Assembly (NCBI RefSeq): GCF_009930815.1
Contig: NZ_CP022222.1
Coordinates: forward strand, 1,282,501 to 1,346,500
Source of the DNA: Bradyrhizobium sp. CCBAU 051011
GTDB lineage: Bacteria; Pseudomonadota; Alphaproteobacteria; Rhizobiales; Xanthobacteraceae
Direction: 5' to 3'
DNA length: 64,000 nt
The notes under the pieces were generated by a model. It did no database searches. It was not told the origin of the DNA and saw only the letters and a program-made list of their open reading frames with translations. This document shows positions 1-64,000 of this stretch, one piece after another. Position 1 is the first letter of the stretch; each line of letters begins with the position of its first letter. The translations under genes and the position numbers were made by a program.

Positions 1-426
1 CCTAAAATCAATCAGGCTTAAGCGCGCCTTTACGAGTGCCTGCAGCTCCTCTTGTGCCGCATCGTGTTTCTGGCCCGGCGCATCGCTGAATGTCTCGGCG
101 AACCAGGCAATCATCTCGGCATCGATCGTATCGTTCTTGGCCAGCCGTCCGGCTGATAGCGCGAAGCTGCGGACCCGTTTGGGGTCGACGATCCGAACTT
201 CGATGCCGGCGTCGCGCAGCACCTTGGCCCAGGCACGCTCATAGCCGCCACTCGCCTCCATCACCGCCTTGTTCGCCTGGTGCTTGCGAAGCCAGGCGAC
301 CAGCTTACGGTGCCCCTGGGTCGTGCTCGGGAGGGTTTGCCGTAATCCCAACGCACGAATGCACGCATCCACCTTGTCCTTGGCGACATCGATACCCACG
401 ACAACATGAGCATTTTGTGCCATCAT
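1..426 (-). CDS. IS110-family transposase, N-terminal part, cut by the window edge
   Basis: Reading leftward from an ATG pair at 426, the frame stays open for 142 codons to base 1. The protein begins MMAQNAHVVVGIDVAKDKVD, the typical start of the IS110 DEDD (RuvC-like) transposase, whose first catalytic Asp lies in the GIDVAKDK motif. Further on it reads VMEASGGYERAWAKVLRDAG and DAEMIAWFAE, both usual in this family. IS110 elements move by a Holliday-junction-like DEDD reaction guided by a bridge RNA made from their non-coding ends. The C-terminal half lies outside the window, so intactness cannot be judged. Family assignment is by recognition of motifs and is confident. Confidence 0.85.
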   Translation of the reverse strand, partial: MMAQNAHVVVGIDVAKDKVDACIRALGLRQTLPSTTQGHRKLVAWLRKHQANKAVMEASGGYERAWAKVLRDAGIEVRIVDPKRVRSFALSAGRLAKNDTIDAEMIAWFAETFSDAPGQKHDAAQEELQALVKARLSLIDFR

Positions 427-614
427 CCACTCCCTTCCTTGCTCGGTTCGGGCTCGAGCCCTTGCAACTGTTCGGGTTGAGGAAGACACCGGAGCTGTCC
501 CTCGCTCTGACACAGGCTCGGTCGCCTTTGGGCGCAACGGGCTCAGTTCCAGCAACGGGCGGTTGGTGCGCAACCGCCCGTTCGCACATTCTGACAGATT
601 TCCTGGACACAAGG

Positions 615-727
615 GCGCAGGGAAGACCGGGTGCGCGCTGCACCCGCGGTCTCGTGTGCCGTTGCGCATAGAGAAAAACGCACACGAGCATACAGGTACA
701 GCGGGAGCATTCCGGCCTTCCCTGCGC
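615..727. repeat. Inverted repeat of an interspersed intergenic element
   Basis: Two 16-base arms, GCGCAGGGAAGACCGG at 615-630 and CCGGCCTTCCCTGCGC at 712-727, are complementary at 15 of 16 positions. They enclose about 80 bases with no gene. I recognise the type from intergenic DNA of Bradyrhizobium and Rhodopseudomonas, where similar elements occur in many copies; that is recollection, not a search. The downstream part of what seems to be the same element family appears at 43.3-43.6 kb. Confidence 0.6.
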
Positions 728-888
728 AAGGGAAAATAAATATGCCAATGGATTTGCAGAGAGGCGCGTGGAACCTTCAAACCATTGATCGGCCGAGACT
801 TATCCCCATAAGGTGCCATACACCTCTTTTGGCATACGCACACATCATCGCGACACATCGCGAGACACGGGGACACGGGGACACGAGC

Positions 889-2139
889 ATGGCACGCAAG
901 GTTCGTCACAGCGCACTGGAAAGCCGCAGCGCGAGACTGAAACTGCAGGTTCGCAGAAGGCCGTACAGCGGCCCGTCGCTGGCGCGCGGCGTGGCCCTGC
1001 TGTACCGGCGCAACAAGACGAACGGCACATGGGTGCTCAAGGCCAGCAACGGTCATGGCGCCTATTGGACAAAGGGCTTTGCGCTGGCCGACGACTTCGA
1101 GGATGCCGACGGCAAGAACGTGCTCACGTTCTATCAAGCGCAGGACGCAGCAAAGAAGCTGGCCCGAGGCGAGGACGGCAACGCCGACACGGCGCCGATC
1201 ACTGTCGATGGCGCGCTCAAGGACTACAGGCGCGATCTGGAAGCGCGCAGCGCCAATCCCTACAACGCCGAGCATCCGCGCCTGCACCTTACCAGCGTGC
1301 TGTTGTCGAAGCCCGTGGCATTACTCACAGCCACCGAGCTCAAGAAATGGCGCGACAGCTTGCTCGGATCGATGGCGCCGTCAACGATCAACCGACTCGG
1401 CCGCTGTTTATGCGCCGCCTTGGAATTGGCGAGGCAGCACGACGAGCGCATCCAAAACCGACAAGCATGGGAAACTGGGCTTGCCGGGCTGCCGGACGCG
1501 CAGCAATCGCGCAATGTCGTCCTCCCGGATGACAAGGTGCGCGAGTTCGTTGCTACCGCGTACGGACTAGATGACAAGTTTGGTTTGCTGTCAGATACGC
1601 TGGCAGTCACAGGCGCGCGCCCGAGCCAGGTCGTGCGGCTGCGCGTCGAGGATCTGCGCGATCATCCGGTGCGGCCGAAGCTGATGATGCCGAAGTCGGC
1701 AAAAGGTGGCGGCCGAAACCGCAGCCGGAAAAAGACGGAACGCTATTCGGTGCCCGTCAGCGTCCAGTTGGCGACCAAGCTGAATGCAGCAGCCAAGGGT
1801 CGCGCCGACGATGCGCCGTTGCTGCTGCAAAGCGACGGCAGATCTTGGGACAAAAATCCGGGGCAAAATTATCATCGTCAAGTTGATAAGGTCGTCACCG
1901 CTATCGGGCTCGATCCTGCTGACGTGACGATGTACGCGCTCCGACATTCCAGCATCGTCCGCATGCTGCTGCAGAATATTCCGATCAGGCTCGTGGCGTC
2001 GTTGCATAACACATCGACCACGATGATCGAGCGGACGTATAGCCGGTTCATCACCGAGCACAGCGACGACATCTCTCGCGGGGCGCTATTGCAGCATGAA
2101 CCGCCAAGCGGCGAGAACGTCGTGGCGTTGGCGGGGTGA
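889..2139 (+). CDS. int: Tyrosine recombinase / phage-type integrase
   Basis: A site-specific recombinase of 416 residues that should integrate and excise the element it heads. The C-terminal catalytic domain shows the first Arg in TGARPSQVVRL (near residue 243), the HxxR-type box LRHSSIVRMLL (near 351-358), a His in SLHNTSTTMIERTYSR, and the nucleophile Tyr near 384. A core-binding SAM-like region lies around residues 105-190. The frame is open from 631, but ATG 889 is preferred because homology-like sequence begins just after it; a tandem GGGGACAC repeat sits directly upstream. It is the first gene of a co-directional block ending near 8557. No tRNA is adjacent, so the attachment site is unknown. 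Confidence 0.85.
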   Translation: MARKVRHSALESRSARLKLQVRRRPYSGPSLARGVALLYRRNKTNGTWVLKASNGHGAYWTKGFALADDFEDADGKNVLTFYQAQDAAKKLARGEDGNADTAPITVDGALKDYRRDLEARSANPYNAEHPRLHLTSVLLSKPVALLTATELKKWRDSLLGSMAPSTINRLGRCLCAALELARQHDERIQNRQAWETGLAGLPDAQQSRNVVLPDDKVREFVATAYGLDDKFGLLSDTLAVTGARPSQVVRLRVEDLRDHPVRPKLMMPKSAKGGGRNRSRKKTERYSVPVSVQLATKLNAAAKGRADDAPLLLQSDGRSWDKNPGQNYHRQVDKVVTAIGLDPADVTMYALRHSSIVRMLLQNIPIRLVASLHNTSTTMIERTYSRFITEHSDDISRGALLQHEPPSGENVVALAG

Positions 2140-2144
2140 TCCCG

Positions 2145-2756
2145 ATGGCCGAATTGCCGCTCAATGATCCGCGCTGGACCCCAATGCATGTGTCCATTGA
2201 AAAGCGCAAGCGACGAACCGGAGACCTCGGGTTAGCTCTTTTGGACACCGAACGGTTAGCGGCGAGCGACAAGGTTCGCACCATGCGCCGAAACCGCCGC
2301 ACCGGCGAGGCCAAGCCTGTAGAGGCGTCGGATTGGAAGGACTATTTCATCGGCCACGTCAGTCCGACGTCCGTCATCATCTACCGCCAAACCGATCCAG
2401 ACCGGCACAAGACCGACGAATACGGCAACCTGGTCGCCGAGCCGCTGGTCGATTGGCTGTTCTATGAATGGCAGCCAGATATCGACGGGCTGAATTCCGC
2501 CGACGCCGGCCGCAGGCCGGAGAAGCGCAAAGCCAGTGGCGGGGCACCGCGCAAATTCACCGCGCAACAGCAGCAATGGCTGCAGAACAAATACGGCCGA
2601 GGACTGAAGGCAGAACCGCGGCTAGCCAAGCATGAAGGCGCTGTCGAATACGTCAGGGGCTTAGCTAAAACCAAGTACGATATTGATGCCGGGCGCAATA
2701 CGTTGCTGGAGCATATCATTCGTCCGGTGCTGCGCGCAGCCAAAAACAACCAATAA
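2145..2756 (+). CDS. Hypothetical protein of the integrative element
   Basis: A soluble protein of about 203 residues starting at ATG 2145 behind a GGGGTGA stretch; a GTG at 2136 that overlaps the integrase stop codon is an alternative. Either start implies translational coupling to the integrase. The sequence is rich in charged residues, with a central Trp/Tyr-containing part (DWKDYFIGHVSPTSVIIYRQ) and a basic C-terminal part (APRKFTAQQQQWLQNKYGRG) that could be a helical DNA-binding segment. I see no known motif, signal peptide or membrane helix. Its place between the integrase and the AlpA-like gene suggests a role in element maintenance or regulation, but this is only inference. Confidence 0.7.
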   Translation: MAELPLNDPRWTPMHVSIEKRKRRTGDLGLALLDTERLAASDKVRTMRRNRRTGEAKPVEASDWKDYFIGHVSPTSVIIYRQTDPDRHKTDEYGNLVAEPLVDWLFYEWQPDIDGLNSADAGRRPEKRKASGGAPRKFTAQQQQWLQNKYGRGLKAEPRLAKHEGAVEYVRGLAKTKYDIDAGRNTLLEHIIRPVLRAAKNNQ

Positions 2757-2859
2757 CAACCTGTTTCTGGAAGTTATCGGTAGCGATGCCGCCTTTGCGC
2801 GGCGCGTTCTCTGGCGTCAACTGGTCCCCATGCAATTACTCTGTGTGGAGCCAGCAGCA

Positions 2860-3126
2860 ATGCCCCGCCCTAAAGTCATTAGCCGCAAAAAGGCTACGGC
2901 TCGCACCGAACCAGCCGCGTTCGTCGACGACGCCGACGCCTACAGCATCGAGGAGTTTTGCCGGCGGCATCGCCTCAGTGTGCAGCTCTTTTACAAACTC
3001 AAGGATGAGATGCCCCGCACCTTCAACATCGTCAAGCGGCGGTTGATCTCTCGCGAGGCTGCCGCGCGCTGGCGCGCCGAGCGTGAAGCCGCCGGCCTGT
3101 GCTCTGCAACCGAACAATCCGCATAA
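2860..3126 (+). CDS. AlpA/excisionase-like small DNA-binding protein
   Basis: An 88-residue basic protein. The part YSIEEFCRRHRLSVQLFYKL followed by SREAAARWRAERE resembles the winged helix-turn-helix of AlpA- and excisionase-type proteins, in which a helix recognises DNA and a following Arg/Trp-rich strand supports it. ATG 2860 has GGAG about 11 bases upstream; the frame also offers ATG 2830. In satellites and prophages such proteins control the integrase or direct excision, which fits its position two genes after int. The family link comes from pattern recognition only. Confidence 0.65.
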   Translation: MPRPKVISRKKATARTEPAAFVDDADAYSIEEFCRRHRLSVQLFYKLKDEMPRTFNIVKRRLISREAAARWRAEREAAGLCSATEQSA

Positions 3127-3260
3127 CCGAACAACGCGCAGCCGCTGCTGAGACGGACTGCGCGCTGATCGAGGAAACGTCTCGGCGAAACTGCCGGCGC
3201 GGCAAGGGGTGAGGTCCAAGAGCCGCGCCGGTCAAAAACTCACAGAAGGAGTAAGCTGCT

Positions 3261-3782
3261 GTGAACATCGACAACATAACGACGGTTGATGCCGTCCGCA
3301 ACGCCCCCACTGCCTCGGTCTGGATCCACGACGATGGTGGCCGAGCCGTAGCCGGCTTCGCCGGCAAGACCGGTGATTGCGTCACCCGGGCAATCGCCAT
3401 CGCCACTGGCTCACCTTATCGCGAAGTCTACGACGAGCTGTTCCAGCGCAATAAAGAGTTTGCCACCACTTCGTGCGGCCGTAAGGCTCGGCTGACTACT
3501 GGCCGTGGCGCCTCGCCACGCAATGGAGTTTGGGGAACCGAAGTTGCGCGCCCCTATCTACTGTCGCTCGGTTGGACGTGGCGTCCGACCATGCACATTG
3601 GGTCGGGCTGCAAGGTCCATCTGCGCGCCGGTGAACTACCTAATGGTCGGCTTGTCGTCGCCCTGTCTGGACACTGTGTCGCCGTAATCGACGGGGTCGT
3701 GCACGACATTTACGACTGTACGCGCGGCGGCACCCGCTGTGTGTACGGCTACTTCCGGTGCAATCAGCAAGTCTTCGGCTAG
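3261..3782 (+). CDS. Papain-like cysteine protease-fold protein, function unknown
   Basis: A 173-residue protein starting at GTG 3261 with AAGGAG nine bases upstream. The motif TGDCVTRAIAIATG supplies a Cys at the start of a helix, and SGHCVAVIDGVVHDIYDC supplies a His and a downstream Asp. The order Cys-helix, then GH-V-V plus Asp, is the arrangement of papain-like cysteine proteases and of small phage or plasmid proteins with that fold. There is no signal peptide. The middle holds basic and Gly-rich residues (CGRKARLTTGRGASPRNG). The block of co-directional genes suggests it belongs to the mobile element. Whether it cleaves protein is not shown. Confidence 0.6.
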   Translation: MNIDNITTVDAVRNAPTASVWIHDDGGRAVAGFAGKTGDCVTRAIAIATGSPYREVYDELFQRNKEFATTSCGRKARLTTGRGASPRNGVWGTEVARPYLLSLGWTWRPTMHIGSGCKVHLRAGELPNGRLVVALSGHCVAVIDGVVHDIYDCTRGGTRCVYGYFRCNQQVFG

Positions 3783-3857
3783 CTCTGTGGCGTCGCGCAC
3801 AAATGCGCGGTGCTTTCTTTCGATCAAACTACAGGCAACACAAATCAGGAGAGTACG

Positions 3858-4499
3858 ATGCTCGAACACTACAACCCCATTCTCAAAACGATAAGGGGCC
3901 TCTGTCCCACCGCGCATATCGGCGGAGGCGCTGTGCGCGACAGTCTGCTGGAACGGCCGATAAGGGACATTGATCTGTTCCTTGACGATGCTTTCACCGA
4001 TGACGCGGCAACGCTGCTGCGGTCCAAGTTCGGCTACGTCAAGGTCGGTCAATGGACCAGCTACGAGCACTTCTCCGATCCCGCTGTGGTCCGCCTCGCC
4101 AAGTTCGAAAAGGCCGACGAGACCATCCCCGTCTGCCTAATCGGACTGAAAGAGACGTGTGGCATGCAGGGCAACCTGAGCCGCTTCGACTTCGGAGTGT
4201 GCATGGCGGCCTGGGACGGCGACGACGTCTGCACCGCGCCGGAATATTTTGCCGATGTCCACGGCAAAACCTTCACGCTGTGCCGCGCCGATAACCAGCC
4301 GCAATCCGACTACTCGCTGTCGCGCTTTCACAAATTGACGGCGGATCGATATTCGGGGTGGGATCTGGTCGTGCCCGCGGAATTCGAGGAGCTGGCCCGT
4401 GAGCACACTCTCCGCAAGGTCTGGTACCGCGATCCTGACAGCGACGCGCTGAAGTACCGCGAAGCTGGCCCGCAGCAATTGAAGCCCAAAGCCCGCTGA
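3858..4499 (+). CDS. Nucleotidyltransferase-like protein (poly(A) polymerase/CCA head type)
   Basis: A 213-residue protein from ATG 3858, with AGGAG eight bases before it. The N-terminal motif GGGAVRDSLLERPIRDIDLF is the hallmark of the class II nucleotidyltransferase head: a Gly-rich loop, then G-x-x-RD and the DxD metal-binding pair. Tail domains of tRNA CCA-adding enzymes are absent, so a housekeeping tRNA role is unlikely. Small stand-alone proteins of this shape occur in phages and mobile elements. The C-terminal half (YSLSRFHKLTADRYSGWDLV) may help bind the substrate, which is unknown. It lies between the papain-like gene and the SSB-tailed gene on the same strand. Confidence 0.65.
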   Translation: MLEHYNPILKTIRGLCPTAHIGGGAVRDSLLERPIRDIDLFLDDAFTDDAATLLRSKFGYVKVGQWTSYEHFSDPAVVRLAKFEKADETIPVCLIGLKETCGMQGNLSRFDFGVCMAAWDGDDVCTAPEYFADVHGKTFTLCRADNQPQSDYSLSRFHKLTADRYSGWDLVVPAEFEELAREHTLRKVWYRDPDSDALKYREAGPQQLKPKAR

Positions 4500-4563
4500 A
4501 CGAAGACGGGGGCGACCCTGCGTCGGATCGCCTCTCTCCAAAGCAGCAAGAAGGAAAATCAAG

Positions 4564-5268
4564 ATGACAAGCGAGATCATCAAAGCCACCACCGCCGCCG
4601 TTGCGCTCGCCGACGGTGCTGATCCCTTCCAGGCATTCGCCGACGCGGTGGCTCCGCAATTCATTGTCGGCAAGTTGTTGAAATTTTCCAAGGGCGACTG
4701 GATCAGCGGTGAATACAATGAACCCGTCGAGCAGAAGGCACTCATTGCCGGCCTGCACGCCCTCGCCACCGGTTGGGTACGCTGGAGCAATAATAAACCC
4801 GCCGAAACCATCATGACGACCGTCAACAGTCGACAGGTGCCGCCTCGCCGTCACGAGCTTGGTCACGACGATGAGGAGGCATGGGAGGCTGATGATCGCG
4901 GCCAGAAAAAAGATCCGTGGCAATTCACAACCTACCTGCCGATGATCGGCGCATCCGATGGAGAGATTTTTACCTTTAGCGCTTCATCGAGAGGGGCACT
5001 CGATGCAGTCGGCAAACTCTCGCGGACGTATGCAGCCCATCGCCGTCGCGCCCCGAGTGAACTGCCGATCGTCGCTCTCGGCAGTAGTGGGTACCAGCAC
5101 CCGCGTCGCGAATACGGCTTTATCAAAACGCCGCTGTTCACGGTGTCGGGCTGGGCCGAAGTGGCGCGCTTCAATGAAACAATGGTGGCCGCCGGCTACG
5201 AACCGCCGGATATCGAGGAGGCCCCCGCACCGCCTCCCAACGACATGGACGACGACATCCCGTTTTAA
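4564..5268 (+). CDS. Element protein with an SSB-like C-terminal tail
   Basis: A 234-residue protein from ATG 4564, with AGAAGGAAA just upstream. The first 75 residues form a compact part (WISGEYNEPV, LATGWVRWSNNKPAETIM), and an acidic, Glu/Asp-rich linker follows at about residues 95-115. The last residues are a Pro-rich stretch followed by NDMDDDIPF. That ending equals the C-terminal tip of bacterial single-stranded DNA-binding protein (DDDIPF), which docks PriA, RecO, RecQ, Exo I and other repair enzymes. I do not recognise an OB-fold by eye. It immediately precedes the replication protein. An SSB substitute or a decoy that recruits host enzymes are both possible. Confidence 0.65.
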   Translation: MTSEIIKATTAAVALADGADPFQAFADAVAPQFIVGKLLKFSKGDWISGEYNEPVEQKALIAGLHALATGWVRWSNNKPAETIMTTVNSRQVPPRRHELGHDDEEAWEADDRGQKKDPWQFTTYLPMIGASDGEIFTFSASSRGALDAVGKLSRTYAAHRRRAPSELPIVALGSSGYQHPRREYGFIKTPLFTVSGWAEVARFNETMVAAGYEPPDIEEAPAPPPNDMDDDIPF

Positions 5269-5338
5269 GCCACCGCGGCGATCGGGCGGGATCTCTCTCC
5301 CGCCCGTCACTCTCTTTTTTCACGCGGAGAGTTTTGCC

Positions 5339-7759
5339 ATGAAGACGCAGCAGGACAACCTGAGCACCGCACTGGCGCTTGCCTCGGCCGGCATCAAGAT
5401 CTTTCCCGCCGGCGCCGACAAGCGTCCGCTGCTCAAGGGATGGCAGGAAGCAGCAACCTGCGATGCCGACCAGATCAACACATGGTGGGATCGCTCGGCT
5501 GCACTTCCCGCGATCCCATGCGGACAAAACGGCCTGCTCGTGGTCGACTGCGACAGGCACGGCGGACCCGACGGTGTCGAGGCTTTCAAGAAATTGGCTG
5601 TTGCCAATGGTGGCCTACCACGCGGCCTGCCGGTAGTGCTGACGCCGAGCGGCGGCGCGCATCTGTATTTCAAGCAGCCCAATGGCGAGGCGCTCGGCAA
5701 TGGCCGCGGGACGCTGCCGCAAGCCATCGATTGCCGCGGCAACGGTGGCTTTGTGATCGCACCTGGTGCGCGCCTGCCGGACGGACGCGGCTGGAAAGCG
5801 GTAGAAGGACGCGTGCCGATCAACAAGGCGCCGCCGCTGCCGCGCTGGATCGAGGCTATCCTGCGCCCGCCGCAGCGCGAGGAAGCTCGCGAGCCGAACA
5901 ACAACGAGACGAGCGACGAGCGCGGCCGCGCCTATGCGGTGGCGGCGCTCAAGGGAGTTGAGACCGAGCTTGCCGCGGCGCCGGCTGGCGAGCGCAACGA
6001 ACGCCTTTACAAAACTGCGTTCCGGCTTGCAACCATGGCGGCGCGCGGCTGGCTGATGGAGAGCGAAATCCTCGAGGCGCTGGTGCGGGCTGCCGAAGCC
6101 AACCATTACCTGCGCGAGCACGGCCACCGCGCAACGATGAAGACGATCGAGAGCGGGCTACGCGACGGCCTCGATGTGCCGCATGACGATCTCGAGGACC
6201 GCGACGACGGTGCCGCACATGCAAGCAGCGGCAATGGCGCGGGCCAGCAGCAGCAACAACACGAGCAACCCAGGCAGGAGCGCAAACAGCGGCAGCGCGA
6301 GACCGGCGATTGGAATGATCCGGATATGTCGATCCTGGACGACCGCCGCGGTGAGTTGCCCGACCTGCCGATCGACGTGTTCCCGCGGAGCATGCACCGC
6401 TGGATGCGCGAGGCGGCGAGCGGCGCCGGCGTCACTGTCGGTCACATCGCGCTGCCGCTGATCGGCATAGCCTCGGGCCTGATCGGCGTGGCGCGCCGGG
6501 TGCAGGCGACCCGTTCGTGGCAGCAGCCGATGACGTGCTGGACCTGCCTGGTCGGGCTGTCGGGCTCAGGCAAGACGCCGTCGCTCGACGTGGTCAAGCG
6601 CTCGCTGTCGGTGGTGGAGCGCAGCCGGCAACAGGACAACGCCGCGCGCCAACTGGCCCACGAGACGCGGATCGAACGCGCCAAGGCGGCGCTCAAGAAA
6701 TGGAAGGACGACGTTGCCGCCGCGGTCGACGCCGGCCAGCCGCCGCCGGTCAAGCCGGCCGAGGCGGCGGACGTGCGCCCGTTCGTGGTGCCGCGGCTTT
6801 TCGTCAGCGACTGCACGATCGAGCGGCTGGCGCCGCTGCTAGAGGCGCGGCCGCGCGGCGTTACCTATGTCGCCGACGAGCTCGCCAGGCTGTTCATGAA
6901 TTTGGAGCGTTACAGCGGCGGCTCGGATCGGGCATTCTGGCTCGAAGCGTGGGACGGCAACAGCTTCGTCGTGGAACGCCTGGGCCGGCCGCCGGTGATG
7001 CTGCCGCACCTTCTAGTCGGCGTCGTTGGTGGATTCCAGCCGGACTTGCTGGCGCGCAGCTTTGCCGGCGACAGCGACGGCATCTATTCCCGGTTTTTGT
7101 ATGCGTGGCCGCCCGAGGCGCCGTTCCGTGAACCGGCCGACGATGCGGACGAAACTGATCCCGAGATCGTCAACGCCTTTGGCCGGCTGGCGAGTCTGCA
7201 AGCCGGCGACGACGACGCGTTCGCACCGCGCAGCGTTCCACTGACGGCTGATGCCAGGAGGGAATTTGCGGCCTTTGCGGAATTTGCGCACAAGGAAAGA
7301 CAATTTCTGGATGGGCGCGAGCGCGAATACTGGTCGAAGAGCTCGGGGCATGTCCTGCGGCTGTCAGGCACGCTGTGTTTCCTAGAATGGGCCTGGAGCG
7401 GTGGCGCCGAACCGGTAGCGATCGAGGCGCGCCATGTTGGGCGCGCGGTGCATCTGTGGAAGGGCTACCTGTGGCCGCACGGGCGGGCCGCGCTGCGCCT
7501 GGTAGGGCTTAGCGACAAGCACAGCCATTCCCGCGCGGTGCTGCGCTGGCTGCATGCCAGCAACAAGACGACGGTGTCACGCGAGGAGGTACGCCGCGAG
7601 GCGCTGTCACGGCGGCTCGACGCCGGCGAGGTGCAGGCACTCCTTGACTTGCTGGTGCGCGCCGGCTGGCTGCGCGAGGTCACCTTGAAGGTGTCGGGAC
7701 CTGGACGACCACCGCGAAGGTGGGAGGTCAACCCGCGTCTCTTTGAAGTCCCTCTTTAA
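5339..7759 (+). CDS. Primase/polymerase and DUF3987 helicase-like replication protein
   Basis: An 806-residue protein. ATG 5339 follows GGAGAG closely and begins exactly at the prim-pol homology (LASAGIKIFPAGADKRPLLKG). The N-terminal bifunctional primase/polymerase domain covers about residues 5-185, with the acidic catalytic motif VVDCDRHGG near 68 and HLYFKQP after it. A Gln-rich linker lies around 300-325. The C-terminal part is DUF3987, a RecA-like ATPase, with Walker A GLSGSGKT near 405-412. Such fusions start replication of satellites, plasmids and some prophages. This is the clearest sign that the element from 0.9 to 8.6 kb can replicate on its own. Confidence 0.85.
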   Translation: MKTQQDNLSTALALASAGIKIFPAGADKRPLLKGWQEAATCDADQINTWWDRSAALPAIPCGQNGLLVVDCDRHGGPDGVEAFKKLAVANGGLPRGLPVVLTPSGGAHLYFKQPNGEALGNGRGTLPQAIDCRGNGGFVIAPGARLPDGRGWKAVEGRVPINKAPPLPRWIEAILRPPQREEAREPNNNETSDERGRAYAVAALKGVETELAAAPAGERNERLYKTAFRLATMAARGWLMESEILEALVRAAEANHYLREHGHRATMKTIESGLRDGLDVPHDDLEDRDDGAAHASSGNGAGQQQQQHEQPRQERKQRQRETGDWNDPDMSILDDRRGELPDLPIDVFPRSMHRWMREAASGAGVTVGHIALPLIGIASGLIGVARRVQATRSWQQPMTCWTCLVGLSGSGKTPSLDVVKRSLSVVERSRQQDNAARQLAHETRIERAKAALKKWKDDVAAAVDAGQPPPVKPAEAADVRPFVVPRLFVSDCTIERLAPLLEARPRGVTYVADELARLFMNLERYSGGSDRAFWLEAWDGNSFVVERLGRPPVMLPHLLVGVVGGFQPDLLARSFAGDSDGIYSRFLYAWPPEAPFREPADDADETDPEIVNAFGRLASLQAGDDDAFAPRSVPLTADARREFAAFAEFAHKERQFLDGREREYWSKSSGHVLRLSGTLCFLEWAWSGGAEPVAIEARHVGRAVHLWKGYLWPHGRAALRLVGLSDKHSHSRAVLRWLHASNKTTVSREEVRREALSRRLDAGEVQALLDLLVRAGWLREVTLKVSGPGRPPRRWEVNPRLFEVPL

Positions 7760-7889
7760 TGGCGCAAATACCGGAAGCCCCGGAAATTCGACCAACAGTA
7801 ATTTTGCGGCTTTTCCGGTAGTTTCGCCAAGGGGGTGAGCATTCGTAAATCCGCACCAACCGGACGCCGGCAACATGAGGAGAGAACCG

Positions 7890-8195
7890 ATGAAATTTGA
7901 AATTTTGACGCCAAAGAGCGCGCGTTGGAAATCGTTTGTCGTACTGCTTGGGAACACCCTGACGGATGGCTTGCCCGAAGGTACGTGGCGCTGTGGCAAC
8001 GATGGCAGCGGCGGCTCAAGGCACCGCTATGCGGAAGCGGTGATGGCGGAGCTCGGCGGAATAGACATTGACGGCACGCTCGCGTTTTTCCGGGAGCATG
8101 GTGGCTACTGCGATTGCGAGATCCTGTTCAACGTGGATCGTCCAGATCTGAATGGTCCACTTGATAGCGCTGGCGTTACATCCGCCGCAGCCTGA
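7890..8195 (+). CDS. DUF2695-like small protein
   Basis: A 101-residue protein from ATG 7890, with GAGGAGAG about seven bases upstream. The segment FFREHGGYCDCEILFNV carries the CDCE motif that I associate with DUF2695, a family of small proteins without a known activity. The paired Cys residues could bind metal. It lies between the replication protein and the HNH nuclease on the same strand and so probably belongs to the same element. Confidence 0.65.
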   Translation: MKFEILTPKSARWKSFVVLLGNTLTDGLPEGTWRCGNDGSGGSRHRYAEAVMAELGGIDIDGTLAFFREHGGYCDCEILFNVDRPDLNGPLDSAGVTSAAA

Positions 8196-8233
8196 ACCTT
8201 CGCCGGCCGGCGTTGTTGGTGTATCTTCCCTGC

Positions 8234-8557
8234 ATGCCCAACCACCGCTTCCATGGATCGGCGGCCTGGAAGAAGGCGCGCCGCGTTGCCAGGATCGAGG
8301 CGAAGCATACCTGCGCCAGGTGCCACGCCTTCCTGCCAGGCAAGGGAGAACTGCATGTGCACCATCGGAAGTCGATTGAGCGTGCGCCTGCGCTAACGCT
8401 CGAACCGCTTAACCTCATGGTCCTCTGTTCCGAATGCCACAACAAAGTGGAGCCGCGCACGGCGTCGCGCAAATTGTCAGCGTGTGACGAACAAGGCTGG
8501 CCACTAGATCCAAAACATCCTTGGAATGTGCTTGGGGGGATGGATAATTTTTCCTAG
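8234..8557 (+). CDS. HNH endonuclease
   Basis: A 107-residue protein from ATG 8234 (MPNHRFHGSAAWKKARRVAR). It has the full HNH pattern: a CxxC pair (CARCH), the HVHHRKSI motif with the catalytic His, LEPLNLMVLCSECHN with the second Cys pair and Asn/His. Proteins of this size are common at the packaging end of phages, where they assist the terminase, and also as stand-alone nicking enzymes. Here no terminase follows. It closes the co-directional block that starts with the integrase. Confidence 0.8.
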   Translation: MPNHRFHGSAAWKKARRVARIEAKHTCARCHAFLPGKGELHVHHRKSIERAPALTLEPLNLMVLCSECHNKVEPRTASRKLSACDEQGWPLDPKHPWNVLGGMDNFS

Positions 8558-8654
8558 GGCATCAAAGGCCACCGGCGGCGGCAGTTTCGTGCATCCATCT
8601 TGGAGCGACCTGGTCGCAACCTCGGCGCACCGGGCGACGATCGGCGGCATCACG

Positions 8655-9587
8655 TCATTGGGTGGCTTCGGCTTGCCCCAAAATCCAACCCTCCCAGCCA
8701 TTGGTCCCGGCGGGAGCCGCGCGCCGTCGACCTTCGACAACTTCGATCATACCAAGCAGGCCGATTGCCGCATCGAACTTGTCCTCACCGTCTTTGCCAG
8801 GTCCAAACCCGGCGGTGAGCGCGTCGTGCATCGCGCTTGTGAGCTGGATGCCGTGCATCTCGCATCTTTGGTCGAGCCCTTCCGTCGCCTTCCGACGATC
8901 TTCGTGACGCCGCTTGCTGCCGCCAGGAGGAAAACGGACGCCCACGTGCCCATACGCCTCGGCCGGGTAGGTTTCGCAGATGACGAGCCTACCTGCCTCG
9001 CTCAGCTCAGTCAGCATGCCGTCAAACGGCCAGAGAAGCGCACCCGCTCGTCGGGCTGGCTGGATGATCTCTAGCCAGCCGGAAATCGCGGCTTTACCAA
9101 CCTGATTAGAACCGAGGGTCCAGAACAGTGGACATGCAGCGGGACGATTAGGGGTTGCTTTCTCGCACTGTCGCCTGAGCGCATCAATTTTCTGAACCGC
9201 AAGGGCCTCGATCAGATGAATTTGACGGACCGATGAGGATGCCACACGAGGATAGAAAGGGCGGTGAAGCGATATCTCCTGCGCCCGCTCGGCCACGTCA
9301 TAGAAGCGTGACCACGGCCCCACACCGAACGCATCAATGGCTTGGCAAAATCCGCCGAATTCAGTCCTCCCGCCAAAAACCGACGGTAATCCTATTGGAA
9401 AGTCAAAGCCCGCAAGGGTCGATTGCGGCTCACGGAGCAGGTCTTTTAGAAAGCCCTCGACCGAACCGACGGGCCGCGGTGCGTCCACGGTCCAGTCTGT
9501 CGCGGTCCTCCGAGCTTCGGCAGCCCATCGCTTGACCGCGGTCGTGCTCCAATCAGCGTGGATGAGGCGAACAAAAGATGAGTTCAT
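8655..9587 (-). CDS. DUF429-like protein, predicted RNase H-fold nuclease
   Basis: A protein of about 310 residues. ATG 9587 is chosen because the conserved part begins right after it (SFVRLIHADWS); a GTG at 9626 is an alternative. The order of motifs, an early Asp in HADWS, then AGFDFPIGLP, then CETYPAEAYGHVG and finally DKFDAAIGLLG, matches what I know of DUF429, a family predicted to have an RNase H-like fold. No signal peptide or membrane helix is seen. It faces the mobile element tail to tail and is probably not part of it. Confidence 0.55.
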   Translation of the reverse strand: MNSSFVRLIHADWSTTAVKRWAAEARRTATDWTVDAPRPVGSVEGFLKDLLREPQSTLAGFDFPIGLPSVFGGRTEFGGFCQAIDAFGVGPWSRFYDVAERAQEISLHRPFYPRVASSSVRQIHLIEALAVQKIDALRRQCEKATPNRPAACPLFWTLGSNQVGKAAISGWLEIIQPARRAGALLWPFDGMLTELSEAGRLVICETYPAEAYGHVGVRFPPGGSKRRHEDRRKATEGLDQRCEMHGIQLTSAMHDALTAGFGPGKDGEDKFDAAIGLLGMIEVVEGRRRAAPAGTNGWEGWILGQAEATQ

Positions 9588-9875
9588 GCGCTCTACCAGG
9601 CCGTCGCTGGACCCGACAGTATCCACGCCGCGCCGCTACACATGATGCAAGACCAAACGATTGAACTCCAGAACAACCAGTCGTCCTTTTCCATCACGGA
9701 CCTAATGAATTGGGAAATTGGAACGCGCGTCGCACCTCGGGCGCGCGGCCCACGCGTTAATTCAATTCGCTATGACCGTCTTGCTGTTCGCGGCCAGAAA
9801 CTTGCTATTTCGCGCCAGGCGCCGCGACCTATGACGATCGGCAGCAATCTCCGGCCACCGGGTTAAGCTTCGCCA

Positions 9876-10100
9876 TCATATTCGTTCGGGCGACCGCGTG
9901 ATTGGCTTCACCGAAAACGCCCAACATCTCGAAGCCCATCCACTCGCAAGGTGGCGATGGGATCGGCGGGCGTATCCGGCGATGATCAGCACGATCAGGA
10001 TCAGCCCCAGCAAGGCGCTGCCTGCATCGGCATTGGTCGCGGCGAAAGCTGGCGTTGCGGCAAGCATCGCACTGGCAGCGGATAACAGACGTTACAGTTC
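9876..10100 (-). pseudogene. Remnant of a small exported membrane protein
   Basis: The frame reads RLLSAASAMLAATPAFAA, which looks like the second half of a signal peptide, and then SALLGLILIVLIIAGY, one membrane helix. Directly before it stand AAGGAG and CTGTAACGT, where a start such as ATGAAACGT would be expected; a stop codon thus separates the ribosome-binding site from the frame. The same leader (AAGGAGA, AACGTCTGTTA, GCGATGCTTGC) precedes the neighbouring Rap1a-like pseudogene, so the two leaders share an origin. Confidence 0.4.
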
Positions 10101-10120
10101 AATCTCCTTTATGCTTGAGT

Positions 10121-10485
10121 TCATTTTGCTTTGCAGGGAAAGGTTTCGGCCGTTGCTGCAGAGACCAGCCATGTGCCGACGTGATTGCGTGCCTCCGGAT
10201 GGCTAGTCAGGTAACGAACAAATATTTCGGTGGCGACGCCATACGGGAGGTCGCGCGGTGCGCAGAAAGCAAAGAACGGCTTGATTGGCGCCCCATCCTT
10301 GTTTGCGCCGCTGTGCAGTCTGAACACGTCGAGAGCGCTGCTGACGTAATCAAGGCCAAACGAATGTCGCAGCCCTACTGACGTAGCCTTGGCAAATTGG
10401 CATGAGACCGTGACCATCGGTGGCTGCCCGCACAGGGACTGGTAGAGCAAGCATCGCAAACGGCAGCAAGTAACAGACGTTTCAA
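10121..10485 (-). pseudogene. Rap1a/Tai-type immunity protein, frameshifted
   Basis: The C-terminal part ends FVRYLTSHPEARNHVGTWLV and then a TFPC motif, the conserved end of the Rap1a/Tai immunity family, periplasmic proteins that neutralise type VI amidase effectors. The leader has AAGGAGA and a TTG start at 10485 giving MKRLLLAAV, but that frame soon leaves the domain (CDACSTS), so a frameshift lies near 10450-10400. A neighbouring gene at 10623-10976 is an intact member. No T6SS amidase gene is visible nearby. Confidence 0.5.
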
Positions 10486-10622
10486 GATTCAGTCTCCTTT
10501 CCGTTTGGCCAAGATCGTCGATGGCGGCGACGAGGCGCCGGTCGAAGCGCACAGCGACGGGCTTGATGGAACCGGGGTTTCATGATGGACACCGCTTAAC
10601 GCGCGTGCCGGTGTTGGCACTG

Positions 10623-10976
10623 CTATTGCTTCGTCTTGGGCGTGGCTGGGCACGGAAAAGCGTCGAGCAGCGCGACCATGGCCGTTGAACCGGCGGTGTA
10701 GTGACGCGCTTCGGGACGTTCAACCAGACGGCGGGCTATGACATCGGCCACCGACGAAAGCACTACATTGTTAGGAAGGCACACGCCTTTGGGAAGCACA
10801 TCACCACCCTCTCTGAGAGTTACGAGCGCATCGGCAATCCCTGCAGCGTACCCAAGGCAGAACGCCCGATTTCCGCTTTTGCATTTTGCCAGAAGGTCCG
10901 CTCCATCAATGAATTGAGCTTTCGCCACGGTCGCCATTGCAAGCGCGGCGAAGGCTGCGACCATCATTCGGGTCAT
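10623..10976 (-). CDS. Rap1a/Tai-type immunity protein homologue, exported
   Basis: A 117-residue protein from ATG 10976. Residues 1-20 are a signal peptide (MVAAFAALAMATVAKA, cleavage before QF). The mature part has the family pattern: DLLAKCKSG, then RAFCLGYAAGIADAL, a Cys in GVCLPNNV, VADVIARRL, a Pro-Glu-Ala-Arg-His and the closing AFPC. Rap1a and Tai proteins protect against peptidoglycan amidases of type VI secretion, though in Rhizobiales many members occur without an effector. Its partner here is unknown. A broken relative lies just downstream on the same strand. Confidence 0.65.
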   Translation of the reverse strand: MTRMMVAAFAALAMATVAKAQFIDGADLLAKCKSGNRAFCLGYAAGIADALVTLREGGDVLPKGVCLPNNVVLSSVADVIARRLVERPEARHYTAGSTAMVALLDAFPCPATPKTKQ

Positions 10977-11028
10977 TTTGCTTTGGTCCCCCACGTCTGC
11001 ACTATGGTGCCTTCTGTTCCCGACAAGC

Positions 11029-11433
11029 TTAGAACATACGCTGCTTGGCGGGGCCGCAGGTCAGGTTCATGTGCATTGACATCTGGCTCGACTTACCGGC
11101 GTTGAGCTTGGCGCGCTCCTCGGGCCGCATGGCCATGATGCTGATGGTGCCTGCGGTGCGGTCCACTGTGCCGAAAAACACCAGTTCGGAGGACTTGCCG
11201 GACAACACCAAATCGTTCTCCCTGATGTCGGTGATGTCGTAGGTGCCGCCGAGCACGCGCACGGTCCGCTGATCGAGATCGATGGTGGCCGTGGTCGGTG
11301 CCACAGTGCCCTCGATCCGCTCGGTGATGAACTGGAACATGGTGCCGGTGCAGGTCAGCAGGACCGGCTGAGCAACTGCGGTGGCAGGCGCGCTGCACCC
11401 GAGCGCCAGCAGTGCAATCCATCGCTTGAGCAA
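11029..11433 (-). CDS. Small exported protein of unknown function
   Basis: A protein of about 134 residues starting at TTG 11433 with AGGGGG close before it; the longer frame upstream (Ser/Arg-rich) is unlikely to be translated. Residues 1-22 form a signal peptide (RWIALLALGCSAPATAVA). The mature part begins PVLLTCTGTM and reads TIDLDQRTVRVLGGTYDIT, a beta-rich pattern with two Cys residues placed to bridge the ends (LTCTG and NLTCGP). Similar small periplasmic proteins are common in Bradyrhizobium and have no assigned role. Confidence 0.6.
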   Translation of the reverse strand: MLKRWIALLALGCSAPATAVAQPVLLTCTGTMFQFITERIEGTVAPTTATIDLDQRTVRVLGGTYDITDIRENDLVLSGKSSELVFFGTVDRTAGTISIMAMRPEERAKLNAGKSSQMSMHMNLTCGPAKQRMF

Positions 11434-11464
11434 GTTGTCCCCCTGTTTTTGATCCCGAAGACTG

Positions 11465-11713
11465 TCAGCGGACCGGTTGGTGAAAGCCGACGAGTACCCA
11501 GCGCACGACGAGGCCGAGCATGAGCACGACGAGCGGCACCGCGATGATGAAAATGATCTCGCTCCGGTCGACCGATGGTGCGCCCGGGATACCATACTCG
11601 CGATAGTACCGGGCGTTGTTGCTCAGCCAGTTAGATTCGAACATCCATGCGAGGCCCAGCCAGATGATGGTGGCCACGATCCAGAGCCGAAAGAATCCGC
11701 GCGACCATGTCAT
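11465..11713 (-). CDS. Small two-helix membrane protein
   Basis: An 82-residue protein beginning MTWSRGFFRLWIVATIIWLG, with a second helix IIFIIAVPLVVLMLGLVVRW near the C-terminus. A periplasmic or cytoplasmic loop between them is rich in Asn and Tyr (SNNARYYREYG). I know similar proteins from rhizobial genomes but no function. It lies between two other short minus-strand genes with small gaps and may be co-transcribed with them. Confidence 0.6.
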   Translation of the reverse strand: MTWSRGFFRLWIVATIIWLGLAWMFESNWLSNNARYYREYGIPGAPSVDRSEIIFIIAVPLVVLMLGLVVRWVLVGFHQPVR

Positions 11714-11759
11714 CCGGAGGCCCCTTGCACATCCGTAGGAGCAGGCAGCAGAAATTGCA

Positions 11760-12215
11760 TTACGCTATCGCGCTCCGACTGGGCGCAGGGAGCGATGCGG
11801 CAGCGCTAGCCAGCCCTATCCACAGTCCCACGCCCTGCACCATTGACAGCAACAGCTCGGTGGTGAAGCTGGTTATCCGCAAGCTGAACAGGAGCAGAAA
11901 AATAAGAAATCCGGTCCAGAGACCGCCGGTAATCATCGCAGCCAAGCCCAAGTTCGCACCCTTGGCGACTTTTTCCATGATCCACACTGCGATAAAGCCG
12001 GCGATCACGGCTTGTATGAAGCTCGGGATACCCTCACCGAAGATGAACTGATAAATCTTGCCCGGTGTTTCAATTCCGAACAGAGCGCGGAGATAGAGGA
12101 AATCGGAGCTTGCTGACCACGCCCCGGAAACCAACATCAACAAACCGCCGACAACAAAGCCGAGAAGTGTCCCAATCGTACAAACGGCCACCGCAAACCA
12201 CGTCTGCTGTCTCAT
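11760..12215 (-). CDS. Multi-pass membrane protein of unknown function
   Basis: A 151-residue protein from ATG 12215, with GGGGGAAAG eight bases upstream. Four hydrophobic segments can be seen: TWFAVAVCTIGTLLGFVVGG, SFIQAVIAGFIAVWIMEKV, AAMITGGLWTGFLIFLLLF and LLLSMVQGVGLWIGLASAAA. No catalytic motif is recognised. It is the first of several short minus-strand genes. Confidence 0.6.
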   Translation of the reverse strand: MRQQTWFAVAVCTIGTLLGFVVGGLLMLVSGAWSASSDFLYLRALFGIETPGKIYQFIFGEGIPSFIQAVIAGFIAVWIMEKVAKGANLGLAAMITGGLWTGFLIFLLLFSLRITSFTTELLLSMVQGVGLWIGLASAAASLPAPSRSAIA

Positions 12216-12365
12216 GATTCTTTCCCCCAGCCGCTGGGGATCATAAGTGTGGGTCTCGGCTCCCGCAACAGGCAGAGGTGTGGACGAAAGTCAGGGGTTT
12301 GAGTCGGAAGTGGGTGCACCCCGGCCGGCGCGGAACTCTCACGCCCAAGAATTTAACCCCGGCCT

Positions 12366-12662
12366 TCAATGGCTCGGCGGGTTCAGGGCGCGGTGGATGG
12401 TGCCGGCGCCGACTTCGGAGTCGATGGCAAGATCGGCGATGGTCTCGCCCTTGGCGTAGCGCTCGGCAAAGCGCCCAGAGAAAACAGCGACATCGAAGTG
12501 CTCAATGATGTGGCAAGGACGGTAGCGTAGGTCGGTTCTGGATTTCGGAAAGCAAATCACTGGATCAGGTAGCCCGCAACTAGCCAAATTGCAGCGCTGG
12601 CGGCGAGTGTTGCGCCGCCAATCGCTGCCCCCACCGCCCCGTTCATATCGATGCTTCACCAA
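12366..12662 (-). CDS. Doubtful ORF with a resolvase-like HTH end
   Basis: The last 40 residues (RFAERYAKGETIADLAIDSE, then VGAGTIHRALNP) look like the helix-turn-helix that ends some serine resolvases. The first 55 residues look like no protein I know. This could be a fragment of a resolvase or regulator fused to intergenic sequence. No catalytic Ser domain is present. Confidence 0.25.
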   Translation of the reverse strand: MVKHRYERGGGGSDWRRNTRRQRCNLASCGLPDPVICFPKSRTDLRYRPCHIIEHFDVAVFSGRFAERYAKGETIADLAIDSEVGAGTIHRALNPPSH

Positions 12663-12829
12663 TAATTTCGCCGGATGCCGTCCGGTGATGAAAGCCCAAT
12701 TGAACTCGGCGGGTTGATTGGTGTCGGTCCTATTTGTAACCGTCGCGCCAGCCTATCCCCGACTTTCGCAAACTACTGCGCCGGCGCATCATGCTGCAAG
12801 GTGTCGCGAGGCAATGGGACCTGGCGCGC

Positions 12830-13228
12830 TCAGTCCGCCAACCGCCAATCGACTGCGGCTTGCTCCCGCCGGCTCGGTGGATACGCATGTTCGTAGCGTT
12901 GGCGCAACCGTTTGCCGAGTTCCTCGGCGTTGTCGCATTTCAGCGCCAGCTTGACCAGGAAGCGCAACGACGGCGCGCGCGCCCGGCGCAACTCGGTGCC
13001 TTCAAGGCGCGGCACGTCTCGGGGCTCCATGTATTTCACTCCATCGACCAATGCGGGCACGTGCGCCAGCGACACTTCGATATGCCGAAGCGTGGCGTAG
13101 CCGGTGAGTTCGGGCACGACGATGACCATGTGGCGCATGGAGAGCAACGTGGTCCTGTTCGAATCGCCGCGCAAGGGGTTCAAATGGCGGTGGGGAAGAG
13201 AGAGCCCGCAAGCGTCATCCAAGTCCAT
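12830..13228 (-). CDS. Hypothetical protein
   Basis: A protein of about 132 residues if ATG 13228 is used, or 102 from ATG 13138. The C-terminal part (SLRFLVKLALKCDNAEELGK, then RLRQRYEHAYPP) is helical and charged. No motif is recognised. The frame continues upstream into a repeat-like sequence (see 13290-13378), which shows that the longer frame is not the gene. The opposite strand also stays open, so the call is uncertain. Confidence 0.35.
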   Translation of the reverse strand: MDLDDACGLSLPHRHLNPLRGDSNRTTLLSMRHMVIVVPELTGYATLRHIEVSLAHVPALVDGVKYMEPRDVPRLEGTELRRARAPSLRFLVKLALKCDNAEELGKRLRQRYEHAYPPSRREQAAVDWRLAD

Positions 13229-13289
13229 TGAAATTAAGCGATATGCGCGACGGTCCTCCGTTGATTCCTGGGCACCTTTCGGACGTGCC

Positions 13290-13378
13290 CGCGCCAAGCC
13301 GACGATGTCTGTTGATAGGGGGCAAAGCGGACTCCGCGCTTGCGCAGCAGACTTCTCAGTTTGGCCCTTAGCCGACAT
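13290..13378. repeat. Fragment of an interspersed Bradyrhizobium-type repeat
   Basis: Read on the minus strand, this segment encodes MSAKGQTEKSAAQARSPLCP and then LSTDIVGL. Peptides of the type MSAxGQ...ADI are familiar products of a short repeat scattered through Bradyrhizobium genomes and usually annotated as spurious proteins. A related piece (VCPLKPSKADIMEVKSNEKG) lies at 42.93-43.05 kb. Assignment is from memory. Confidence 0.4.
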
Positions 13379-13683
13379 TCGGTACCACGTAAGTCACGCT
13401 CCGGCACAGTTGAACATGATCCGCGAATTTCGCTCGCTGCGGTCTAGGTGCCTAGGGCTGCCCCCAAGAGACGGATGCGCGCCTGACATTACCGTCGGCG
13501 TCGTCAATCGGCTGCTCCGGCTTGGCCTGCCGTTCGTGATCTGCGCCTTAAGAGAAGCTTCGTTCATTTGATCCCTAGCCAGGAGCGAACGCTCCCACAC
13601 GCGACCATAGCGTTCAATTGACGGCCTCCTTGGACCGCCAAGCCGATGGGATAGTCGGATGTTTGTTCGCACAGATCACACCG

Positions 13684-14940
13684 TTAGTTCCGGAACAGTG
13701 TCGATTGGCGCGGCGCCGCAAGCGGCGGGTCGATCGCCGTTGGCTGCGGTGGAACTGCTGGGGGACGTGGCGCGGTTGACTTAGGTAGGGAGCGTCGCAC
13801 CAGGGGAGCTGCCGTCGGCGGTTGCACAATGGAAACGGCCGCCTCATGTGGTGTAGATTTTCTCAGCCTGATTTCGATGCGCCGCCTTTGAGCCACGTCG
13901 CCGCCAGATGCTCCGTTCAAGGCAAGGTTCTCGTCCGTATCGATTAGTTGTCCGCCGGACAGAGGGACCAGTTTATAGTTTACAAGTTTCTCCGACTTCC
14001 GCAGCACGCTAACGACGGAGACGGCACGCGCCAGGCCGAGGCCTGCATTGTCAGCCGGGGTCAATTTTCCGATCTCGCTGGCGTTAGTGAGAACGGCGTT
14101 GAGGCCGCGATCGAGGTTCGACGTGCGGGAAACGGTGCGAGCGGGTACGATGCTGCCCGCGCCGGCTGACGCATCGACGACCGTAGAGGTGATCCGTGGG
14201 CCGTAGGCTTGCTCGTCGGTGTGCCCTACAACCTCAACCACATCGACATCATATTGCTTAATTGTTGCAAGGATCTTTTCGAGCGTGGTGGTCATCAGCG
14301 CGTCGCGAAACGCCGGCAGAAGTTCCGCGCTTCCAGTGCGAAAGTAATAACCCTTCTCCTCGCTGAGGCTGATAATGGGCGGATACCGGTTGCCACCACC
14401 GTCGCCCGCGCTCTTCGATGCTCTTGCAGCGAGCTCGGCCGCAGATTGCGGGGTGAGGCTGGTCCGTTCCGCGTCTGGTAGAGAGCGCATTATCGCGCTC
14501 ACGATCTCTGCATCGCGCAGAGCTTTGTGGTGGTCGATGCCGGCCTTCCGCAAGGTATCGGTAGCGGCAGCCTTTTCGCGTAGTTCATTTAACGACGTTC
14601 CTTCTTTGGCTAGCCGGCTTAGAGCCGCCTTGCTATCAACGAGATCCCGCCAATAGGCATCGATAGCGGTAGGGTCTGCGCCAGCCGCCGCGGTGAGCTT
14701 CTCCGCGAGGGAAGTCTCCTTTTTGAGGGCGGCGACCGCGGCAGCATCCCGATCGGCAATCGCTCGCTGGTCTGCGAGTTCCTGCTTCGTCGCCGCTAGC
14801 TTGTCCTGTTCTCTTCTAAGAAAAGTCGCCATCGCGATTAAAAGACAGAAGACGAGGAGCAACATAATCTCCGCCATCGTGAGACCTAGAACGAGGCCCC
14901 GCCGATAGGTAGAGCTTTGGCGATTGATCTGTCCGTCCAT
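13684..14940 (-). CDS. MotB/ZorB-like membrane protein with OmpA-like C-terminal domain
   Basis: A 418-residue inner-membrane protein, last gene of the five-gene operon. Its only membrane helix (about residues 15-40) reads GLTMAEIMLLLVFCLLIAMA, with an acidic Glu near residue 24, where MotB, ExbD and ZorB carry the ion-binding Asp. A coiled coil follows (40-130). The OmpA-like peptidoglycan-binding domain spans about 190-375: YYFRTGSAELLPAFRDAL, DVVEVVGHTDEQAYG, ARAVSVVSVLR and the closing QRRRIEIRLRKS. The tail is Pro-rich. This build matches the stationary subunit of proton-driven motors. The channel-like partner is the next gene upstream, 20 bases away. Confidence 0.8.
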   Translation of the reverse strand: MDGQINRQSSTYRRGLVLGLTMAEIMLLLVFCLLIAMATFLRREQDKLAATKQELADQRAIADRDAAAVAALKKETSLAEKLTAAAGADPTAIDAYWRDLVDSKAALSRLAKEGTSLNELREKAAATDTLRKAGIDHHKALRDAEIVSAIMRSLPDAERTSLTPQSAAELAARASKSAGDGGGNRYPPIISLSEEKGYYFRTGSAELLPAFRDALMTTTLEKILATIKQYDVDVVEVVGHTDEQAYGPRITSTVVDASAGAGSIVPARTVSRTSNLDRGLNAVLTNASEIGKLTPADNAGLGLARAVSVVSVLRKSEKLVNYKLVPLSGGQLIDTDENLALNGASGGDVAQRRRIEIRLRKSTPHEAAVSIVQPPTAAPLVRRSLPKSTAPRPPAVPPQPTAIDPPLAAPRQSTLFRN

Positions 14941-14960
14941 GCGTCAGATACCTCGTTGTC

Positions 14961-16001
14961 CTAGTCGGATCTCTTTTCGCCAGGCGCCGGGCCCCATGGT
15001 CCCGGCTGCACGTCACTGTGGGAACGAAACAGATTGGAAGCTTGGAGCTCCTCAACAAGGCGCGTCATCGCGGCCGCGACGTCTAGCGTGCGATTAAGGC
15101 TCTTGTCGACGGTCTTTTCGTGGGTCTCCGCGCTGGCCTTGAATGAATTCACGGCGCGGGACAGACCCTGAATCGTTGGCGCCAGCTTGATCTCAATTAT
15201 CTGTTCGGGCGTCTGCATCGCCTCGAGCTTGGCGACCATTTTCCGGATCGTCTCGACGGACGCAGCGGCCCCCTTAGAGAGATTCTCCGTCTGCTCCACG
15301 AGCCGGTCCGAGACATCGTCCAGGGCGTCCGATATCCGGTCCACCAAAGCGTCCACCGTGTCACCCGACTTGCGCGAAGTTTCTTCCAAGGGGCGGCTGA
15401 TCTTGCCCGTCATTTGCTCGAGTTCGCCAGCCATGGTCGTGCGCATTTCGGATAACATTGTTTTCATTTCGTCCAGCGCGTCGGCCATCGACTGCTGCGT
15501 CATGCGGCGGAAATACGCGAATTCAAGCACGGTTCCCTCAAGTTCGCGCTTCACCCGTCTGGATGCGTTCGCCAGTTCGAGTCGGGCTGTCGCCTCGACC
15601 TCTACCGGGTCTTGGCGCATCTGATTGAAGAAGATGCGCAGCGCGATCCCCGCGATGGTCGAGGCGATGGCGATACCGAAATTCCGAACGATCGTCTCCG
15701 CTGACCCGTCAGCCGAGAACTGATAGAGCGAGACGGCGAGGCTAGTCAGCGTGAATAGGAAGCCCATGTAGTACAGGTTGTCACCGGCCTGATCGTCCCG
15801 GAGGCGGAGCAACCGGGCGCCCGCCATCAGCGCGGCATATGCGATCATGATCAAGACCGGAATTGACGTGACGAGCAGGGGAGACAAGTCCCTGGTCTTT
15901 GATATCACGATGAAAGTGCAGCCCACGGCGGTAGTTGCGAAGAAGACCACGCCCCCGAGGATGCCGGGCGGTATCCGTGGCCAGGTTGAAATGTTCGACA
16001 C
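14961..16001 (-). CDS. MotA/ExbB/ZorA-like channel protein with long coiled-coil tail
   Basis: A 346-residue protein from GTG 16001, two bases after the previous stop. Four membrane helices occupy about residues 10-130: GGVVFFATTAVGCTFIVISK, LLVTSIPVLIMIAYAALMAG, LYYMGFLFTLTSLAVSLYQF and FGIAIASTIAGIALRIFFNQ. The last two resemble the TM3-TM4 pair of MotA, ExbB and ZorA, with Thr residues facing the pore. Residues 130-330 form a long cytoplasmic coiled coil with heptad-like Glu/Leu spacing (ELEGTVLEFAYF, EQMTGKISRPLEETSRKSGD). ZorA has a similar long cytoplasmic tail. I infer a 5:2 type motor with the OmpA-like protein; sequence similarity to ZorA was not tested. Confidence 0.65.
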   Translation of the reverse strand: MSNISTWPRIPPGILGGVVFFATTAVGCTFIVISKTRDLSPLLVTSIPVLIMIAYAALMAGARLLRLRDDQAGDNLYYMGFLFTLTSLAVSLYQFSADGSAETIVRNFGIAIASTIAGIALRIFFNQMRQDPVEVEATARLELANASRRVKRELEGTVLEFAYFRRMTQQSMADALDEMKTMLSEMRTTMAGELEQMTGKISRPLEETSRKSGDTVDALVDRISDALDDVSDRLVEQTENLSKGAAASVETIRKMVAKLEAMQTPEQIIEIKLAPTIQGLSRAVNSFKASAETHEKTVDKSLNRTLDVAAAMTRLVEELQASNLFRSHSDVQPGPWGPAPGEKRSD

Positions 16002-16003
16002 GT

Positions 16004-16828
16004 CTATGTTCCCTGCAGGCGGTGGATAAAGTCGAGGGTGCCCTTGTTGTCCTTCACCCAGGTCGACCAGAATTCGGCGTGTCGGTTCGCGTCCGGCATC
16101 ACCGACGGTCGGGTGACGTAGTTTATGGTGACGCGGGCGCCGTGGAGATCGGTCCGATACTTTAGATACGCCGGCGATTGCTTGAACCGTTGATATCCGA
16201 GGTCCCCGGCGCGCGGATATTGGCCGTAATCGCGCGTGTATTCGATCATATCCGAGATGACCGTCAGCTTCTTCGGGAGGGTACGGACACGCTCGGACGC
16301 GAAGCGGTCGATCGCAATATCTTGGAGCGCCGCCATTATCGGCGAACTAGCCGCTTTGGCTGATGCAAGGCTGTTGCGGATTGCTTCGGCAGCGGGCTTT
16401 CGGAAGCTCTCGAGCCATCGTGATCGCGCAAGCCGCGGGTTGTCCGTCCATTCACTGAGACCGGTGCCGTCCCCAGGATTACAGCGGGAGAACAGCGCTT
16501 TGCTACGGTTCTGAGGAATGTCGAGCACACGGATCTCGAGGAGATGGTAGGCTGGCAAATTGGAGATAAGATCGTCGAGGATGCCCTGGACCTCTCGCGT
16601 CGTCGCGGCCGGCAGGTCGTCGGACGTATCGACCAAGACAACGGATAGTCCCTCAGGGCCGGAAACGGGGCAATCGCCGCGATCCAACGTGGGTTTCGCC
16701 GGGGCCGAGAACTTGAACCAACCGAATGTGGCGAGCGCGGCGCAGGCAATGAACAGTAGCGCAACCCCGCCAAGTGCAGCGACGCCCATACCGTCCGAAC
16801 CGCGGCGCCTGCGTTTAGACCTTGCCAT
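16004..16828 (-). CDS. Membrane-anchored periplasmic protein with VWA-like domain
   Basis: A 274-residue protein whose start overlaps the end of the preceding gene by 14 bases. A basic N-terminus (RSKRRRRG) and one membrane helix (about residues 15-38, VAALGGVALLFIACAALATF) place the rest in the periplasm. The soluble part begins GLSVVLVDTSDDL, which fits strand 1 and a partial MIDAS metal site of a von Willebrand A domain. KLTVISDMIEYT fits the strand with the later MIDAS Asp. Two Cys residues (DCPVSG and SRCNPG) may form a disulfide. VWA domains usually bind protein partners. A structural role in the motor complex is inference from the operon. Confidence 0.6.
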   Translation of the reverse strand: MARSKRRRRGSDGMGVAALGGVALLFIACAALATFGWFKFSAPAKPTLDRGDCPVSGPEGLSVVLVDTSDDLPAATTREVQGILDDLISNLPAYHLLEIRVLDIPQNRSKALFSRCNPGDGTGLSEWTDNPRLARSRWLESFRKPAAEAIRNSLASAKAASSPIMAALQDIAIDRFASERVRTLPKKLTVISDMIEYTRDYGQYPRAGDLGYQRFKQSPAYLKYRTDLHGARVTINYVTRPSVMPDANRHAEFWSTWVKDNKGTLDFIHRLQGT

Positions 16829-18272
16829 TCGTCGACTCCGGGAACAGCTCGTCTATTTCCCTGTAGGACCTAGCGGCACCGTCGAATGCGGCGTGAATTG
16901 CCTCGACCTGAAGGGCCAGCAATGCCTGGACGTCATCGATGGAGCGCCGCAGTCGCTCGCGCTCCTCCGGATCCCGCCCGGTCTGTTCGATTGGGATCCG
17001 GTCGAGCGTGTACGGCCGGTCAAAATGAGCCGGCGGTGGTGCCGAACGAGCCTTCCGATTCGCCTCTCTGTAAGTCTGCAAAAGGGCGTTCGTAGCCCTT
17101 TCGATCTGCGCCTGATGATCGACGAACCTCTGAGAGAGGCGTCCTCGGGAGTTCAGCAAGGAGTCGTACTCGGAACGACGCACGGCGAGATCTCGCTCAG
17201 CATTATTCATCGCCTCTGCAGCGTCATCCCGGATGCCGCGCAGACGTTCGATCAGTTCGTCCTTGGCATTCCGGTACTTTTCGCTGGCGGCCTGCCAACG
17301 CCGTTCCAGGGCTGTATAGCCAATGTATGGATCGAAGGTCATCAGACCGTCCGCCATCGACGCCACAGAGAAGACAATGCCGATCCCGAACAGCAGCCAC
17401 GACTGAAGTTCGTGCAGAGCGAGCGGGGTTTCAAGCAGGCGACGCAGTGCCTCGCGGTCGACGTCGACGAGAGCATCGGGTGGAATCTCGCGGACATGGG
17501 CGATGGCGAGATTCAGCAGTATCACCAGAGCCAGATATCCGATTAGAGAGCAGGTACCGACTACTTTCAGGACTAAATTGCGGTGGTTGATCAGGCGAAT
17601 GGGAACGAGACCGCAGAAATAGCTGACAAGAATGTTGAATGCCGCAAAGACGAAAGCGACTGACAAGCCGCCGAGAATGCCCCCCTGATTTGATTTCGAG
17701 AGGAAGCCGCCGTTGACCGCGACCTCGAGGACGAACAGAACGGCAAGAAATCCGATCTTGAGAAGCATCTTGCCTGGCGTAGGTAGGCGGGCTGGACGTG
17801 AAATCCGGTGCCGCTTCCGGAAGTCCTCCCGTTCCGCCTCGGACTCGTTGAGGCGGCGGCGTAGCTCGAATAGTTCGTCTCGACCCATCGCAGCCTCAGC
17901 CCCGAAGTCTCCGACGGCTTCCGGTGCTGCCTGACGGATGATGGCGAACCGCTCTTCGAAATTGAGCGAAGTCATCCTCGCGTCGTAGATGTGGAGGTGT
18001 TCCTGATAGATAGAGTGTGCGGTCTGTTTATGGCTCTCGGTGTTCTCAACGATACGGTGCTCTACATCGTCTAGCGCGGTCGCACCGGTATCAGGCCTGC
18101 CGCTGGCGCCCCGCTCGGCGCCCATTTCAGCCAACCGCATGTCTCGGGCAACCCGATCTACGTCCAAGTCCAAGAAGATCTGCGTGGACGGGCGATACGG
18201 GTGCTGTGCCTGTCCGAATAGGTCACGCAGCCGCGAGATCGCCGATTTTCTCTTCGAGGGATTTTCGCTCAT
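16815..18272 (-). CDS. Four-helix membrane protein with cytoplasmic coiled coils
   Basis: A protein of about 485 residues from ATG 18272 (MSENPSKRKSAISRLRDLFG); it starts 13 bases after the nuclease stop. About 170 soluble, charged residues come first, including a helical stretch (ELRRRLNESEAEREDFRKRH). Four membrane helices follow between about 165 and 310: LKIGFLAVLFVLEVAVNGGF, LGGLSVAFVFAAFNILVSYF, VVGTCSLIGYLALVILLNLA and LLFGIGIVFSVASMADGL. The C-terminal 170 residues are a coiled coil (ASEKYRNAKDELIERLRGIR). I recognise no family. The layout suggests a scaffold or signal-transmitting subunit of the membrane complex encoded downstream. Confidence 0.65.
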   Translation of the reverse strand: MSENPSKRKSAISRLRDLFGQAQHPYRPSTQIFLDLDVDRVARDMRLAEMGAERGASGRPDTGATALDDVEHRIVENTESHKQTAHSIYQEHLHIYDARMTSLNFEERFAIIRQAAPEAVGDFGAEAAMGRDELFELRRRLNESEAEREDFRKRHRISRPARLPTPGKMLLKIGFLAVLFVLEVAVNGGFLSKSNQGGILGGLSVAFVFAAFNILVSYFCGLVPIRLINHRNLVLKVVGTCSLIGYLALVILLNLAIAHVREIPPDALVDVDREALRRLLETPLALHELQSWLLFGIGIVFSVASMADGLMTFDPYIGYTALERRWQAASEKYRNAKDELIERLRGIRDDAAEAMNNAERDLAVRRSEYDSLLNSRGRLSQRFVDHQAQIERATNALLQTYREANRKARSAPPPAHFDRPYTLDRIPIEQTGRDPEERERLRRSIDDVQALLALQVEAIHAAFDGAARSYREIDELFPESTNGKV

Positions 18273-18285
18273 TTTCGCTTTGGTG

Positions 18286-19017
18286 TCAGAGTTTGGAGCG
18301 ACGGCACCCAGCCGTCTGAGCCTCGACTTCGCTGCAGAACCAGCGACGCGCCGCACGGTCGGTCATATCCAGACCGTCGTAGAAGCGGCCACCAGGCAGG
18401 TGATAGATGCATGCGGACTTGCTCCGCAAATTGCCTTTGATGGCGCAACCTGGTGCCGGCGCCACCTCGGCACTCGCTCCCGTAAGAAGGCGGCTTGCTG
18501 CGGCTGAGATCGATGTCGCTCTAAGGACGATAGTGTTTCTGGAACGGCTCCGCCAATCCCAAGGGGCGATGAACGAACTGCTCCAGAGCCCTCGTTGGGC
18601 CTCCCGGGCGACATCCTCGTCGGCGACATATAGAGTCGAATAGCGCCGGAATGCCAGAGCCCAACCCTCCTCAACCAGCCATTTTCCGACGTCCTCTCCG
18701 TCCGTGGAACAGGTTGCGAGCATCCGACCGTACCGGTCGACTCCGGAGAACTGGCACGCCCAGACTGTGCCCTCGGAACGCTTTGCCAGGGCGTCTCTCG
18801 CGTGCAGGCCGCACCGAAAGGGCTTTCCCGACGCGTCAAGGCAAGTCTGGTCAGTTTCGGGTGCATCGATGCCCTGCAGCCTGATTTTTTGGCCGTTAAG
18901 GACGACCGTGTCGGCGTCAACGATTTGGGGAATGCCGCGACTTTCGCTTGCCCGCGCGGAACAAGCGAGAACTAGAAATAGTACTGCAATCAGCCAACGC
19001 ACTACATCAACCTCCAT
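18286..19017 (-). CDS. Exported thermonuclease (SNase-like), first gene of the motor operon
   Basis: A 243-residue protein from ATG 19017. Residues 1-27 form a signal peptide (VVRWLIAVLFLVLACSARAS). The staphylococcal nuclease domain keeps its catalytic residues: VDADTVVLNGQKIRLQGIDA with Arg and the following PE, and GVDRYGRMLATC with the second Arg. The C-terminal part (CAIKGNLRSKSACIYHLPGG, RRWFCSEVEAQTAGC) is the small Cys-containing module often found after SNase domains in Rhizobiales. It should degrade nucleic acid outside the cytoplasm. The 13-base gap to the next gene implies shared transcription, which ties an exported nuclease to a membrane motor. Confidence 0.8.
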   Translation of the reverse strand: MEVDVVRWLIAVLFLVLACSARASESRGIPQIVDADTVVLNGQKIRLQGIDAPETDQTCLDASGKPFRCGLHARDALAKRSEGTVWACQFSGVDRYGRMLATCSTDGEDVGKWLVEEGWALAFRRYSTLYVADEDVAREAQRGLWSSSFIAPWDWRSRSRNTIVLRATSISAAASRLLTGASAEVAPAPGCAIKGNLRSKSACIYHLPGGRFYDGLDMTDRAARRWFCSEVEAQTAGCRRSKL

Positions 19018-19498
19018 CGAAATGCGTGTATAATACAAGTCATAGGAACAAGAGCGACATCTGCCGTCGATTTTTGTGACTTTGTTGCTCATACCTAAGT
19101 CGATACATGGCGTTGAACTGAGCTGAGCGGACGTGCGCACCCCGGGAATAGTCAGAGGCCTCGATCGCAGAGTACCGCAGCTTTTCTGGTTGGCGCGATC
19201 GATTGGTCGTTCGTCCACGAGAGCCGAACGACACGGGGCGCCGGCACCTTGATTGCGCTATTTTTGCGGTCGACTAAGTCGTAGACAAGAAAGTCAAGGT
19301 TGCCGCATGAATACGCTCCTTCAGGTCAGGGACCGTAGTTTTACGGACTCCTCCAACATTCGGAACCGAGCATGGTGTTGAACAGCCAGCGTGGTGTTTT
19401 CATCTCGAGCCAAACGTCAGCTGGCGAATGGCCGCAAGAATGAGGCCTCTCGCCTTTGACGTCGTTTTTGATGGCTTTGCTTAGCGGCGATCTCAACA

Positions 19499-20134
19499 TT
19501 AAGGGATGCGATCGCTTCGTGACGGAAGGTCTGTCGAGCAACCGTCCGACGCGCGGGCGCACATATCCGAGCCATCCCCCCATCCAGCCCACCCAACCTC
19601 GGCGTATACTGTGTTTGGACTAGCTGGAATGTCAGTCGGCTTCTTCCCGGATTTTCCATAAGCGAGCCATTCGGCGTGGGATTTCAGCTTGACGCTGTGC
19701 ACGAAAGCACGAGCTTCCTTGAAGGGACGATACTTTAGCAAGGAGCTCGCGACCGTGCCTGTACCGAGCCAGTCGCCATATCCAACCCAACCCTCATTCA
19801 AATAAGTCTGACGTGGAACCGCCGCGATATCGGTGGGTTTCTTGCCTGACTTGCAGTATAGGTTCCACTCCGCTTCCGATTTCAATCCAAGACCCCGCAC
19901 GAACTCGCGAGCTTTTGTGAAGAGTTGCCAGCGGCCTCGACGGCTGCCGGTCCCGAGCCAATCGCCCCAACCAGACCAACCCGCTCCTGCGTAAGCGCTA
20001 AGGGGATAACTCGGAATGTCGTTGGCGCCGTTCACTCGGGAGGAGTTGGGCACTTTCACCAGTCTTGCCTTCAATACCTGTGACAACATTGCATGGGCTT
20101 TCGTTGCGCATACAGCGTCGAAACCCGTCCGCAA
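19499..20134 (-). pseudogene. INT_rpt (phage-integrase repeat unit) protein fragment
   Basis: Three copies of a repeat of about 60 residues are seen: DIPSYPLSAYAGAGWSGWGD, TDIAAVPRQTYLNEGWVGYG and TDIPASPNTVYAEVGWAGWG, with LGTG and EARAFVHSVKLKSHAEWLAY between them. This is the repeat known as INT_rpt, found in large helicase- or integrase-associated proteins of mobile and defence loci. After the third repeat the frame turns to unrelated residues (GSDMCARASDG), and the N-terminus overlaps a helicase fragment on the other strand. The gene is therefore a fragment with foreign sequence at one or both ends. Confidence 0.6.
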
Positions 20135-20453
20135 ACGCCATTTGATGCGAAAGACGACGGAGATTGGCCTCGAACACTGGCAGTCTCTCGATCAGGAGGA
20201 TTGGAGCCTAATTGTCGGGAAACTGAAAGGTAAAAGCACGGCTCCGATGGCCCGAACACCGAGTCCGCATCAGAGTGCCGCTGCGGCTGCAACGACCCAC
20301 TTCGTCCGTGATGGTGCTGCACGTGGTCGGCTGATCATGCCGTGCGATACTGGCAAAAGTCTTACGGCCTATTGGATCGCGGGAGCATTAAAGGCCAAGT
20401 CCATTCTCGTTGCCGTGCCAAATCTTGCCTTGGTACGCCAGAGTCCAGCGTGA
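20016..20453 (+). pseudogene. Truncated SF2 (DEAD-like) helicase
   Basis: From about residue 80 the frame reads PSPHQSAAAAATTHFVRDGA, RGRLIMPCDTGKSLTAYWIA and KSILVAVPNLALVRQS. That is the Q-like motif, motif I (normally PCGTGKS; here Gly is replaced by Asp) and motif Ia of a type I/III restriction-like SF2 helicase. The sequence stops after LVRQS, where unrelated DNA begins near 20445, so motifs II to VI are missing. The Walker A change and the truncation make activity very unlikely. Such helicases often occur with INT_rpt repeats in one protein, which fits the fragment on the opposite strand next to it. Confidence 0.6.
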
Positions 20454-20785
20454 CACCGGCAATGCCGTCAATCAGGGCGTCGACATCGTCCGGGCGTACC
20501 AGTTCACGCCGCTCCTCCATCAGCCGCAGTTGCAGCATCTCGATCTTGAGCTTGACGTGATCGGCATCTGCCTCACTGCGCGGCGACTGCCGCCGCTCGC
20601 GCCGCAAGTAGCGGAGGTAAGCAACGCACGCGGAAGCCGTCACCTTGCCGCTGGATCATGCGCTCGGCTTCGAGCTTGCCGATGTACGTCCGGGTGCAAT
20701 CGACGTGCGGCGCCAGTGCCGACGCGCTGACGGCCGCAGCCTCCTTGGCGATGGGCAGGCTATCCGCAGTAACGGACTCGGTCAC
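20430..20785 (-). pseudogene. Phage DNA-packaging (Nu1/small-terminase-like) gene, frameshifted
   Basis: One frame reads VSASALAPHVDCTRTYIGKL then EAERMIQRQGDGF, a winged helix-turn-helix as in Nu1-type small terminases. The adjacent frame continues VAYLRYLRRERRQSPRSEAD and KLKIEMLQLRLMEERRELVR, the helical oligomerisation part. The two join only through a frameshift near 20630-20640. The C-terminal end meets the helicase fragment at about 20445. It is likely a leftover of a prophage. Confidence 0.5.
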
Positions 20786-21127
20786 TGCGTTCGTTTTTGT
20801 TGGATCGCAGTAGCGATACTCCGACCGCAGCCTCAGCGTGGAAGAGTATCTTCCGCAAGTCCCGATGCCGTGTTCGCCCTTCGGCGCAATAGCGGACTAT
20901 CCCCGGACTTGCCTCTTGGAGAGCGGGCTCAATATATCTGGGGGTGTTGCGGCTGGCTTTGAGACCGACGCCGTCGCCGCCCCGTGGAGTCGTATTCCAC
21001 TGGGTAATCCATGGCTTTTCGGTGCACACTGCGTGATCTAGGCTGGAACCATTCCATGTACATTGTAATATTTCCGGCCGGAGCGAAGTGTTGAGCGCTT
21101 TTCCGTGTAAGGACCTTGCGGGATCCC

Positions 21128-23389
21128 ATGGCTACTTGGATTGACCGACCGAATTCGAAAGATGTGCTGGATGCTGCGGAACGCTGGAAGCAGGAGTGCC
21201 TCATTGAGGACGGCAGCTTGTTTTCGCCGGAACGCCGTTGGAGCGCTGCGAATGCCGATAGCTTATGCGACGCCTTCTTGGGTAACCCAATTGCTGGGAG
21301 TGAGAAGTTCATAGACAAATTGGGGCGACAACTAAACAATTCCCCAGCTACTGTTCAGAAGCTCGCGGCAGAATGTTTATGGCTGCTATTTCTATTCGTA
21401 GCCGACAATCAGATGGGAGCAGCCGTTAAGAGAGAGCGCATTACGCGCATTTGGCTGCTGTCCGGAAGTACCGAACCGAAATCCCCATTGCTGTCAGACG
21501 AGGTTCTCTCCGGAATAGCGCATTCTGGAATTGCATTCATGACCAAGGTGCCGGACGAGCTCGGATTTTTGCTGTCGGTCATCAGGGACTTCAAGAAGCA
21601 CTCCCCTAGTGATCGTCAGGAGTTATTGGCCGATGCATGGCGTTTTGGCGATTGGGTCGATAAGCAAGTGGGAAACGACCGTCGCGCATTCAGGCATATG
21701 CTGCTGTATTTGTGCTTTCCAGAACGTTATGAGCGGATCTCGAGTTTGCGGCACAAGCGGAAGATCAGAGAGGCTCTTGAGGACAGACTGCCACCTGCGG
21801 AGCGCAACGAAACGAACCAGAGTCTGCTGGCCACGGATCAGGTCCTCTTAGCGATCCGGCACGGGCTTGAACGGGAATATGCGACAACCGAGCTCGACTT
21901 TTACCGTCCGCCACTTCGAGCTCTTTGGCGGCAGGTCGAGGCAAGCGAAACCCCGGGCTTGGCAGATGAGGTAGGAGAAGGTCGAAATTTTTGGATAGAG
22001 AAGACAATCGTGTCTGGACGCCCGGACCGGGAAAGCGGTGATCACGCAGCCGGCAAGGCACTTTGGTCACCCCAGAAATCGAAGAGCGGCGGAGACATTT
22101 ATGCCAACATGCGTCGGGTCAAGGCGGGTGACGTGGTGTTTCACCTCACAGACAATGAGGCAATTACTGGAGTATCTACTGCTGCCGGAAGTGTCGACGA
22201 CAAGTTCGTTGGCCTGGCCGGTACCGACTGGGAGGGCCCTGGATATCGAGTACAGCTTACGGGATACGCTACACTCGATCCAACTCTTCCACGAGAAGCC
22301 TTCCTCGAAAAGGAGCCCTTCGCGACGGAACTTCGCGAGCTCGCGCTGAGCGGCGCTAAGGGACTATTCTACAATGCGCACCGAGGCTTAAATCAGGGCG
22401 CGTATTTGACGGAGGCTACGCCGACATTACTTTCCGTGATTAGCCGAGCTTACCACGCCCACGCAGGAAAGCCGTTGCCGTTTTCTGAAGAGGTTGCTGC
22501 CCCGATAACCTCTACGCAGAAATTTACTATCGACGATGCTCTGGAGGGACTCTTTCTTGAACGTCAGGAAATTGAACAAATCCTGCTGCTCTGGAATACC
22601 AAGAAGAACATCATCTTGCAGGGCCCGCCCGGTGTAGGAAAGTCGTTTGCGGCCCGCAGATTGGCATATGCCCTTCTGGGCGCTGAGGATCGTGAGCGTT
22701 TGGGCTTTGCACAATTTCATCAGTCATATTCATATGAGGATTTCGTAGAAGGTTACCGCCCCACAGAAATGGGATTCGAACTTCGTGCTGGCAAATTTGT
22801 AGAATTCTGCCGACGTGCTGAAAGCGACCTCGAGAGGCCGTACGTCTTCATCATCGACGAGATCAATCGGGGAAATCTCAGCAAAATCTTTGGCGAACTG
22901 ATGCTGCTGATCGAGAACGATAAGCGCAACCCCGCTTGGGCAATCGCTCTTGCTTCAGGCGCAGTACCCTTCCACGTCCCCGCTAATGTTTATGTAATGG
23001 GGCTCATGAACACCGCTGACCGATCACTCGCGGTTGTTGATTATGCGCTTCGACGTCGGTTTGTTTTTGTTGACCTAAAACCTAAGCTGAGTTCCTCAGC
23101 GTTCAGACTGTGGTTAGGAAAACGAGGTGTGCAGGGACCACTGCTGGGCACCTTGATAAACCGCATTGATGCTCTGAACAAAGAAATTACGGCCGATACT
23201 AGCAACCTCGGGCCCGGCTTCGCCATTGGGCATAGCTTTTTCTGCGCGGGACCTACTGACGAGGAGGACGCTTGGGGCTGGTATAGCCGTGTGATCCGCA
23301 CGGAGATTGCGCCTTTGCTTCGTGAATACTGGTTCGACGCCCCTGATAAAGCAAAGGGGTGGGAGGACCAGCTGCTGGCACCGATATGA
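21128..23389 (+). CDS. mcrB: McrB-like restriction GTPase with EVE-like modified-base reader domain
   Basis: A 753-residue protein; ATG 21128 is chosen, TTG 21116 being possible. The N-terminal 280 residues are a helical specificity region. Residues about 285-395 (NFWIEKTIVSGRP, IYANMRRVKAGDVVFHLTDN, GYRVQLTGYATLD) look like an EVE/PUA-fold domain, which in other systems reads methylated or hydroxymethylated cytosine. The AAA+ motor follows: Walker A GPPGVGKS near 498-505, Walker B VFIIDEINRGN near 572, and the McrB signature MNTADRSLAVVDYALRRRF near 628. McrB-type motors use GTP and call in McrC to cut modified DNA. The last bases overlap the mcrC start (ATGA). Confidence 0.85.
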   Translation: MATWIDRPNSKDVLDAAERWKQECLIEDGSLFSPERRWSAANADSLCDAFLGNPIAGSEKFIDKLGRQLNNSPATVQKLAAECLWLLFLFVADNQMGAAVKRERITRIWLLSGSTEPKSPLLSDEVLSGIAHSGIAFMTKVPDELGFLLSVIRDFKKHSPSDRQELLADAWRFGDWVDKQVGNDRRAFRHMLLYLCFPERYERISSLRHKRKIREALEDRLPPAERNETNQSLLATDQVLLAIRHGLEREYATTELDFYRPPLRALWRQVEASETPGLADEVGEGRNFWIEKTIVSGRPDRESGDHAAGKALWSPQKSKSGGDIYANMRRVKAGDVVFHLTDNEAITGVSTAAGSVDDKFVGLAGTDWEGPGYRVQLTGYATLDPTLPREAFLEKEPFATELRELALSGAKGLFYNAHRGLNQGAYLTEATPTLLSVISRAYHAHAGKPLPFSEEVAAPITSTQKFTIDDALEGLFLERQEIEQILLLWNTKKNIILQGPPGVGKSFAARRLAYALLGAEDRERLGFAQFHQSYSYEDFVEGYRPTEMGFELRAGKFVEFCRRAESDLERPYVFIIDEINRGNLSKIFGELMLLIENDKRNPAWAIALASGAVPFHVPANVYVMGLMNTADRSLAVVDYALRRRFVFVDLKPKLSSSAFRLWLGKRGVQGPLLGTLINRIDALNKEITADTSNLGPGFAIGHSFFCAGPTDEEDAWGWYSRVIRTEIAPLLREYWFDAPDKAKGWEDQLLAPI

Positions 23390-24429
23390 GCACGGCGCAA
23401 TTGATCCCCATCGAGAACATTTATTATCTCTTCTGCTACGCATGGAATCGGTTTGAGCAGGCGCAGCCAATTCCGGTCGGCGCGAGCCCCAGCCCGGATC
23501 TTCCAAACTTGCTCGCGCGTGTGTTGCGTGGCGGACTTGGCGCAGTTCTCCGCCGCGGGCTCGAGCGAACCTATCAGCCATTTGATGATGAGATTGTGAC
23601 TGTTCGGGGTCGAATTGATCTCGCAGCGAGCTTCCGCTTGATCGCACGAAATGGCCGGCGGCTACAGTGCTCGTTTGACGAGTTGAGCCACGACAGTGCC
23701 ATCAATCGAATTTTGAAGGCGTCACTTCTGAGACTGTCACTCGCCTCTACTCTGGATTCTGAACTTGCGAAAGAACTTCGTGCACTCGCGCGGAGGTTTC
23801 CGAATGTAGCTGACATTCAGCTGCGGCGTTCGAGCTTTGCGCGTATTCGGCTTCATCGCAACAATGCCTACTATGATCTGCTGCTAAAGACAGCCGAACT
23901 GGCGTTTGATTGTCTTATACCGCACCCATCCGGTAGAGGATTTGTCTTCAATGACGTGTTGCGCGACGAGAAAAAAATGGCTCGGGTATTTGAGGGGTTC
24001 GTGCGTAACTTCTATCGAGCGGAGCAGCGTACATTCGCCGTGGAACCTCTAAGCTTGATGTGGGATGCGATTCCTCTAACGAGTGGCAATCTGGGGCAGT
24101 TGCCAACGATGAGAGCAGACGTCTTCCTGCGAGCTGAACACCGAAACATCATTATCGATACAAAATACTATGCTGATGCGCTTCAGCGCTATCACGGCCG
24201 GGAGAGCTTTCGCTCTGAAAACCTATATCAGATCTTCAGTTACTTGAAGAACGCTGCTGCTAAACGTCCTGAACTCACTGCGGCGGAAGGCATGTTGCTT
24301 TATCCGGAGGTCCATCAAACTCTGGATGCCTCCTACGTAATCCAAGGCCATCGGACTAGAATAGCAACCGTAGATCTCGCCAGGCCGTGGCCACAGATCG
24401 CAGATCGCATGCTTCAACTCGTGTCCTGA
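23386..24429 (+). CDS. mcrC: McrC-like nuclease subunit
   Basis: A 347-residue protein whose ATG overlaps the mcrB stop, so the two are translationally coupled. The start IPIENIYYLFCYAWNRF is typical of the McrC family. The nuclease core is a PD-(D/E)XK fold: MRADVFL near residue 241 supplies the first Asp and NIIIDTKYY near 255-262 supplies the D-x-K pair. RSENLYQIFSYL follows as in other McrC proteins. McrC binds the McrB hexamer and supplies the cutting activity against modified foreign DNA. Both genes look complete. Confidence 0.85.
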   Translation: MSTAQLIPIENIYYLFCYAWNRFEQAQPIPVGASPSPDLPNLLARVLRGGLGAVLRRGLERTYQPFDDEIVTVRGRIDLAASFRLIARNGRRLQCSFDELSHDSAINRILKASLLRLSLASTLDSELAKELRALARRFPNVADIQLRRSSFARIRLHRNNAYYDLLLKTAELAFDCLIPHPSGRGFVFNDVLRDEKKMARVFEGFVRNFYRAEQRTFAVEPLSLMWDAIPLTSGNLGQLPTMRADVFLRAEHRNIIIDTKYYADALQRYHGRESFRSENLYQIFSYLKNAAAKRPELTAAEGMLLYPEVHQTLDASYVIQGHRTRIATVDLARPWPQIADRMLQLVS

Positions 24430-24764
24430 GACGTGGTCAAACTCATACCTTAAGGTATTGGCATCGACGCCTCGACAACTACTCGCGGAGGCATCCACGT
24501 TATCTTTAGGCAGATGCGTGCTTTGCTCCTCCTGTAACTGCAACCACGGATTCTCTCGTCGCAGATTCTCAATAGATGCGGTTGCGCGGTCCCCGCAGGT
24601 TTTTATTCGAGTGCTCGCGGAGGCCGCAGGACGGCCCTGCAACGCGCTGGGCCATGCCCAGCGCATGACGGCTTGGGGATTATTAGCGGCTTCTAAACCT
24701 TTCGCATCGCGCCATCAGAATGGGTGCGCTAAACCTGCCATCAGGTGTCTGAAAGCTCTAAGAC
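24430..24764. other. Intergenic stretch, nothing recognised
   Basis: About 335 bases between mcrC and the CoiA-like pseudogene. Open frames exist on both strands, but none resembles a known protein or has a convincing ribosome-binding site. Confidence 0.5.
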
Positions 24765-25130
24765 ATGCCCCTGCGCTGCGTCGGGCCAGATGGCCAGTCC
24801 ATTCAATCTTTCGATCTGCCCGAAGCCGAGTGGTCGGCTTTGCGGCTTGAGAACCGCCGGTTACGGCAACTGCGAATGCCATGCTGTGACGCATCCGTGG
24901 TCATGAAGACATCTGGCCGGGGGCTGAAGTTCTTCGCCCACAAGTCGCGAGGGCCATGCCAGAGTGCGCCGGAGACTGAAGCACATCTGGCTCTTAAGAC
25001 GCTAGCAGTAGAGGCCGCACGGAGAGCAGGATGGAAATGCTCGACCGAAGCAAGTGGCTTGTCACCAACTGGAGAAACTTGGACCGCCGATGTGCTGGCG
25101 TACAAAGGCGATGCCAAGATCGACGCTTTC
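24765..25130 (+). pseudogene. CoiA-like competence/nuclease gene, truncated
   Basis: The frame begins MPLRCVGPDGQSIQSFDL and continues MPCCDASVVMKTSGRGLKFF, AHKSRGPCQSAPETEAHLAL and WTADVLAYKGDAKI. This matches the CoiA family: an N-terminal Cys/His part with the FFAH motif and a PD-(D/E)XK nuclease core starting with the Asp of WxADVL. After GDAKI the sequence changes (DAFGMRSYAEHG), and the expected A-x-E-x-Q motif is lost. The nuclease therefore lacks half of its active site. The break is at about 25125. Confidence 0.55.
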
Positions 25131-25284
25131 GGTATGCGCTCCTACGCCGAACACGGCTTTGGGCGGGAAGCGTTCGCCAGCTTCTGCGTTGGGTCGACCT
25201 GCTGGGATTTTGGCTCGTCCTCTGCGGCACGGCAGCGAACGTCTATGCGCTGATCAGCCTAATCCAAGCACTCGTCCGCTGAGG

Positions 25285-25570
25285 TGGTGCGTCCCCAGTA
25301 GCGACGCGGATCGCATTCGGGCGCGGATGATGGCGGGACAGTTGATGTATCAGCGCAAGAAAAAAGTTGTCACTGTGCTTCGACAGCGGTTTGGGCTTCT
25401 GATGAGATAGCAAGATCACGCCGGCGACGCCGTCGATGCCACATGCCGCACACAATTGGGTAGCGAGATGTTGAGAGGAGCTCGCTGGATCGGCGGATAT
25501 ACCCGATCCAAGCGATCCAAGAGGCCCCCGGAGAGATCATCTCCGGGATCTTCCCCATTTTGCCGCTACA
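25285..25570 (+). repeat. Duplicated segment, copy A
   Basis: This stretch is a diverged direct copy of 31556-31840. Both encode a short basic peptide (DRIRARMMAGQLMYQRKKKV here, DRIRARMVALQVNYERKKKV there), followed by RQRFGL, and then about 100 bases later a GC-rich hairpin. The copies point the same way and lie 6.3 kb apart. The reading frame in this copy has no good start codon, so it looks like the degenerate one. Confidence 0.6.
25527..25547 (+). terminator. Hairpin at the end of copy A
   Basis: CCCGGAGA and TCTCCGGG form an 8-bp stem with a 5-base loop, followed by ATCTTCCCCATTTT. A matching hairpin ends copy B. It could end transcription, though the T-run is poor. Confidence 0.4.
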
Positions 25571-25950
25571 CTACCGGCCTGCCACTAATGTCCGTTGCTG
25601 GGTGTACAAGCGACGTGGACCCGTCATCAGCCCATGTCGTCTTTTGACCCTGGCTGTGCAAAAAAGCGAAGGATCGAAACACGACTAGAATTACATTCTT
25701 CAGTTCGTCTTCTAAGTTGAAGGCGCTTGCGAACTGGAGCGCTAGAACGGACTTGGACGAGCATTTTCTTCTATCGCGCTCAGGCGTCTTGGCGTTTTCA
25801 CACAGCCAAGACCCGAAGCGGAATTTTAACTCTAACTAGCTTTATGACTCCCGACCAATTCGCCGAATTGAAAAGTAACGATGCCTTCGCAAGAACATGC
25901 GAAGTTCATGGTGCATTGGTGCTTTTCGCAACAGTCCGCCAGGCGAATAC

Positions 25951-26538
25951 TCAACGCCCTGACCAACAATTGATCGTAAACCAAGAATAGCCGCACGCGT
26001 TTCCAGAGACAGAAGGATAGTTCGTTTCAACCGTCCACAGCTGGTCGCCGCAGTGGGCTTGACCGGATGCTGCTGGGTTCGCGCCACCACCTGAACAACC
26101 TTCATGTTCGGTCCAACCGCCATGATCATCGCAGCCGTGCGGATCCTGGTCCCTAAATGGATCGTAATTTGTCACCTTCTTCGCATGCTCGCCGTGACAG
26201 ATCGACACTCGTTTGGTGATCCTCCCCAGATCGCCACAATAGTAGACCCGGCCGGGGTTCGAGCCACTTTGAGGAGTGGTTAAACCGACGGTCTTATATG
26301 TGCACCAAGCAGTAGCGCCGCCGCATTCACCGGTACGGCGGTTCGCCCAACAGACTGCAACTTGTCCACGGTACTCAGGCCGACATTTGTTCGGATCAGG
26401 TTGCGAACCTTGCGAGCAAGCTCGATCGCGTCCCCCCCAATCACCTTGACTGCGAGTATCAGACCACTGCTGCGCGTATGCCAAATTAGCGGACGCGAAA
26501 AGCGCGCCCATAGTCAAAAAGCTCGCCAATTGTTTCAT
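25951..26538 (-). CDS. Exported Cys-rich protein of unknown function
   Basis: A 195-residue protein from ATG 26538, with GGAGAAGG close upstream. Residues 1-22 are a signal peptide (FLTMGALFASANLAYA, then QQW). The mature part holds about 12 Cys residues (DRACSQG, NKCRPEY, AVCWANRRTGECGG, WCTYKT, YYCGD, ICHGEH, EGCSGG) and many Trp and Gly, as in disulfide-stabilised secreted domains. No enzyme motif is recognised. It follows another small exported Cys-containing protein by 23 bases, so the pair is probably one operon. Confidence 0.6.
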   Translation of the reverse strand: MKQLASFLTMGALFASANLAYAQQWSDTRSQGDWGGRDRACSQGSQPDPNKCRPEYRGQVAVCWANRRTGECGGATAWCTYKTVGLTTPQSGSNPGRVYYCGDLGRITKRVSICHGEHAKKVTNYDPFRDQDPHGCDDHGGWTEHEGCSGGGANPAASGQAHCGDQLWTVETNYPSVSGNACGYSWFTINCWSGR

Positions 26539-26561
26539 GGCCTTCTCCGCCACCAGAGGAA

Positions 26562-26876
26562 TTAGCAAGGCTCAGGATTGCATTGCGTAAATCGGGGATC
26601 TTGTACTTCCTCACACCTTAGGGTCCACCAGTCGCGATCAAACGCGCGACATGGGTCACCCCCCCGCTGGCTACGGTTCTCTTGAATTGCTTGGCGCGAC
26701 GCGGCGCAACTTCCAGCATTTGCCTGGATTGTTTGGTCGCCCGCATCCGGCTTTTGCGCTGAACGACAAAGGTATCTACGAGCAACGAAGTAATTTTGGG
26801 CGTTAGCGGTCGCTGAAACGAAATCGCCAAAGATGATCGACGAGAGAACACTCCCCAATATCAAATATTTCTTCAT
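26562..26876 (-). CDS. Small exported Cys-containing protein
   Basis: A 104-residue protein from ATG 26876, with GGAGCC just upstream. Signal peptide: YLILGSVLSSIIFGDFVSAT up to ANA. The mature protein has six Cys residues (YLCRS, GSCAAS, DPCRAF, LRCEEV, TQCNPEPC) and an RSQRGGDPCRAFDRDWWTLR segment. The function is unknown. The next gene downstream encodes a longer Cys-rich exported protein. Confidence 0.6.
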   Translation of the reverse strand: MKKYLILGSVLSSIIFGDFVSATANAQNYFVARRYLCRSAQKPDAGDQTIQANAGSCAASRQAIQENRSQRGGDPCRAFDRDWWTLRCEEVQDPRFTQCNPEPC

Positions 26877-26879
26877 GCT

Positions 26880-28040
26880 TGGCTCCTGTCACTGCGCCGC
26901 ACCGAAATCACGCGATGGGTCAAGCGACATTGCGCGCTTGGTTTGACATGAATGGCCGCCAACTGAGGCGGCCTACACTTATTGACACTCGTTGCTTATG
27001 CAAACCTATCCAACGCAGCAATCGGTATGGCTCTCGCATTTCGCACCCTTGCCGCCCCAGGTGATTGGGCGCGGTGTCATTTTCTTAAGATGATGGAAAT
27101 AGCTCTCCAATTTGGTAGGTACGGGCGCCTGCTGCATACGAGGGCGTTGTAGCAATAATCGCAGTCAGAATGTAGACTTTAACATCACCCTCCCTTCGAA
27201 AGGCTCGACGGCGGCGAGTGATTGGATTACATATGCGCTACCCGCAGTTGAATAGCCTCGCCATATCGTAAGTGCACTACAATACTGCGCGCTATTGGTT
27301 CATTCAATAATCCTGTGGGAGGATATCATGCCAAAAGGTCGGAACCCTGTTATTCCTCATAGCGGGCAATTGGCTTACGTCGCATGGCGAGTCGCTAGAT
27401 AGGCGGCGGTTTCTATCTCGACCAACACTTCCGGCTTTTCAAGGGATCGCACTTCTACAAGCGCGGATACTGGAAAATCTCCGCTGCTCACCCGCGCAAA
27501 CGAGACGATCGAATCTAAGCACTGTTGCTGCGGAGCATTAGCTCTTCATGGCCCCAAGCCCGCCAAGTTCGGCGCCTGCGGAAGGTCTGTATTGGGGTCA
27601 GTCTGGACTTCACATCAGCGATCCTTCGAACGCCGCTTAGCGGACAAATGGACTGTTGATCTAAGTCAAGGTCGACCTGAGGCCCGCTCTTACCCTCTGC
27701 TTCTGGCGTGAACTCCCTGGCCGGATAGCGCCACCGACTCGTCTGGAGGGTTTGCGATCCACCGGACCGGCTTTGTCCATCGCGAGGACTGCAATGCGCT
27801 TGGCTTCATTGTGTCCGCTGTCTGGACGCTCGTTGTGGCAGGCGCGTTCGGCTACATCCTCTTCGGCTACAACGTCGCTTCGTTCGGCAGGTTTTGCGCC
27901 AGCTAGATCCGACATTGCATTTTTGCTGGGTCCTCAGTCGCGGGCTTTTCATTTGTAGCTGACTGCTGATGGCCGATTGTGTTGAAGAAGTCGGCAAATG
28001 AGCCGTTAGGGATGGCACCAAGGGCAAGGCGTGCGCGGGC
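26880..28040. other. Gene-poor stretch with fragments
   Basis: About 1.16 kb with no intact gene. A RidA-like C-terminal fragment is at 27375-27530. Near 27770-27900 the plus strand could encode one membrane helix (GFIVSAVWTLVVAGAFGYIL), but no start or full gene surrounds it. The rest holds nothing I recognise. Confidence 0.5.
27375..27530 (-). pseudogene. RidA/YjgF-like C-terminal fragment
   Basis: The minus strand reads SFARVSSGDFPVSALVEVRS and LEKPEVLVEIETAAYLATRH before a stop at 27375. The pattern (P-x-S-x-L-V-E-V, then P-x-x-L-V-E-I-E) is the end of RidA-family enamine/imine deaminases. The N-terminal half is absent. No start codon belongs to it. Confidence 0.45.
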
Positions 28041-28640
28041 CCGCTAGCGCTCAGGCTAGCTGCAGCGCGGGGAATGGGATCAGCTTTGCCAGCTTCCGGA
28101 GGTTCTGGGCGGTGCAGCCAGGAGGAACTCGTCTCGAGCACCAAATGGGCCTCTCAGTCTGAGCCGATCGAGGCGCAGGATGCGCTTGAGATGTGCGAAC
28201 AGCATCTCGATCTTCTTCCGTTCGCGTGGCTATGTCGCGTGCGACGTCTCGGGCGCTTCGTGGATGGAGCGCGGGACCTTGCGAGCGGGCATGTTCGGAC
28301 AGCAACGTGGCTTAAGCTCGCAGGTGTCGCAATCACGTTTGATGGCGCGATAGAGCAGTGTTGCTCCATCATTCACCAAAGTTCGGGTAGAGGTCAGCTG
28401 CTTGCCAGCCGGACAGATGTAGACATCAGCTTCCTCGTTATAGATGAAGGCTTCGCGCGAGAACGTCCCATCTACGCGAGCAGACTTGTCGAACACGGGA
28501 ATGTGCGGCTCGATCGCCCGCTCGTTGACCAGCCAGCCCAGCATTTCAGCAGAGCCATATGCACTATCGGCAGCCAGGCGCTCAGGACAAAGTTCGCGGC
28601 GTTCTTCAGTGCGCTCAGCTTGCGACAATCGTCCTTTGAT
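28040..28640 (-). pseudogene. IS1182-like transposase remnant
   Basis: One frame (28628 to 28230) reads RLAADSAYGSAEMLGWLVNE, FDKSARVDGTFSREAFIYNE and YICPAGKQLTSTRTL, then CDTCELKPRCCPN. This is the C-terminal half of an IS1182/IS5-like DDE transposase with its Cys cluster. The frame then shifts: the end of the gene (PPGCTAQNLRKLAKLIP, near 28100) lies in another frame. The catalytic N-terminal half is missing, so the element is dead. Confidence 0.65.
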
Positions 28641-28717
28641 TTAGGTCAATGGCCTCTCTCGGTTCCGACCGAACCATCCCGCTATGAATGAGCCTGATGA
28701 CTCTCACAGAGCCGCCG

Positions 28718-28818
28718 ATGTCCAAACCCACGCGCTTGGAAGAAGCTAGGCAGGTCATCAGGAGTACGCAGGCGATCTGTTGGAGATGATCAGGAAGCTC
28801 CACCAACGCCTACATTAG
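28718..28818 (+). pseudogene. Tiny conserved rhizobial ORF, frameshifted
   Basis: ATG 28718 gives MSKPTRLEEARQVI and, after a frame change, EYAGDLLEMIRKLHQRLH before a stop at 28818. Together they match a very small helical protein of about 33 residues that I have seen repeatedly in rhizobial genomes. The 101-base span is not a multiple of three, which confirms a frameshift. Confidence 0.35.
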
Positions 28819-28844
28819 AATCGCATCATCCGGGAGCGTCTGTC

Positions 28845-29129
28845 ATGAAATTGCTAGCAGCCTTTCTCGTTTACATGTCTATGACGGGTTTGTGCTTGGC
28901 TGATGGCGTCTTATTCACAGCTAGCGCAAGCTTCGGTACGCCTGAGTCCGGTGGCAAGTGCACCCCCGGTGGGTTTGCGTGCAGCTATCGCCCGGTTTGC
29001 TCACTCCAAGGCGGACAGTGCGCTGGTTGCCCAGAGGGCTATACTTACTATGGTGGAAATATCGGTTGCTACCGCTGCGCGGGAGGCGGTTCCTTAGTGA
29101 ACGAAGGTGGCTCGTGGAAGTGCAAATAA
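28845..29129 (+). CDS. Small exported Cys-rich protein
   Basis: A 94-residue protein from ATG 28845, with GGGAGCG upstream. Signal peptide: MKLLAAFLVYMSMTGLCLA, cleavage before DG. The mature part has eight Cys residues in a tight pattern (GKCTPGGFACSYRPVCSLQG, QCAGCPEGYTYYGGNIGCYR), which looks like a small EGF- or knottin-like disulfide fold. It stands 20 bases before a secreted zinc protease and may share its transcript. The function is unknown. Confidence 0.6.
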   Translation: MKLLAAFLVYMSMTGLCLADGVLFTASASFGTPESGGKCTPGGFACSYRPVCSLQGGQCAGCPEGYTYYGGNIGCYRCAGGGSLVNEGGSWKCK

Positions 29130-29149
29130 CAGGCCTTCAATAAAGAACA

Positions 29150-30211
29150 ATGTCCCAATTGAATTGCAGGTCAGTTCGCCTAAGGGACCTCGGCATCACT
29201 CGTCGAGCGCGTCGCGACTTAGTATTAATGCTAATCGCCAGCCTGCTGTTTGTTTGCAGCGTTGATGCATCAATGGCGCTCGACTGCGGTCCCAAGTTGG
29301 ACCTTGCACCAACCACTTTATATGTTGCCAAATCACAAGAAATTCCGATTACACGAGTGGTGACTGAACGAGTCGGTGCGAGTCGGAATTTGGTAGTACA
29401 CATCGCAAATGAAAACAAACGAAGTGCGATGTTGTATCAAGTTATTGTACATCGGGTTGGCGGTTCGATCTCGTCTGCTTATTGTGTCAGCTCGGGCGGG
29501 CTGACTCCTTCCGGTACAGTTACGGTGAAGATAAAAGAGGCCCCGCTGGGAGATGATGTGATCGTCCAAATAACGACTTCTGCTAATCCCAAAGCAAAGT
29601 ACACCATCTACAGCGATTTAAACGCGCAGCGAGATTTCTCGACGCGCGAGGTGGTCCGCCGGAACCTTTACGTGTTCAAGTTCAAAAATGCCCCTCTGGC
29701 TTCGACATCACGCGCACATGTAGAAGCAGCGATAGGTATTTGGCGAGACGCAGGTATTGATTTTCAACCCGTGTATAGAGATTTCTCCGATAGCGAGACG
29801 GCACAAATTCTAGGGGACGATCGCCTACTAACGGTTTTTTTCGGCCAATCCGGCCTTGAGCTCGGTGAGTGGCAGGACCGCGAACGAGTACAGAATCTGA
29901 AGCCGAAAAAAGAATCGTTTGCTGTGGTGTTTGCAAGAACTACGTTTCAAGGTTTTGGCGGAACCAGAACGGACCCATATCGCGTGCAGATATACATCGA
30001 TGAAGATGTACTTGTGCCTACGGCGCCGGTCGGACGTACGGTTGCGCATGAGCTGGGCCACCTTTTACTGGGAGAGGGTCACACGGGCTCGCCGAATGTG
30101 CCCTGGACTAGTGGATTGATGGAAGCGGGAACAGCCAGCACTTTCATCGATGTTTCTGCAACGGACGCGAAGCGGGCGCGAACGAGGGCGGCACAAATTC
30201 CAACTCCATGA
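29150..30211 (+). CDS. Exported zinc metalloprotease-like protein
   Basis: A 353-residue protein. A hydrophobic segment at about residues 24-40 (LVLMLIASLLFVCSVDASMA) after a basic N-terminus should act as a signal peptide. The zinc motif is HELGHLLLGEGH near residue 300, with the HExxH pair and a third His seven residues after the second; a Met-turn-like GLMEAG follows. The preceding part (RRNLYVFKFKNAP, VEAAIGIWRDAGIDFQPVYR) is typical of metzincin-like domains that begin with a strand and a long helix. The His spacing is one residue longer than the metzincin consensus HExxHxxGxxH. Confidence 0.7.
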   Translation: MSQLNCRSVRLRDLGITRRARRDLVLMLIASLLFVCSVDASMALDCGPKLDLAPTTLYVAKSQEIPITRVVTERVGASRNLVVHIANENKRSAMLYQVIVHRVGGSISSAYCVSSGGLTPSGTVTVKIKEAPLGDDVIVQITTSANPKAKYTIYSDLNAQRDFSTREVVRRNLYVFKFKNAPLASTSRAHVEAAIGIWRDAGIDFQPVYRDFSDSETAQILGDDRLLTVFFGQSGLELGEWQDRERVQNLKPKKESFAVVFARTTFQGFGGTRTDPYRVQIYIDEDVLVPTAPVGRTVAHELGHLLLGEGHTGSPNVPWTSGLMEAGTASTFIDVSATDAKRARTRAAQIPTP

Positions 30212-30519
30212 ATGATATCGTGAGTTTGAAGATTGGTGGGCTGTCTGATCTAAGGCAAGATCGCCTTTTATTCTCAAGCTATAAGGCAGTCGATTGAGTG
30301 AAAAAATCTAAGCTCAAGGGGTTGCTTCGAATTCCTCATAAATTCGCGTTCCCCAATTGGCCCGACGCGGACCTGAACTGCGTACGGGTCAATGTCAGCG
30401 CTTGAGATGAACGGACATCGTCCAGAGCAGCGTCCGCCAGGTTCATCTGATGCGAGACAATTTCCATCCCAGCGTTCCGCCTTTCAAAGTCAAATCGAAA
30501 GAATGGGCGGCCGTATTTC
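30212..30519. other. Intergenic stretch, nothing recognised
   Basis: About 300 bases between the metalloprotease and the SRAP fragment. No gene, tRNA or clear repeat is seen. Confidence 0.5.
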
Positions 30520-30770
30520 TCATGCGGTTGCCTTGTCTTCCTTATCAGCCCCGCGTGCGACGATCTTCAGCCCATCATCCGGCAACGGCCGCTGGAGCGT
30601 CTTGGCCTCACCCCAAGGCGCGCGCGTCCAGACATCGCGCTCCTCATCAGTCATCAGGATCACTGGCATCGCCTTCGGATGGATCGGCTCGACGACAGCA
30701 TTCGGCGTCGTGGTGAGAAAGCCGTAGACGTTATGCGGCCCCGGAATCGGCTTCGATTTCGTGCCAGGGA
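30520..30770 (-). pseudogene. 3' fragment of an SRAP (YedK/HMCES-like) gene
   Basis: The minus strand reads [37 protein letters not shown] and [20 protein letters not shown] up to a stop at 30520. It is a close, diverged copy of the C-terminal third of the intact SRAP gene at 37342-38004. Similarity ends at about 30770, so the catalytic Cys2 and most of the domain are missing. It shows a past second copy or a duplication with loss. Confidence 0.65.
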
Positions 30771-30794
30771 CAGATTCCCGGTCGGCACGTACTG

Positions 30795-31148
30795 GTGGTT
30801 ACGATAGCCGACTACTGCCACCACATTGCGCCGAGCCTTACTGGTTGCTGCCGTCATTGGTACACAAATGACGGGGACGGATTAAACGCCGTACAAGCAA
30901 GTGAACTTGCTGCCATACTTCAAGGCTCGATAGACGCGTGCCGCATTGATGACTACGCGCGTCGGCTAGCTTCTGGGCAGTCCAACATACGACTGCAAGA
31001 CGATTCTGCGGAGATCGATCGTCTGTTGTTGGTCCAGCGCCCGTTGCCCAGGCACGAGCTAGAACGGAGTTATGCAAACGAGTTCGTCAATCAGGTGCAG
31101 CGGTTCATCGACTTTCTGTTGATTAGTGACGGTTTTGAGATCCTCTAG
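30795..31148 (+). CDS. Conserved hypothetical protein, possibly 5'-truncated
   Basis: About 117 residues. The part [20 protein letters not shown], then [20 protein letters not shown], resembles a conserved alphaproteobacterial protein whose usual form has HWxSNDGDGL followed by a helical stretch ending YAxxR. The usual N-terminal part seems shortened, and the frame begins right where the SRAP fragment ends, so a rearrangement may have removed it. The C-terminus ([20 protein letters not shown]) is helical. No function is known. Confidence 0.45.
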
Positions 31149-31419
31149 ACGCGTTCGGAGATGCGTGATGCCAAAAGCCCTCTTCTTGTCAAGTGCTTAG
31201 GGTCCTTGGTTAACCCCGCGTCCAAATCTCAGGTTTCGGAGGCCCTAGAAATGGTCTGCAAGCTGTTGCGAGCACACGCCGACGCGGTGATCGCTGGCTT
31301 GGCACCTGCTACGCTGCCGCAGCCTGACAATTCGGCATTGGCTCAGGCCCACCAGCCGAGCCGCATTTTACGTATCGACCGGCGGTTAAGCCTCATCCGG
31401 CCTACAAAGGGGTTGTGCA

Positions 31420-31698
31420 ATGAGCAAGTCGGGTCGTCTGAATTGTTGTCCACCCGGCTCTGAGCCGTACGTGACCCTGAATCGGCTTGATAGCTATATC
31501 GGCCATGATATGCCGCACTCGGTCGCTGAGCATATCTGCGCAGGGTGGCCTGAGCCCGGGCGGCCTCGCAGTGAGGTCGATCGTATCCGGGCGCGGATGG
31601 TGGCGCTGCAAGTGAACTATGAGCGTAAAAAGAAAGTCGTCATTGCGCTTCGGCAGCGATTTGGGCTGTTTTACGCGATGATAAGATCACGTGGGTGA
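31420..31698 (+). CDS. Small hypothetical protein within duplicated segment B
   Basis: A 92-residue frame from ATG 31420 (MSKSGRLNCCPPGSEPYV). The basic C-terminal part, RIRARMVALQVNYERKKKVV followed by IALRQRFGLF, is shared with copy A near 25310-25410, which suggests a real coding history. The ribosome-binding site is weak. No function is known. Confidence 0.35.
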   Translation: MSKSGRLNCCPPGSEPYVTLNRLDSYIGHDMPHSVAEHICAGWPEPGRPRSEVDRIRARMVALQVNYERKKKVVIALRQRFGLFYAMIRSRG

Positions 31699-31840
31699 CC
31701 GTCCGAGCCACATGCCGCCCACTAGCGAGATATCGATCGTTGGATTGGCGGACGTACCCAATCTCAGCGATCCAAGCCCCCGAAGAACTTTCTCTTCGGG
31801 GTCCCCTTCTTCGTTTCCTCCCGATACTCAACCCGCATGC
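31556..31840 (+). repeat. Duplicated segment, copy B
   Basis: Direct, diverged partner of 25285-25570, in the same orientation. It includes the end of the small ORF at 31420-31698, a shared ACATGCCGC..CACTAGCGAGATA-like stretch, and a terminal GC-rich hairpin. Homology appears to fade beyond about 31840. Confidence 0.6.
31778..31801 (+). terminator. Hairpin at the end of copy B
   Basis: CCCCGAAGA and TCTTCGGGG form a 9-bp stem with a 6-base loop, followed by TCCCCTTCTTCGTTT. It is the counterpart of the hairpin at 25527-25547, with compensating changes in the stem. Confidence 0.45.
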
Positions 31841-32054
31841 CGAATTTGAAGAGATACCGAATCTATTGCGTCGGCCAACAAGGCTGAGCCGATAGCGATC
31901 GGCAGAGGACCGGCGCCATTCGTAAGGAAGCCGCCGATCGACTATTCGTACAATGGCGGGCCGCGGCCGGTGGTGCCGGTCAGGTTGGAGAAGCCGAAGA
32001 CTTGGCCGCGGTGGATCGGTGGCTGGCCCTTCGCATGACCTTGCGGAGTGACTA

Positions 32055-33839
32055 CTACAATAACTGAGGCTTCCTTTTGATTTTCTCGAGTTCCTTCAGC
32101 GCTCTCTCGGCTTGCGGCGGCACTTCGAAATTGACCTTAAGCTCGAAGCTCTTAGCGCCGTTTCTCAGCGCCTCAGTATTTCTACTCCATTGATCCTTCA
32201 GATCCTCCACCATGCGGATTATACCGATTGTTATGCCTCGAAAGGAAACCTTGAGGCCATGAAAAGCAGATGATACGTCGGCAGCGTTCAGGGACCGTTC
32301 GAAATCCAGGAATTTGCGGCAGTTGGAAAAGATCGCGTTCACTGCGGTGAGCAATTTTAGGGCATCTCCAGAAACACCGGGATTGCCCAGAGCGCCCATC
32401 AGGTCCTTCTCGATGCAGGCCGCCATGTTAGTTATCGCTGCGGAAAGATCGGCTGACTCGTCGCCCACCCAATTAACAAATTCACGACCCGTAAACAGTT
32501 TCCTCGGAACAACATCCGCGAGCCCTTCGCAATCGGTCTTTAGCAACTCCAATTGCGACCTCAATAGTTCTTCGACCAGCAGAAACTCCCAGAGTTCTCC
32601 GTGGTTCAAAGCGAGAGAGCGGGCAAGGTCTGTCTCGTGGGCGTATGCAGCGCCAATGTCAGGAGTGTCCTCGCTGTCCTGATTTTGGTCAGGTGAGAGC
32701 AGCGGGATCGCGGCACCACTGCTGATTGCCTTTGGCATCGCCGCCGCTGCCGATGCGAATTGCTCAGAAACGTCAACGCGGGAGCAGTGAATGCGCTCGT
32801 TCAATCCGCTGGCGGACCTGATGTCGATTTCGCCGTACAGGCAAATGGGCAACTGGCGGTTATTCTTAAACCTGCGATCCGGACCGCCCTTACGATTTAG
32901 GTACTGCCAGGTCTCGCCCACCACCATTGTATCACTTGGAGGTGCGCCGTCCTCGATAAAGCGAGTTTGCCTACAGTCAACTTGAATATCGCCATAGCTG
33001 AGGCCAGCAACGTCGCCGTCCACCATCACAAGAATAGCATCCGGCGTCAGATAGACAGTCTCCTTTCCGAGCGGTAGCCGTAGAAACTCCAAATTACTCT
33101 TGACCAGTGGGGGATTTCCTCGGGTAAGCGAAATGCTCTTCCTTTCCACCATCTTACCGGCACCGGCATTGCGTTTCCAATCTGCTTCCTGCTTCTCTAA
33201 AGGAATCCGCCAGACGTTACTGGAACGCGCCAATGCATCGAAAGCGCTTGCTAGAGCCTCGAATCGCCCAAGCTCTTCCGCAGATAGGTCGTAGTCGAGA
33301 GAGATGGCGCTGGATTCGCGCCCGTGAAGCCAGATCGAGCCTAGAATAATCACCGCTCCGGCAGCGCCTAGGAAAGCCGCCGCCGGGGGAACAGAGTATG
33401 CTGAAGCGACAACGATTAATGCAACTAAGGAAAAGATTGCCGATAGAAAAGCAAGCCACATTTTGTATGAGTGCCACCTCGCTAGGCCGGCGTTTATTAC
33501 GCCCGCAATATCGATTGTGGAGTTTGCGACCAATTGTTCGATCGGCGCACTGTCTATTACTGTTGCACTTGGGTCCGTCGTTGCTGGTTCAGGCGCGTCC
33601 ACATCGACATCGTAATGCGTGGGCCGATCTGGTACTGGTGAACTGTCGGTCGAGCCGTAGGGCTTATATGCCGTCCACGAAAGCCCTGATCCAGACAGGC
33701 CAATCGTCGTGCGGGTACCACGCGAACCTACTGTATAGCGAAGGCCGCGCGGACCGAGTGAGACGCTTGCCCCACCTCCGCTCAAGTTCAAACGAACTCC
33801 CGGAATAATTTTAAAGGTCCGACGAAAGCGAAAGCCCAT
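32055..33839 (-). CDS. DUF4236 membrane protein
   Basis: A 594-residue protein. The first 55 residues (MGFRFRRTFKIIPGVRLNLS, GGGASVSLGPRGLRYTVG, GLSGSGLSW) are the DUF4236 domain, a beta-rich N-terminal module of unknown role. Two membrane helices follow at about 120-170 (MWLAFLSAIFSLVALIVVAS and AAFLGAAGAVIILGSIWLHG). The remaining 400 residues are cytoplasmic or periplasmic and include a beta-rich middle (ETVYLTPDAILVMVDGDVAG) and a helical C-terminus. No enzyme motif is seen. It stands alone, divergent from the nuclease gene at 34073. Confidence 0.7.
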   Translation of the reverse strand: MGFRFRRTFKIIPGVRLNLSGGGASVSLGPRGLRYTVGSRGTRTTIGLSGSGLSWTAYKPYGSTDSSPVPDRPTHYDVDVDAPEPATTDPSATVIDSAPIEQLVANSTIDIAGVINAGLARWHSYKMWLAFLSAIFSLVALIVVASAYSVPPAAAFLGAAGAVIILGSIWLHGRESSAISLDYDLSAEELGRFEALASAFDALARSSNVWRIPLEKQEADWKRNAGAGKMVERKSISLTRGNPPLVKSNLEFLRLPLGKETVYLTPDAILVMVDGDVAGLSYGDIQVDCRQTRFIEDGAPPSDTMVVGETWQYLNRKGGPDRRFKNNRQLPICLYGEIDIRSASGLNERIHCSRVDVSEQFASAAAAMPKAISSGAAIPLLSPDQNQDSEDTPDIGAAYAHETDLARSLALNHGELWEFLLVEELLRSQLELLKTDCEGLADVVPRKLFTGREFVNWVGDESADLSAAITNMAACIEKDLMGALGNPGVSGDALKLLTAVNAIFSNCRKFLDFERSLNAADVSSAFHGLKVSFRGITIGIIRMVEDLKDQWSRNTEALRNGAKSFELKVNFEVPPQAERALKELEKIKRKPQLL

Positions 33840-34014
33840 TTACTCTCATGCCTCCTGCGTAGGTTGCGGCCTGAGCCGTTTTCGCGCATTACCTGCCCGA
33901 GCGCAATTGATCGAATCGATGCCCGTTGGGGCGGAACCATGCTGCGATGCAGCGTGCCTCGCGCCATTGACAAACGCGGAAGGCGGCGCCGGGCGGGAAG
34001 TTAATGTAGTGCGC

Positions 34015-34044
34015 TTGACGTACCAGATTGTTTCTACCTAATTT
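34015..34044 (+). promoter_or_regulatory. Putative sigma-70 promoter of the second SNase gene
   Basis: TTGACG at 34015-34020 and TAATTT at 34039-34044 are separated by 18 bases and lie about 30 bases before the ATG at 34073. The -10 match is moderate. Confidence 0.4.
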
Positions 34045-34072
34045 TTCTTAGGAAGAAGCGGCAGGGGTGGCA

Positions 34073-34582
34073 ATGAGATCGATTGCGGTCGCATTGTTTG
34101 TTCTGTTCAGTACAGCTTTTGCCAACGCCCAGGAGATTGCCGGACAAGCCGTCGTCACCGATGGCGATACAATCGAAATACGCGGCATCAAAATCAGGCT
34201 GTGGGGAATAGATGCCGTCGAATCAAAGCAACTATGCTGGGATGCCGCATCCAACGTCAGGCAGTGCGGCAGGATTGCTGCAAATGCTGTAGCTGAAATG
34301 ATTGGCCGGCGCGTCGTGAGTTGCCTGCCGGTATCGCTCGATCGCGACCGACGCATCGTCGGCCGATGTTCTGTGAATGGTCACGATCTGAGCGAGGTGA
34401 TCGTTCGCTATGGCTACGCAATCGACTATGTCAGGTATTCAAACGGCGCCTACGCCCAATCGCAGGAACTGGCGCGCTCCACAAAGAGCGGCAATTGGCA
34501 ATATGCATGGCAATATCCTGAAAATTTCCGAGCCTGCATGAAAATACGGGGAGCAAATATTCGCAGTTGCTCCCAGCAGTAG
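34073..34582 (+). CDS. Exported SNase-like nuclease
   Basis: A 169-residue protein from ATG 34073 (a GTG lies six bases earlier). Signal peptide: SIAVALFVLFSTAFANA. The SNase fold is recognisable by VVTDGDTIEIRGIKIRLWGI with Asp and Arg, DAVESKQLCWD with the Glu, and LDRDRRIVGRC with the second Arg; the usual Tyr-Gly before that Arg is replaced by Asp-Arg. A Trp/Tyr-rich end (NWQYAWQYPENFRACMK) replaces the extra Cys module of the paralogue at 18286. It should act on nucleic acid in the periplasm or outside. Confidence 0.75.
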   Translation: MRSIAVALFVLFSTAFANAQEIAGQAVVTDGDTIEIRGIKIRLWGIDAVESKQLCWDAASNVRQCGRIAANAVAEMIGRRVVSCLPVSLDRDRRIVGRCSVNGHDLSEVIVRYGYAIDYVRYSNGAYAQSQELARSTKSGNWQYAWQYPENFRACMKIRGANIRSCSQQ

Positions 34583-34852
34583 GAGCCATTACTCGGCAAA
34601 CAGATCGGATCCCTTGGCCTAAATTTCACTAACGTGCCGTTGTCGTGCAGGGGGCGGACGATAGCTGAGTATTCGCGCGATGGTTTTTCGGTTTCTTACG
34701 CCATCTCCCGTGTGGATCAATGGCTTCCCATAGGAATTTCCCGCTTGATGCAAGATTGTTTCCCATTGCTCGTTCGATGTAGATGCGTGCATTGTTTCCG
34801 CTTGAGCGGCTGCCACAGGACTAGTGGCATGCCGCCGTTGCAGGGGAACAAA

Positions 34853-36259
34853 ATGAACGCATTCCGGAGTTCGTCCAATTTGCGTGCACTCTACGTGATC
34901 CTCTGCCTTGGCCTCATAACGAACGGCGCTGCGCGCGCTGAACCGTCCCTTCCGACGATCGACCCATTCAACAATCGACATGCGCTTGTGATCGGCAATG
35001 GCGCCTACAAAGGATCGCCTCTCAACAATCCGGTTAATGACGCCGCTGATATGGCAGACGCTTTGCGAAGCGTGGGTTTCAAGGTTACTCTTGGAAAGAA
35101 TCTGGATCTTCCGCGGATGCGGCTCACAATCCAGCAATTTGTAAGCTCTTTGCCGAGCGGAGCTGCAGCGTTCATTTTCTATGCAGGGCACGGAGTGCAA
35201 CACGCCGGACAGAACTATCTGCTGCCTGTGGACGCCCTTAGTCTGATTTCCGCGGCTCGCGACCTCGACCGAGCAGCGATTAATGTCGGTGATTTTCTCC
35301 GCGACATCGAAAGTGCGCAGCCGGCTATTACGGTTCTGTTTCTTGACGCATGCAGAAACTCGCCGTTTTCCACGATAAGCGAGATCGGGTCCGGGTTGGC
35401 GCGCACCACTCCGCGGTCAGCAACAAGCGTTGCCGGGCAGGACAAGCCGGTGAACGGACCAAAGCCGAGTCTAGAGGGCGTTTTGATTTCCTACTCAACT
35501 GCTCCCAATGCCGCCGCGGAGGACGGCGCCGGTCGGAATAGTCCGTATACGGCTTACCTCAAACGGCATATTGCCGCGGCTAACACGACGTTGGAAACGG
35601 TTCTAAAGTCCACGCGTACAGGCGTCACAAAGGACACGCGCGGCCGGCAGACGCCTTGGTATGAATCCTCCATCAATGGAGAGTTTTTCCCGGCGGGCAG
35701 CGATCAAATCTCGATCGAAGCGCTGCTTGCTATGTTTTTGCCCGATAAAGATCGAGACTTCATTCCAGACGCAACCTACTCGATGACATGGGATCCAGCA
35801 GTGCGATCTCCTATCAAATGGCAACACGCGGGCATCAGAAGCGGTCCTAATTCGGGGGATGTCAAGTTGGAGACAATGTCTTCGAGTTGGATCGCGCCGT
35901 TCAGCCGCACAGGCGATGTCATCATTACCGTAGATGGCCAGCCAACTCATACGTTTCTCGATCGGACGCGAAAGCCGGTCAGGTGGAAGATAACGATGCT
36001 CGGAGCGCGAAATGGAGCCTTCCTCGTAAACCTGAGCAACGATATCTGGTCGCAAGAGTTTGGAGGGTTTGGTGACAGAAAATTTCTTTCCGAAGAACGC
36101 GCCTGCCGCAAAGACGGGTCCACCGTATACGCGATCAGTCTGCCAGGAAAAATCCCCGCTTGGCTGGCAGAAAGCCGATCGTGCGGCTCAGCCGGTTGTG
36201 GGTATGACTATCAGCTATTTACCGACAAGCGCGAGAAGGTACGGCTCGGCTGTCGGTAA
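34853..36259 (+). CDS. Exported caspase-like (C14) peptidase
   Basis: A 468-residue protein from ATG 34853, with AGGGGAA eight bases upstream. Signal peptide: ALYVILCLGLITNGAARA. The caspase fold covers about residues 40-270: RHALVIGNGAYKGSPLNNPV, the catalytic His in FIFYAGHGVQHAGQNYLLPV near 113, and the catalytic Cys in VLFLDACRNSPF near 166. The C-terminal 190 residues are a separate beta-rich part with several Cys. Secreted caspase-like proteins are widespread in Rhizobiales; most have no known substrate. The export signal argues against an abortive-infection executor of the cytoplasmic type. Confidence 0.8.
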   Translation: MNAFRSSSNLRALYVILCLGLITNGAARAEPSLPTIDPFNNRHALVIGNGAYKGSPLNNPVNDAADMADALRSVGFKVTLGKNLDLPRMRLTIQQFVSSLPSGAAAFIFYAGHGVQHAGQNYLLPVDALSLISAARDLDRAAINVGDFLRDIESAQPAITVLFLDACRNSPFSTISEIGSGLARTTPRSATSVAGQDKPVNGPKPSLEGVLISYSTAPNAAAEDGAGRNSPYTAYLKRHIAAANTTLETVLKSTRTGVTKDTRGRQTPWYESSINGEFFPAGSDQISIEALLAMFLPDKDRDFIPDATYSMTWDPAVRSPIKWQHAGIRSGPNSGDVKLETMSSSWIAPFSRTGDVIITVDGQPTHTFLDRTRKPVRWKITMLGARNGAFLVNLSNDIWSQEFGGFGDRKFLSEERACRKDGSTVYAISLPGKIPAWLAESRSCGSAGCGYDYQLFTDKREKVRLGCR

Positions 36260-36451
36260 GTCTGTGGTCTGAGTGTGGTTGCGCTGAGGCTGCGCGTTCA
36301 CCCAAAGTCCGTCCAGCCCTCTATCCGAAACAATTCCGCTTTCCCGGTCGGGGCAAATCAGGTGTTTATAGCGAGCCTGCTGCTAGGAGGCTGCGAATTG
36401 GCGAATTTTGGAGTTTCAATGACAGGTCACAATTCTAGGCTTTGGAGGAAT

Positions 36452-37126
36452 ATGCATTTTGCGGCCCTCCTAGTGCTTCTGATAGAGGTCGCTCCGGCTT
36501 CAGCGCAAATCCCATCGACGAAGTGCACCTACACAAATCTCACATCCAACAAGACAATATCTGGCGAATGCAATGTTGGACCCGCCAGAGTTACGATAAC
36601 CGAGCCAGCGTCTGGATTGCTTACGCGCATCTCCATAACGGTTAAGAACCGTCAGGGCGAGTGGGCCGCCATAGAAATAAACGGCGCACCCGGCTTCCGC
36701 TATGAGATTGATCGGTGCACATTCAGGCACGCATCGGAGGATTTGAAACAATTCCTCGATACGCAACTGCCTTGCGAAGCTCCGAAAATTGCCCAAAAAA
36801 GTGACCGGCCGGTCTTCATGACCGGCGGCGGAGCTTGGGTCGGCAAATGGTATACTGGCAAGGCCAGCGTGTGTGCGGGTAAGCGCGGAGAGTCTGAGGG
36901 GCTCTTAGTTTTCACCACCACGAAGTTTTGGGGTTATGAGAACGAATGCGACATTGAAAGTATCAAACCCGTCGGCGCGGGAGTGGAGGTTGTCAGCAAA
37001 TGCTACGGCGAGGGAATGGAGAGCCGTGAGAGGGAATATCTGGAAGTGGTGGATGGCAAGCTAAAGCGGACAACAGTGGTGAATCGCAAGCGGCTGACAT
37101 TTACTTATGACCGCTGCCCAAGTTGA
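36452..37126 (+). CDS. Exported protein of unknown function
   Basis: A protein of about 224 residues. ATG 36452 follows GGAGGA closely and starts a signal peptide (MHFAALLVLLIEVAPASA); ATG 36419 is the alternative. The mature part reads STKCTYTNLTSNKTISGECN and later GAWVGKWYTGKASVCAGKRG, beta-rich with six Cys residues. The second half (WGYENECDIESIKP) resembles calycin-like small periplasmic proteins, but this is only an impression. It follows the caspase gene by about 190 bases. Confidence 0.55.
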   Translation: MHFAALLVLLIEVAPASAQIPSTKCTYTNLTSNKTISGECNVGPARVTITEPASGLLTRISITVKNRQGEWAAIEINGAPGFRYEIDRCTFRHASEDLKQFLDTQLPCEAPKIAQKSDRPVFMTGGGAWVGKWYTGKASVCAGKRGESEGLLVFTTTKFWGYENECDIESIKPVGAGVEVVSKCYGEGMESREREYLEVVDGKLKRTTVVNRKRLTFTYDRCPS

Positions 37127-37341
37127 TTGTCGTGGGCGGCCGAGCGTGCGGTTTATGACGGAAGGCGACGTTCATTGTCAGTGTATGCCAACTCGCCACA
37201 CCAACGACATTTCGCTTCCTTATGTTGATTGCTGTGCGGACGAGTTCGGGATGACTGGTAGCTTGGTCGAGCGGCGCGGTGAAAGCGGCCCTGTCGAGTG
37301 GACTCCAAGCCTCGGCGGGGCCGCCTCCGGGGGACTAAGTA

Positions 37342-38004
37342 TTACACCGCGGTTTTGTCTTCCTTATCAGCGCCCCGCATGACAATCTTCAACGCGGCAT
37401 CCGGGAGCGGCCGTTGCAGCGCCTTGGCCTCATCCCAAGGCGCGCGCATCCAAACGTCTCGCTCCTCCTCTGTCTGCAGGATGACCGGCATGGCCTTCGG
37501 ATGGATCGGCTGGACGATTGCGTTCGGCGTCGTGGTGAGAAAGCCGTAGACGTTATGAGGCCCTGGTACCGGCTTTGATTTGGTGCCACGATCGCCCTTG
37601 AACTCCGTCCAGATGCCCGCAAAGCAGGTCAGCGGCCGATCATCATTGATCGCAAACCAGACGACGTCTTTCTTCTTGGTCTCAGAGTTCGGCTCCGGCG
37701 CGTACTCAGCGAAGCTGTTGAACGGCACTAGGCACCGGCTTTCCGGCTTCAGCCAACCCCGCCAATGCGGCGAGGACGTGTTCCTGATATTCGTAACCGG
37801 CGGCCCGCCAGTGCGCGGCGGTGGCGGCATGCCCCAGCGCATCAGGGTCATCTCCGTGCCTGCGTCGGTGTTGCGCACCACCGGTGCTGGATAATCCGGA
37901 AACACGCCCGGCATCGGCGCGAGGTTGCCGATGTAGCGGTTGACGACACGGAACAGCGCCGCGATGGCGGCTTGGTTCGTCGTGATGCTGTACAGATTGC
38001 ACAT
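37342..38004 (-). CDS. SRAP family DNA-protein crosslink peptidase (YedK/HMCES-like)
   Basis: A 220-residue complete SRAP protein. Cys2, which forms the crosslink to abasic sites in single-stranded DNA, is present ([11 protein letters not shown]). The conserved Asn, Glu and His are seen in [24 protein letters not shown] and [12 protein letters not shown]. The family shields abasic sites and is often linked to SOS repair. A fragment of a second copy lies at 30520-30770. It starts seven bases after the stop of the membrane protein upstream, so the two are likely co-transcribed. Confidence 0.85.
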
Positions 38005-38011
38005 TTTGAAG

Positions 38012-38683
38012 TCAAAGCTGCGACAGGGTCTTTGTTCTCTTTACGTCGAACTCCCTATTCACGAGCGGTCCGCATATGCGCTCGATGTCACTTTGAAATT
38101 CTAGCACGAGCTTTTTTGTCCTCTCGGGTTCAATTGCTGCCGGGCCCTTGGTGTTCCAAATATCAGATCGCATCTGGGCTACGGTTCCTTCCTCATCAGG
38201 GCGGATTGGATGATCCATAAACATTAGGGCCTCGACTGCGGCTTGTATTCCGTTACGTGCCCGGTACAGCTTCGTGAATGTGTTTTTGGTCTCACTGCCG
38301 AACACGGCCATAAATTTCGGCTGCAAAGAAAGCACACGCTCAAAATAGCTAACGTGTCGGTCTAGCCTGTTTATCACCGCATAAATTGGTTGCCGTCGCT
38401 CCTTCTCCTCTTTGTCCATTCCCTGATCGGGCATGCTTTGCCACTCATACTGCCCGATATAAGGACGCTGAATGTCCTCGAAGACCATTTGCGCTTCGTA
38501 TGCGACTGACAGGGCCTCTAGTGCTACGTCGAGCCTCTTCTCCTCGATCTTCTCACGCTTCCAACGGCCAAATGTCCGAAAACTTCCTAATGCGATGGTC
38601 ACCGTAATGCAGAAGCCAATAATAGTAAGTAATTGGGTCCAGCCAAAGGCCCACGGATCATTCACTTGACACCCTCCAAGCAT
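38012..38683 (-). CDS. Membrane-anchored hypothetical protein
   Basis: A 223-residue protein with one N-terminal membrane helix ([20 protein letters not shown]), followed by a basic stretch ([15 protein letters not shown]) that keeps the rest in the cytoplasm. The soluble part is helical ([40 protein letters not shown]). No known domain. It lies directly upstream of the SRAP gene. Confidence 0.6.
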
Positions 38684-38701
38684 GTTAATTTTGTATCTTA
38701 C

Positions 38702-39115
38702 CTACCGTTCGCCCGGCCACGACGTCGAGGGTGGATCGCTCGCCGTGATCTTGGTGGTGCGCAGCGCGACCAGATGGCTCCGCTTGTACGGTCGCCCTTG
38801 AAGTCGTGAGCAATCCCTGCATCGCATGTAGCGTTCCAGTTCATGGACCGGCGTTGCCTTCGGTCGCCGCACGATGTCCAGGGCGACTGTCTGGTGCGTG
38901 TCGCAGCCCAGGCAGCGGACTTCGAGATAGGCATAACCGGCATTGAGCGCATCGCCCAGCGTCGGCGATGGCTGCGCCGGTCCCTGAAAGCCGAGCATGC
39001 GCTTGTTCCACGCCTCGCAGGCCAGCCGGTCAGCTTCCCGGCGAGCCTCTGTCGCCCGCTCCGCCGCCGCCCGGATCGATGCGCCGTAAATGCTCTCAGG
39101 TGATTTGGTGCCCAT
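38702..39115 (-). CDS. Small zinc-ribbon-like protein
   Basis: A 137-residue protein from ATG 39115. The N-terminal part is helical and Ala-rich (ASIRAAAERATEARREADRL). The C-terminal part has two CxxC knuckles, VRCLGCDTHQ and MRCRDCSRLQ, separated by about 25 residues (ALDIVRRPKATPVHELERY), which should bind one zinc. Near-identical small proteins are frequent in Bradyrhizobium genomes, with no known role. Confidence 0.6.
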   Translation of the reverse strand: MGTKSPESIYGASIRAAAERATEARREADRLACEAWNKRMLGFQGPAQPSPTLGDALNAGYAYLEVRCLGCDTHQTVALDIVRRPKATPVHELERYMRCRDCSRLQGRPYKRSHLVALRTTKITASDPPSTSWPGER

Positions 39116-39268
39116 GCGAGAGAGGATCGCCGGGCCGCAGGTGACAGGCAAGCCGCTACAGATTGCGGTGGATGGTGTGCGGGGCACAACGGAGGCGACG
39201 CAGCACCCGGAGGTTTGGAGCGCTCGACCTCGTCTGGGAACACAGAGCCGCGCGATCCGTTGTTCTCT

Positions 39269-39490
39269 ATGGAACACAATGGCATCCAGTACACGGTGGT
39301 CCAAACTGCAAACCCGCTCGTCTGGCGGTGGATGGTCCGATTTGAAGGATGTGCGAAGGTCGGAACATCGCCCAACCGGATCGGGGCAGTTCAGCATGCC
39401 ATTCGGGCCATTGATAACGCGATTGAACCGAAGTCGTCGGTCGGACGCCGAAGGATTGGGTTTCAGCAACGATCAGGCGTTCTCATCTAG
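39269..39490 (+). CDS. Small conserved hypothetical protein
   Basis: A 73-residue frame from ATG 39269 (MEHNGIQYTVVQTANPLVWR). The pattern IQYTVVQTANP, a Trp-containing strand, then a helix ending AIRAIDNAI matches a short protein that is common in Bradyrhizobium. Its unusual C-terminus (KSSVGRRRIGFQQRSG) may be read-through into other sequence. No function known. Confidence 0.45.
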   Translation: MEHNGIQYTVVQTANPLVWRWMVRFEGCAKVGTSPNRIGAVQHAIRAIDNAIEPKSSVGRRRIGFQQRSGVLI

Positions 39491-39781
39491 CTGCTCCCAA
39501 TGGTTCGAAGGCGGCCTCAACAGCACTTCCCGTTCTGCTGGATGTTTGGGCAGTTATCTCCCGTCATCCTGCCACGGCATCGTCGGCAGCGACGGCATCC
39601 GCCGCTGCATAACGCGCGCGGTCGCTCGACCGTCATGGGCTTCGTCGCGCGCTCCGTGGCAGCGCCGCATAGGCCGGTGAGTTTTCTCGATCTGTCATGT
39701 CGGCCTTCCCTCCGTCATGGGCAGCCGCAAGCTTTCACCAGAGGCGGCAGTCGTCAATGTCACGCCGCCACGTGGCCAAAG
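39491..39781. other. Intergenic stretch, nothing recognised
   Basis: About 290 bases between two gene ends. No gene or clear structure is seen. Confidence 0.4.
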
Positions 39782-40285
39782 CTATGCATATGCGTCCGAA
39801 GGGTCGCGAAGTCTTGCCCCGACGTCGGCCATGACACGCGCGAACTCCGCTAGTCGATCGGCCATTGCTACAGCCGCAGCTTGCTGCTCTTGGGGCGCCT
39901 GCTGCGCGATGAAGCGCAACCGATATAAATGACCCAGCACCAAGCACCCAGTGAACTGCTTATGCGCGGCACTTCGAACACTCTGAACGTCGCTATCGAG
40001 CATTCGGCGAACCTTTGCCATTGTCGCAAGTAAGTCCCGTGAAGCATCGTCCAGTTGTTGCCAATTAAGCCCACGCCCTTCAAGCGCGTCGGGCACGGAT
40101 AGGCCAAATCGTTCCGCGAGCAAGGCAGCCACTTCGCCGACACCTTCGCCATAGGCAAGCGTGCCTTCGGAGCCTTCCTTGTAGAGCTTCAGCTTCAGTG
40201 TTGAGAGCATCGACCGCGCTTCAAATATGTCGCTCTCAACAACCTTCCGAAGTTTGCGGCGCAAGAGCCATCCCAGCATGTGCAT
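39782..40285 (-). CDS. Hypothetical helical protein
   Basis: A 167-residue protein, nearly all helical (RKLRKVVESDIFEARSMLST, AVAMADRLAEFARVMADVGA). No signal, membrane helix or catalytic motif is recognised. It begins five bases after the stop of the membrane-anchored gene upstream (40291-40788), so the two probably form an operon. Confidence 0.55.
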   Translation of the reverse strand: MHMLGWLLRRKLRKVVESDIFEARSMLSTLKLKLYKEGSEGTLAYGEGVGEVAALLAERFGLSVPDALEGRGLNWQQLDDASRDLLATMAKVRRMLDSDVQSVRSAAHKQFTGCLVLGHLYRLRFIAQQAPQEQQAAAVAMADRLAEFARVMADVGARLRDPSDAYA

Positions 40286-40290
40286 TGCCC

Positions 40291-40788
40291 CTAACGTAGC
40301 GGCTCCCCAAGATAGAGCGTCAGCGGCTCATTCTGTACCATCGAGCAGTCATCCTGCCGGTTCATCTTGGTGCGGACCAAGGTCACCGCTTTTGCTAAAC
40401 GGTCGAACGTCAGCGTTTGGCGAATGCACAGGTCCGGTAAGCTTTGCTCAGCAACGACGCTCTCGGCATCCAGCTTCTTGATCCGGAACGACTTGTTATA
40501 CATGGAGAGAAATGGCCCTCCGCCCAGCGAAATCACGTCGGCTTGGTTAAGATCACAGTTCATCTCGGAGGCGAAGCAGGTGATCTGAACTGTGTTGATC
40601 TTATTGGCCAAGTCGCCACCTCGCCAACTGCCGGTCGCGCTGAGATACGCTGCCTGCCGGTCCGCCAGATTGTCGTTAAATCTGAAATTTGTGCTGGCGC
40701 GAACATCCTGCACGGTGAGCCCGTGCACGTACCAACCTGCACCGCCACCGATCACAAGCCCCAAGAGCAACCACAGTGTAGGCTTCAT
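40291..40788 (-). CDS. Membrane-anchored periplasmic protein
   Basis: A 165-residue protein starting MKPTLWLLLGLVIGGGAGWY, a signal anchor. The rest should be periplasmic, with four Cys residues (ITCFASEMNCDLN, DLCIRQ, QDDCSM) and a beta-rich pattern (FRIKKLDAESVVAEQSL). No family recognised. Confidence 0.55.
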   Translation of the reverse strand: MKPTLWLLLGLVIGGGAGWYVHGLTVQDVRASTNFRFNDNLADRQAAYLSATGSWRGGDLANKINTVQITCFASEMNCDLNQADVISLGGGPFLSMYNKSFRIKKLDAESVVAEQSLPDLCIRQTLTFDRLAKAVTLVRTKMNRQDDCSMVQNEPLTLYLGEPLR

Positions 40789-41175
40789 ATTCCTGTCCCC
40801 CAGACAGCCTAGACCGGTTCACTTGCGAAGGGCGGCTTGTTTGCCGGTATCCACAGTCCCGGCATCAGCTCGTTGACCGCGTCCCAGGCGTACCGCCATC
40901 GCGCTCACCGGTCCCTCCGAATTTTGTACCGATCCGCAACGCAACCCGGAAAAACGCCGGGGCAAATATCTTGAAATACTGGGGTATCGCGTTCCCCCCA
41001 CCAACTCACGCTCTTCAAAGGACCCCAGTTCAATGGCCTAACTGCTGCATGTTCGCTTCTAGAGGTGAAGCGGACTTCAATCGGGCTCCTGCGATTACCG
41101 CTCGCAGGTGCGCAACAAAGTGCTAGGGTCCCTTGTCCCAGCGGCGTGGTTAGTCGGGTCGTTCGGGAGGGCGCT
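40789..41175. other. Intergenic stretch before the cyclase gene
   Basis: About 390 bases without a recognisable gene. The strong GGGAGG ribosome-binding site of the cyclase lies at its end (41165-41170). Confidence 0.5.
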
Positions 41176-42921
41176 GTGGCGGAGCAGCGGGTTCAAAGGC
41201 GATTAGCGGCGATCTTGGCTGCCGACGTGGTCGGTTACTCTGCGTTGATGCAACGCGCTGAGGAAGCCACCTACGCCGAGTTCGAGCGGCTGAAGCGCGA
41301 AGTAATCGAGCCTAGCCTCTCCCGCCACGACGGACGACTGATCAAGACCACGGGTGACGGCGCGTTGGCCGAGTTCGCAAGTCCATCGGCGGCGGTGCGA
41401 TGCGCAGTGGAGATACAGGAAAGCATCGCGTCAGGCCTAAGCTCCCTCAAGCTACGCATTGGGATCAATCTCGGCGAGGTTATCGTCGGGGCGGACGGCG
41501 ATCTATTTGGCGACGGGATCAACATCGCTGTCCGGCTAGAAGGGGTCGCCGATCCGGGCGGCATCCTGATGTCGGAAAAGGTGTACAGCGAGGTCGAGGG
41601 CAAGCTGGATGTTGGCCTCGAGGACCGGGGCGAACAGCCGCTCAAGAACATCGCCAAGCCAGTCCGCGCTTTTGCCGTACGGGCGGGAGCGTTTAGCGCA
41701 CTGAGCGATAGGCTGAGTGCGGCCCCGCCACTTCCCGACAAGCCCTCCATCGCCGTGCTGCCGTTCGAGAACATGAGCGGCGACCCCGAACAGGAGTATT
41801 TTGCGGACGGAATGGTGGAGGAGATCACGACGGCGCTTTCGCGGTTTAAATGGCTGTTCGTAATCGCTCGCAATTCGAGCTTCACCTTCAAGGGCAGAGC
41901 GATCGATATCAAGGAAGTCGGACGAAGGCTTGGCGTGCGCTATGTCCTTGAAGGGTCGGTGCGCAAGGCTTCGGGGAAAGTTCGCATCACAGGACAGTTG
42001 ATTGATGCGATTACCGGCGCACACATTTGGGCGGACAGGTTCGAGCGTGACCTGACAGACGTTTTTGCTCTCCAGGACGAAGTCACTGTCGCCGTTGTCT
42101 CAGCCATTCAGCCGAAATTGCTTCAAACAGAAATTGAAATGGCGACGCGGAGGCGACCGGAGAACCTCACCGCCTATGATTTTTATCTCCGTGGTATGCC
42201 GCAGTACTACCTAGCGACCCGCGAAGGGTTGGCGGAGGCACTCCGACTGTTCCACCGCGCCTTGGAGCTCGACCCTCGGTTCGGCGCTGTCGCGGCTATG
42301 GCAGGTGTCTGTCACATGCTCAACGTCGTTTGGCGTTTTAGCAACGATCCTCAGTTCGACCGCAAGGAAGCAGTTCGGCTTGTTCGTTTGGCATTGAGCA
42401 TCGATGATAGTGATCCGGAAACGTTAGCAAGGGCTTCCGCAACCTCGGCGTTCATGGTCGGCGATAGTGAAGCCGAGATCGAAATGGCTGACCGGGCGGT
42501 CGCGCTCAACCCGAATTCATTTAACGTGTGGCACTACAGAGGCTGGGTCTATAAAATTGCGGGGTTGCCGGAGGAAGCGGTGCGGAGCTGGGAACGGGCC
42601 ATTCGCATCAGCCCGGTAGACCCGCTGCTACACCGATCGTTGGGTGGGATGGGAACGGCCCTTATTGAGCTTCGTCGCTTTGACGAGGCCATCGTCGCAG
42701 GGAAGAAGGCTCTACGTCAAAACCCCTCCCATCCGGGAATTCACCGCTGTCTCGCGTCCGCTTTCGCTCATCTCGGACGTGATGCTGAGGCCCGTGAGGC
42801 AGCGGCGCATCTGCTTGAGGTCGATCCGGCCTTTACAATCTCTTCGTGGATCGCTCGGGGCGGACAGTCAAACTCGAAGCTGCTGATCGAGGGTCTTCGG
42901 AAAGCGGGGTTGCCCGAATGA
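41176..42921 (+). CDS. Class III adenylate/guanylate cyclase with TolB-like and TPR domains
   Basis: A 581-residue protein from GTG 41176, with GGGAGG six bases upstream. The cyclase domain (about 5-165) has both metal-binding Asp residues, AADVVGYSALM near 17 and TTGDGALAEF near 61, and the transition-state-type FGDGINIAVRLEGVAD. A TolB-like N-terminal segment (PSIAVLPFENMSGDPEQEYF, YVLEGSVRKASGKVRITGQL) covers about 190-315, followed by TPR repeats to the end. This three-part architecture is frequent in Bradyrhizobium in many paralogues. It should make cAMP in response to a signal sensed by its repeats. It appears to be a single-gene unit. Confidence 0.85.
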   Translation: MAEQRVQRRLAAILAADVVGYSALMQRAEEATYAEFERLKREVIEPSLSRHDGRLIKTTGDGALAEFASPSAAVRCAVEIQESIASGLSSLKLRIGINLGEVIVGADGDLFGDGINIAVRLEGVADPGGILMSEKVYSEVEGKLDVGLEDRGEQPLKNIAKPVRAFAVRAGAFSALSDRLSAAPPLPDKPSIAVLPFENMSGDPEQEYFADGMVEEITTALSRFKWLFVIARNSSFTFKGRAIDIKEVGRRLGVRYVLEGSVRKASGKVRITGQLIDAITGAHIWADRFERDLTDVFALQDEVTVAVVSAIQPKLLQTEIEMATRRRPENLTAYDFYLRGMPQYYLATREGLAEALRLFHRALELDPRFGAVAAMAGVCHMLNVVWRFSNDPQFDRKEAVRLVRLALSIDDSDPETLARASATSAFMVGDSEAEIEMADRAVALNPNSFNVWHYRGWVYKIAGLPEEAVRSWERAIRISPVDPLLHRSLGGMGTALIELRRFDEAIVAGKKALRQNPSHPGIHRCLASAFAHLGRDAEAREAAAHLLEVDPAFTISSWIARGGQSNSKLLIEGLRKAGLPE

Positions 42922-42925
42922 GGAC

Positions 42926-43050
42926 GGTGCATTTGTGCCGACGAGGTGATCGAATGACCGCTTCTGGCCCTTCTCATTCGACTTGACCTCCATGATGTCT
43001 GCCTTCGAGGGCTTAAGCGGACAAACGGCGGCAGGCAGCGCGCGCGGACG
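42926..43050. repeat. Fragment of an interspersed Bradyrhizobium-type repeat
   Basis: Read on the minus strand the segment encodes VCPLKPSKADIMEVKSNEKG and QKRSFDHLVGTNA, of the same kind as the peptides encoded at 13290-13378. It starts right after the cyclase stop codon. Recognition is from memory of such repeats. Confidence 0.4.
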
Positions 43051-43315
43051 TTCAGGGACGCTCCGTGATGCGTGTCTGCCCCTTCGCGCATTCGGGATCG
43101 CAGCTCGGCGTGAGCGCGTCAGCGCGCGTCCCTGCGACGTGGGATCGCGCGAAAATGCAAGCAATGGGAAGGGGTGAGACAGGGTGCACGCAGTGCCTGT
43201 ATCCGACGCGCATCGCAGATATGCACAGCTAATAATCGCTCCAGCGGATCGCGACACAAATGACGACACAACGATCGGATCGCGTTGATTTATATAAGGT
43301 TTTTACCCCCATACA

Positions 43316-43660
43316 TTTCATGCGCAATGGCTTTACGGCTTACTTCGTGCTCTTCCCGGAGAACGGCTCTTTTGCCTCCGTCGCCCTTGAGAAGCTTCGC
43401 TTCTTAAGAACTTAACGCCAGCACCGCGGCGTCCGAACCACACGACTTCGCCGTACGCCTCACGTCACGTACGTCGTCGTGACATCAGCGTCCACCGCAT
43501 CTCACCGCGCGTTCGTGACGATGGCCAACGCCCCTCATCTGCCGTGAGACAAGCGGAGTTATGCCGGTGATTTGCTCTCGAAGTTAAGCGGAATATTTTT
43601 GCTTCCCGGGCTTGACACGATTTCTGAAAATCAGAATTGAGTTGCCCGACAAGTCGATTT
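43316..43660. repeat. Intergenic interspersed element, distal part
   Basis: Starting TGCGCAATGGCTTTACGGCT, this stretch with its polypyrimidine-rich middle and its end around GCTTGACACGATTTCTGAAA resembles a multi-copy intergenic element I know from Bradyrhizobium and Rhodopseudomonas. Its usual proximal part (GCGCAGGGAAG inverted repeat) appears separately at 615-727. A short perfect inverted repeat TCTGA-AAA-TCAGA lies near 43625. No gene is present. Confidence 0.45.
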
Positions 43661-43697
43661 TTCAGCTCACTGCATCCACGTCGTCATTGCGAGCGGA

Positions 43698-43743
43698 GCG
43701 AAGCAATCCATAGCGCCGGCTGCTGAAGCATGGATTGCTTCGC
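43698..43743. repeat. Palindromic intergenic repeat
   Basis: GCGAAGCAATCCA at 43698-43710 and TGGATTGCTTCGC at 43731-43743 are perfect complements around a 20-base loop. Flanking CGTCATTGCGAGCGGAGC extends the first arm. Repeats with this GCGAAGCAATCCA core are well known in Bradyrhizobium intergenic regions. It sits about 50 bases past the dsbB stop and may fold in the RNA. Confidence 0.6.
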
Positions 43744-43795
43744 GGAGCCCGTCATCGGGCGCGCGCGACCAGTTGGCTTTGCTCACCCTACGAAG

Positions 43796-44338
43796 CTACG
43801 ATGCTGTCCGCTTCGCCGCGACGATGCCCCACAGGGCGATCAGCGCCATCAACATCGAGATCAGAACGTTGTAGCCGGCGAGCGAGAGCCCGAGGAAACG
43901 CCACTGCACCTCGTCGCAGCGGATCACTTTCACCGTGTCGAGCCGCTGCAGCAGCGTGCCGGCGTTGCCGAGATCGGCCAGGGGGCCGGAGCAATCGGTC
44001 GGGCCCTGCCAGAATTGCCATTCGACGCCGGCGTGATAGCCGCCGAGCCAGGCATTGGCCAGCGCCGCGAGCAGAAGCGCCGCGAAGCCGGCCACCACTA
44101 CCTGCCGCGGCGCCCCGCGCGAGGCGGCAAACGCCACCAGGAGGCCGAGCGGGACCGCCAGATAATAGGCATAGCGCTGTTCGAGACAGAGCGGACAGGG
44201 GCGGATATCCAGCACGAGCTCGAAGAACCAGGCCCCCGCCAGCGTTGCGGCGGCGACCACGGCCACCGCCAGCGCCGCAATGACCGCCGGATCGGCGGCA
44301 CGGCGCACGGGCGGTGAATGGGTGGCGGCTGATGTCAC
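43796..44338 (-). CDS. dsbB: Disulfide bond formation protein DsbB
   Basis: A 180-residue inner-membrane protein from GTG 44338, with GGAGA eight bases upstream. Four membrane helices are seen (VIAALAVAVVAAATLAGAWF, AYYLAVPLGLLVAFAAS, VVVAGFAALLLAALANAWLG, AGYNVLISMLMALIALWGIV). The first periplasmic Cys pair is CPLC (RPCPLCLEQRYAY); the second pair is TDCSG and VIRCDEV. DsbB reoxidises DsbA and passes electrons to quinone. It is divergent from the nearby tRNA-Leu, a core-genome arrangement that I take as chromosomal backbone. Confidence 0.85.
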   Translation of the reverse strand: MTSAATHSPPVRRAADPAVIAALAVAVVAAATLAGAWFFELVLDIRPCPLCLEQRYAYYLAVPLGLLVAFAASRGAPRQVVVAGFAALLLAALANAWLGGYHAGVEWQFWQGPTDCSGPLADLGNAGTLLQRLDTVKVIRCDEVQWRFLGLSLAGYNVLISMLMALIALWGIVAAKRTAS

Positions 44339-44508
44339 GGACGTTCTCCGGAGCACAATTAGTGCTCAAACAGGCAACAGCGTCCTATCCCGCCGCTAGC
44401 GGCCTGTCGAGACAGGTCAATGTCACATCCGCGCGGGTTGACCCGCAAGCGCCGCCCGCTATATTCCGCCGGCTTCGCCGCACCGGCCCCTTCGGCCCGC
44501 GACCGAAG

Positions 44509-44593
44509 GCCCCTGTGGCGGAACTGGTAGACGCGCTCGACTCAAAATCGAGTTCCGCAAGGAGTGCTGGTTCGATTCCGGCCAGGGGCACCA
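44509..44593 (+). tRNA. tRNA-Leu (anticodon CAA)
   Basis: An 85-base cloverleaf. The acceptor stem GCCCCTG pairs with CAGGGGC, and A-CCA is encoded. The anticodon stem CTCGA/TCGAG encloses CTCAAAA, giving anticodon CAA, for Leu codon TTG. The T arm has GGTTCGATTCC. A long variable arm, GTTCCGCAAGGAGTGC-like, fits a class II tRNA. It is a possible integration target; foreign-looking remnants lie just downstream. Confidence 0.92.
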
Positions 44594-44793
44594 GAACGAA
44601 AATAGCAATAATAACAATAGCTTAATCGATTGGTTCGATTCCAAATTTCCCGGGAAACTTTTCGCGATACATTGAAAACACAAGCAAAAATTCGCTCCAG
44701 CTGTCCGTTTTGTTGGCATTTTTGTTGGTATCGCGAAACCAAACGTTCGCCGGAGGATTTGGATATTCCGAACAAGGGGCCGGCATGCCCCGT

Positions 44794-45165
44794 TCACCAC
44801 TTTTCGCGTGACGTTCGGACGTCAACCTCAAATGACCAACCCCGAGGTGGCTGGCCATAGAGGAACGCGAACGCGTTCACGATTGCTTCGATGCTGATCA
44901 GGCTTTCTTCCCGGCTGGCTGCGTCGGGGAAGCGTTTGAAGATTTTGTCCCCGGCGATTGCGCCATCGACGATGACATGACCGACGTGGATTCCATCCTC
45001 GGCGTATTCCTTCATGGCCTGCGCGAGCGTTCGAAGCCCCTTCGCTGAGTTGAGCGCGGCATAGTTCGGCCTGCCGCGAAGCGATGCGCAGTAAAGAGGA
45101 TCGTGCCTCTTTTCTTTGGCGGCACGCGAGGGATTGCCTCCCGGCCGAACAGAAAAGCCGCCAAA
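44794..45165 (-). pseudogene. 3' fragment of a short-chain dehydrogenase/reductase gene
   Basis: The minus strand reads KRGTILFTASLRGRPNYAAL, NSAKGLRTLAQAMKEYAEDG and HVGHVIVDGAIAGDKIFKRF, ending FEVDVRTSREKW. This is the C-terminal part of an SDR enzyme, with an NYAALNSAK segment corresponding to the YxxxK region. The Rossmann Gly motif and the N-terminal half are missing; upstream the frame is lost in unrelated DNA. Confidence 0.6.
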
Positions 45166-45546
45166 GCAAACGATACGCCAGGCTACAGAAGAGAGGTGTG
45201 GCGTAGCGTGGCGGAGAGAGTGTCAGTCAATCCCCGTTGACATCTAAGCAGTCTTACATTCCAGCACGTGGCTACCTACGGTCCTGGCTACCGGAGTCGG
45301 CGACCTGGCGAACTGGCGACGCCACTTCGGCCGCTAGACTGGCTAGCCCCGATGGATTGCTCGACAACTCATCGACTGCTCCTGGGAAGTACGGCCCCGC
45401 ATTGGAGACCTTGGACGAGGTTGCAATGGCGCAAACTGCCGACAATCCTGGCATTTCGGCATTGGCGTCTTCGAAACCGCCACCGAACGGCAAGCAATGC
45501 CGTGCAAACCCGCAAAGATGACCCGATGCCAATCGGGAGCCGAAGC
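45166..45546. other. Intergenic stretch upstream of the flavoprotein gene
   Basis: About 380 bases. The frame of the flavoprotein gene stays open to 45268 but has no family-like sequence there. A TTGCAATGGCGCAAA stretch near 45420 is weakly similar to the motif upstream of other cluster genes. Confidence 0.4.
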
Positions 45547-46986
45547 ATGTCCCAGTCAGTACACGTTCGGGCCTTTCGCAACCTTCTGGGCGGCGGGGGC
45601 GTTGTTGACGACCCAGAGCGGATCGCTGCCTACACAACGGATCAACGCCAGCTCTTCACGGGATCGACGTTTGCCGTGCTGAAGCCGGCGACGACGAAGC
45701 AGGTCGCCGATATCGTGCGGTTGGCAGCGCACCTGGGCGTCGGAATCGTTCCGCAGGGCGGCAACACCAGCTACTGCGGCGGCGCGACGCCGGATGCCTC
45801 CGGACGGCAGATCATCGTAAGCCTGGAGCGGATGGACAAGATCCGCGAAATCGACCCGGTCTCCATGACCATCGCTGTCGATGCCGGCGCCATCCTGAAG
45901 AACGTACAGGACACCGCGGCGGGCGTCGGACTTCTATTGCCGCTCAGCCTCGGCGCGGAAGGCAGTTGCCGGATCGGCGGCAACATCGGCACGAACGCCG
46001 GCGGACTGTCCGTCATCAGGTACGGGATGACCCGCGATCTGCTCCTCGGAATCGAGGCAGTGCTTTCGGATGGCACCGTGGTCTCCGACATGCGCAAGCT
46101 GCGGAAGAACAATACCGGCTACGACGTCAAACAGTGTTTCGTTGGAAGCGAGGGTACTCTCGGCATCGTCACTGGCGCAGTGTTGCGTCTCGCGCCCTTG
46201 CCGACTCGCCGCGCGACCGCATGGCTGATGCTTGCGAGGGACGCAGCGCTCGCTGAGCTTCTTGCATTGGTCCGTCGCGAATCCACTGACCTGCTGACCA
46301 CGTTCGAATTTATGACGGCCCGATCGATCGCGCTCGCGACCGCAGCCATGACCGACCCGCCCGGCCTTCGCGCCGGCTCCGGGGGCGCCGTCCTCGTCGA
46401 GTTCGACTCTTCCTCACGCCATCTCGATCTCGACGAACTGATGCAAGCCGTTCTCGCGGAGGCGATCGAGGCCGGATGGATCGAGGACGCGTTCCTGGCG
46501 CAGAGCGGATCACAGCGGACCGCGATGTGGCAGGTCCGCGAGGCTATCCCCGAGGGCGAGAAGCGCCGAAACGGATCGGTCAAGCACGACATCTCCGTAC
46601 CGCTTTCTTCCATTCGGCGCTTTCTGGATTTAGCAGACACACAGGTGCGGTCGTATGACGCCGACCTTGAGCTGTCCGTCTATGGACACATCGGCGACGG
46701 CAATCTGCACTACAACGTGCTCGTTCCTCCCGACGCCGACCGTATGGAGTTCACCAGGCGGATCGAAAGCAGCCTGTCGCTGCAACTCTACGACACGGCC
46801 GCGGCGCTCGGCGGCACGTTCAGCGCAGAGCACGGCGTCGGTCGGTTCAAGAAGCACCTTCTGGAGCGGTACGGCGATGTCGGCCGCATCGCCGCGATGC
46901 ACCGTATCAAGACGGCGTTTGATCCAGCGGATGTCATGAACCCCGGCGCGATCGTTCGCCCGTTGCGGAAGGAGCCTGCATCTTGA
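45547..46986 (+). CDS. FAD-binding oxidoreductase, GlcD/D-2-hydroxyacid dehydrogenase type
   Basis: A 479-residue flavoprotein from ATG 45547, with GGGAG eight bases upstream. The N-terminal FAD-binding domain (VAO/PCMH type) shows IVPQGGNTSYCGGATPDASG, LPLSLGAEGSCRIGGNIGTN and GGLSVIRYG; the C-terminal FAD-oxidase domain shows VYGHIGDGNLHYN with its His residues and GTFSAEHGVGRFKK. The end FDPADVMNPGAIV is typical. Members oxidise D-2-hydroxyglutarate, D-lactate or glycolate. In this setting it may oxidise a hydroxy acid made by the catabolic cluster. Confidence 0.8.
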   Translation: MSQSVHVRAFRNLLGGGGVVDDPERIAAYTTDQRQLFTGSTFAVLKPATTKQVADIVRLAAHLGVGIVPQGGNTSYCGGATPDASGRQIIVSLERMDKIREIDPVSMTIAVDAGAILKNVQDTAAGVGLLLPLSLGAEGSCRIGGNIGTNAGGLSVIRYGMTRDLLLGIEAVLSDGTVVSDMRKLRKNNTGYDVKQCFVGSEGTLGIVTGAVLRLAPLPTRRATAWLMLARDAALAELLALVRRESTDLLTTFEFMTARSIALATAAMTDPPGLRAGSGGAVLVEFDSSSRHLDLDELMQAVLAEAIEAGWIEDAFLAQSGSQRTAMWQVREAIPEGEKRRNGSVKHDISVPLSSIRRFLDLADTQVRSYDADLELSVYGHIGDGNLHYNVLVPPDADRMEFTRRIESSLSLQLYDTAAALGGTFSAEHGVGRFKKHLLERYGDVGRIAAMHRIKTAFDPADVMNPGAIVRPLRKEPAS

Positions 46987-47075
46987 ACCATCCGGCGGCC
47001 AGTCGGCGGATGCTTTCCTCAGGCCCCGTCGGCCACCTCTCCAGCACCTCTATCATCCAAATCGCCTTGTCCATG

Positions 47076-47104
47076 AAAAAAGAGCCACTCCGAAGGAGTG
47101 GCTC
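47076..47104 (-). terminator. Rho-independent terminator of ald
   Basis: On the minus strand GAGCCACTCC-TTC-GGAGTGGCTC is a perfect 10-bp stem followed by TTTTTT. It begins 43 bases after the ald stop codon. Confidence 0.85.
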
Positions 47105-47146
47105 AAGTCGGGGAGGAAACGCCCCGTAGGGACTGCTGAAATCGGA

Positions 47147-48259
47147 TCAGGCTGCAACCTGCTCGGTTGGTGAACATGGCAAGCCGAGACTCTCGGCCAC
47201 GGGCTTGGAGGTTAGCCGCCCGCGATGGACATTCAGCCCCGCACGCAGATGAGGATTTTCGAGCACGGCTGCGAATCCCTTGTTGGCGAGGGCCAGACCA
47301 AATGGCAGCGTAGCGTTGTTCAATGCCTGGCTTGACGTCAGCGGCACAGCTCCTGGCATGTTGGCGACGCAGTAATGGATGACACCATCCACCTCGTAAG
47401 TCGGATCGGCGTGCGTCGTAGGACGCGATGTTTCGAAGCATCCGCCCTGGTCGATGGCAACGTCCACGATCACGGCTCCCTTGCGCATCGAGCCCAACAT
47501 GCCGCGGCTGACCAGTTTCGGCGCGCTTGCACCTGGAACGAGCACAGCGCCAATGACGACGTCTGCGGCAAATACCTCGTTCTCGAGGACGTCTATCGTC
47601 GAGAACCTGGTACGAACACGCCCGTCGAACAACTCATCGAGTTCACGAAGCCGCGGTAACGATCGATCGAGAATGGTGACCTCGGCGCCCAGGCCCACCG
47701 CCATGCGTGCTGCATGCGTACCGACGACCCCGCCTCCGAGCACCACGACGCGGGCCGGTTGAACGCCCGGAACGCCCCCCAACAAAAGCCCTCGCCCACC
47801 CGCATGTCGCCTGAGGGCCGCACCCGCAGCTTCGATCGCCAGCCGACCCGCGACCTCGCTCATCGGCGCAAGCAACGGAAGGCCGCCGTGCGCATCAGTC
47901 ACGGTTTCGTAGGCGACCGCCGTGCATCCGGACGTCAGCAGACCCTTTGCCTGTTCTAGGTCGGGTGCCAGATGGAGATAGGTGAACAGGATCTGGTTCT
48001 CTCGGAGCAGCGTCCATTCTGAAGGCTGGGGCTCCTTTACCTTCACGATCATGTCGCTCGATGCAAATACGTCGCGCGCTGAGTCCAGAATCGTTGCGCC
48101 AGCCCTGCGATAGTCGTCGTCCGTCGCGCCGACGCCGGCGCCTGCGTCGGTCTCGACGATAACGCCATGGCCTGCCACCACATATTCCCGGACAGCTCCA
48201 GGCGTTAGGCCTACGCGATATTCATGCGTCTTGATTTCCTTGGGCACACCAATTTTCAC
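47147..48259 (-). CDS. ald: Alanine dehydrogenase
   Basis: A 370-residue enzyme. GTG 48259 is chosen because AAGGAGG lies six bases upstream; a TTG at 48265 would overlap that site. The N-terminal domain has KIGVPKEIKTHEYRVGLTPG with the substrate-binding Arg. The NAD domain has VVVLGGGVVGTHAARMAVGL, the Rossmann loop. Ald interconverts L-alanine and pyruvate plus ammonium with NAD. In a catabolic cluster it would move nitrogen released from alanine into ammonium, or recycle pyruvate for an omega-aminotransferase. A strong terminator follows. Confidence 0.88.
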   Translation of the reverse strand: MKIGVPKEIKTHEYRVGLTPGAVREYVVAGHGVIVETDAGAGVGATDDDYRRAGATILDSARDVFASSDMIVKVKEPQPSEWTLLRENQILFTYLHLAPDLEQAKGLLTSGCTAVAYETVTDAHGGLPLLAPMSEVAGRLAIEAAGAALRRHAGGRGLLLGGVPGVQPARVVVLGGGVVGTHAARMAVGLGAEVTILDRSLPRLRELDELFDGRVRTRFSTIDVLENEVFAADVVIGAVLVPGASAPKLVSRGMLGSMRKGAVIVDVAIDQGGCFETSRPTTHADPTYEVDGVIHYCVANMPGAVPLTSSQALNNATLPFGLALANKGFAAVLENPHLRAGLNVHRGRLTSKPVAESLGLPCSPTEQVAA

Positions 48260-48411
48260 CGGCAACCTCCTTCGGGCAAGCTTGCGAAGCGGAACGCGAA
48301 ATCGAGCAGAGCTTCAGCAACACCTAATGAGACAGCGCATGATCCAAAGGACATTGCGATATCCATTTGACGACCTTAACGCTGACTACAAAGTATCTCG
48401 GGTCCGGCCGC

Positions 48412-48465
48412 ATTGCGCAGTCGAAGTGAAGCAAAGTTCGGCACGATGTTGCATTGAAGATACGT
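48412..48465 (-). promoter_or_regulatory. Conserved upstream motif of ald (copy 1)
   Basis: ATTGCGCAGT at 48412-48421 and about 45 bases after it (AAGTTCGGCA, CATTGA) align without gaps to 53628-53680. The site lies about 155 bases before the ald start. A shared promoter or operator is inferred. Confidence 0.45.
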
Positions 48466-48645
48466 TAGAAGAAGTAATGTGCCGTGGGCCGCACGCTCTC
48501 GCAGCCATCGCATTTGCCCGGCCGCGGACATCCCTTCTTGATCTTCTGATTTCGGCGACGCCGGATCAGGCGCTGAAGGCACTACGCAATCTGCTGGAAC
48601 GTGCCGCCAAATGCGGCACACGAAGACTTCATGCACTGTGGCGTT

Positions 48646-50103
48646 TCAGCGATAGAATCCGAGAACAGCCTTCGTCTCGAGATATTCCTCCATACCCTCC
48701 AAGCCGTATTCCCGGCCGTTGCCGGAACGCTTGTATCCGCCAAAAGGTGCATTGGGGTCCCAGTCGGGATGATTGAGATGTACTTGACCCGACCGGATCT
48801 GCCCCGCGACCGCCCGCACCGTCTCCATGTCCGTGCCCTGCACATGCGCCCCGAGCCCGTACACGGTATCGTTGGCAATCTCGATCGCCTCCTCCACGGA
48901 GTCATAGGGAATGATCGATAGCACCGGGCCGAAGATCTCCTCCTGCGCGATCGTCATGTCACGATGGACGTTCGAAAAGATCGTCGGCCGCGCATAGAGC
49001 CCGATCCGCAGGTTGTCCGGCCGACCTCGCCCGCCGATGACGAGCTTGGCGCCTTCCTCCAGGCCGACACCGATCATGGCCTGAACTCGCTCGAACTGTG
49101 CCCGGTTGGCGATCGGACCATGGGTCGTGCTTTCCGCCACGGGATCGCCGACCACCATTTCGGAAGTAGCCGCCGCAGCGAGAACCTCGACCTCCGCCAT
49201 CTGTGAGCGGGACACAAGCATGCGCGTCGGCGCGCTACAGGATTGGCCGAGATTGCGGAAGGCGGCGGCGACGCCGAGCGGAACAGCCCGGCGCAGATTA
49301 GCATCCGGCAAGATGATGTTTGGCGACTTGCCGCCGAGTTCCTGCGCGACGCGCTTCACCGTGGGCGCCGCCGCTTGCGCGACGAGGACCCCCGCCCGCG
49401 TCGAGCCGGTGATCGAGATCATGTCGACTTGCGGATGCGACGCCAGAGCGGCGCCCACGATTGGGCCTGTCCCGTTGACGAGGTTGAATACGCCGGGCGG
49501 ACAGCCGGCGTCGTCCATCACCTCGGCGAACAGCAAGGCACTCAGCGGCGACAGCTCGCTGGGCTTCAACACCACAGTGCAACCGGCCGCGAGCGCCGGA
49601 CCGACCTTGGCCGTGATCTGATAAAGTGGCCAGTTCCACGGCGTGATGAGGCCGCAGACTCCGATCGCCTCGTGCATGATTGCGGTGCTGCCGCGCGGGG
49701 TGATGAACGGATAGGTCGCGAGATTGTCGCGGGCGACACGGATATGTTCGGCGGCCAGCGGCACTTGGGCCCGGCGCGCGTAGGTGATGGCGGCTCCCAT
49801 CTCGCATGTGAGTGCCTGCGCAAACATCTCCAGCCGCGCGAGCAGCAAACCATGGATGCGATCGAGCAGCGCCGCCCTCTCAGCGGGTGGCGCAATGGAC
49901 CAACCGGCGAAGGCTTGTCTGGCGGCGGCGACGGCGCAGTCCACATCGTCGGCATCGCCGAGAGCGACTTCGGCGATCGGCTGCTCGGTGGCCGGATTAA
50001 CGACGCTCGCCATGGCCGATCCGATCGGCTTCCGCCATTCTCCGTCGATGTAGAATTTGCCGACGAAGCCGGCTTCCGACAGGTATCGAACCGGCGACGT
50101 CAT
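48646..50103 (-). CDS. NAD(P)-dependent aldehyde dehydrogenase
   Basis: A 485-residue enzyme of the ALDH superfamily. The motif TPWNWPLYQI, the general base Glu in AQELGGKSP, and the catalytic Cys in NLGQSCSAPTRM near residue 291 are all present; FGPVLSIIPYD and the final FGGYKRSGNGREYG are typical. It would turn an aldehyde, such as one produced by the adjacent amine oxidase, into an acid. Its ATG overlaps the stop of the FAD oxidase gene (ATGA), so the two are translated together. Confidence 0.85.
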   Translation of the reverse strand: MTSPVRYLSEAGFVGKFYIDGEWRKPIGSAMASVVNPATEQPIAEVALGDADDVDCAVAAARQAFAGWSIAPPAERAALLDRIHGLLLARLEMFAQALTCEMGAAITYARRAQVPLAAEHIRVARDNLATYPFITPRGSTAIMHEAIGVCGLITPWNWPLYQITAKVGPALAAGCTVVLKPSELSPLSALLFAEVMDDAGCPPGVFNLVNGTGPIVGAALASHPQVDMISITGSTRAGVLVAQAAAPTVKRVAQELGGKSPNIILPDANLRRAVPLGVAAAFRNLGQSCSAPTRMLVSRSQMAEVEVLAAAATSEMVVGDPVAESTTHGPIANRAQFERVQAMIGVGLEEGAKLVIGGRGRPDNLRIGLYARPTIFSNVHRDMTIAQEEIFGPVLSIIPYDSVEEAIEIANDTVYGLGAHVQGTDMETVRAVAGQIRSGQVHLNHPDWDPNAPFGGYKRSGNGREYGLEGMEEYLETKAVLGFYR

Positions 50104-51377
50104 TGGAAGCGGTCCTTGATCCGGTAGTAGGCGCCAACCAGGGGGAGGAACCAGGGAGGACCGAGATGACCCGGAATGGCCGGCCAGGCAAAGTCTTTCC
50201 AGGGATTGAGCTCGGCGCGCCCGTCCATGACCTCAGCCATGATTGTCCCCATCAGGGTCGACATCTGGGTGCCGTGGCCGCTATAGCCCATGGAATAGTA
50301 GATGCCGTTGTGTTCGCCGGCGCGGGGCAGCCGGTCGCGCGTCATGTCGACCATTCCGCCCCAGCAATAATCGATGCGCACGCTGCGAAGCTCGGGGAAG
50401 ACCTCGTGCAGCGCAGCCTGCAAGATCGCGCCGCTTTTCTCGTCTGAAGTCGGATTGGAGATGGCGAAGCGCGCGCGTCCACCGAACAGCAGCCGGTTGT
50501 CGGGCGTTGTTCGGAAGTAGTTGACCAGGTTCTTGGTGTCGACTGCCATCCGGCGGCGTGGCAGGAGCCGATCGAGGCTCGCGATGGGCAAGGGCTCGGT
50601 CACGATCAGGAAGGCGCCGACCGGCACGATGCGGCGTCGAATCCAGCCCAGCGGTCCTGTCTGCGAGATGCCGCTCGCGAGCAGAACCTGCGAGGCTCGA
50701 AGCTTGCCCTTGGGTGTCTCGATGTCGTGGCCTCCGCGGGCGGCGGGTCGAAGACCGGTCATCGGCGTCTGCTCGTGGATCTCGACGCCGCGCCGCGCCG
50801 CCGCTTCTGCAAGGCCGCGGACGAAGCGTCCGACATGCATGCCCGCGCTCTTGCGGTAGATCAGCCCGCCGTAATAGCGCTTCGATCCCACCTCGCCGGC
50901 GAGATCAGAACGGCTCACCATCATCGTGTCGGGATCGACATTGGCGGCGAGCAATTCCTGGCTGCGCGCCAGCTTGTCATAGTGCTCAGGCCTCGCCGCA
51001 AGCTTGATCTTGCCGACGCGCGCGAAGTTGCAGTTGATCTTCTCCTCGGTAACCAGCCGCTCGACCGTATCGACGCCGGCGTCGAAGGCCCGATAGAGCC
51101 GGTCGGCGACGTCCTTGCCGAGCTTGGCCGAGAGCGTGCCGTAGTCCTGAGCGAACCCGTTGTTGCACATCCCGCCGTTTCGGCCGGACGCAGCGTGCCC
51201 GATTGTCTCGGCTTCGAGCAGCACGACGCGTGCGCCCTTCTTGGCGAGCGCCAGCGCGGCAGAAGAGCCCGTCAGCCCGCCACCGATCACTGCGACGTCG
51301 CAGGTGCCCTGCACCGGCCCCGCGGCGGCGCTTGTGAATGGCTGCGATGTGTCCAACCAGTAGGATGTGAGCTTCAT
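50100..51377 (-). CDS. FAD-dependent amine/amino acid oxidase, PuuB-like
   Basis: A 425-residue protein of the DAO family. The Rossmann motif VAVIGGGLTGSSAALALAKK lies near residue 28, and ASGRNGGMCNNGFAQDYG follows, as in gamma-glutamylputrescine oxidase and related enzymes. The C-terminal YSMGYSGHGTQMS binds FAD. It should oxidise a primary or secondary amine to an imine or aldehyde. The directly coupled aldehyde dehydrogenase supports that. Two more members of the family lie in this cluster. Confidence 0.8.
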   Translation of the reverse strand: MKLTSYWLDTSQPFTSAAAGPVQGTCDVAVIGGGLTGSSAALALAKKGARVVLLEAETIGHAASGRNGGMCNNGFAQDYGTLSAKLGKDVADRLYRAFDAGVDTVERLVTEEKINCNFARVGKIKLAARPEHYDKLARSQELLAANVDPDTMMVSRSDLAGEVGSKRYYGGLIYRKSAGMHVGRFVRGLAEAAARRGVEIHEQTPMTGLRPAARGGHDIETPKGKLRASQVLLASGISQTGPLGWIRRRIVPVGAFLIVTEPLPIASLDRLLPRRRMAVDTKNLVNYFRTTPDNRLLFGGRARFAISNPTSDEKSGAILQAALHEVFPELRSVRIDYCWGGMVDMTRDRLPRAGEHNGIYYSMGYSGHGTQMSTLMGTIMAEVMDGRAELNPWKDFAWPAIPGHLGPPWFLPLVGAYYRIKDRFQ

Positions 51378-51449
51378 ATCGACCTCTGATTCTCGCGATC
51401 TGAATGCTGGGCATCCGCAAATCGTGACGGCGCAACTCTGTTTGACGAC

Positions 51450-52634
51450 CTACCAGCCGCGCATTCGCGGCCACTGAGCTTCGATTGTGTCGCTCCCGGC
51501 GGAGACGACGTTGTACAACTCGTGTTGCGACGCCGTGGCACAGGCGTGATTGGGCAGAATCCTGACTTTCGCGCCGATAGGAAGATCCGGCAAAGCTTCG
51601 GCAGATCCGGGCCTGATGGCGAGGATGCCGTGCTCCTGGCTCGCCTGCGCGACGATGAGGTCGGGATAGATCTTGCCGGACAAATCGCAGACGAGGCCGT
51701 AACCTTGGTCGATCCGCTGCGCCGCGGTGCCGCGATCGCGTGACAGGGCCATCCAGCCGGCATCGACCAGAATCCAGCCCTTCTCCGGCTTCGTGCCGAT
51801 CACGGTGGCGAGCACCGAAATCGCGATATCGTCGGTCGTGCAAACACCGACACCGAGCATCACTAGATCGAAGAACATGTAGACGCCCGCCCGCATCTCC
51901 GTAACGCCGGTCAGGTCTTCGGCAAAATGAGCAGTCGGCGTCGAACCGACGCTCACGACAGGGCATTCATGCCCCGCCGTGCGCAACGTCGTTGCGGCAG
52001 CGACGGCCACGGCGCGTTCGTTCTCCGCAGCCGCGACAAGGGCTTCGGGCGTGCAGAGGCCGTAGGATTCGCCGGCATGGGTGAGAATGCCGGCGAGCTC
52101 TACACCTGCCTCGGCAAGGGCGGCCGCGACCGTGATGAGCTTGGGATCGGTGGCGGTCAGCCCGCCGCGGTGACCGTCGCAGTCGATCTCGATGAAGGCG
52201 GACGGCGCCACACCCGCGATGCGACCGGCCATGCCGAGCATCGTCGCCTGTTCGGAAGAATCGAGCAGCACCTTGAGGTCGATGCCTACTTTCCGTAGAC
52301 GCATTGCTCTGTCGGCGGCGTGCGGTGCCAGACCCACGGCATAGGTCATGTCCCGGAAACCATGCCGTGCAAAGTACTCGGCCTCCGCCAAAGTGGAGAC
52401 AGTAATTGGCCCCAACCCGGACCAATAGGCGCGCCGGGCGACGTCAATGGATTTTCCGGTTTTCATATGGGGACGCAGCACGACGCCTCGCGCGGCCATA
52501 CGAGAGGACAGACGGGCGAGATTGCGATCGAGCCGGTCTTTGTCGAGCAGGAGAGCCGGAGTTGCCAACGTCCCCACCGTTGCGGCTGTCTCGCCGTTCT
52601 GGATATTTGGTCCGCGCATCTCCTGCCCTAGCAC
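51450..52634 (-). CDS. D-threonine aldolase / D-serine dehydratase-like PLP enzyme
   Basis: A 394-residue fold-type III PLP enzyme. TLATPALLLDKDRLDRNL and the PLP lysine in RPHMKTGKS (near residue 58) mark the alanine-racemase-like barrel. The C-terminal PNHACATASQH supplies the His and Cys that bind a metal in D-threonine aldolase and D-serine dehydratase. GTG 52634 is chosen because GGGGGAG lies seven bases upstream. It would cleave or deaminate a D-hydroxyamino acid. The 12-base gap to the GNAT gene upstream implies one transcript. Confidence 0.8.
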   Translation of the reverse strand: MLGQEMRGPNIQNGETAATVGTLATPALLLDKDRLDRNLARLSSRMAARGVVLRPHMKTGKSIDVARRAYWSGLGPITVSTLAEAEYFARHGFRDMTYAVGLAPHAADRAMRLRKVGIDLKVLLDSSEQATMLGMAGRIAGVAPSAFIEIDCDGHRGGLTATDPKLITVAAALAEAGVELAGILTHAGESYGLCTPEALVAAAENERAVAVAAATTLRTAGHECPVVSVGSTPTAHFAEDLTGVTEMRAGVYMFFDLVMLGVGVCTTDDIAISVLATVIGTKPEKGWILVDAGWMALSRDRGTAAQRIDQGYGLVCDLSGKIYPDLIVAQASQEHGILAIRPGSAEALPDLPIGAKVRILPNHACATASQHELYNVVSAGSDTIEAQWPRMRGW

Positions 52635-52646
52635 TTCGCTCTCCCC

Positions 52647-53519
52647 CTAGCCGAACGACTGGTTGGCGATCGCAAAGGTCCGCGCTGGTCCGGTCGACAG
52701 CGGCGGCGTTCCCAGAACCATGGTCGTGGCATCTCCGACCTGCTGCAGACCGATGCCTTCGAGCCACTCTCCGAGCTGCGATGAGGCAGAGGTGTCGATC
52801 CGGACGAAAGCACGCCCGAGAGCTGCGAGCGCAGCTTCGATCAGCGCACGTGCATCGGTCGGGCTCTCGGCCACGACAGGACCGATGACATGCCCGCGGC
52901 CGAAATGGCGGGAGATGGCGTAGCCGCGAGGCATGCCGTCACGCAGCAGGACATAACCGTCACCGCTCTGGACGAGCCGATCCAGTAGCCGACGCCTCTC
53001 CCAACCCGTGGCCTGCCGATCGAGACGTGCGATCGTCTCGAGATCCGATGCAGCCATTGCCCTGACGAGGCACGACTGTGGCGCCTCATGGCATTCCCCG
53101 GGAATTCCCTGATGCTGGTGGATTATCCCGATAGGGACGAAGCCGCGGCGCTGGTAGAGCGTGAAGCCTTCGGCCGTCGAATTCAGCACGATGGTTCGGG
53201 GATAGGCTGACGCCAGCAACGCATCCATAAGCCGCGCACCATAACCGTGGCCCTGAGCGGCTTTGGCGACGATGATCATCCCGGCTGAAGCATGGGTCTC
53301 GCCGTAGGGCCACCAGCCCGCGGTCCCAATCACCACACCGGCGCGCTGCAGAACAAAGCCCCGACCCAACTGCTGCGCGACTTCCCAATCCTCGATCCGA
53401 TAGGGCCAGGACATCTCTTGCGAGAGCTTTAGGGCGCCTTCCAGATGCGCTTTCGCGAAAGGAACCAGGACCACGTCTTCATTGTCGTGATCTGCGGCCT
53501 GGTGAGCTGCGTTTGTCAT
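52647..53519 (-). CDS. GNAT N-acetyltransferase with tandem domains
   Basis: A 290-residue protein with two GNAT-like halves. The first (15-130) has MIIVAKAAQGHGYGARLMDA, with the acetyl-CoA loop Q-x-x-G-x-G/A, and YQRRGFVPIG. The second (150-275), in which DLETIARLDRQATGWERRR stands out, resembles the YitH/HolE-type C-terminal domain. It may acetylate the substrate or an intermediate. It is the first gene of the four-gene run GNAT, aldolase, oxidase, aldehyde dehydrogenase. Confidence 0.75.
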   Translation of the reverse strand: MTNAAHQAADHDNEDVVLVPFAKAHLEGALKLSQEMSWPYRIEDWEVAQQLGRGFVLQRAGVVIGTAGWWPYGETHASAGMIIVAKAAQGHGYGARLMDALLASAYPRTIVLNSTAEGFTLYQRRGFVPIGIIHQHQGIPGECHEAPQSCLVRAMAASDLETIARLDRQATGWERRRLLDRLVQSGDGYVLLRDGMPRGYAISRHFGRGHVIGPVVAESPTDARALIEAALAALGRAFVRIDTSASSQLGEWLEGIGLQQVGDATTMVLGTPPLSTGPARTFAIANQSFG

Positions 53520-53616
53520 GATCGGTCAACGTCTCTTCCTCGGGTTGCCGGGCTACTCGCCAGTGCCCGGCGGGCGAGGGCTTCCGACGATCCTCGCATG
53601 TCAGCAACGTACCTTG

Positions 53617-53680
53617 GGCCCGACAGCATTGCGCAATCAGACTAGAGCGAAGTTCGGCAGAGTATTTCATTGATGGTGCG
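53617..53680 (-). promoter_or_regulatory. Conserved upstream motif of the GNAT operon (copy 2)
   Basis: The perfect 10-base palindrome ATTGCGCAAT is at 53628-53637, followed by AAGTTCGGCA and TCATTGAT. The block aligns over about 55 bases with 48412-48465, at about 110 bases before the start of the GNAT gene. Confidence 0.5.
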
Positions 53681-53700
53681 CCAGAACGACCGATCTGCTG

Positions 53701-55011
53701 TCAGCGGCTGGCGCGCCACAACGCGATCCGATCACGCATCCGATAGCCCTGGATGAAGGCAGGCATGAACCACGGATTGCCTCGATAGAACGGGATGAAA
53801 GCCGGCGGCCGGAAGTCGAAGGCAGTGCGCGCCCGCTCGTCGTGCCCCATGAGCTTGTGGGCCGCATGCATGCCGATCCACGGCGCCCAGACCACGCCCG
53901 AACCGCAGAAGCCGGTAGCATAAACGATCTCGTCCTTCTCGAAGATACGGGGAATCATGTCACGGTTCATGGCCACATTGCCGAACCAGCTGTGCGAGAG
54001 CCGAACGGCCTCCAGTTCCGGAAACAGATTGACCAAGCCCTCGCGCAGAAGCAGCTTCGGAGCGACGGGATCGCCGACGCGGGAGCTGTCGCGGCCACCG
54101 AGCAAGATGCGTTTGCCGTCGGGTGAAGGTCGGTAATAGAAGCCGACCTCTCGATTCTCGGTGATCATCATGCGTTTCGGCATCAGCCGCGCCATGACTT
54201 CGGGCGCGAGCTCCTCGGTCGCAATGATCCGGCTGCGGACCGGGACCAGCCTGCGGCGCAGGAAGGGCACAGCCCCATCGGTGTGCCCGTTCGTACAAAC
54301 CAGCACCTGACGCGCCTGCACCGAGCCGGCTGCGGTCACGACGCGGAATCCGGAGCCATCTCTCTCTATCGAGACGACCGATGTTCGCGCGTGGACGGTC
54401 AACCCCGAAGCGAGCGCCACCCGCAAGAGTTCGGCATGGAATTTCGCCGGGTGCAGCCCACCGATGTCCATCCGAACCGTGCCGCCGCGGTAGACGTCGG
54501 TGCCGATATAACTGCGTTGCTCAGCATAAGGAACTGCATAAGCCTCGATCCCAAGTTTCTTTGCCAGTCTCTCCGCGCTGCGCGCCATCGTTTCGTATTG
54601 TTCATAGCCGAAGGCGCCTTTGAACTGCCCCACCGGCTGGAAGTCGCATGCGAGCCCTTCCGTCTTGATAAAATCGTACAGGAATTCGCGTGCCGTCTTG
54701 CCTTCCGCCTCGATCGCCAGCGCCTTCTCTTCACCGAACCGTCGCGTGAGCGTCGCGTAATCCGGCCGAATTGTTCCGCTCGTGATTCCACCGTTGCGCG
54801 TCGAAGCTCCCTCCCCTGGATCCATTGCATCAAAGGCAGCTACCGAACGTCCTTCGCGCGCCAGCACCAACCCGGCCGAGAGCCCGGCATAGCCCGCGCC
54901 CACGATCAGCACGTCGAGTTTCTTGGGCAACGGTTGCTGAGGTAGCGGCTTGAGCGGGGCGGCTTCCCACCAATAGGGCGTAGCCTTCTCGGCGACTCGC
55001 GGCGCGTGCAT
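53701..55011 (-). CDS. FAD-dependent amine/amino acid oxidase, DAO family
   Basis: A 436-residue flavoprotein. VLIVGAGYAGLSAGLVLARE near residue 35 is the FAD-binding loop, and GASTRNGGITSGTIRPDYAT resembles the PuuB-type active region. ATGFCGSGVVWAPWIG marks the C-terminal FAD site. It is the last gene of the transporter operon, 60 bases after the permease gene, so its substrate is probably what that transporter imports. Confidence 0.8.
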   Translation of the reverse strand: MHAPRVAEKATPYWWEAAPLKPLPQQPLPKKLDVLIVGAGYAGLSAGLVLAREGRSVAAFDAMDPGEGASTRNGGITSGTIRPDYATLTRRFGEEKALAIEAEGKTAREFLYDFIKTEGLACDFQPVGQFKGAFGYEQYETMARSAERLAKKLGIEAYAVPYAEQRSYIGTDVYRGGTVRMDIGGLHPAKFHAELLRVALASGLTVHARTSVVSIERDGSGFRVVTAAGSVQARQVLVCTNGHTDGAVPFLRRRLVPVRSRIIATEELAPEVMARLMPKRMMITENREVGFYYRPSPDGKRILLGGRDSSRVGDPVAPKLLLREGLVNLFPELEAVRLSHSWFGNVAMNRDMIPRIFEKDEIVYATGFCGSGVVWAPWIGMHAAHKLMGHDERARTAFDFRPPAFIPFYRGNPWFMPAFIQGYRMRDRIALWRASR

Positions 55012-55074
55012 GTCGTTTGCTCCTCCTACTGCAGGCGTGGCTTGGCGCCGCGCCCCGGTCGCGCTGGCTCGGGC

Positions 55075-55953
55075 TCAAATGTGGTCGTCTCGAACGTCGA
55101 GGGCATCTCGCAGGCCGTCGCCGATGAAGTTGAAGCTCGTCACCGCAATCGTAATCGCGGCACCGGGGATGATGGCGAGCCACGGAGCGCTGGCCAGATA
55201 TTGCTGGGCGCCATTGAGCATGTTGCCCCAGCTCGGCATCGGCGGCTGGATTCCGTAGCCGAGGAAGCTGATATAGGCTTCCAGAAGAATCGCGCGGGCG
55301 ACCGCCAGGCTCGCGGCGACGATGATTGGGCCCATCGCATTGGGCAGGATCTCGCGGAACATGATATGCCTTCGGCTAAGTCCCACCATGCGCGCAGCCT
55401 GGACAAACTCGCGCTCCCGCAGCGAACGGACCTCGGCCTCGACGATTCTGGCGGTCTCCATCCAGCTCGTGACGGCAATGATCACGGTGATCATCACCGG
55501 GCTGGGCCGCAGCGTTGCGGCCAGCGCCAGGACGAGGAAGATCGAGGGATAGGAAAGGAAGCCGTCCACCGTGCGCATCAGCGCCGCCCCGACCCAGCCT
55601 CCCCGATAGCCCGCCGTCACGCCGACCAGCGTGCCGATCAACGTCGACAGCAGCATCGCCGAGAATCCCACCAGCAGCGAGACGCGCCCGGCCATCAATA
55701 GCCGCGCCGCCAAATCGCGCCCCAGCGGGTCGGTGCCGAAGTAGTGATTACCGCTGAGAGGTGGAGCAAAGCGGGCGCGCAGATCAATTTGGAGCGAGTC
55801 GTATGGCAGGGCATAGGGACCGAGTGCGCACGCCAACACAAGCAGGGTGATCATCGCGATCCCCACGAGTGCCAGATGATGGCGCATGAAGCGGTACACC
55901 GCACGGCTGTGCCACCAGCGGGTTGGAGTTGCGTGCACGGCAATGGCGGTCAT
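55075..55953 (-). CDS. dppC: Peptide/opine ABC transporter permease, DppC type
   Basis: A 292-residue inner-membrane protein. The N-terminus has the OppC/DppC pattern (YRFMRHHLALVGIAMITLLV), GTDPLGRDLAARLLMAGRVS is the DppC signature, and EAEVRSLREREFVQAARMVG followed by LPNAMGPIIV is the EAA loop that contacts the ATPase. Six membrane helices are expected. It pairs with the DppB-type gene upstream. Confidence 0.85.
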   Translation of the reverse strand: MTAIAVHATPTRWWHSRAVYRFMRHHLALVGIAMITLLVLACALGPYALPYDSLQIDLRARFAPPLSGNHYFGTDPLGRDLAARLLMAGRVSLLVGFSAMLLSTLIGTLVGVTAGYRGGWVGAALMRTVDGFLSYPSIFLVLALAATLRPSPVMITVIIAVTSWMETARIVEAEVRSLREREFVQAARMVGLSRRHIMFREILPNAMGPIIVAASLAVARAILLEAYISFLGYGIQPPMPSWGNMLNGAQQYLASAPWLAIIPGAAITIAVTSFNFIGDGLRDALDVRDDHI

Positions 55954-55991
55954 GTCTGCTGTCTCCTGTAAACAGGCGTGAGTCGTCGGCC

Positions 55992-56942
55992 TCAGCCCAG
56001 GCGGATGCGCGGGTCGACGATAGCGATGACGATGTCTGCGATCAGGTTGCCCAACACGACCAGGATGGCCGAGAATATCAGTAGGCCCATTACGACCGGA
56101 TAGTCGCTATAACCGAGGCTATCGAGAAACAACCGACCCATTCCCGGCCAAGTGAAGACCGTCTCGGTAACCAATGCGCCGGTCAGAATGCTGGGCAATT
56201 GCATCCCCGCCAGCGTGATCATCGGCAACAGCGCGTTGCCGACCACATGCTTGAGCAAGATGCGGCGCTCGCTTACGCCCTTGGCACGAGCCGTCTTGAT
56301 GAAATCCTGGCTTAGCGCATCGAGTGTCGCCGTGCGCATGTAACGGCTCCAGATCGCGACATGAACCAGCGACAGCACCAAGCTTGGCAAGATCAGGTGA
56401 TGCAGATAGTCCAGCACCGAGCCGTCGCCGATCGTGTACATGTTGCCTGCAGGTACCCAACCGAGTTTCAGCGTGAAGATGTAGATGCCGATGAGGCCGA
56501 ACCAGAAAGTCGGGACCGACAGCGCGACCATGGCACCGACCGTCGCGCAATAGTCGAAGAGAGAATAGCGGTGGGTGGCACCGCGGATGCCGATCCAGGA
56601 ACCAATCGCGATCGCCAATGCAGTGGACGTCCCCATGAGCAGCAGCGTCGCCGACAGATGCCGACCAATCACCGCCAGCACCGAAGAGCCATCGCGGAAG
56701 GAGTGTCCCCAGTCGCCCTGAACCAACCGCCAAGCCCAGTCGAGGTACTGAATCCACAGCGGCCGGTTCAGCCCTAGCTGCTCTGCAAGTCGCTCCACGT
56801 CCTTCTGGGTCATGCCGGGATCGAGCCCGAATTGCGCAAGAGGGCCGCCCGGCATGAGATTGAGAACCGTGAAGCCGATGATCGAGACGATCACCAGCAG
56901 CACGACGCTCTGCGAGAGACGATTGAGCAGGAATCCCGACAT
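55992..56942 (-). CDS. dppB: Peptide/opine ABC transporter permease, DppB type
   Basis: A 316-residue inner-membrane protein; ATG 56942 has GGAG six bases before it, although the frame extends to 56954. LLNRLSQSVVLLVIVSIIGF is the first helix; MPGGPLAQFG and RPLWIQYLDWAWRLVQGDWG match DppB/OppB. The EAA loop is ALSQDFIKTARAKGVSERR with KHVVGNALLP. It lies between the binding protein and dppC. Confidence 0.85.
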   Translation of the reverse strand: MSGFLLNRLSQSVVLLVIVSIIGFTVLNLMPGGPLAQFGLDPGMTQKDVERLAEQLGLNRPLWIQYLDWAWRLVQGDWGHSFRDGSSVLAVIGRHLSATLLLMGTSTALAIAIGSWIGIRGATHRYSLFDYCATVGAMVALSVPTFWFGLIGIYIFTLKLGWVPAGNMYTIGDGSVLDYLHHLILPSLVLSLVHVAIWSRYMRTATLDALSQDFIKTARAKGVSERRILLKHVVGNALLPMITLAGMQLPSILTGALVTETVFTWPGMGRLFLDSLGYSDYPVVMGLLIFSAILVVLGNLIADIVIAIVDPRIRLG

Positions 56943-57014
56943 TCGAATCTCCATTCTGCCTTGATAGTGCCAGTCGGTCGCCGCCCGGCTATGCCGGCTT
57001 CGGGCGTCGGTACG

Positions 57015-58682
57015 TCAACTCGCCCAATGCCACGCCACCGCGTTCCAGGATTCCGTGCGCGTGTTGCCGTTTGGCACGACGCCCGAAATCCCCTTCTTCT
57101 GGCCCTGGACCGCATTGCTCTGGTACAGCGGAAGGAAGGGCAGGTCCCGACGGACAAGCTCTTGAACGCGATGATAGATCGCGCGCCGCGCGTCCGGATC
57201 GAAGGTTCGGGCTCCCTTGTCGAGCAACGCATCGACTTCCGGATTGGCGTACTGCGCATTGTTCGAACCACGCCCGCCCTTTGCTGCGATCGAACGCGAG
57301 TGAAGGCGATTGGTAACATCCGGGTCGGCCCCGATCAGATACGTGCTGCCGACTATCACGGAATCGAATTGCGATTGCTGCCAGAACTCGCCCCACATCA
57401 CGGCGGCAGGCAAGTTCGATATCTTCATCTCGACGCCTAACTGCGCAAATGTCTGCTGAAGGAACTGCTGCGCCTGCTCGCGAAGCGGATCGCCTGACGT
57501 GGTCGAGTTGGCGAAGGACAAGCGGACGCCACCTTTGGCGCGAATGCCATCCCGTCCAGGGACCCAGCCGGCCTTGTCGAGTATCTTGCGCGCGCGGTCC
57601 AGATTGTACTCGTGTGCCGGCAGGTTGGGGTTGTAGTACAAGGATTGCTTCGGCATGAAGGTCTCCGTCGGCATCGGCACTCCGTAGTAGAGTCCCTGGA
57701 TGATCGCCTCCTTGTCGATCGCCGCGTAGAGCGCCTCGCGAACCGCAAGTTCCTTGAACTGGGGACGCTCGAGGTTCAGGTAAAAGGACTCGAATGAGGC
57801 CCTTGGGACCAGGGTCACAACGCGGTTCGGCAGCGTCTTGGCTTCCCTATAATGGTCAGGGGTAATGTAGGGCTGACCCACGAGATCCACATCGCCGCTC
57901 TTGAACTGAGTGTAGAGGACGGTGAGATCGGGAATGTATTTGAAGACCAGCCTCTCGATGTGAGGACCTTCACCGAAATATTCGAGGTTAGCCACGAGTT
58001 CAAGATGATCGCCCGGGACCCGCTTGCCCCACTTGAATGCGCCGGTGCCGACCGGGGCCTGATTGAAGGCGGCGTTGCTTGGATTGGCCTCCTTCTCGAG
58101 GATGTGCTTGGGGACGATGAAGGTTTCGGTCAGGAACGACAGGTATGGCGCAAAGGCCTCTTCCATTCGCCACGAGATCTCGGTGGGCGAGATCACCGTG
58201 ATGTCGCGCACGAGCGCATGGCCGGCCGTGCGCCAACTCCGGAAATTGGGATTCATGATCAGTTCGAGGGTGAACTTCACATCCTCGGCGCTGAAAGGCT
58301 TGCCGTCATGCCAACGGACATCGTCACGCAAACGAATTCGCCATTTGAGACCGTCCTCCGAAATACCGCCGTTCTTTTGGTTCGGCACTTCCAGGGCAAG
58401 GTTGGGCTGAATGACGCCTTGGGGATCGATGCGGAATAGCGCGTCGAAAACCGAGAAATGCACGCCATCATCGACTTCAATGTGTGCCATCAGCGGATTG
58501 AATACAGTCGGCTCTTGACCGAGTCCGACGATCACGCGGCCGGTCGGCTTTGCCGTAGAAGTGCGAGCAAGGGCAGGCTTGCCCAAGAGATTTGGCGCGA
58601 AGAGGCTGGCAGCTCCGCCGATCGCCACCATTCGCAGAGCATCGCGCCGCGAGTAGTTCGAAGTCGCAGAACGCTTGGTCAT
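57015..58682 (-). CDS. dppA: Peptide/opine ABC transporter substrate-binding protein, DppA type
   Basis: A 555-residue SBP_bac_5 protein. The twin-arginine signal is visible in YSRRDALRMVAIGGAASL, so it should be exported folded by Tat. The family motifs are VIVGLGQEPTVFNPLM, IRLRDDVRWHDGKPFSAEDV and VREALYAAIDKEAIIQGLYY. The ATG overlaps the stop codon of the ATPase gene. The ligand cannot be read from sequence; relatives bind peptides, nickel, opines or glutathione. Confidence 0.85.
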   Translation of the reverse strand: MTKRSATSNYSRRDALRMVAIGGAASLFAPNLLGKPALARTSTAKPTGRVIVGLGQEPTVFNPLMAHIEVDDGVHFSVFDALFRIDPQGVIQPNLALEVPNQKNGGISEDGLKWRIRLRDDVRWHDGKPFSAEDVKFTLELIMNPNFRSWRTAGHALVRDITVISPTEISWRMEEAFAPYLSFLTETFIVPKHILEKEANPSNAAFNQAPVGTGAFKWGKRVPGDHLELVANLEYFGEGPHIERLVFKYIPDLTVLYTQFKSGDVDLVGQPYITPDHYREAKTLPNRVVTLVPRASFESFYLNLERPQFKELAVREALYAAIDKEAIIQGLYYGVPMPTETFMPKQSLYYNPNLPAHEYNLDRARKILDKAGWVPGRDGIRAKGGVRLSFANSTTSGDPLREQAQQFLQQTFAQLGVEMKISNLPAAVMWGEFWQQSQFDSVIVGSTYLIGADPDVTNRLHSRSIAAKGGRGSNNAQYANPEVDALLDKGARTFDPDARRAIYHRVQELVRRDLPFLPLYQSNAVQGQKKGISGVVPNGNTRTESWNAVAWHWAS

Positions 58683-60370
58683 AACGTCTCTCCTCCCTTG
58701 TGGTGTCCGACGTGGCCTTCATCTTGAGGCATGCTCCCGTGCTGCTCGCCGGGGATCGCTGCCACCAGTTCTCGAGTGTAGGTGGATTTCGGGTTTAGGA
58801 AGATTTGGGACGGCGGTCCGCGCTCGACGATCTGCCCTCGATGCATGACGGCGATTTCATCGCAGATCTGGCTGGCGACACGCAGATCATGCGTGATGAA
58901 GATCATCGAGACACCTGTCTCTCGCTGGATCTGGTCCAGCAGGTTTAAGATCTGGGCCTGGATCGACACGTCGAGCGCGGAGACCGCTTCGTCGGCGATC
59001 AGCAACTTCGGTTTGAACATCAGCGCGCGGGCGATGCCGATGCGTTGGCGCTGCCCGCCGGAGAACTCGTGCGGATAGCGGTCAAAGGCTCCTGAGTCCA
59101 AGCCGACATGAGACAGAAGCTCCCGCGCCCGCTCACAAGCCTCGCTATAGGGCATTCCATGCGCGACCGGGCCGACTGTGAGGATGTGCCCAACCGTCGA
59201 CCGCGGATTGAGCGACGCAAAAGGATCCTGGAAGATCATCTGGATTTTTGGCCGCAGCGACCGAAATTCGGCTTCCGAAAGCCTGGCGATGTCGCGGCCC
59301 TCGAACACAATCGAGCCGCTGTCGCACGCCATGAGCTTGATCAGCAGCCGTCCGAGCGATGATTTGCCCGAACCGCTTTCCCCGACAACGCCTAGCGTGC
59401 GTCCCGGCGTGAGATCGAACGTCACGCTGTTGACCGCAGGCACGATGCGCCGCTTGCCGAACAGCGCGCTACCGCTGCGGTAGGTTTTTGCGAGGCGTTC
59501 AACCTTCAGGATGGACACGCGGTCCGCGGATTGCAAGGGAACACGGTCCTTGCCGGTCAGGTGCGGCACAGCCGCGATCAGGCGTCGCGTATAGAGATGG
59601 TTGGGCGACTTTAGGACCTGCTCGGCACTGCCCTGCTCCACGCAACGGCCCTTTTCCATCACCACGACGTAGTCGGCGATTTCCGCTACAACGCCGAAGT
59701 CGTGGGTGATGAACATGACGCTCATTCCCTTGCGGCGCTGGATGTCGCGGATCAATTGGAGGATCTGCGCCTGGGTGGTCACGTCCAGCGCGGTGGTCGG
59801 CTCGTCAGCGATCAGAATTGCGGGCTCAAGTGCCAGAGCCATGGCGATCATCACCCGCTGCCGCTGCCCACCCGAAAGCCGGAATGGGTACTGGTGATAC
59901 ATGAGCTGCGGATCGGGTAGGCCCACTTCAATCAACAAGTCTATGGCCCGGCTGCGACGGGATTTCGGCGTCCCGACGTCGTGCGCCGCCATCACTTCCT
60001 CGATTTGCGCACCGACGGTCATCAGCGGGTTGAGCGCCGAGAGAGGGTCTTGGAAGATCATCGACACGACGCGGCCGCGCAGGCCGCGGAGCTTGTCGGG
60101 CGAGAGGCCGACGATGTTGATCCCGTCCAAGTGGATCGCACCTGAAGAAATGCGGATCACCTTCGGCAGAAGTCCCATGATCGCATTGGCGGTGACGGAC
60201 TTGCCCGATCCAGATTCCCCGATGATACAGAGGATCTGACCGCGCTTCAGATCGAAGGAGATGTTTTCGACGGCGTAGGCCCGCTCCATTCCTCCCGGCA
60301 GACTGACGCTCAGGTCGCGCACCGAAAGCGCTACATCGGCCGGGGCTATAGCGTGGATGCCAGAGGCCAT
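58679..60370 (-). CDS. Dual ABC ATPase of the peptide/opine transporter (DppD-DppF fusion, GsiA-like)
   Basis: A 563-residue protein from ATG 60370, with GGGGAGG about eight bases upstream. It holds two complete ATPase domains. Each has a Walker A GESGSGKS, a signature ([40 protein letters not shown]), a Walker B ([24 protein letters not shown]) and an H-loop. Separate DppD and DppF proteins are more usual; the fusion is as in GsiA. It drives the permease pair encoded downstream. Confidence 0.85.
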
Positions 60371-61048
60371 AAGAATATCCTCCCCTTTCAACCGAGTTCG
60401 GTCATCCCGCTGCGGGCGGAATCTTTGGCTCCTTGCGTCGCCACGCACCCTGGACAGCTCAACAATTCGCCGCTCAACCTGCCATTCCCTCATCGGAGGC
60501 TGCGACATGATTCAGGCCTCCTTGCGCAATAGGCAAGAGCTGCTGCTCAGACTGCAGCGCCGGCCGAATCGGCTACCTCCATCGAGTCGAAGCTCACAGT
60601 GCGTCGCCCTCATGGCTTGATCGCTTCCGTGAAGGTCTGTTCCTGGAAGGCTCATGCAGTTTGCCTCTACGGAGTTCGACTCGTCGATTGAGACTTATTC
60701 TCCTGAGTTTGACGACTTCAACTAACCTGGAGTCGCCGAATGGCAGCATCCGGGCAGCAGGAACTTCTGAAAACGAAGTCCGATTTGGCATTTCAGTCTG
60801 CGTCGCCAGGCCTGTTGGCGGGCGCGATGGACCGGTGTATGCCCCACGCGCGACGGAAGACCGATCCGATTGCGGAGGGTGTGCGTCGGGCTCCAGCGCT
60901 GCGAGATGCGGCGCTAGCGAAGTATTCTCGCAATAATAGCCTATACCGAAGGCAGCAAACCGCAGGATATTCCGTTCGATCGCGAAAGTCCGCGGGAGCG
61001 TGCCGCAATTTCTCGGTTACGATCCAGCAGCAACCGGAGCTCCCCACG
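60371..61048. other. Divergent intergenic region of the catabolic cluster
   Basis: About 680 bases between the transporter operon (leftward) and the FAD oxidase gene (rightward). Promoters for both should lie here. TTGCGCAAT is at 60522-60530 and a weaker ATTCTCGCAAT at 60924-60934. Confidence 0.5.
60522..60530 (-). promoter_or_regulatory. TTGCGCAAT motif upstream of the transporter operon (copy 3)
   Basis: TTGCGCAAT lies about 155 bases before the ATPase start. It repeats the core of the two longer blocks at 48412 and 53628; the flanks are not conserved here. Confidence 0.35.
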
Positions 61049-62374
61049 ATGAGCGCGCCGCTCATGCATATCGAATCCACTCCATCCCTGCCTCAAGAGG
61101 CAGACGTCGTCGTCATCGGCGGCGGAGTGGTTGGCGTGTTCACGAGCTACTATCTCGCCCGTCGCGGGCTCAAGATCGCCTTGCTGGAAAAGGGCCGTGT
61201 CGCAGCTGAACAGTCCAGCCGCAACTGGGGATGGTGCCGCCAACAGAACCGCGACGCGCGCGAGTTACCGCTTGCGACCAAAAGCCTCGATCTCTGGGAG
61301 CGAGTTGCCCAGGAGACCGGCGAGGATACGGGTTTTCGCCGCTGTGGCCTGTTGTATTTGTCGAACGACGAAAATGAGCTGGCCGGCTGGGCAAAGTGGC
61401 GAGACTTCGCCAGGACCGCCGGCGTTACGACGCATATGCTGAGCGCGGAAGAGGCGAGCGAGCGAGGCAAGGCGACTGGTCGCAAGTGGAAAGGCGGCGT
61501 CTTCTCTCCAACCGATGGGACGGCAGATACTTCAAAGGCCGTACCGATCGCCGCGCTCGCGATCATGGCGGCAGGTGGCACGGTACACCAGCAATGCGCG
61601 GCTCGCGGCATAGAGCTCAGCGCCGGCCGAGTCAGCGGAGTGGTGACTGAAGCGGGCACGATTCGGACGAAGACGGTGGTCATGGCAGGAGGCGCATGGG
61701 CCTCTTCGTTCTGCAACCAGCTTGGAATTCGCTTCCCACAGGTTTCCGTCCGCTCTTCCATTCTCGCCCTGGCTCCCGGCGCGGCCGGCCTGCCCGATGC
61801 CCTGTACGCGGGGCTCGTGTCGCTCACGCGACGTGGCAACGGCGGATACACGCTGGCAATCAGCGGGCGCGCGCGAGTCGACCCCACGCCGCAGCAGTTC
61901 AGGTTCGGCCGCGAATTCCTGCCCATGTTCGCCCGCCGGTGGCGAAGTCTCACTCCTGGGGCCTTCGAAGGCTTGCGGCAAGGTCACGAGTCGCTGGCGA
62001 AATGGAAGCTCGACGAGGTGACCCCGATGGAGCTGAACCGAACGCTCGATCCTCACCCCGATATGAGGCAGATTCGGCTGACGTATCGACGAGCCAGCAA
62101 GCTCGTGCCGGAACTCGGGCACGTCGCAATCTCAAACGTGTGGGCCGGCTACATCGACAGCACGCCAGACGGTATTCCGGCAATCGGTGAAGTTGAGTCG
62201 ATTCCAGGTTTCATCCTGGCAGCGGGATTCAGCGGCCACGGCTTCGGGATCGGTCCCGGCGCGGGACATATGATCGCCGACATCATTACAGGTAGCGAGC
62301 CGATCGTAGACCCCCGCCCTTACAGGCCGGAGCGGCTGAAAATGAGCGCCTGGGGCAAGGTCAGCGAGTTCTAG
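61049..62374 (+). CDS. FAD-dependent amine/amino acid oxidase, DadA/DAO family
   Basis: A 441-residue flavoprotein; ATG 61049 is chosen as the start just before the family-like sequence (GGAG ten bases upstream). DVVVIGGGVVGVFTSYYLAR is the FAD-binding loop, and EQSSRNWGWCRQQNRDAREL follows. The C-terminal part is GYIDSTPDGIPAIGEVESIP and AGFSGHGFGIGPGAGHMIAD. It is a DadA-like oxidase, the third DAO-family enzyme of the cluster. It is transcribed toward the Lrp/AsnC gene and may share its transcript. Confidence 0.8.
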   Translation: MSAPLMHIESTPSLPQEADVVVIGGGVVGVFTSYYLARRGLKIALLEKGRVAAEQSSRNWGWCRQQNRDARELPLATKSLDLWERVAQETGEDTGFRRCGLLYLSNDENELAGWAKWRDFARTAGVTTHMLSAEEASERGKATGRKWKGGVFSPTDGTADTSKAVPIAALAIMAAGGTVHQQCAARGIELSAGRVSGVVTEAGTIRTKTVVMAGGAWASSFCNQLGIRFPQVSVRSSILALAPGAAGLPDALYAGLVSLTRRGNGGYTLAISGRARVDPTPQQFRFGREFLPMFARRWRSLTPGAFEGLRQGHESLAKWKLDEVTPMELNRTLDPHPDMRQIRLTYRRASKLVPELGHVAISNVWAGYIDSTPDGIPAIGEVESIPGFILAAGFSGHGFGIGPGAGHMIADIITGSEPIVDPRPYRPERLKMSAWGKVSEF

Positions 62375-62488
62375 AAAAGCAGTTTCCGTCCCGGTGGGAA
62401 AAGATGCTGGTTGATGCTATGACAACGCGTATGACGCTGAAGGCTCAAGGCATTGACGCCATTATCGCCCACCTCTCATGGCATTGCT

Positions 62489-62965
62489 ATGAAGCTCGAT
62501 AAGATCGACATCCGGATTTTATGCGAACTGCAGAAGAACGGGCGGATTTCCAACGTCGAGCTCTCGGAGCTGATAAACCTTTCGCCGAGCCCATGTCTGA
62601 TGCGCGTCAAGAGGCTCCAGACGGAGGGCTTCATCACCGGCTATTCCGCCCAGATCGACGTGTCCAAGCTCGGGCAAACTCTGACCGTGTTTGCCGAAAT
62701 CACCCTGAAGAATCATAGGCAGATCGATTTCGCTCGCTTTCTCACGACAATCGAGAAGATCGATTCCGTCGTAGAATGCCATCTCGTTTCGGGTGGGTAC
62801 GACTATCTGGTAAAATTCATCACCGCAGGGATTAGCGAATACCAGGCGGTCATGGAACGCCTCGTGGAGATGGATATCGGCATCGACAAATACTTCAGCT
62901 TTGTCGTGCTGAAATCCCCCATCGTGAAATCCCATCTGCCGCTCGAAAGCATCTTCAATAGCTAA
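62489..62965 (+). CDS. Lrp/AsnC family transcriptional regulator
   Basis: A 158-residue regulator from ATG 62489. The N-terminal winged helix-turn-helix reads MKLDKIDIRILCELQKNGRI, SNVELSELINLSPSPCLMRV and KRLQTEGFITGYSAQID. The C-terminal RAM ligand-binding domain contains VVECHLVSGGYDYLVKF. Such proteins bind amino acids and usually control the neighbouring catabolic genes. The TTGCGCA motifs upstream of the ald, GNAT and transporter units are candidate targets. Confidence 0.85.
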   Translation: MKLDKIDIRILCELQKNGRISNVELSELINLSPSPCLMRVKRLQTEGFITGYSAQIDVSKLGQTLTVFAEITLKNHRQIDFARFLTTIEKIDSVVECHLVSGGYDYLVKFITAGISEYQAVMERLVEMDIGIDKYFSFVVLKSPIVKSHLPLESIFNS

Positions 62966-62978
62966 TGAACAGCAGTGA

Positions 62979-64000
62979 TTATCCTTTCATCGCCGCGCGG
63001 ACGTCCCTGTCTTCGAGCGTCTGGTCGAGCGTGGTCTTAGTCCGTTCAATGATGCCGTCGATGTCCGTAGCCGTGCAGCAGAGCGGCGGCGCATAGCCCA
63101 GCACGCCCTGGGCAAAGGCGCGGATGACGAGGCCGTTGTCCCATGCGCGGTCGAAAATGCGGCGCGCAGGGTCGGCCGCCGCCGGCAGGGGCGTCTTGCG
63201 CTCCTTGTCGGTGACAAGCTCGATTGCGGCCAGCATGCCACGACCGCGGACATCGCCGACAAGGGGATGATCGGCCAGCGCGCGAAGACCTTCCATCAGG
63301 CGGTGCCCGGCCCTCCGGCCGTTTTCCAGCAAGCCATTTTCGTAAAGGTCAAGGCACGCAAGCCCGACGGCTGCGCTGACAGGATGTGCGGAATAGGTGT
63401 AGCCGTGGCCGACGGCCGTCTTGCCGGCACCATTGGCAATCGTGTTGTAGACGCGGTCGGACATCAGGACGGCCCCCATCGGCACATAGCCGGAGGTCAG
63501 TCCTTTTGCCGTGGTCATGAGATCCGGCACGACGTCGTCTTCCTCACAGGCGAAGAGCGGACCGACACGGCCGAAGCCGGTAATGACCTCATCGGCAACG
63601 AACAGAATATCGTGCTCCTTGCAAACAGCGTGCATTTCTTTCAGCCACGACGGCGGCGGAACGAGGACGCCTCCCGAACCCTGAATCGGCTCGACATAGA
63701 AGGCCGCAACGCGGTCTGCGCCCAGTTCGGCGATCTTGGTCTGCAGGGCCGCGACCGACGCAGCAATGATCGCCTGGGGATGGGTACCAACCGGATTGCG
63801 ATAGGCATAGTGCGAGGGAATTTTGTGCTGCCAGCTATATGGTACTCCAAAACCCGTATGAAACGCCCGCAGCGCGGTCAAGCCAGACCCTGCCGTCGAC
63901 GATCCATGGTAGCCATACTCGACGGAAATGAACTGGTCCTTCTGTGGCCTCCCCTGGGCATGATAATAGTACCGGATGAACCGGATCGTGCTGTCGACGG
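62979..64000 (-). CDS. Class III aminotransferase, N-terminal part beyond the window
   Basis: The frame is open on the minus strand from the window's right end; 340 residues are visible, ending with KTTLDQTLEDRDVRAAMKG. The PLP motifs are present: FVADEVITGFGRVGPLF with the Asp, and MTTAKGLTSGYVPMGAVLMS with the catalytic Lys. EYGYHGSSTAGSGL is the conserved region near the window edge. Family members transfer amino groups from beta-alanine, putrescine or other omega-amines to pyruvate, giving alanine, which the alanine dehydrogenase of this cluster could recycle. The 5' end lies outside. Confidence 0.85.
   Translation of the reverse strand, partial: VDSTIRFIRYYYHAQGRPQKDQFISVEYGYHGSSTAGSGLTALRAFHTGFGVPYSWQHKIPSHYAYRNPVGTHPQAIIAASVAALQTKIAELGADRVAAFYVEPIQGSGGVLVPPPSWLKEMHAVCKEHDILFVADEVITGFGRVGPLFACEEDDVVPDLMTTAKGLTSGYVPMGAVLMSDRVYNTIANGAGKTAVGHGYTYSAHPVSAAVGLACLDLYENGLLENGRRAGHRLMEGLRALADHPLVGDVRGRGMLAAIELVTDKERKTPLPAAADPARRIFDRAWDNGLVIRAFAQGVLGYAPPLCCTATDIDGIIERTKTTLDQTLEDRDVRAAMKG

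Follow-up and report, generated by a model that had tools for sequence, protein, structure and literature searches.

A four-gene motor-like envelope module with a frequent exported nuclease in Bradyrhizobium, probably a new form of PMF-driven motor

What is the function of a gene cluster that places a MotA-like channel, an OmpA-like partner and a VWA-like protein next to an exported nuclease? The question arises at positions 13684..19017 of a 64 000-nucleotide stretch of the genome of Bradyrhizobium sp. CCBAU 051011 (NZ_CP022222.1), referred to below as the window. Most of the MotAB/ExbBD-type motors studied so far serve motility, secretion, gliding, envelope stability or nutrient uptake, and in the available parts of two accounts ZorAB is the named example from defence (PMC11890865, PMC12204202). 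Our analysis yields a four-gene unit, a VWA fold in one of its products and intact nuclease and peptidoglycan-binding residues. The module is probably a new form of PMF-driven motor, with defence as its suggested role. A search of the open-access literature returned no title or abstract opening that describes this gene set.

Organization of the locus

All five ORFs put forward in a sequence-only reading of this DNA were recovered at the same positions, on the minus strand and in the same order, and they are tightly packed. The features are as follows.

18286..19002, minus strand: exported SNase with a C-terminal 'sunset' domain (PF00565, sunset match, Shine-Dalgarno spacing, catalytic positions)
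16815..18272, minus strand: core gene 1, membrane protein with four TM segments, both terminal parts helical in appearance (hydrophobic segments, alignments)
16004..16828, minus strand: core gene 2, VWA-domain protein with an N-terminal anchor, probably periplasmic (AlphaFold model, PDB fold matches)
14961..16001, minus strand: core gene 3, MotA/ExbB/ZorA-like channel subunit with four TM helices followed by a long helical tail
13684..14940, minus strand: core gene 4, MotB/OmpA-like partner with one TM helix and a peptidoglycan-binding OmpA domain (NCBIfam MotB, PomB domain, residues)
21116..24429, plus strand: McrBC-type modification-dependent restriction pair, context outside the module (AAA_5, McrBC, NCBIfam McrB/McrC)

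For the SNase, the GTG at 19002 is the most probable start, rather than 19017 as earlier proposed, because the ATG at 19017 adjoins the Shine-Dalgarno sequence GGAGG. From this GTG, the N-terminus (MRWLIAVLFLVLACSARA, then SES) looks by eye like a signal peptide. The most probable start of the four-TM gene is the ATG at 18272, 13 bases past the SNase stop; the alignment of its family members begins at about this position, while a coding model instead picked a later start at 18125. Junctions of -14 and 2 bases are reproduced with the longest VWA frame; the coding model favoured a VWA start at 16789.

The motor pair

The MotA-like label of the channel subunit derives from its topology, its conserved polar residues and its matches in fold, but not from sequence significance. 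Residues Thr84, Ser87, Ser114 and Thr115, located in two inner TM helices, are invariant or nearly so in the family alignment. When the channel model was compared using VIA-align, 20 of the 50 rows listed were ZorA, TolQ, ExbB or PomA, the remaining rows comprised 12 further natural proteins and 18 designs, and the top-scoring natural chain among these rows is a type II ZorA. The model shows no large TM2–TM3 loop. Together with the topology and the invariant Ser/Thr residues, the moderate fold matches suggest kinship to MotA/ExbB/ZorA.

Neither sequence comparison nor Foldseek gave a significant match of the channel to MotA/ExbB. The Pfam family MotA_ExbB (PF01618) has seven matches in the same genome and the channel is not among them, a 44-member profile of the TM part produced a single match to PDB chains that is attributable to chance, and full-length searches returned coiled coils only. 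A local hhalign comparison with six MotA/ExbB-type domains of the same genome is not significant (E = 0.64; unrelated control pairs gave 0.46–0.72), with the inner helices paired in register. The ZorA models reach only the tail region (NCBIfam best 22.7 against a cut-off of 190; PADLOC 2.4e-5).

The partner protein carries a TM carboxylate, Glu24, in all 90 aligned members. In the MotB of the same genome the matching TM position, aligned by eye, is an Asp. His240 (89/90), Thr241 (88/90), Asp242 (88/90) and Arg305 (89/90) appear comparable to the peptidoglycan-binding residues that ZorB needs, as matched by motif and not by structure. The OmpA/MotB-like label is retained, albeit weakly by sequence: Pfam OmpA matches at 0.0059, the NCBIfam MotB family at 4e-8, under its cut-off, and the periplasmic domain of PomB matches the profile of the partner family at 7.3e-5. 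A profile of the partner TM segment recovered no MotB or ZorB chain from the PDB. For the window partner there is no NCBIfam ZorB match, and the PADLOC ZorB1 model gives 0.0086. Among 15 relatives, NCBIfam ZorB2 is found in one, a distant one (6.7e-23; 81.9 bits, which does not reach the cut-off of 400). Of the PADLOC models, which have no cut-offs, one for ZorB1 matches four of the 15 (best 5e-26) and one for ZorB2 matches two (best 1.4e-27).

The VWA and four-TM proteins

The fold of the VWA-like protein is confirmed by structure matching despite a Pfam scan without any match. Its AlphaFold model (pLDDT 86.3) gives a Foldseek probability of 1.00 with a best E of 5.6e-6 and 81 PDB matches at E ≤ 0.001, and the 50 matches listed are mostly VWA-type or integrin I domains. 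A comparison with six VWA domains of the same genome using hhalign gave E = 0.014. Asp67, Asp70, Cys116, Ser162 and Asp193 are present in 96 of 96 sequences, position 69 is Ser or Thr in all 96, and Cys53 is kept in 93. Residues of the MIDAS type are thus present (Asp67, Ser/Thr69, Ser162 and Asp193) in the form D-x-S/T-D, the classic MIDAS motif being D-x-S-x-S. A conserved His or acidic residue is missing from the TM helix (residues 14–41), where more than 30% of the rows are polar at positions 14, 39 and 41 only, and these positions are variable.

The gene at 16815..18272 had been described as encoding a four-helix coiled coil. Its ends do look helical, but what is seen between them are four hydrophobic segments, and Pfam assigns no family: a scan of 22 members gave scattered coiled-coil-type matches only, the best being 2.7e-4 in two of the 22. 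In the alignments, polar residues that never vary lie within the TM segments or close to them, among them Glu183, Asn187, Asn213, Asn254, His259, Arg261 and Asp314. A role of this protein as another channel of the MotA type was considered and dropped: hhalign against the channel gave E = 0.078, which is not significant and was taken as chance, and a ZorA3 match (0.0091) is of the tail type only. No relatives of the four-TM protein were found in phage records at E 1e-5.

Conservation of the four-gene core

All four core genes are present in 93 of 95 channel-bearing loci (near-duplicates included, equivalent to 81 clusters at 98% identity; the genome-locus relatives are the best 80 of 240), and contig ends truncate the remaining two. 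The order of the core is kept well outside Nitrobacteraceae. The gene set is not due to chance, since many alphaproteobacteria carry the four genes downstream of the SNase as a group. A motor profile matched 62 of 297 genomes of the order; 13 were counted as channel-bearing (E at most 4.8e-98), and the other 49 match in the coiled-coil part only (query positions from about 140 onward, best E 3.7e-8). The VWA gene, which had been expected to accompany the motor, is missing from none of these 13. In eight genomes the four-TM gene is paired with the VWA gene in the absence of the motor, so the VWA protein is not simply the motor adaptor that had been suggested.

The distribution is that of an accessory element: the module is patchy, being found in three of nine genomes of its own genus, and it is present on 24 plasmid records. 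In the window, synteny with three relatives begins only at about 45.4 kb and does not locate the left edge of the variable region. A search for a tRNA-Leu attachment repeat marking an island found none.

The exported nuclease

The SNase assignment is borne out by PF00565 (51.9 bits against a cut-off of 21, E = 1.2e-13), and the 'sunset' domain matches at 3.2e-8. The catalytic positions are intact: Asp34, Asp36, Thr37, Arg46, Glu54 and Arg98 are conserved in all 42 associated SNases, and Asp51 in 41 of them. As counted from six-frame profile matches, an SNase lies within 2 kb of the core in 35 of 73 loci, compared with 0.19 expected, and in 27 of 46 (0.12 expected) when loci are collapsed at 80% DNA identity. 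Among the 38 loci with no SNase within 2 kb, one has an SNase at 2–6 kb. Two of 58 genomes with the core are devoid of any SNase match. The association between motor and nuclease that the sequence-only reading relied on therefore holds for about half of the loci, and its fixed five-gene system was abandoned, the SNase being common but not obligatory. Since the nuclease is not a fixed part, we describe the module as a core of four genes that is often joined by an exchangeable nuclease.

The associated SNases are found on either side and on either strand of the core and belong to several SNase lineages. In a tree that compares them with 37 other copies, picked among the matches listed, at least seven label changes are forced, and the core is thus repeatedly associated with different SNases. 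Where the nuclease is present, the analysis supports the combination originally proposed, in which a long-tailed motor pair resembling that of Zorya is accompanied by a VWA protein and by an exported nuclease that retains its catalytic positions.

Genomic neighbourhood

In the sample examined, the surroundings of the module are richer in known defence genes than matched controls, in line with what had been expected from the neighbouring restriction genes. The flanks of 19 loci contain 42 PADLOC families (E ≤ 1e-20) among 140 proteins, compared with three among 140 matched control proteins. The families in the flanks include Shango ABC, Gabija AB and PDC-S06, which were checked singly. The McrBC pair of the window is recognized by Pfam (AAA_5 2.7e-22, McrBC 6.1e-30) and by NCBIfam (McrB 2.8e-96, McrC 5.1e-97, both under the cut-off). 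Some loci are placed among metabolic genes, and SH3-domain proteins are encoded close to some loci.

Comparison with known systems

The closest comparison is with ZorAB of Zorya types I and II. Shared features are a channel with a long helical tail, a Ser/Thr ring, an OmpA partner with peptidoglycan-binding residues, nuclease partners and defence-richer surroundings. According to the available text of PMC11890865, ZorAB needs residues like the Ser/Thr positions, TM carboxylate and peptidoglycan set of the module, and the TM helix of ZorB carries an ion-binding Asp. In the module this carboxylate is a Glu, the ZorA and ZorB models remain under the NCBIfam cut-offs in all module proteins scanned, the VWA and four-TM proteins are additional, and the usual nuclease is an exported-looking SNase. 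ZorC, ZorD and ZorE gave no PADLOC match among eight window proteins scanned and do not appear in the 25 family rows listed (25 of 42, for 140 of 165 flanking proteins of 19 loci). By the ZorA/ZorB cut-offs, the TM Asp and ZorC/D/E the module falls outside Zorya, the peptidoglycan-binding residues being what it retains.

Motor–vWA clusters with TolQ-like motors resemble the module in that the gene for a PMF-type motor adjoins one for a vWA protein anchored in the membrane, with no function assigned in the available sections of the source; the vWA proteins, proposed to transduce force, often carry an SHLS motif, or an ion-binding Asp in their own helix without a TolR partner (PMC12204202). In contrast, the VWA helix of the module has no conserved His or Asp, a MotB/OmpA-like partner is present, and the VWA protein is paired with a four-TM protein in a pair that also exists without the motor. 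With MotAB/PomAB and TolQR/ExbBD the module shares the predicted channel/partner layout, the Ser/Thr positions, the TM carboxylate and the peptidoglycan-binding domain, but it differs in the missing large TM2–TM3 loop of the model, in Glu for Asp and in its long tail, and no flagellar, TonB or TolA partner is seen next to it. SNIPE, as described in the available text of PMC13190303, is a single GIY-YIG protein with a membrane-placed nuclease that faces the cytoplasm and cuts DNA during injection. Cutting during injection is for the module a proposal, and the module would do so with a motor complex and an exported-looking SNase. As a further point in common, a DUF4041 gene adjoins the SNase in one plasmid copy of the module.

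Proposed function and alternatives

We give about an even chance to the module encoding an ion-driven machine in the cell envelope, of the type represented by MotAB, ExbBD and ZorAB, that most likely serves in entry-stage defence against phages or plasmids. A different role for such a machine, envelope maintenance or adhesion, in which the VWA/four-TM pair would transmit motor force to the outer membrane or wall and the SNase would be a separate neighbour, seems to us somewhat unlikely. The published precedent of force-transducing vWA proteins beside TolQ-like motors (PMC12204202) is in its favour, as are the loci and genomes devoid of the nuclease and the metabolic genes and SH3-domain proteins near some loci. 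It fits poorly with a module that is accessory, patchy within one genus and plasmid-borne, with the excess of defence genes in the flanks and with the repeated pairing with different SNases, and the VWA TM helix has no conserved His or acidic residue resembling those of the published transducers.

A passive scaffold, in which the channel is not of the MotA type and the two motor genes provide a peptidoglycan tether with a coiled-coil tail, would agree with the non-significant MotA/ExbB matches and local profile comparison, yet the invariant Ser/Thr residues of the inner helices, the invariant acidic residue at the MotB position (aligned by eye), the MotB family match and the fold matches to ZorA, TolQ and ExbB speak against it; we consider it improbable. 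A DNA acquisition or scavenging apparatus, with the motor and VWA protein handling surface DNA and the nuclease degrading it for phosphate or processing it for uptake, is slightly less probable still. The exported-looking SNase with its intact residues would suit such a role, and on one Microvirga plasmid a gene annotated as competence protein ComEC lies about 5.4 kb beyond the SNase. However, for the 45 largest neighbour clusters the annotated representatives (a minority) include no competence genes, an SNase without specificity would not spare DNA destined for uptake, and the core also exists without the SNase.

For an ion-driven machine acting in defence, the fold, topology and conserved residues suggest that several channel subunits would ring the TM helices of an OmpA-like dimer, with Glu24 facing the channel Ser/Thr ring and carrying the ion. 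The OmpA domain would grip peptidoglycan, such that a disturbance of the envelope at the site of DNA injection may start or stall the motor. Motion could be relayed via the long cytoplasmic tail and the four-TM/VWA pair, the VWA domain presumably acting in the periplasm. In the least certain step, the exported SNase, where present, would cut DNA crossing the periplasm, and at loci without it another nuclease or mechanical action might do the job. More tentatively, and with rather more doubt than confidence, the module may represent a new periplasmic anti-phage/anti-plasmid class in which a peptidoglycan-tethered Glu motor and a VWA/four-TM sensor pair detect the injection breach and bring an exported nuclease, itself exchangeable, to bear on the DNA while it is still outside the cytoplasm.

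By combining an invariant Glu at the ion-binding position with a VWA/four-TM pair and, frequently, an exported nuclease, a recurrent and as yet unnamed module of this kind would broaden the motor family as well as the known sites at which cells intercept DNA. It raises two possibilities, that of a natural motor run by Glu and that of cutting periplasmic DNA as defence. The four-gene order provides a simple search rule for further modules.

Gene calls and domain matches

Inspection of the sequence places five open reading frames on the minus strand, where the sequence-only reading had put them: an exported-looking nuclease (SNase) and the four core genes for a four-TM protein, a VWA protein, a MotA/ExbB/ZorA-like channel and an OmpA-like partner. 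GTG 19002 is the likeliest start codon of the SNase; ATG 19017 adjoins the Shine–Dalgarno sequence GGAGG. The most likely start of the four-TM gene is ATG 18272, 13 bases past the SNase stop. Only the SNase has a Pfam family above cut-off (51.9 bits, E = 1.2e-13), and its C-terminus matches the NCBIfam 'sunset' domain. The OmpA-like partner matches Pfam OmpA weakly (0.0059), the NCBIfam MotB family at 4e-8, under cut-off, and a PADLOC ZorB1 model at 0.0086. For the channel, Pfam gives coiled-coil-type matches only and PADLOC gives tail-type matches to ZorA models, while Pfam gives no match for the VWA protein.

The predicted model of the VWA protein (58 rows, pLDDT 86.3) nevertheless has a VWA fold, with 81 structural matches at E ≤ 0.001 (50 listed; best E 5.6e-6), among them domains of the VWA and integrin I types. 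Asp67, Asp70, Cys116, Ser162 and Asp193 are invariant in 96 of 96 sequences, position 69 is Ser or Thr and Cys53 is kept in 93. The N-terminus is basic and is followed by one predicted helix of transmembrane length, so that the positive-inside rule predicts a periplasmic domain, a location that the cysteine pair would fit.

The four-gene unit and its distribution

Six-frame profile searches covered 103 loci, being the window and sets of 22 and 80 that overlap in some genomes. The complete core is present in 93 of 95 channel-bearing loci, and in the other two (L061 and L090) the last core match lies within 20 bases of a contig end. Wherever all four were gene-called, their order is four-TM, VWA, channel, OmpA-like. 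Among 297 genomes drawn from the order, the VWA protein occurs in 19, six of them without the channel. The channel profile reports 62 genomes of this draw, of which 13 match strongly (E ≤ 4.8e-98) and all encode the VWA protein; in the remaining 49 the match is confined to the coiled coil. Eight loci (L037–L042, L045 and L046), from genomes spanning three families, carry the four-TM and VWA genes alone. As no channel relative was found in these eight genomes, the pair can exist without the motor. The motor without the pair was not seen in the sample examined.

The large protein set contains 841 relatives of the VWA protein and 1812 of channel residues 1–200 (120 listed for each). Three of nine genomes of the window's genus, the source genome included, encode the VWA protein, and in a draw from the phylum its profile matches 11 of 398 genomes, all of the window's class. 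A scan of named genomes gave 240 encoding places. The best 80, which form the larger locus set, include Bradyrhizobium, Afipia, Beijerinckia, Microvirga, Mesorhizobium, Rhizobium, Sinorhizobium, Devosia, Labrys, Stappia, Tistrella and others, and one record titled Flavobacteriaceae MAG. The four-TM gene is carried on 24 plasmid records and was not found in phage records at the sensitivity used.

Association with the SNase

Of 73 loci whose core is flanked on both sides by 2 kb or more, 35 have an SNase within 2 kb (29 of them within 500 bases); one further locus has it at 2–6 kb. After merging loci at ≥80% core DNA identity the count is 27 of 46. With a mean of 3.1 SNase genes per genome (179 over 58 genomes), chance would give 0.19 and 0.12, respectively; kinship makes formal tail probabilities too small, though not enough to matter. 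The gene may stand upstream or downstream of the core and on either strand. When 42 associated SNases are placed in one tree with 37 others from the same set of genomes, association requires nine label changes (gains or losses), at least seven forced by well-supported branches, some long branches being unreliable. The copy in the window belongs to a clade of eight Bradyrhizobium SNases, all of them associated. The presumed catalytic positions are kept in all 42 associated copies, except Asp51 (41 of 42). A fixed role for the SNase is disfavoured by the 38 loci without one within 2 kb and by two genomes (G250 and G602) that have the core and no SNase match. Five of eight annotated plasmid regions have a thermonuclease beside the core; the other three list none and have metabolic neighbours. 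Nine Rhizobium loci have in common a neighbourhood of ordinary appearance that contains no SNase.

Genomic surroundings

An McrBC pair lies about 2 kb from the SNase, in a region (20–40 kb of the window) with a GC content of about 54–58%, compared with mostly 59–66% elsewhere:

21116–24429, strand opposite to the module (core with or without SNase): McrB/McrC-type pair, within the A+T-richer stretch

Flanks in our sample are richer in defence genes. PADLOC families at E ≤ 1e-20 number 42 for 140 of the 165 proteins within 8 kb of 19 loci (core and SNase excluded) and three for 140 of the 234 proteins from 20 hand-placed 14 kb control regions of the same genomes. Since several models match one and the same protein, the excess corresponds to about a dozen proteins versus two, and it is concentrated in a few loci. 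The most frequent flank family is the generic mad3, which occurs more often in the control (seven) than in the flanks (four). Of ten proteins checked individually for defence identity, four had no match; the checks show that L091 has Shango SngABC beyond its SNase, that L101 has Gabija GajAB and that L051 has PDC-S06. The 25 of 42 flank families listed also include AbiEi/AbiEii, a type II methyltransferase and others, not assigned to loci. Further loci have an MmeI-type enzyme, a DUF4011 helicase-nuclease or an HSDR_N protein as neighbours. On a Sinorhizobium fredii plasmid (L144, NZ_CP024309.1) a DUF4041 gene stands behind the SNase; DUF4041 is the domain of the injection-stage nuclease SNIPE (PMC13190303).

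Proposed working and relation to known systems

We propose an ion-driven motor, tethered to peptidoglycan, that would react when the envelope is disturbed. The four-TM/VWA pair would be its partner on the periplasmic face and an exported nuclease a frequent effector, and the purpose would be to intercept incoming DNA. We give this reading an even chance. The computation itself establishes the four-gene unit, the VWA fold, the conserved residues, the SNase association and, for the sample, the defence-richer flanks; the reading further supposes a 5:2 assembly, ion flow via Glu24 of the OmpA-like partner, sensing, export and periplasmic cutting. Its main rival, in which the module serves envelope maintenance, seems rather unlikely.

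In outline the proposed machine would work like ZorAB, but the module falls outside Zorya: its matches stay under the cut-offs of the Zorya models, the OmpA-like partner has Glu24 in place of the ion-binding aspartate, and no Zorya effector was seen among the proteins scanned. According to a 2025 survey (PMC12204202), two further families of membrane-anchored vWA proteins, of unknown function, are found next to TolQ-like motors. From these the module differs in its MotB/OmpA-like partner, four-TM protein and SNases, and its VWA helix lacks their motif. No paper describing the module was found in an open-access library, as judged by title and start of abstract. The most distant OmpA-like relative (L044, 6394–8148) has a domain matching the ZorB2 model at 6.7e-23, under cut-off, and is a possible bridge to Zorya II.

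Other observations

Just upstream of the SNase and on its strand, 19499–20134 encodes a protein in which a motif around GWxGWGDWLGTG recurs and which has no Pfam family above cut-off. The window also encodes a Rap1a-type immunity-like small protein (10623–10994, 9.2e-16) and a caspase-fold protein (34829–36259, Peptidase_C14, 9e-39). DNA similarity to three relatives of the same genus (L214–L216) starts at about 45.4 kb, just right of tRNA-Leu 44509–44593; the stretches taken from them contain nothing of the window's left part, and no repeat of this tRNA of at least 14 bases occurs in the window. A DUF4236 protein is encoded at 32055–33839 (2.4e-19); a neighbour cluster with a DUF4236 representative (L078) covers 13 loci (for example L036, L069, L072, L074 and L078), mostly Mesorhizobium, and stands 11 times directly behind the OmpA-like gene. 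A neighbour cluster whose L096 representative has SH3 domains lies near the module in L096, L110, L114, L119, L126 and L146, and in the annotation of L146 an SH3-domain gene is directly behind the OmpA gene.
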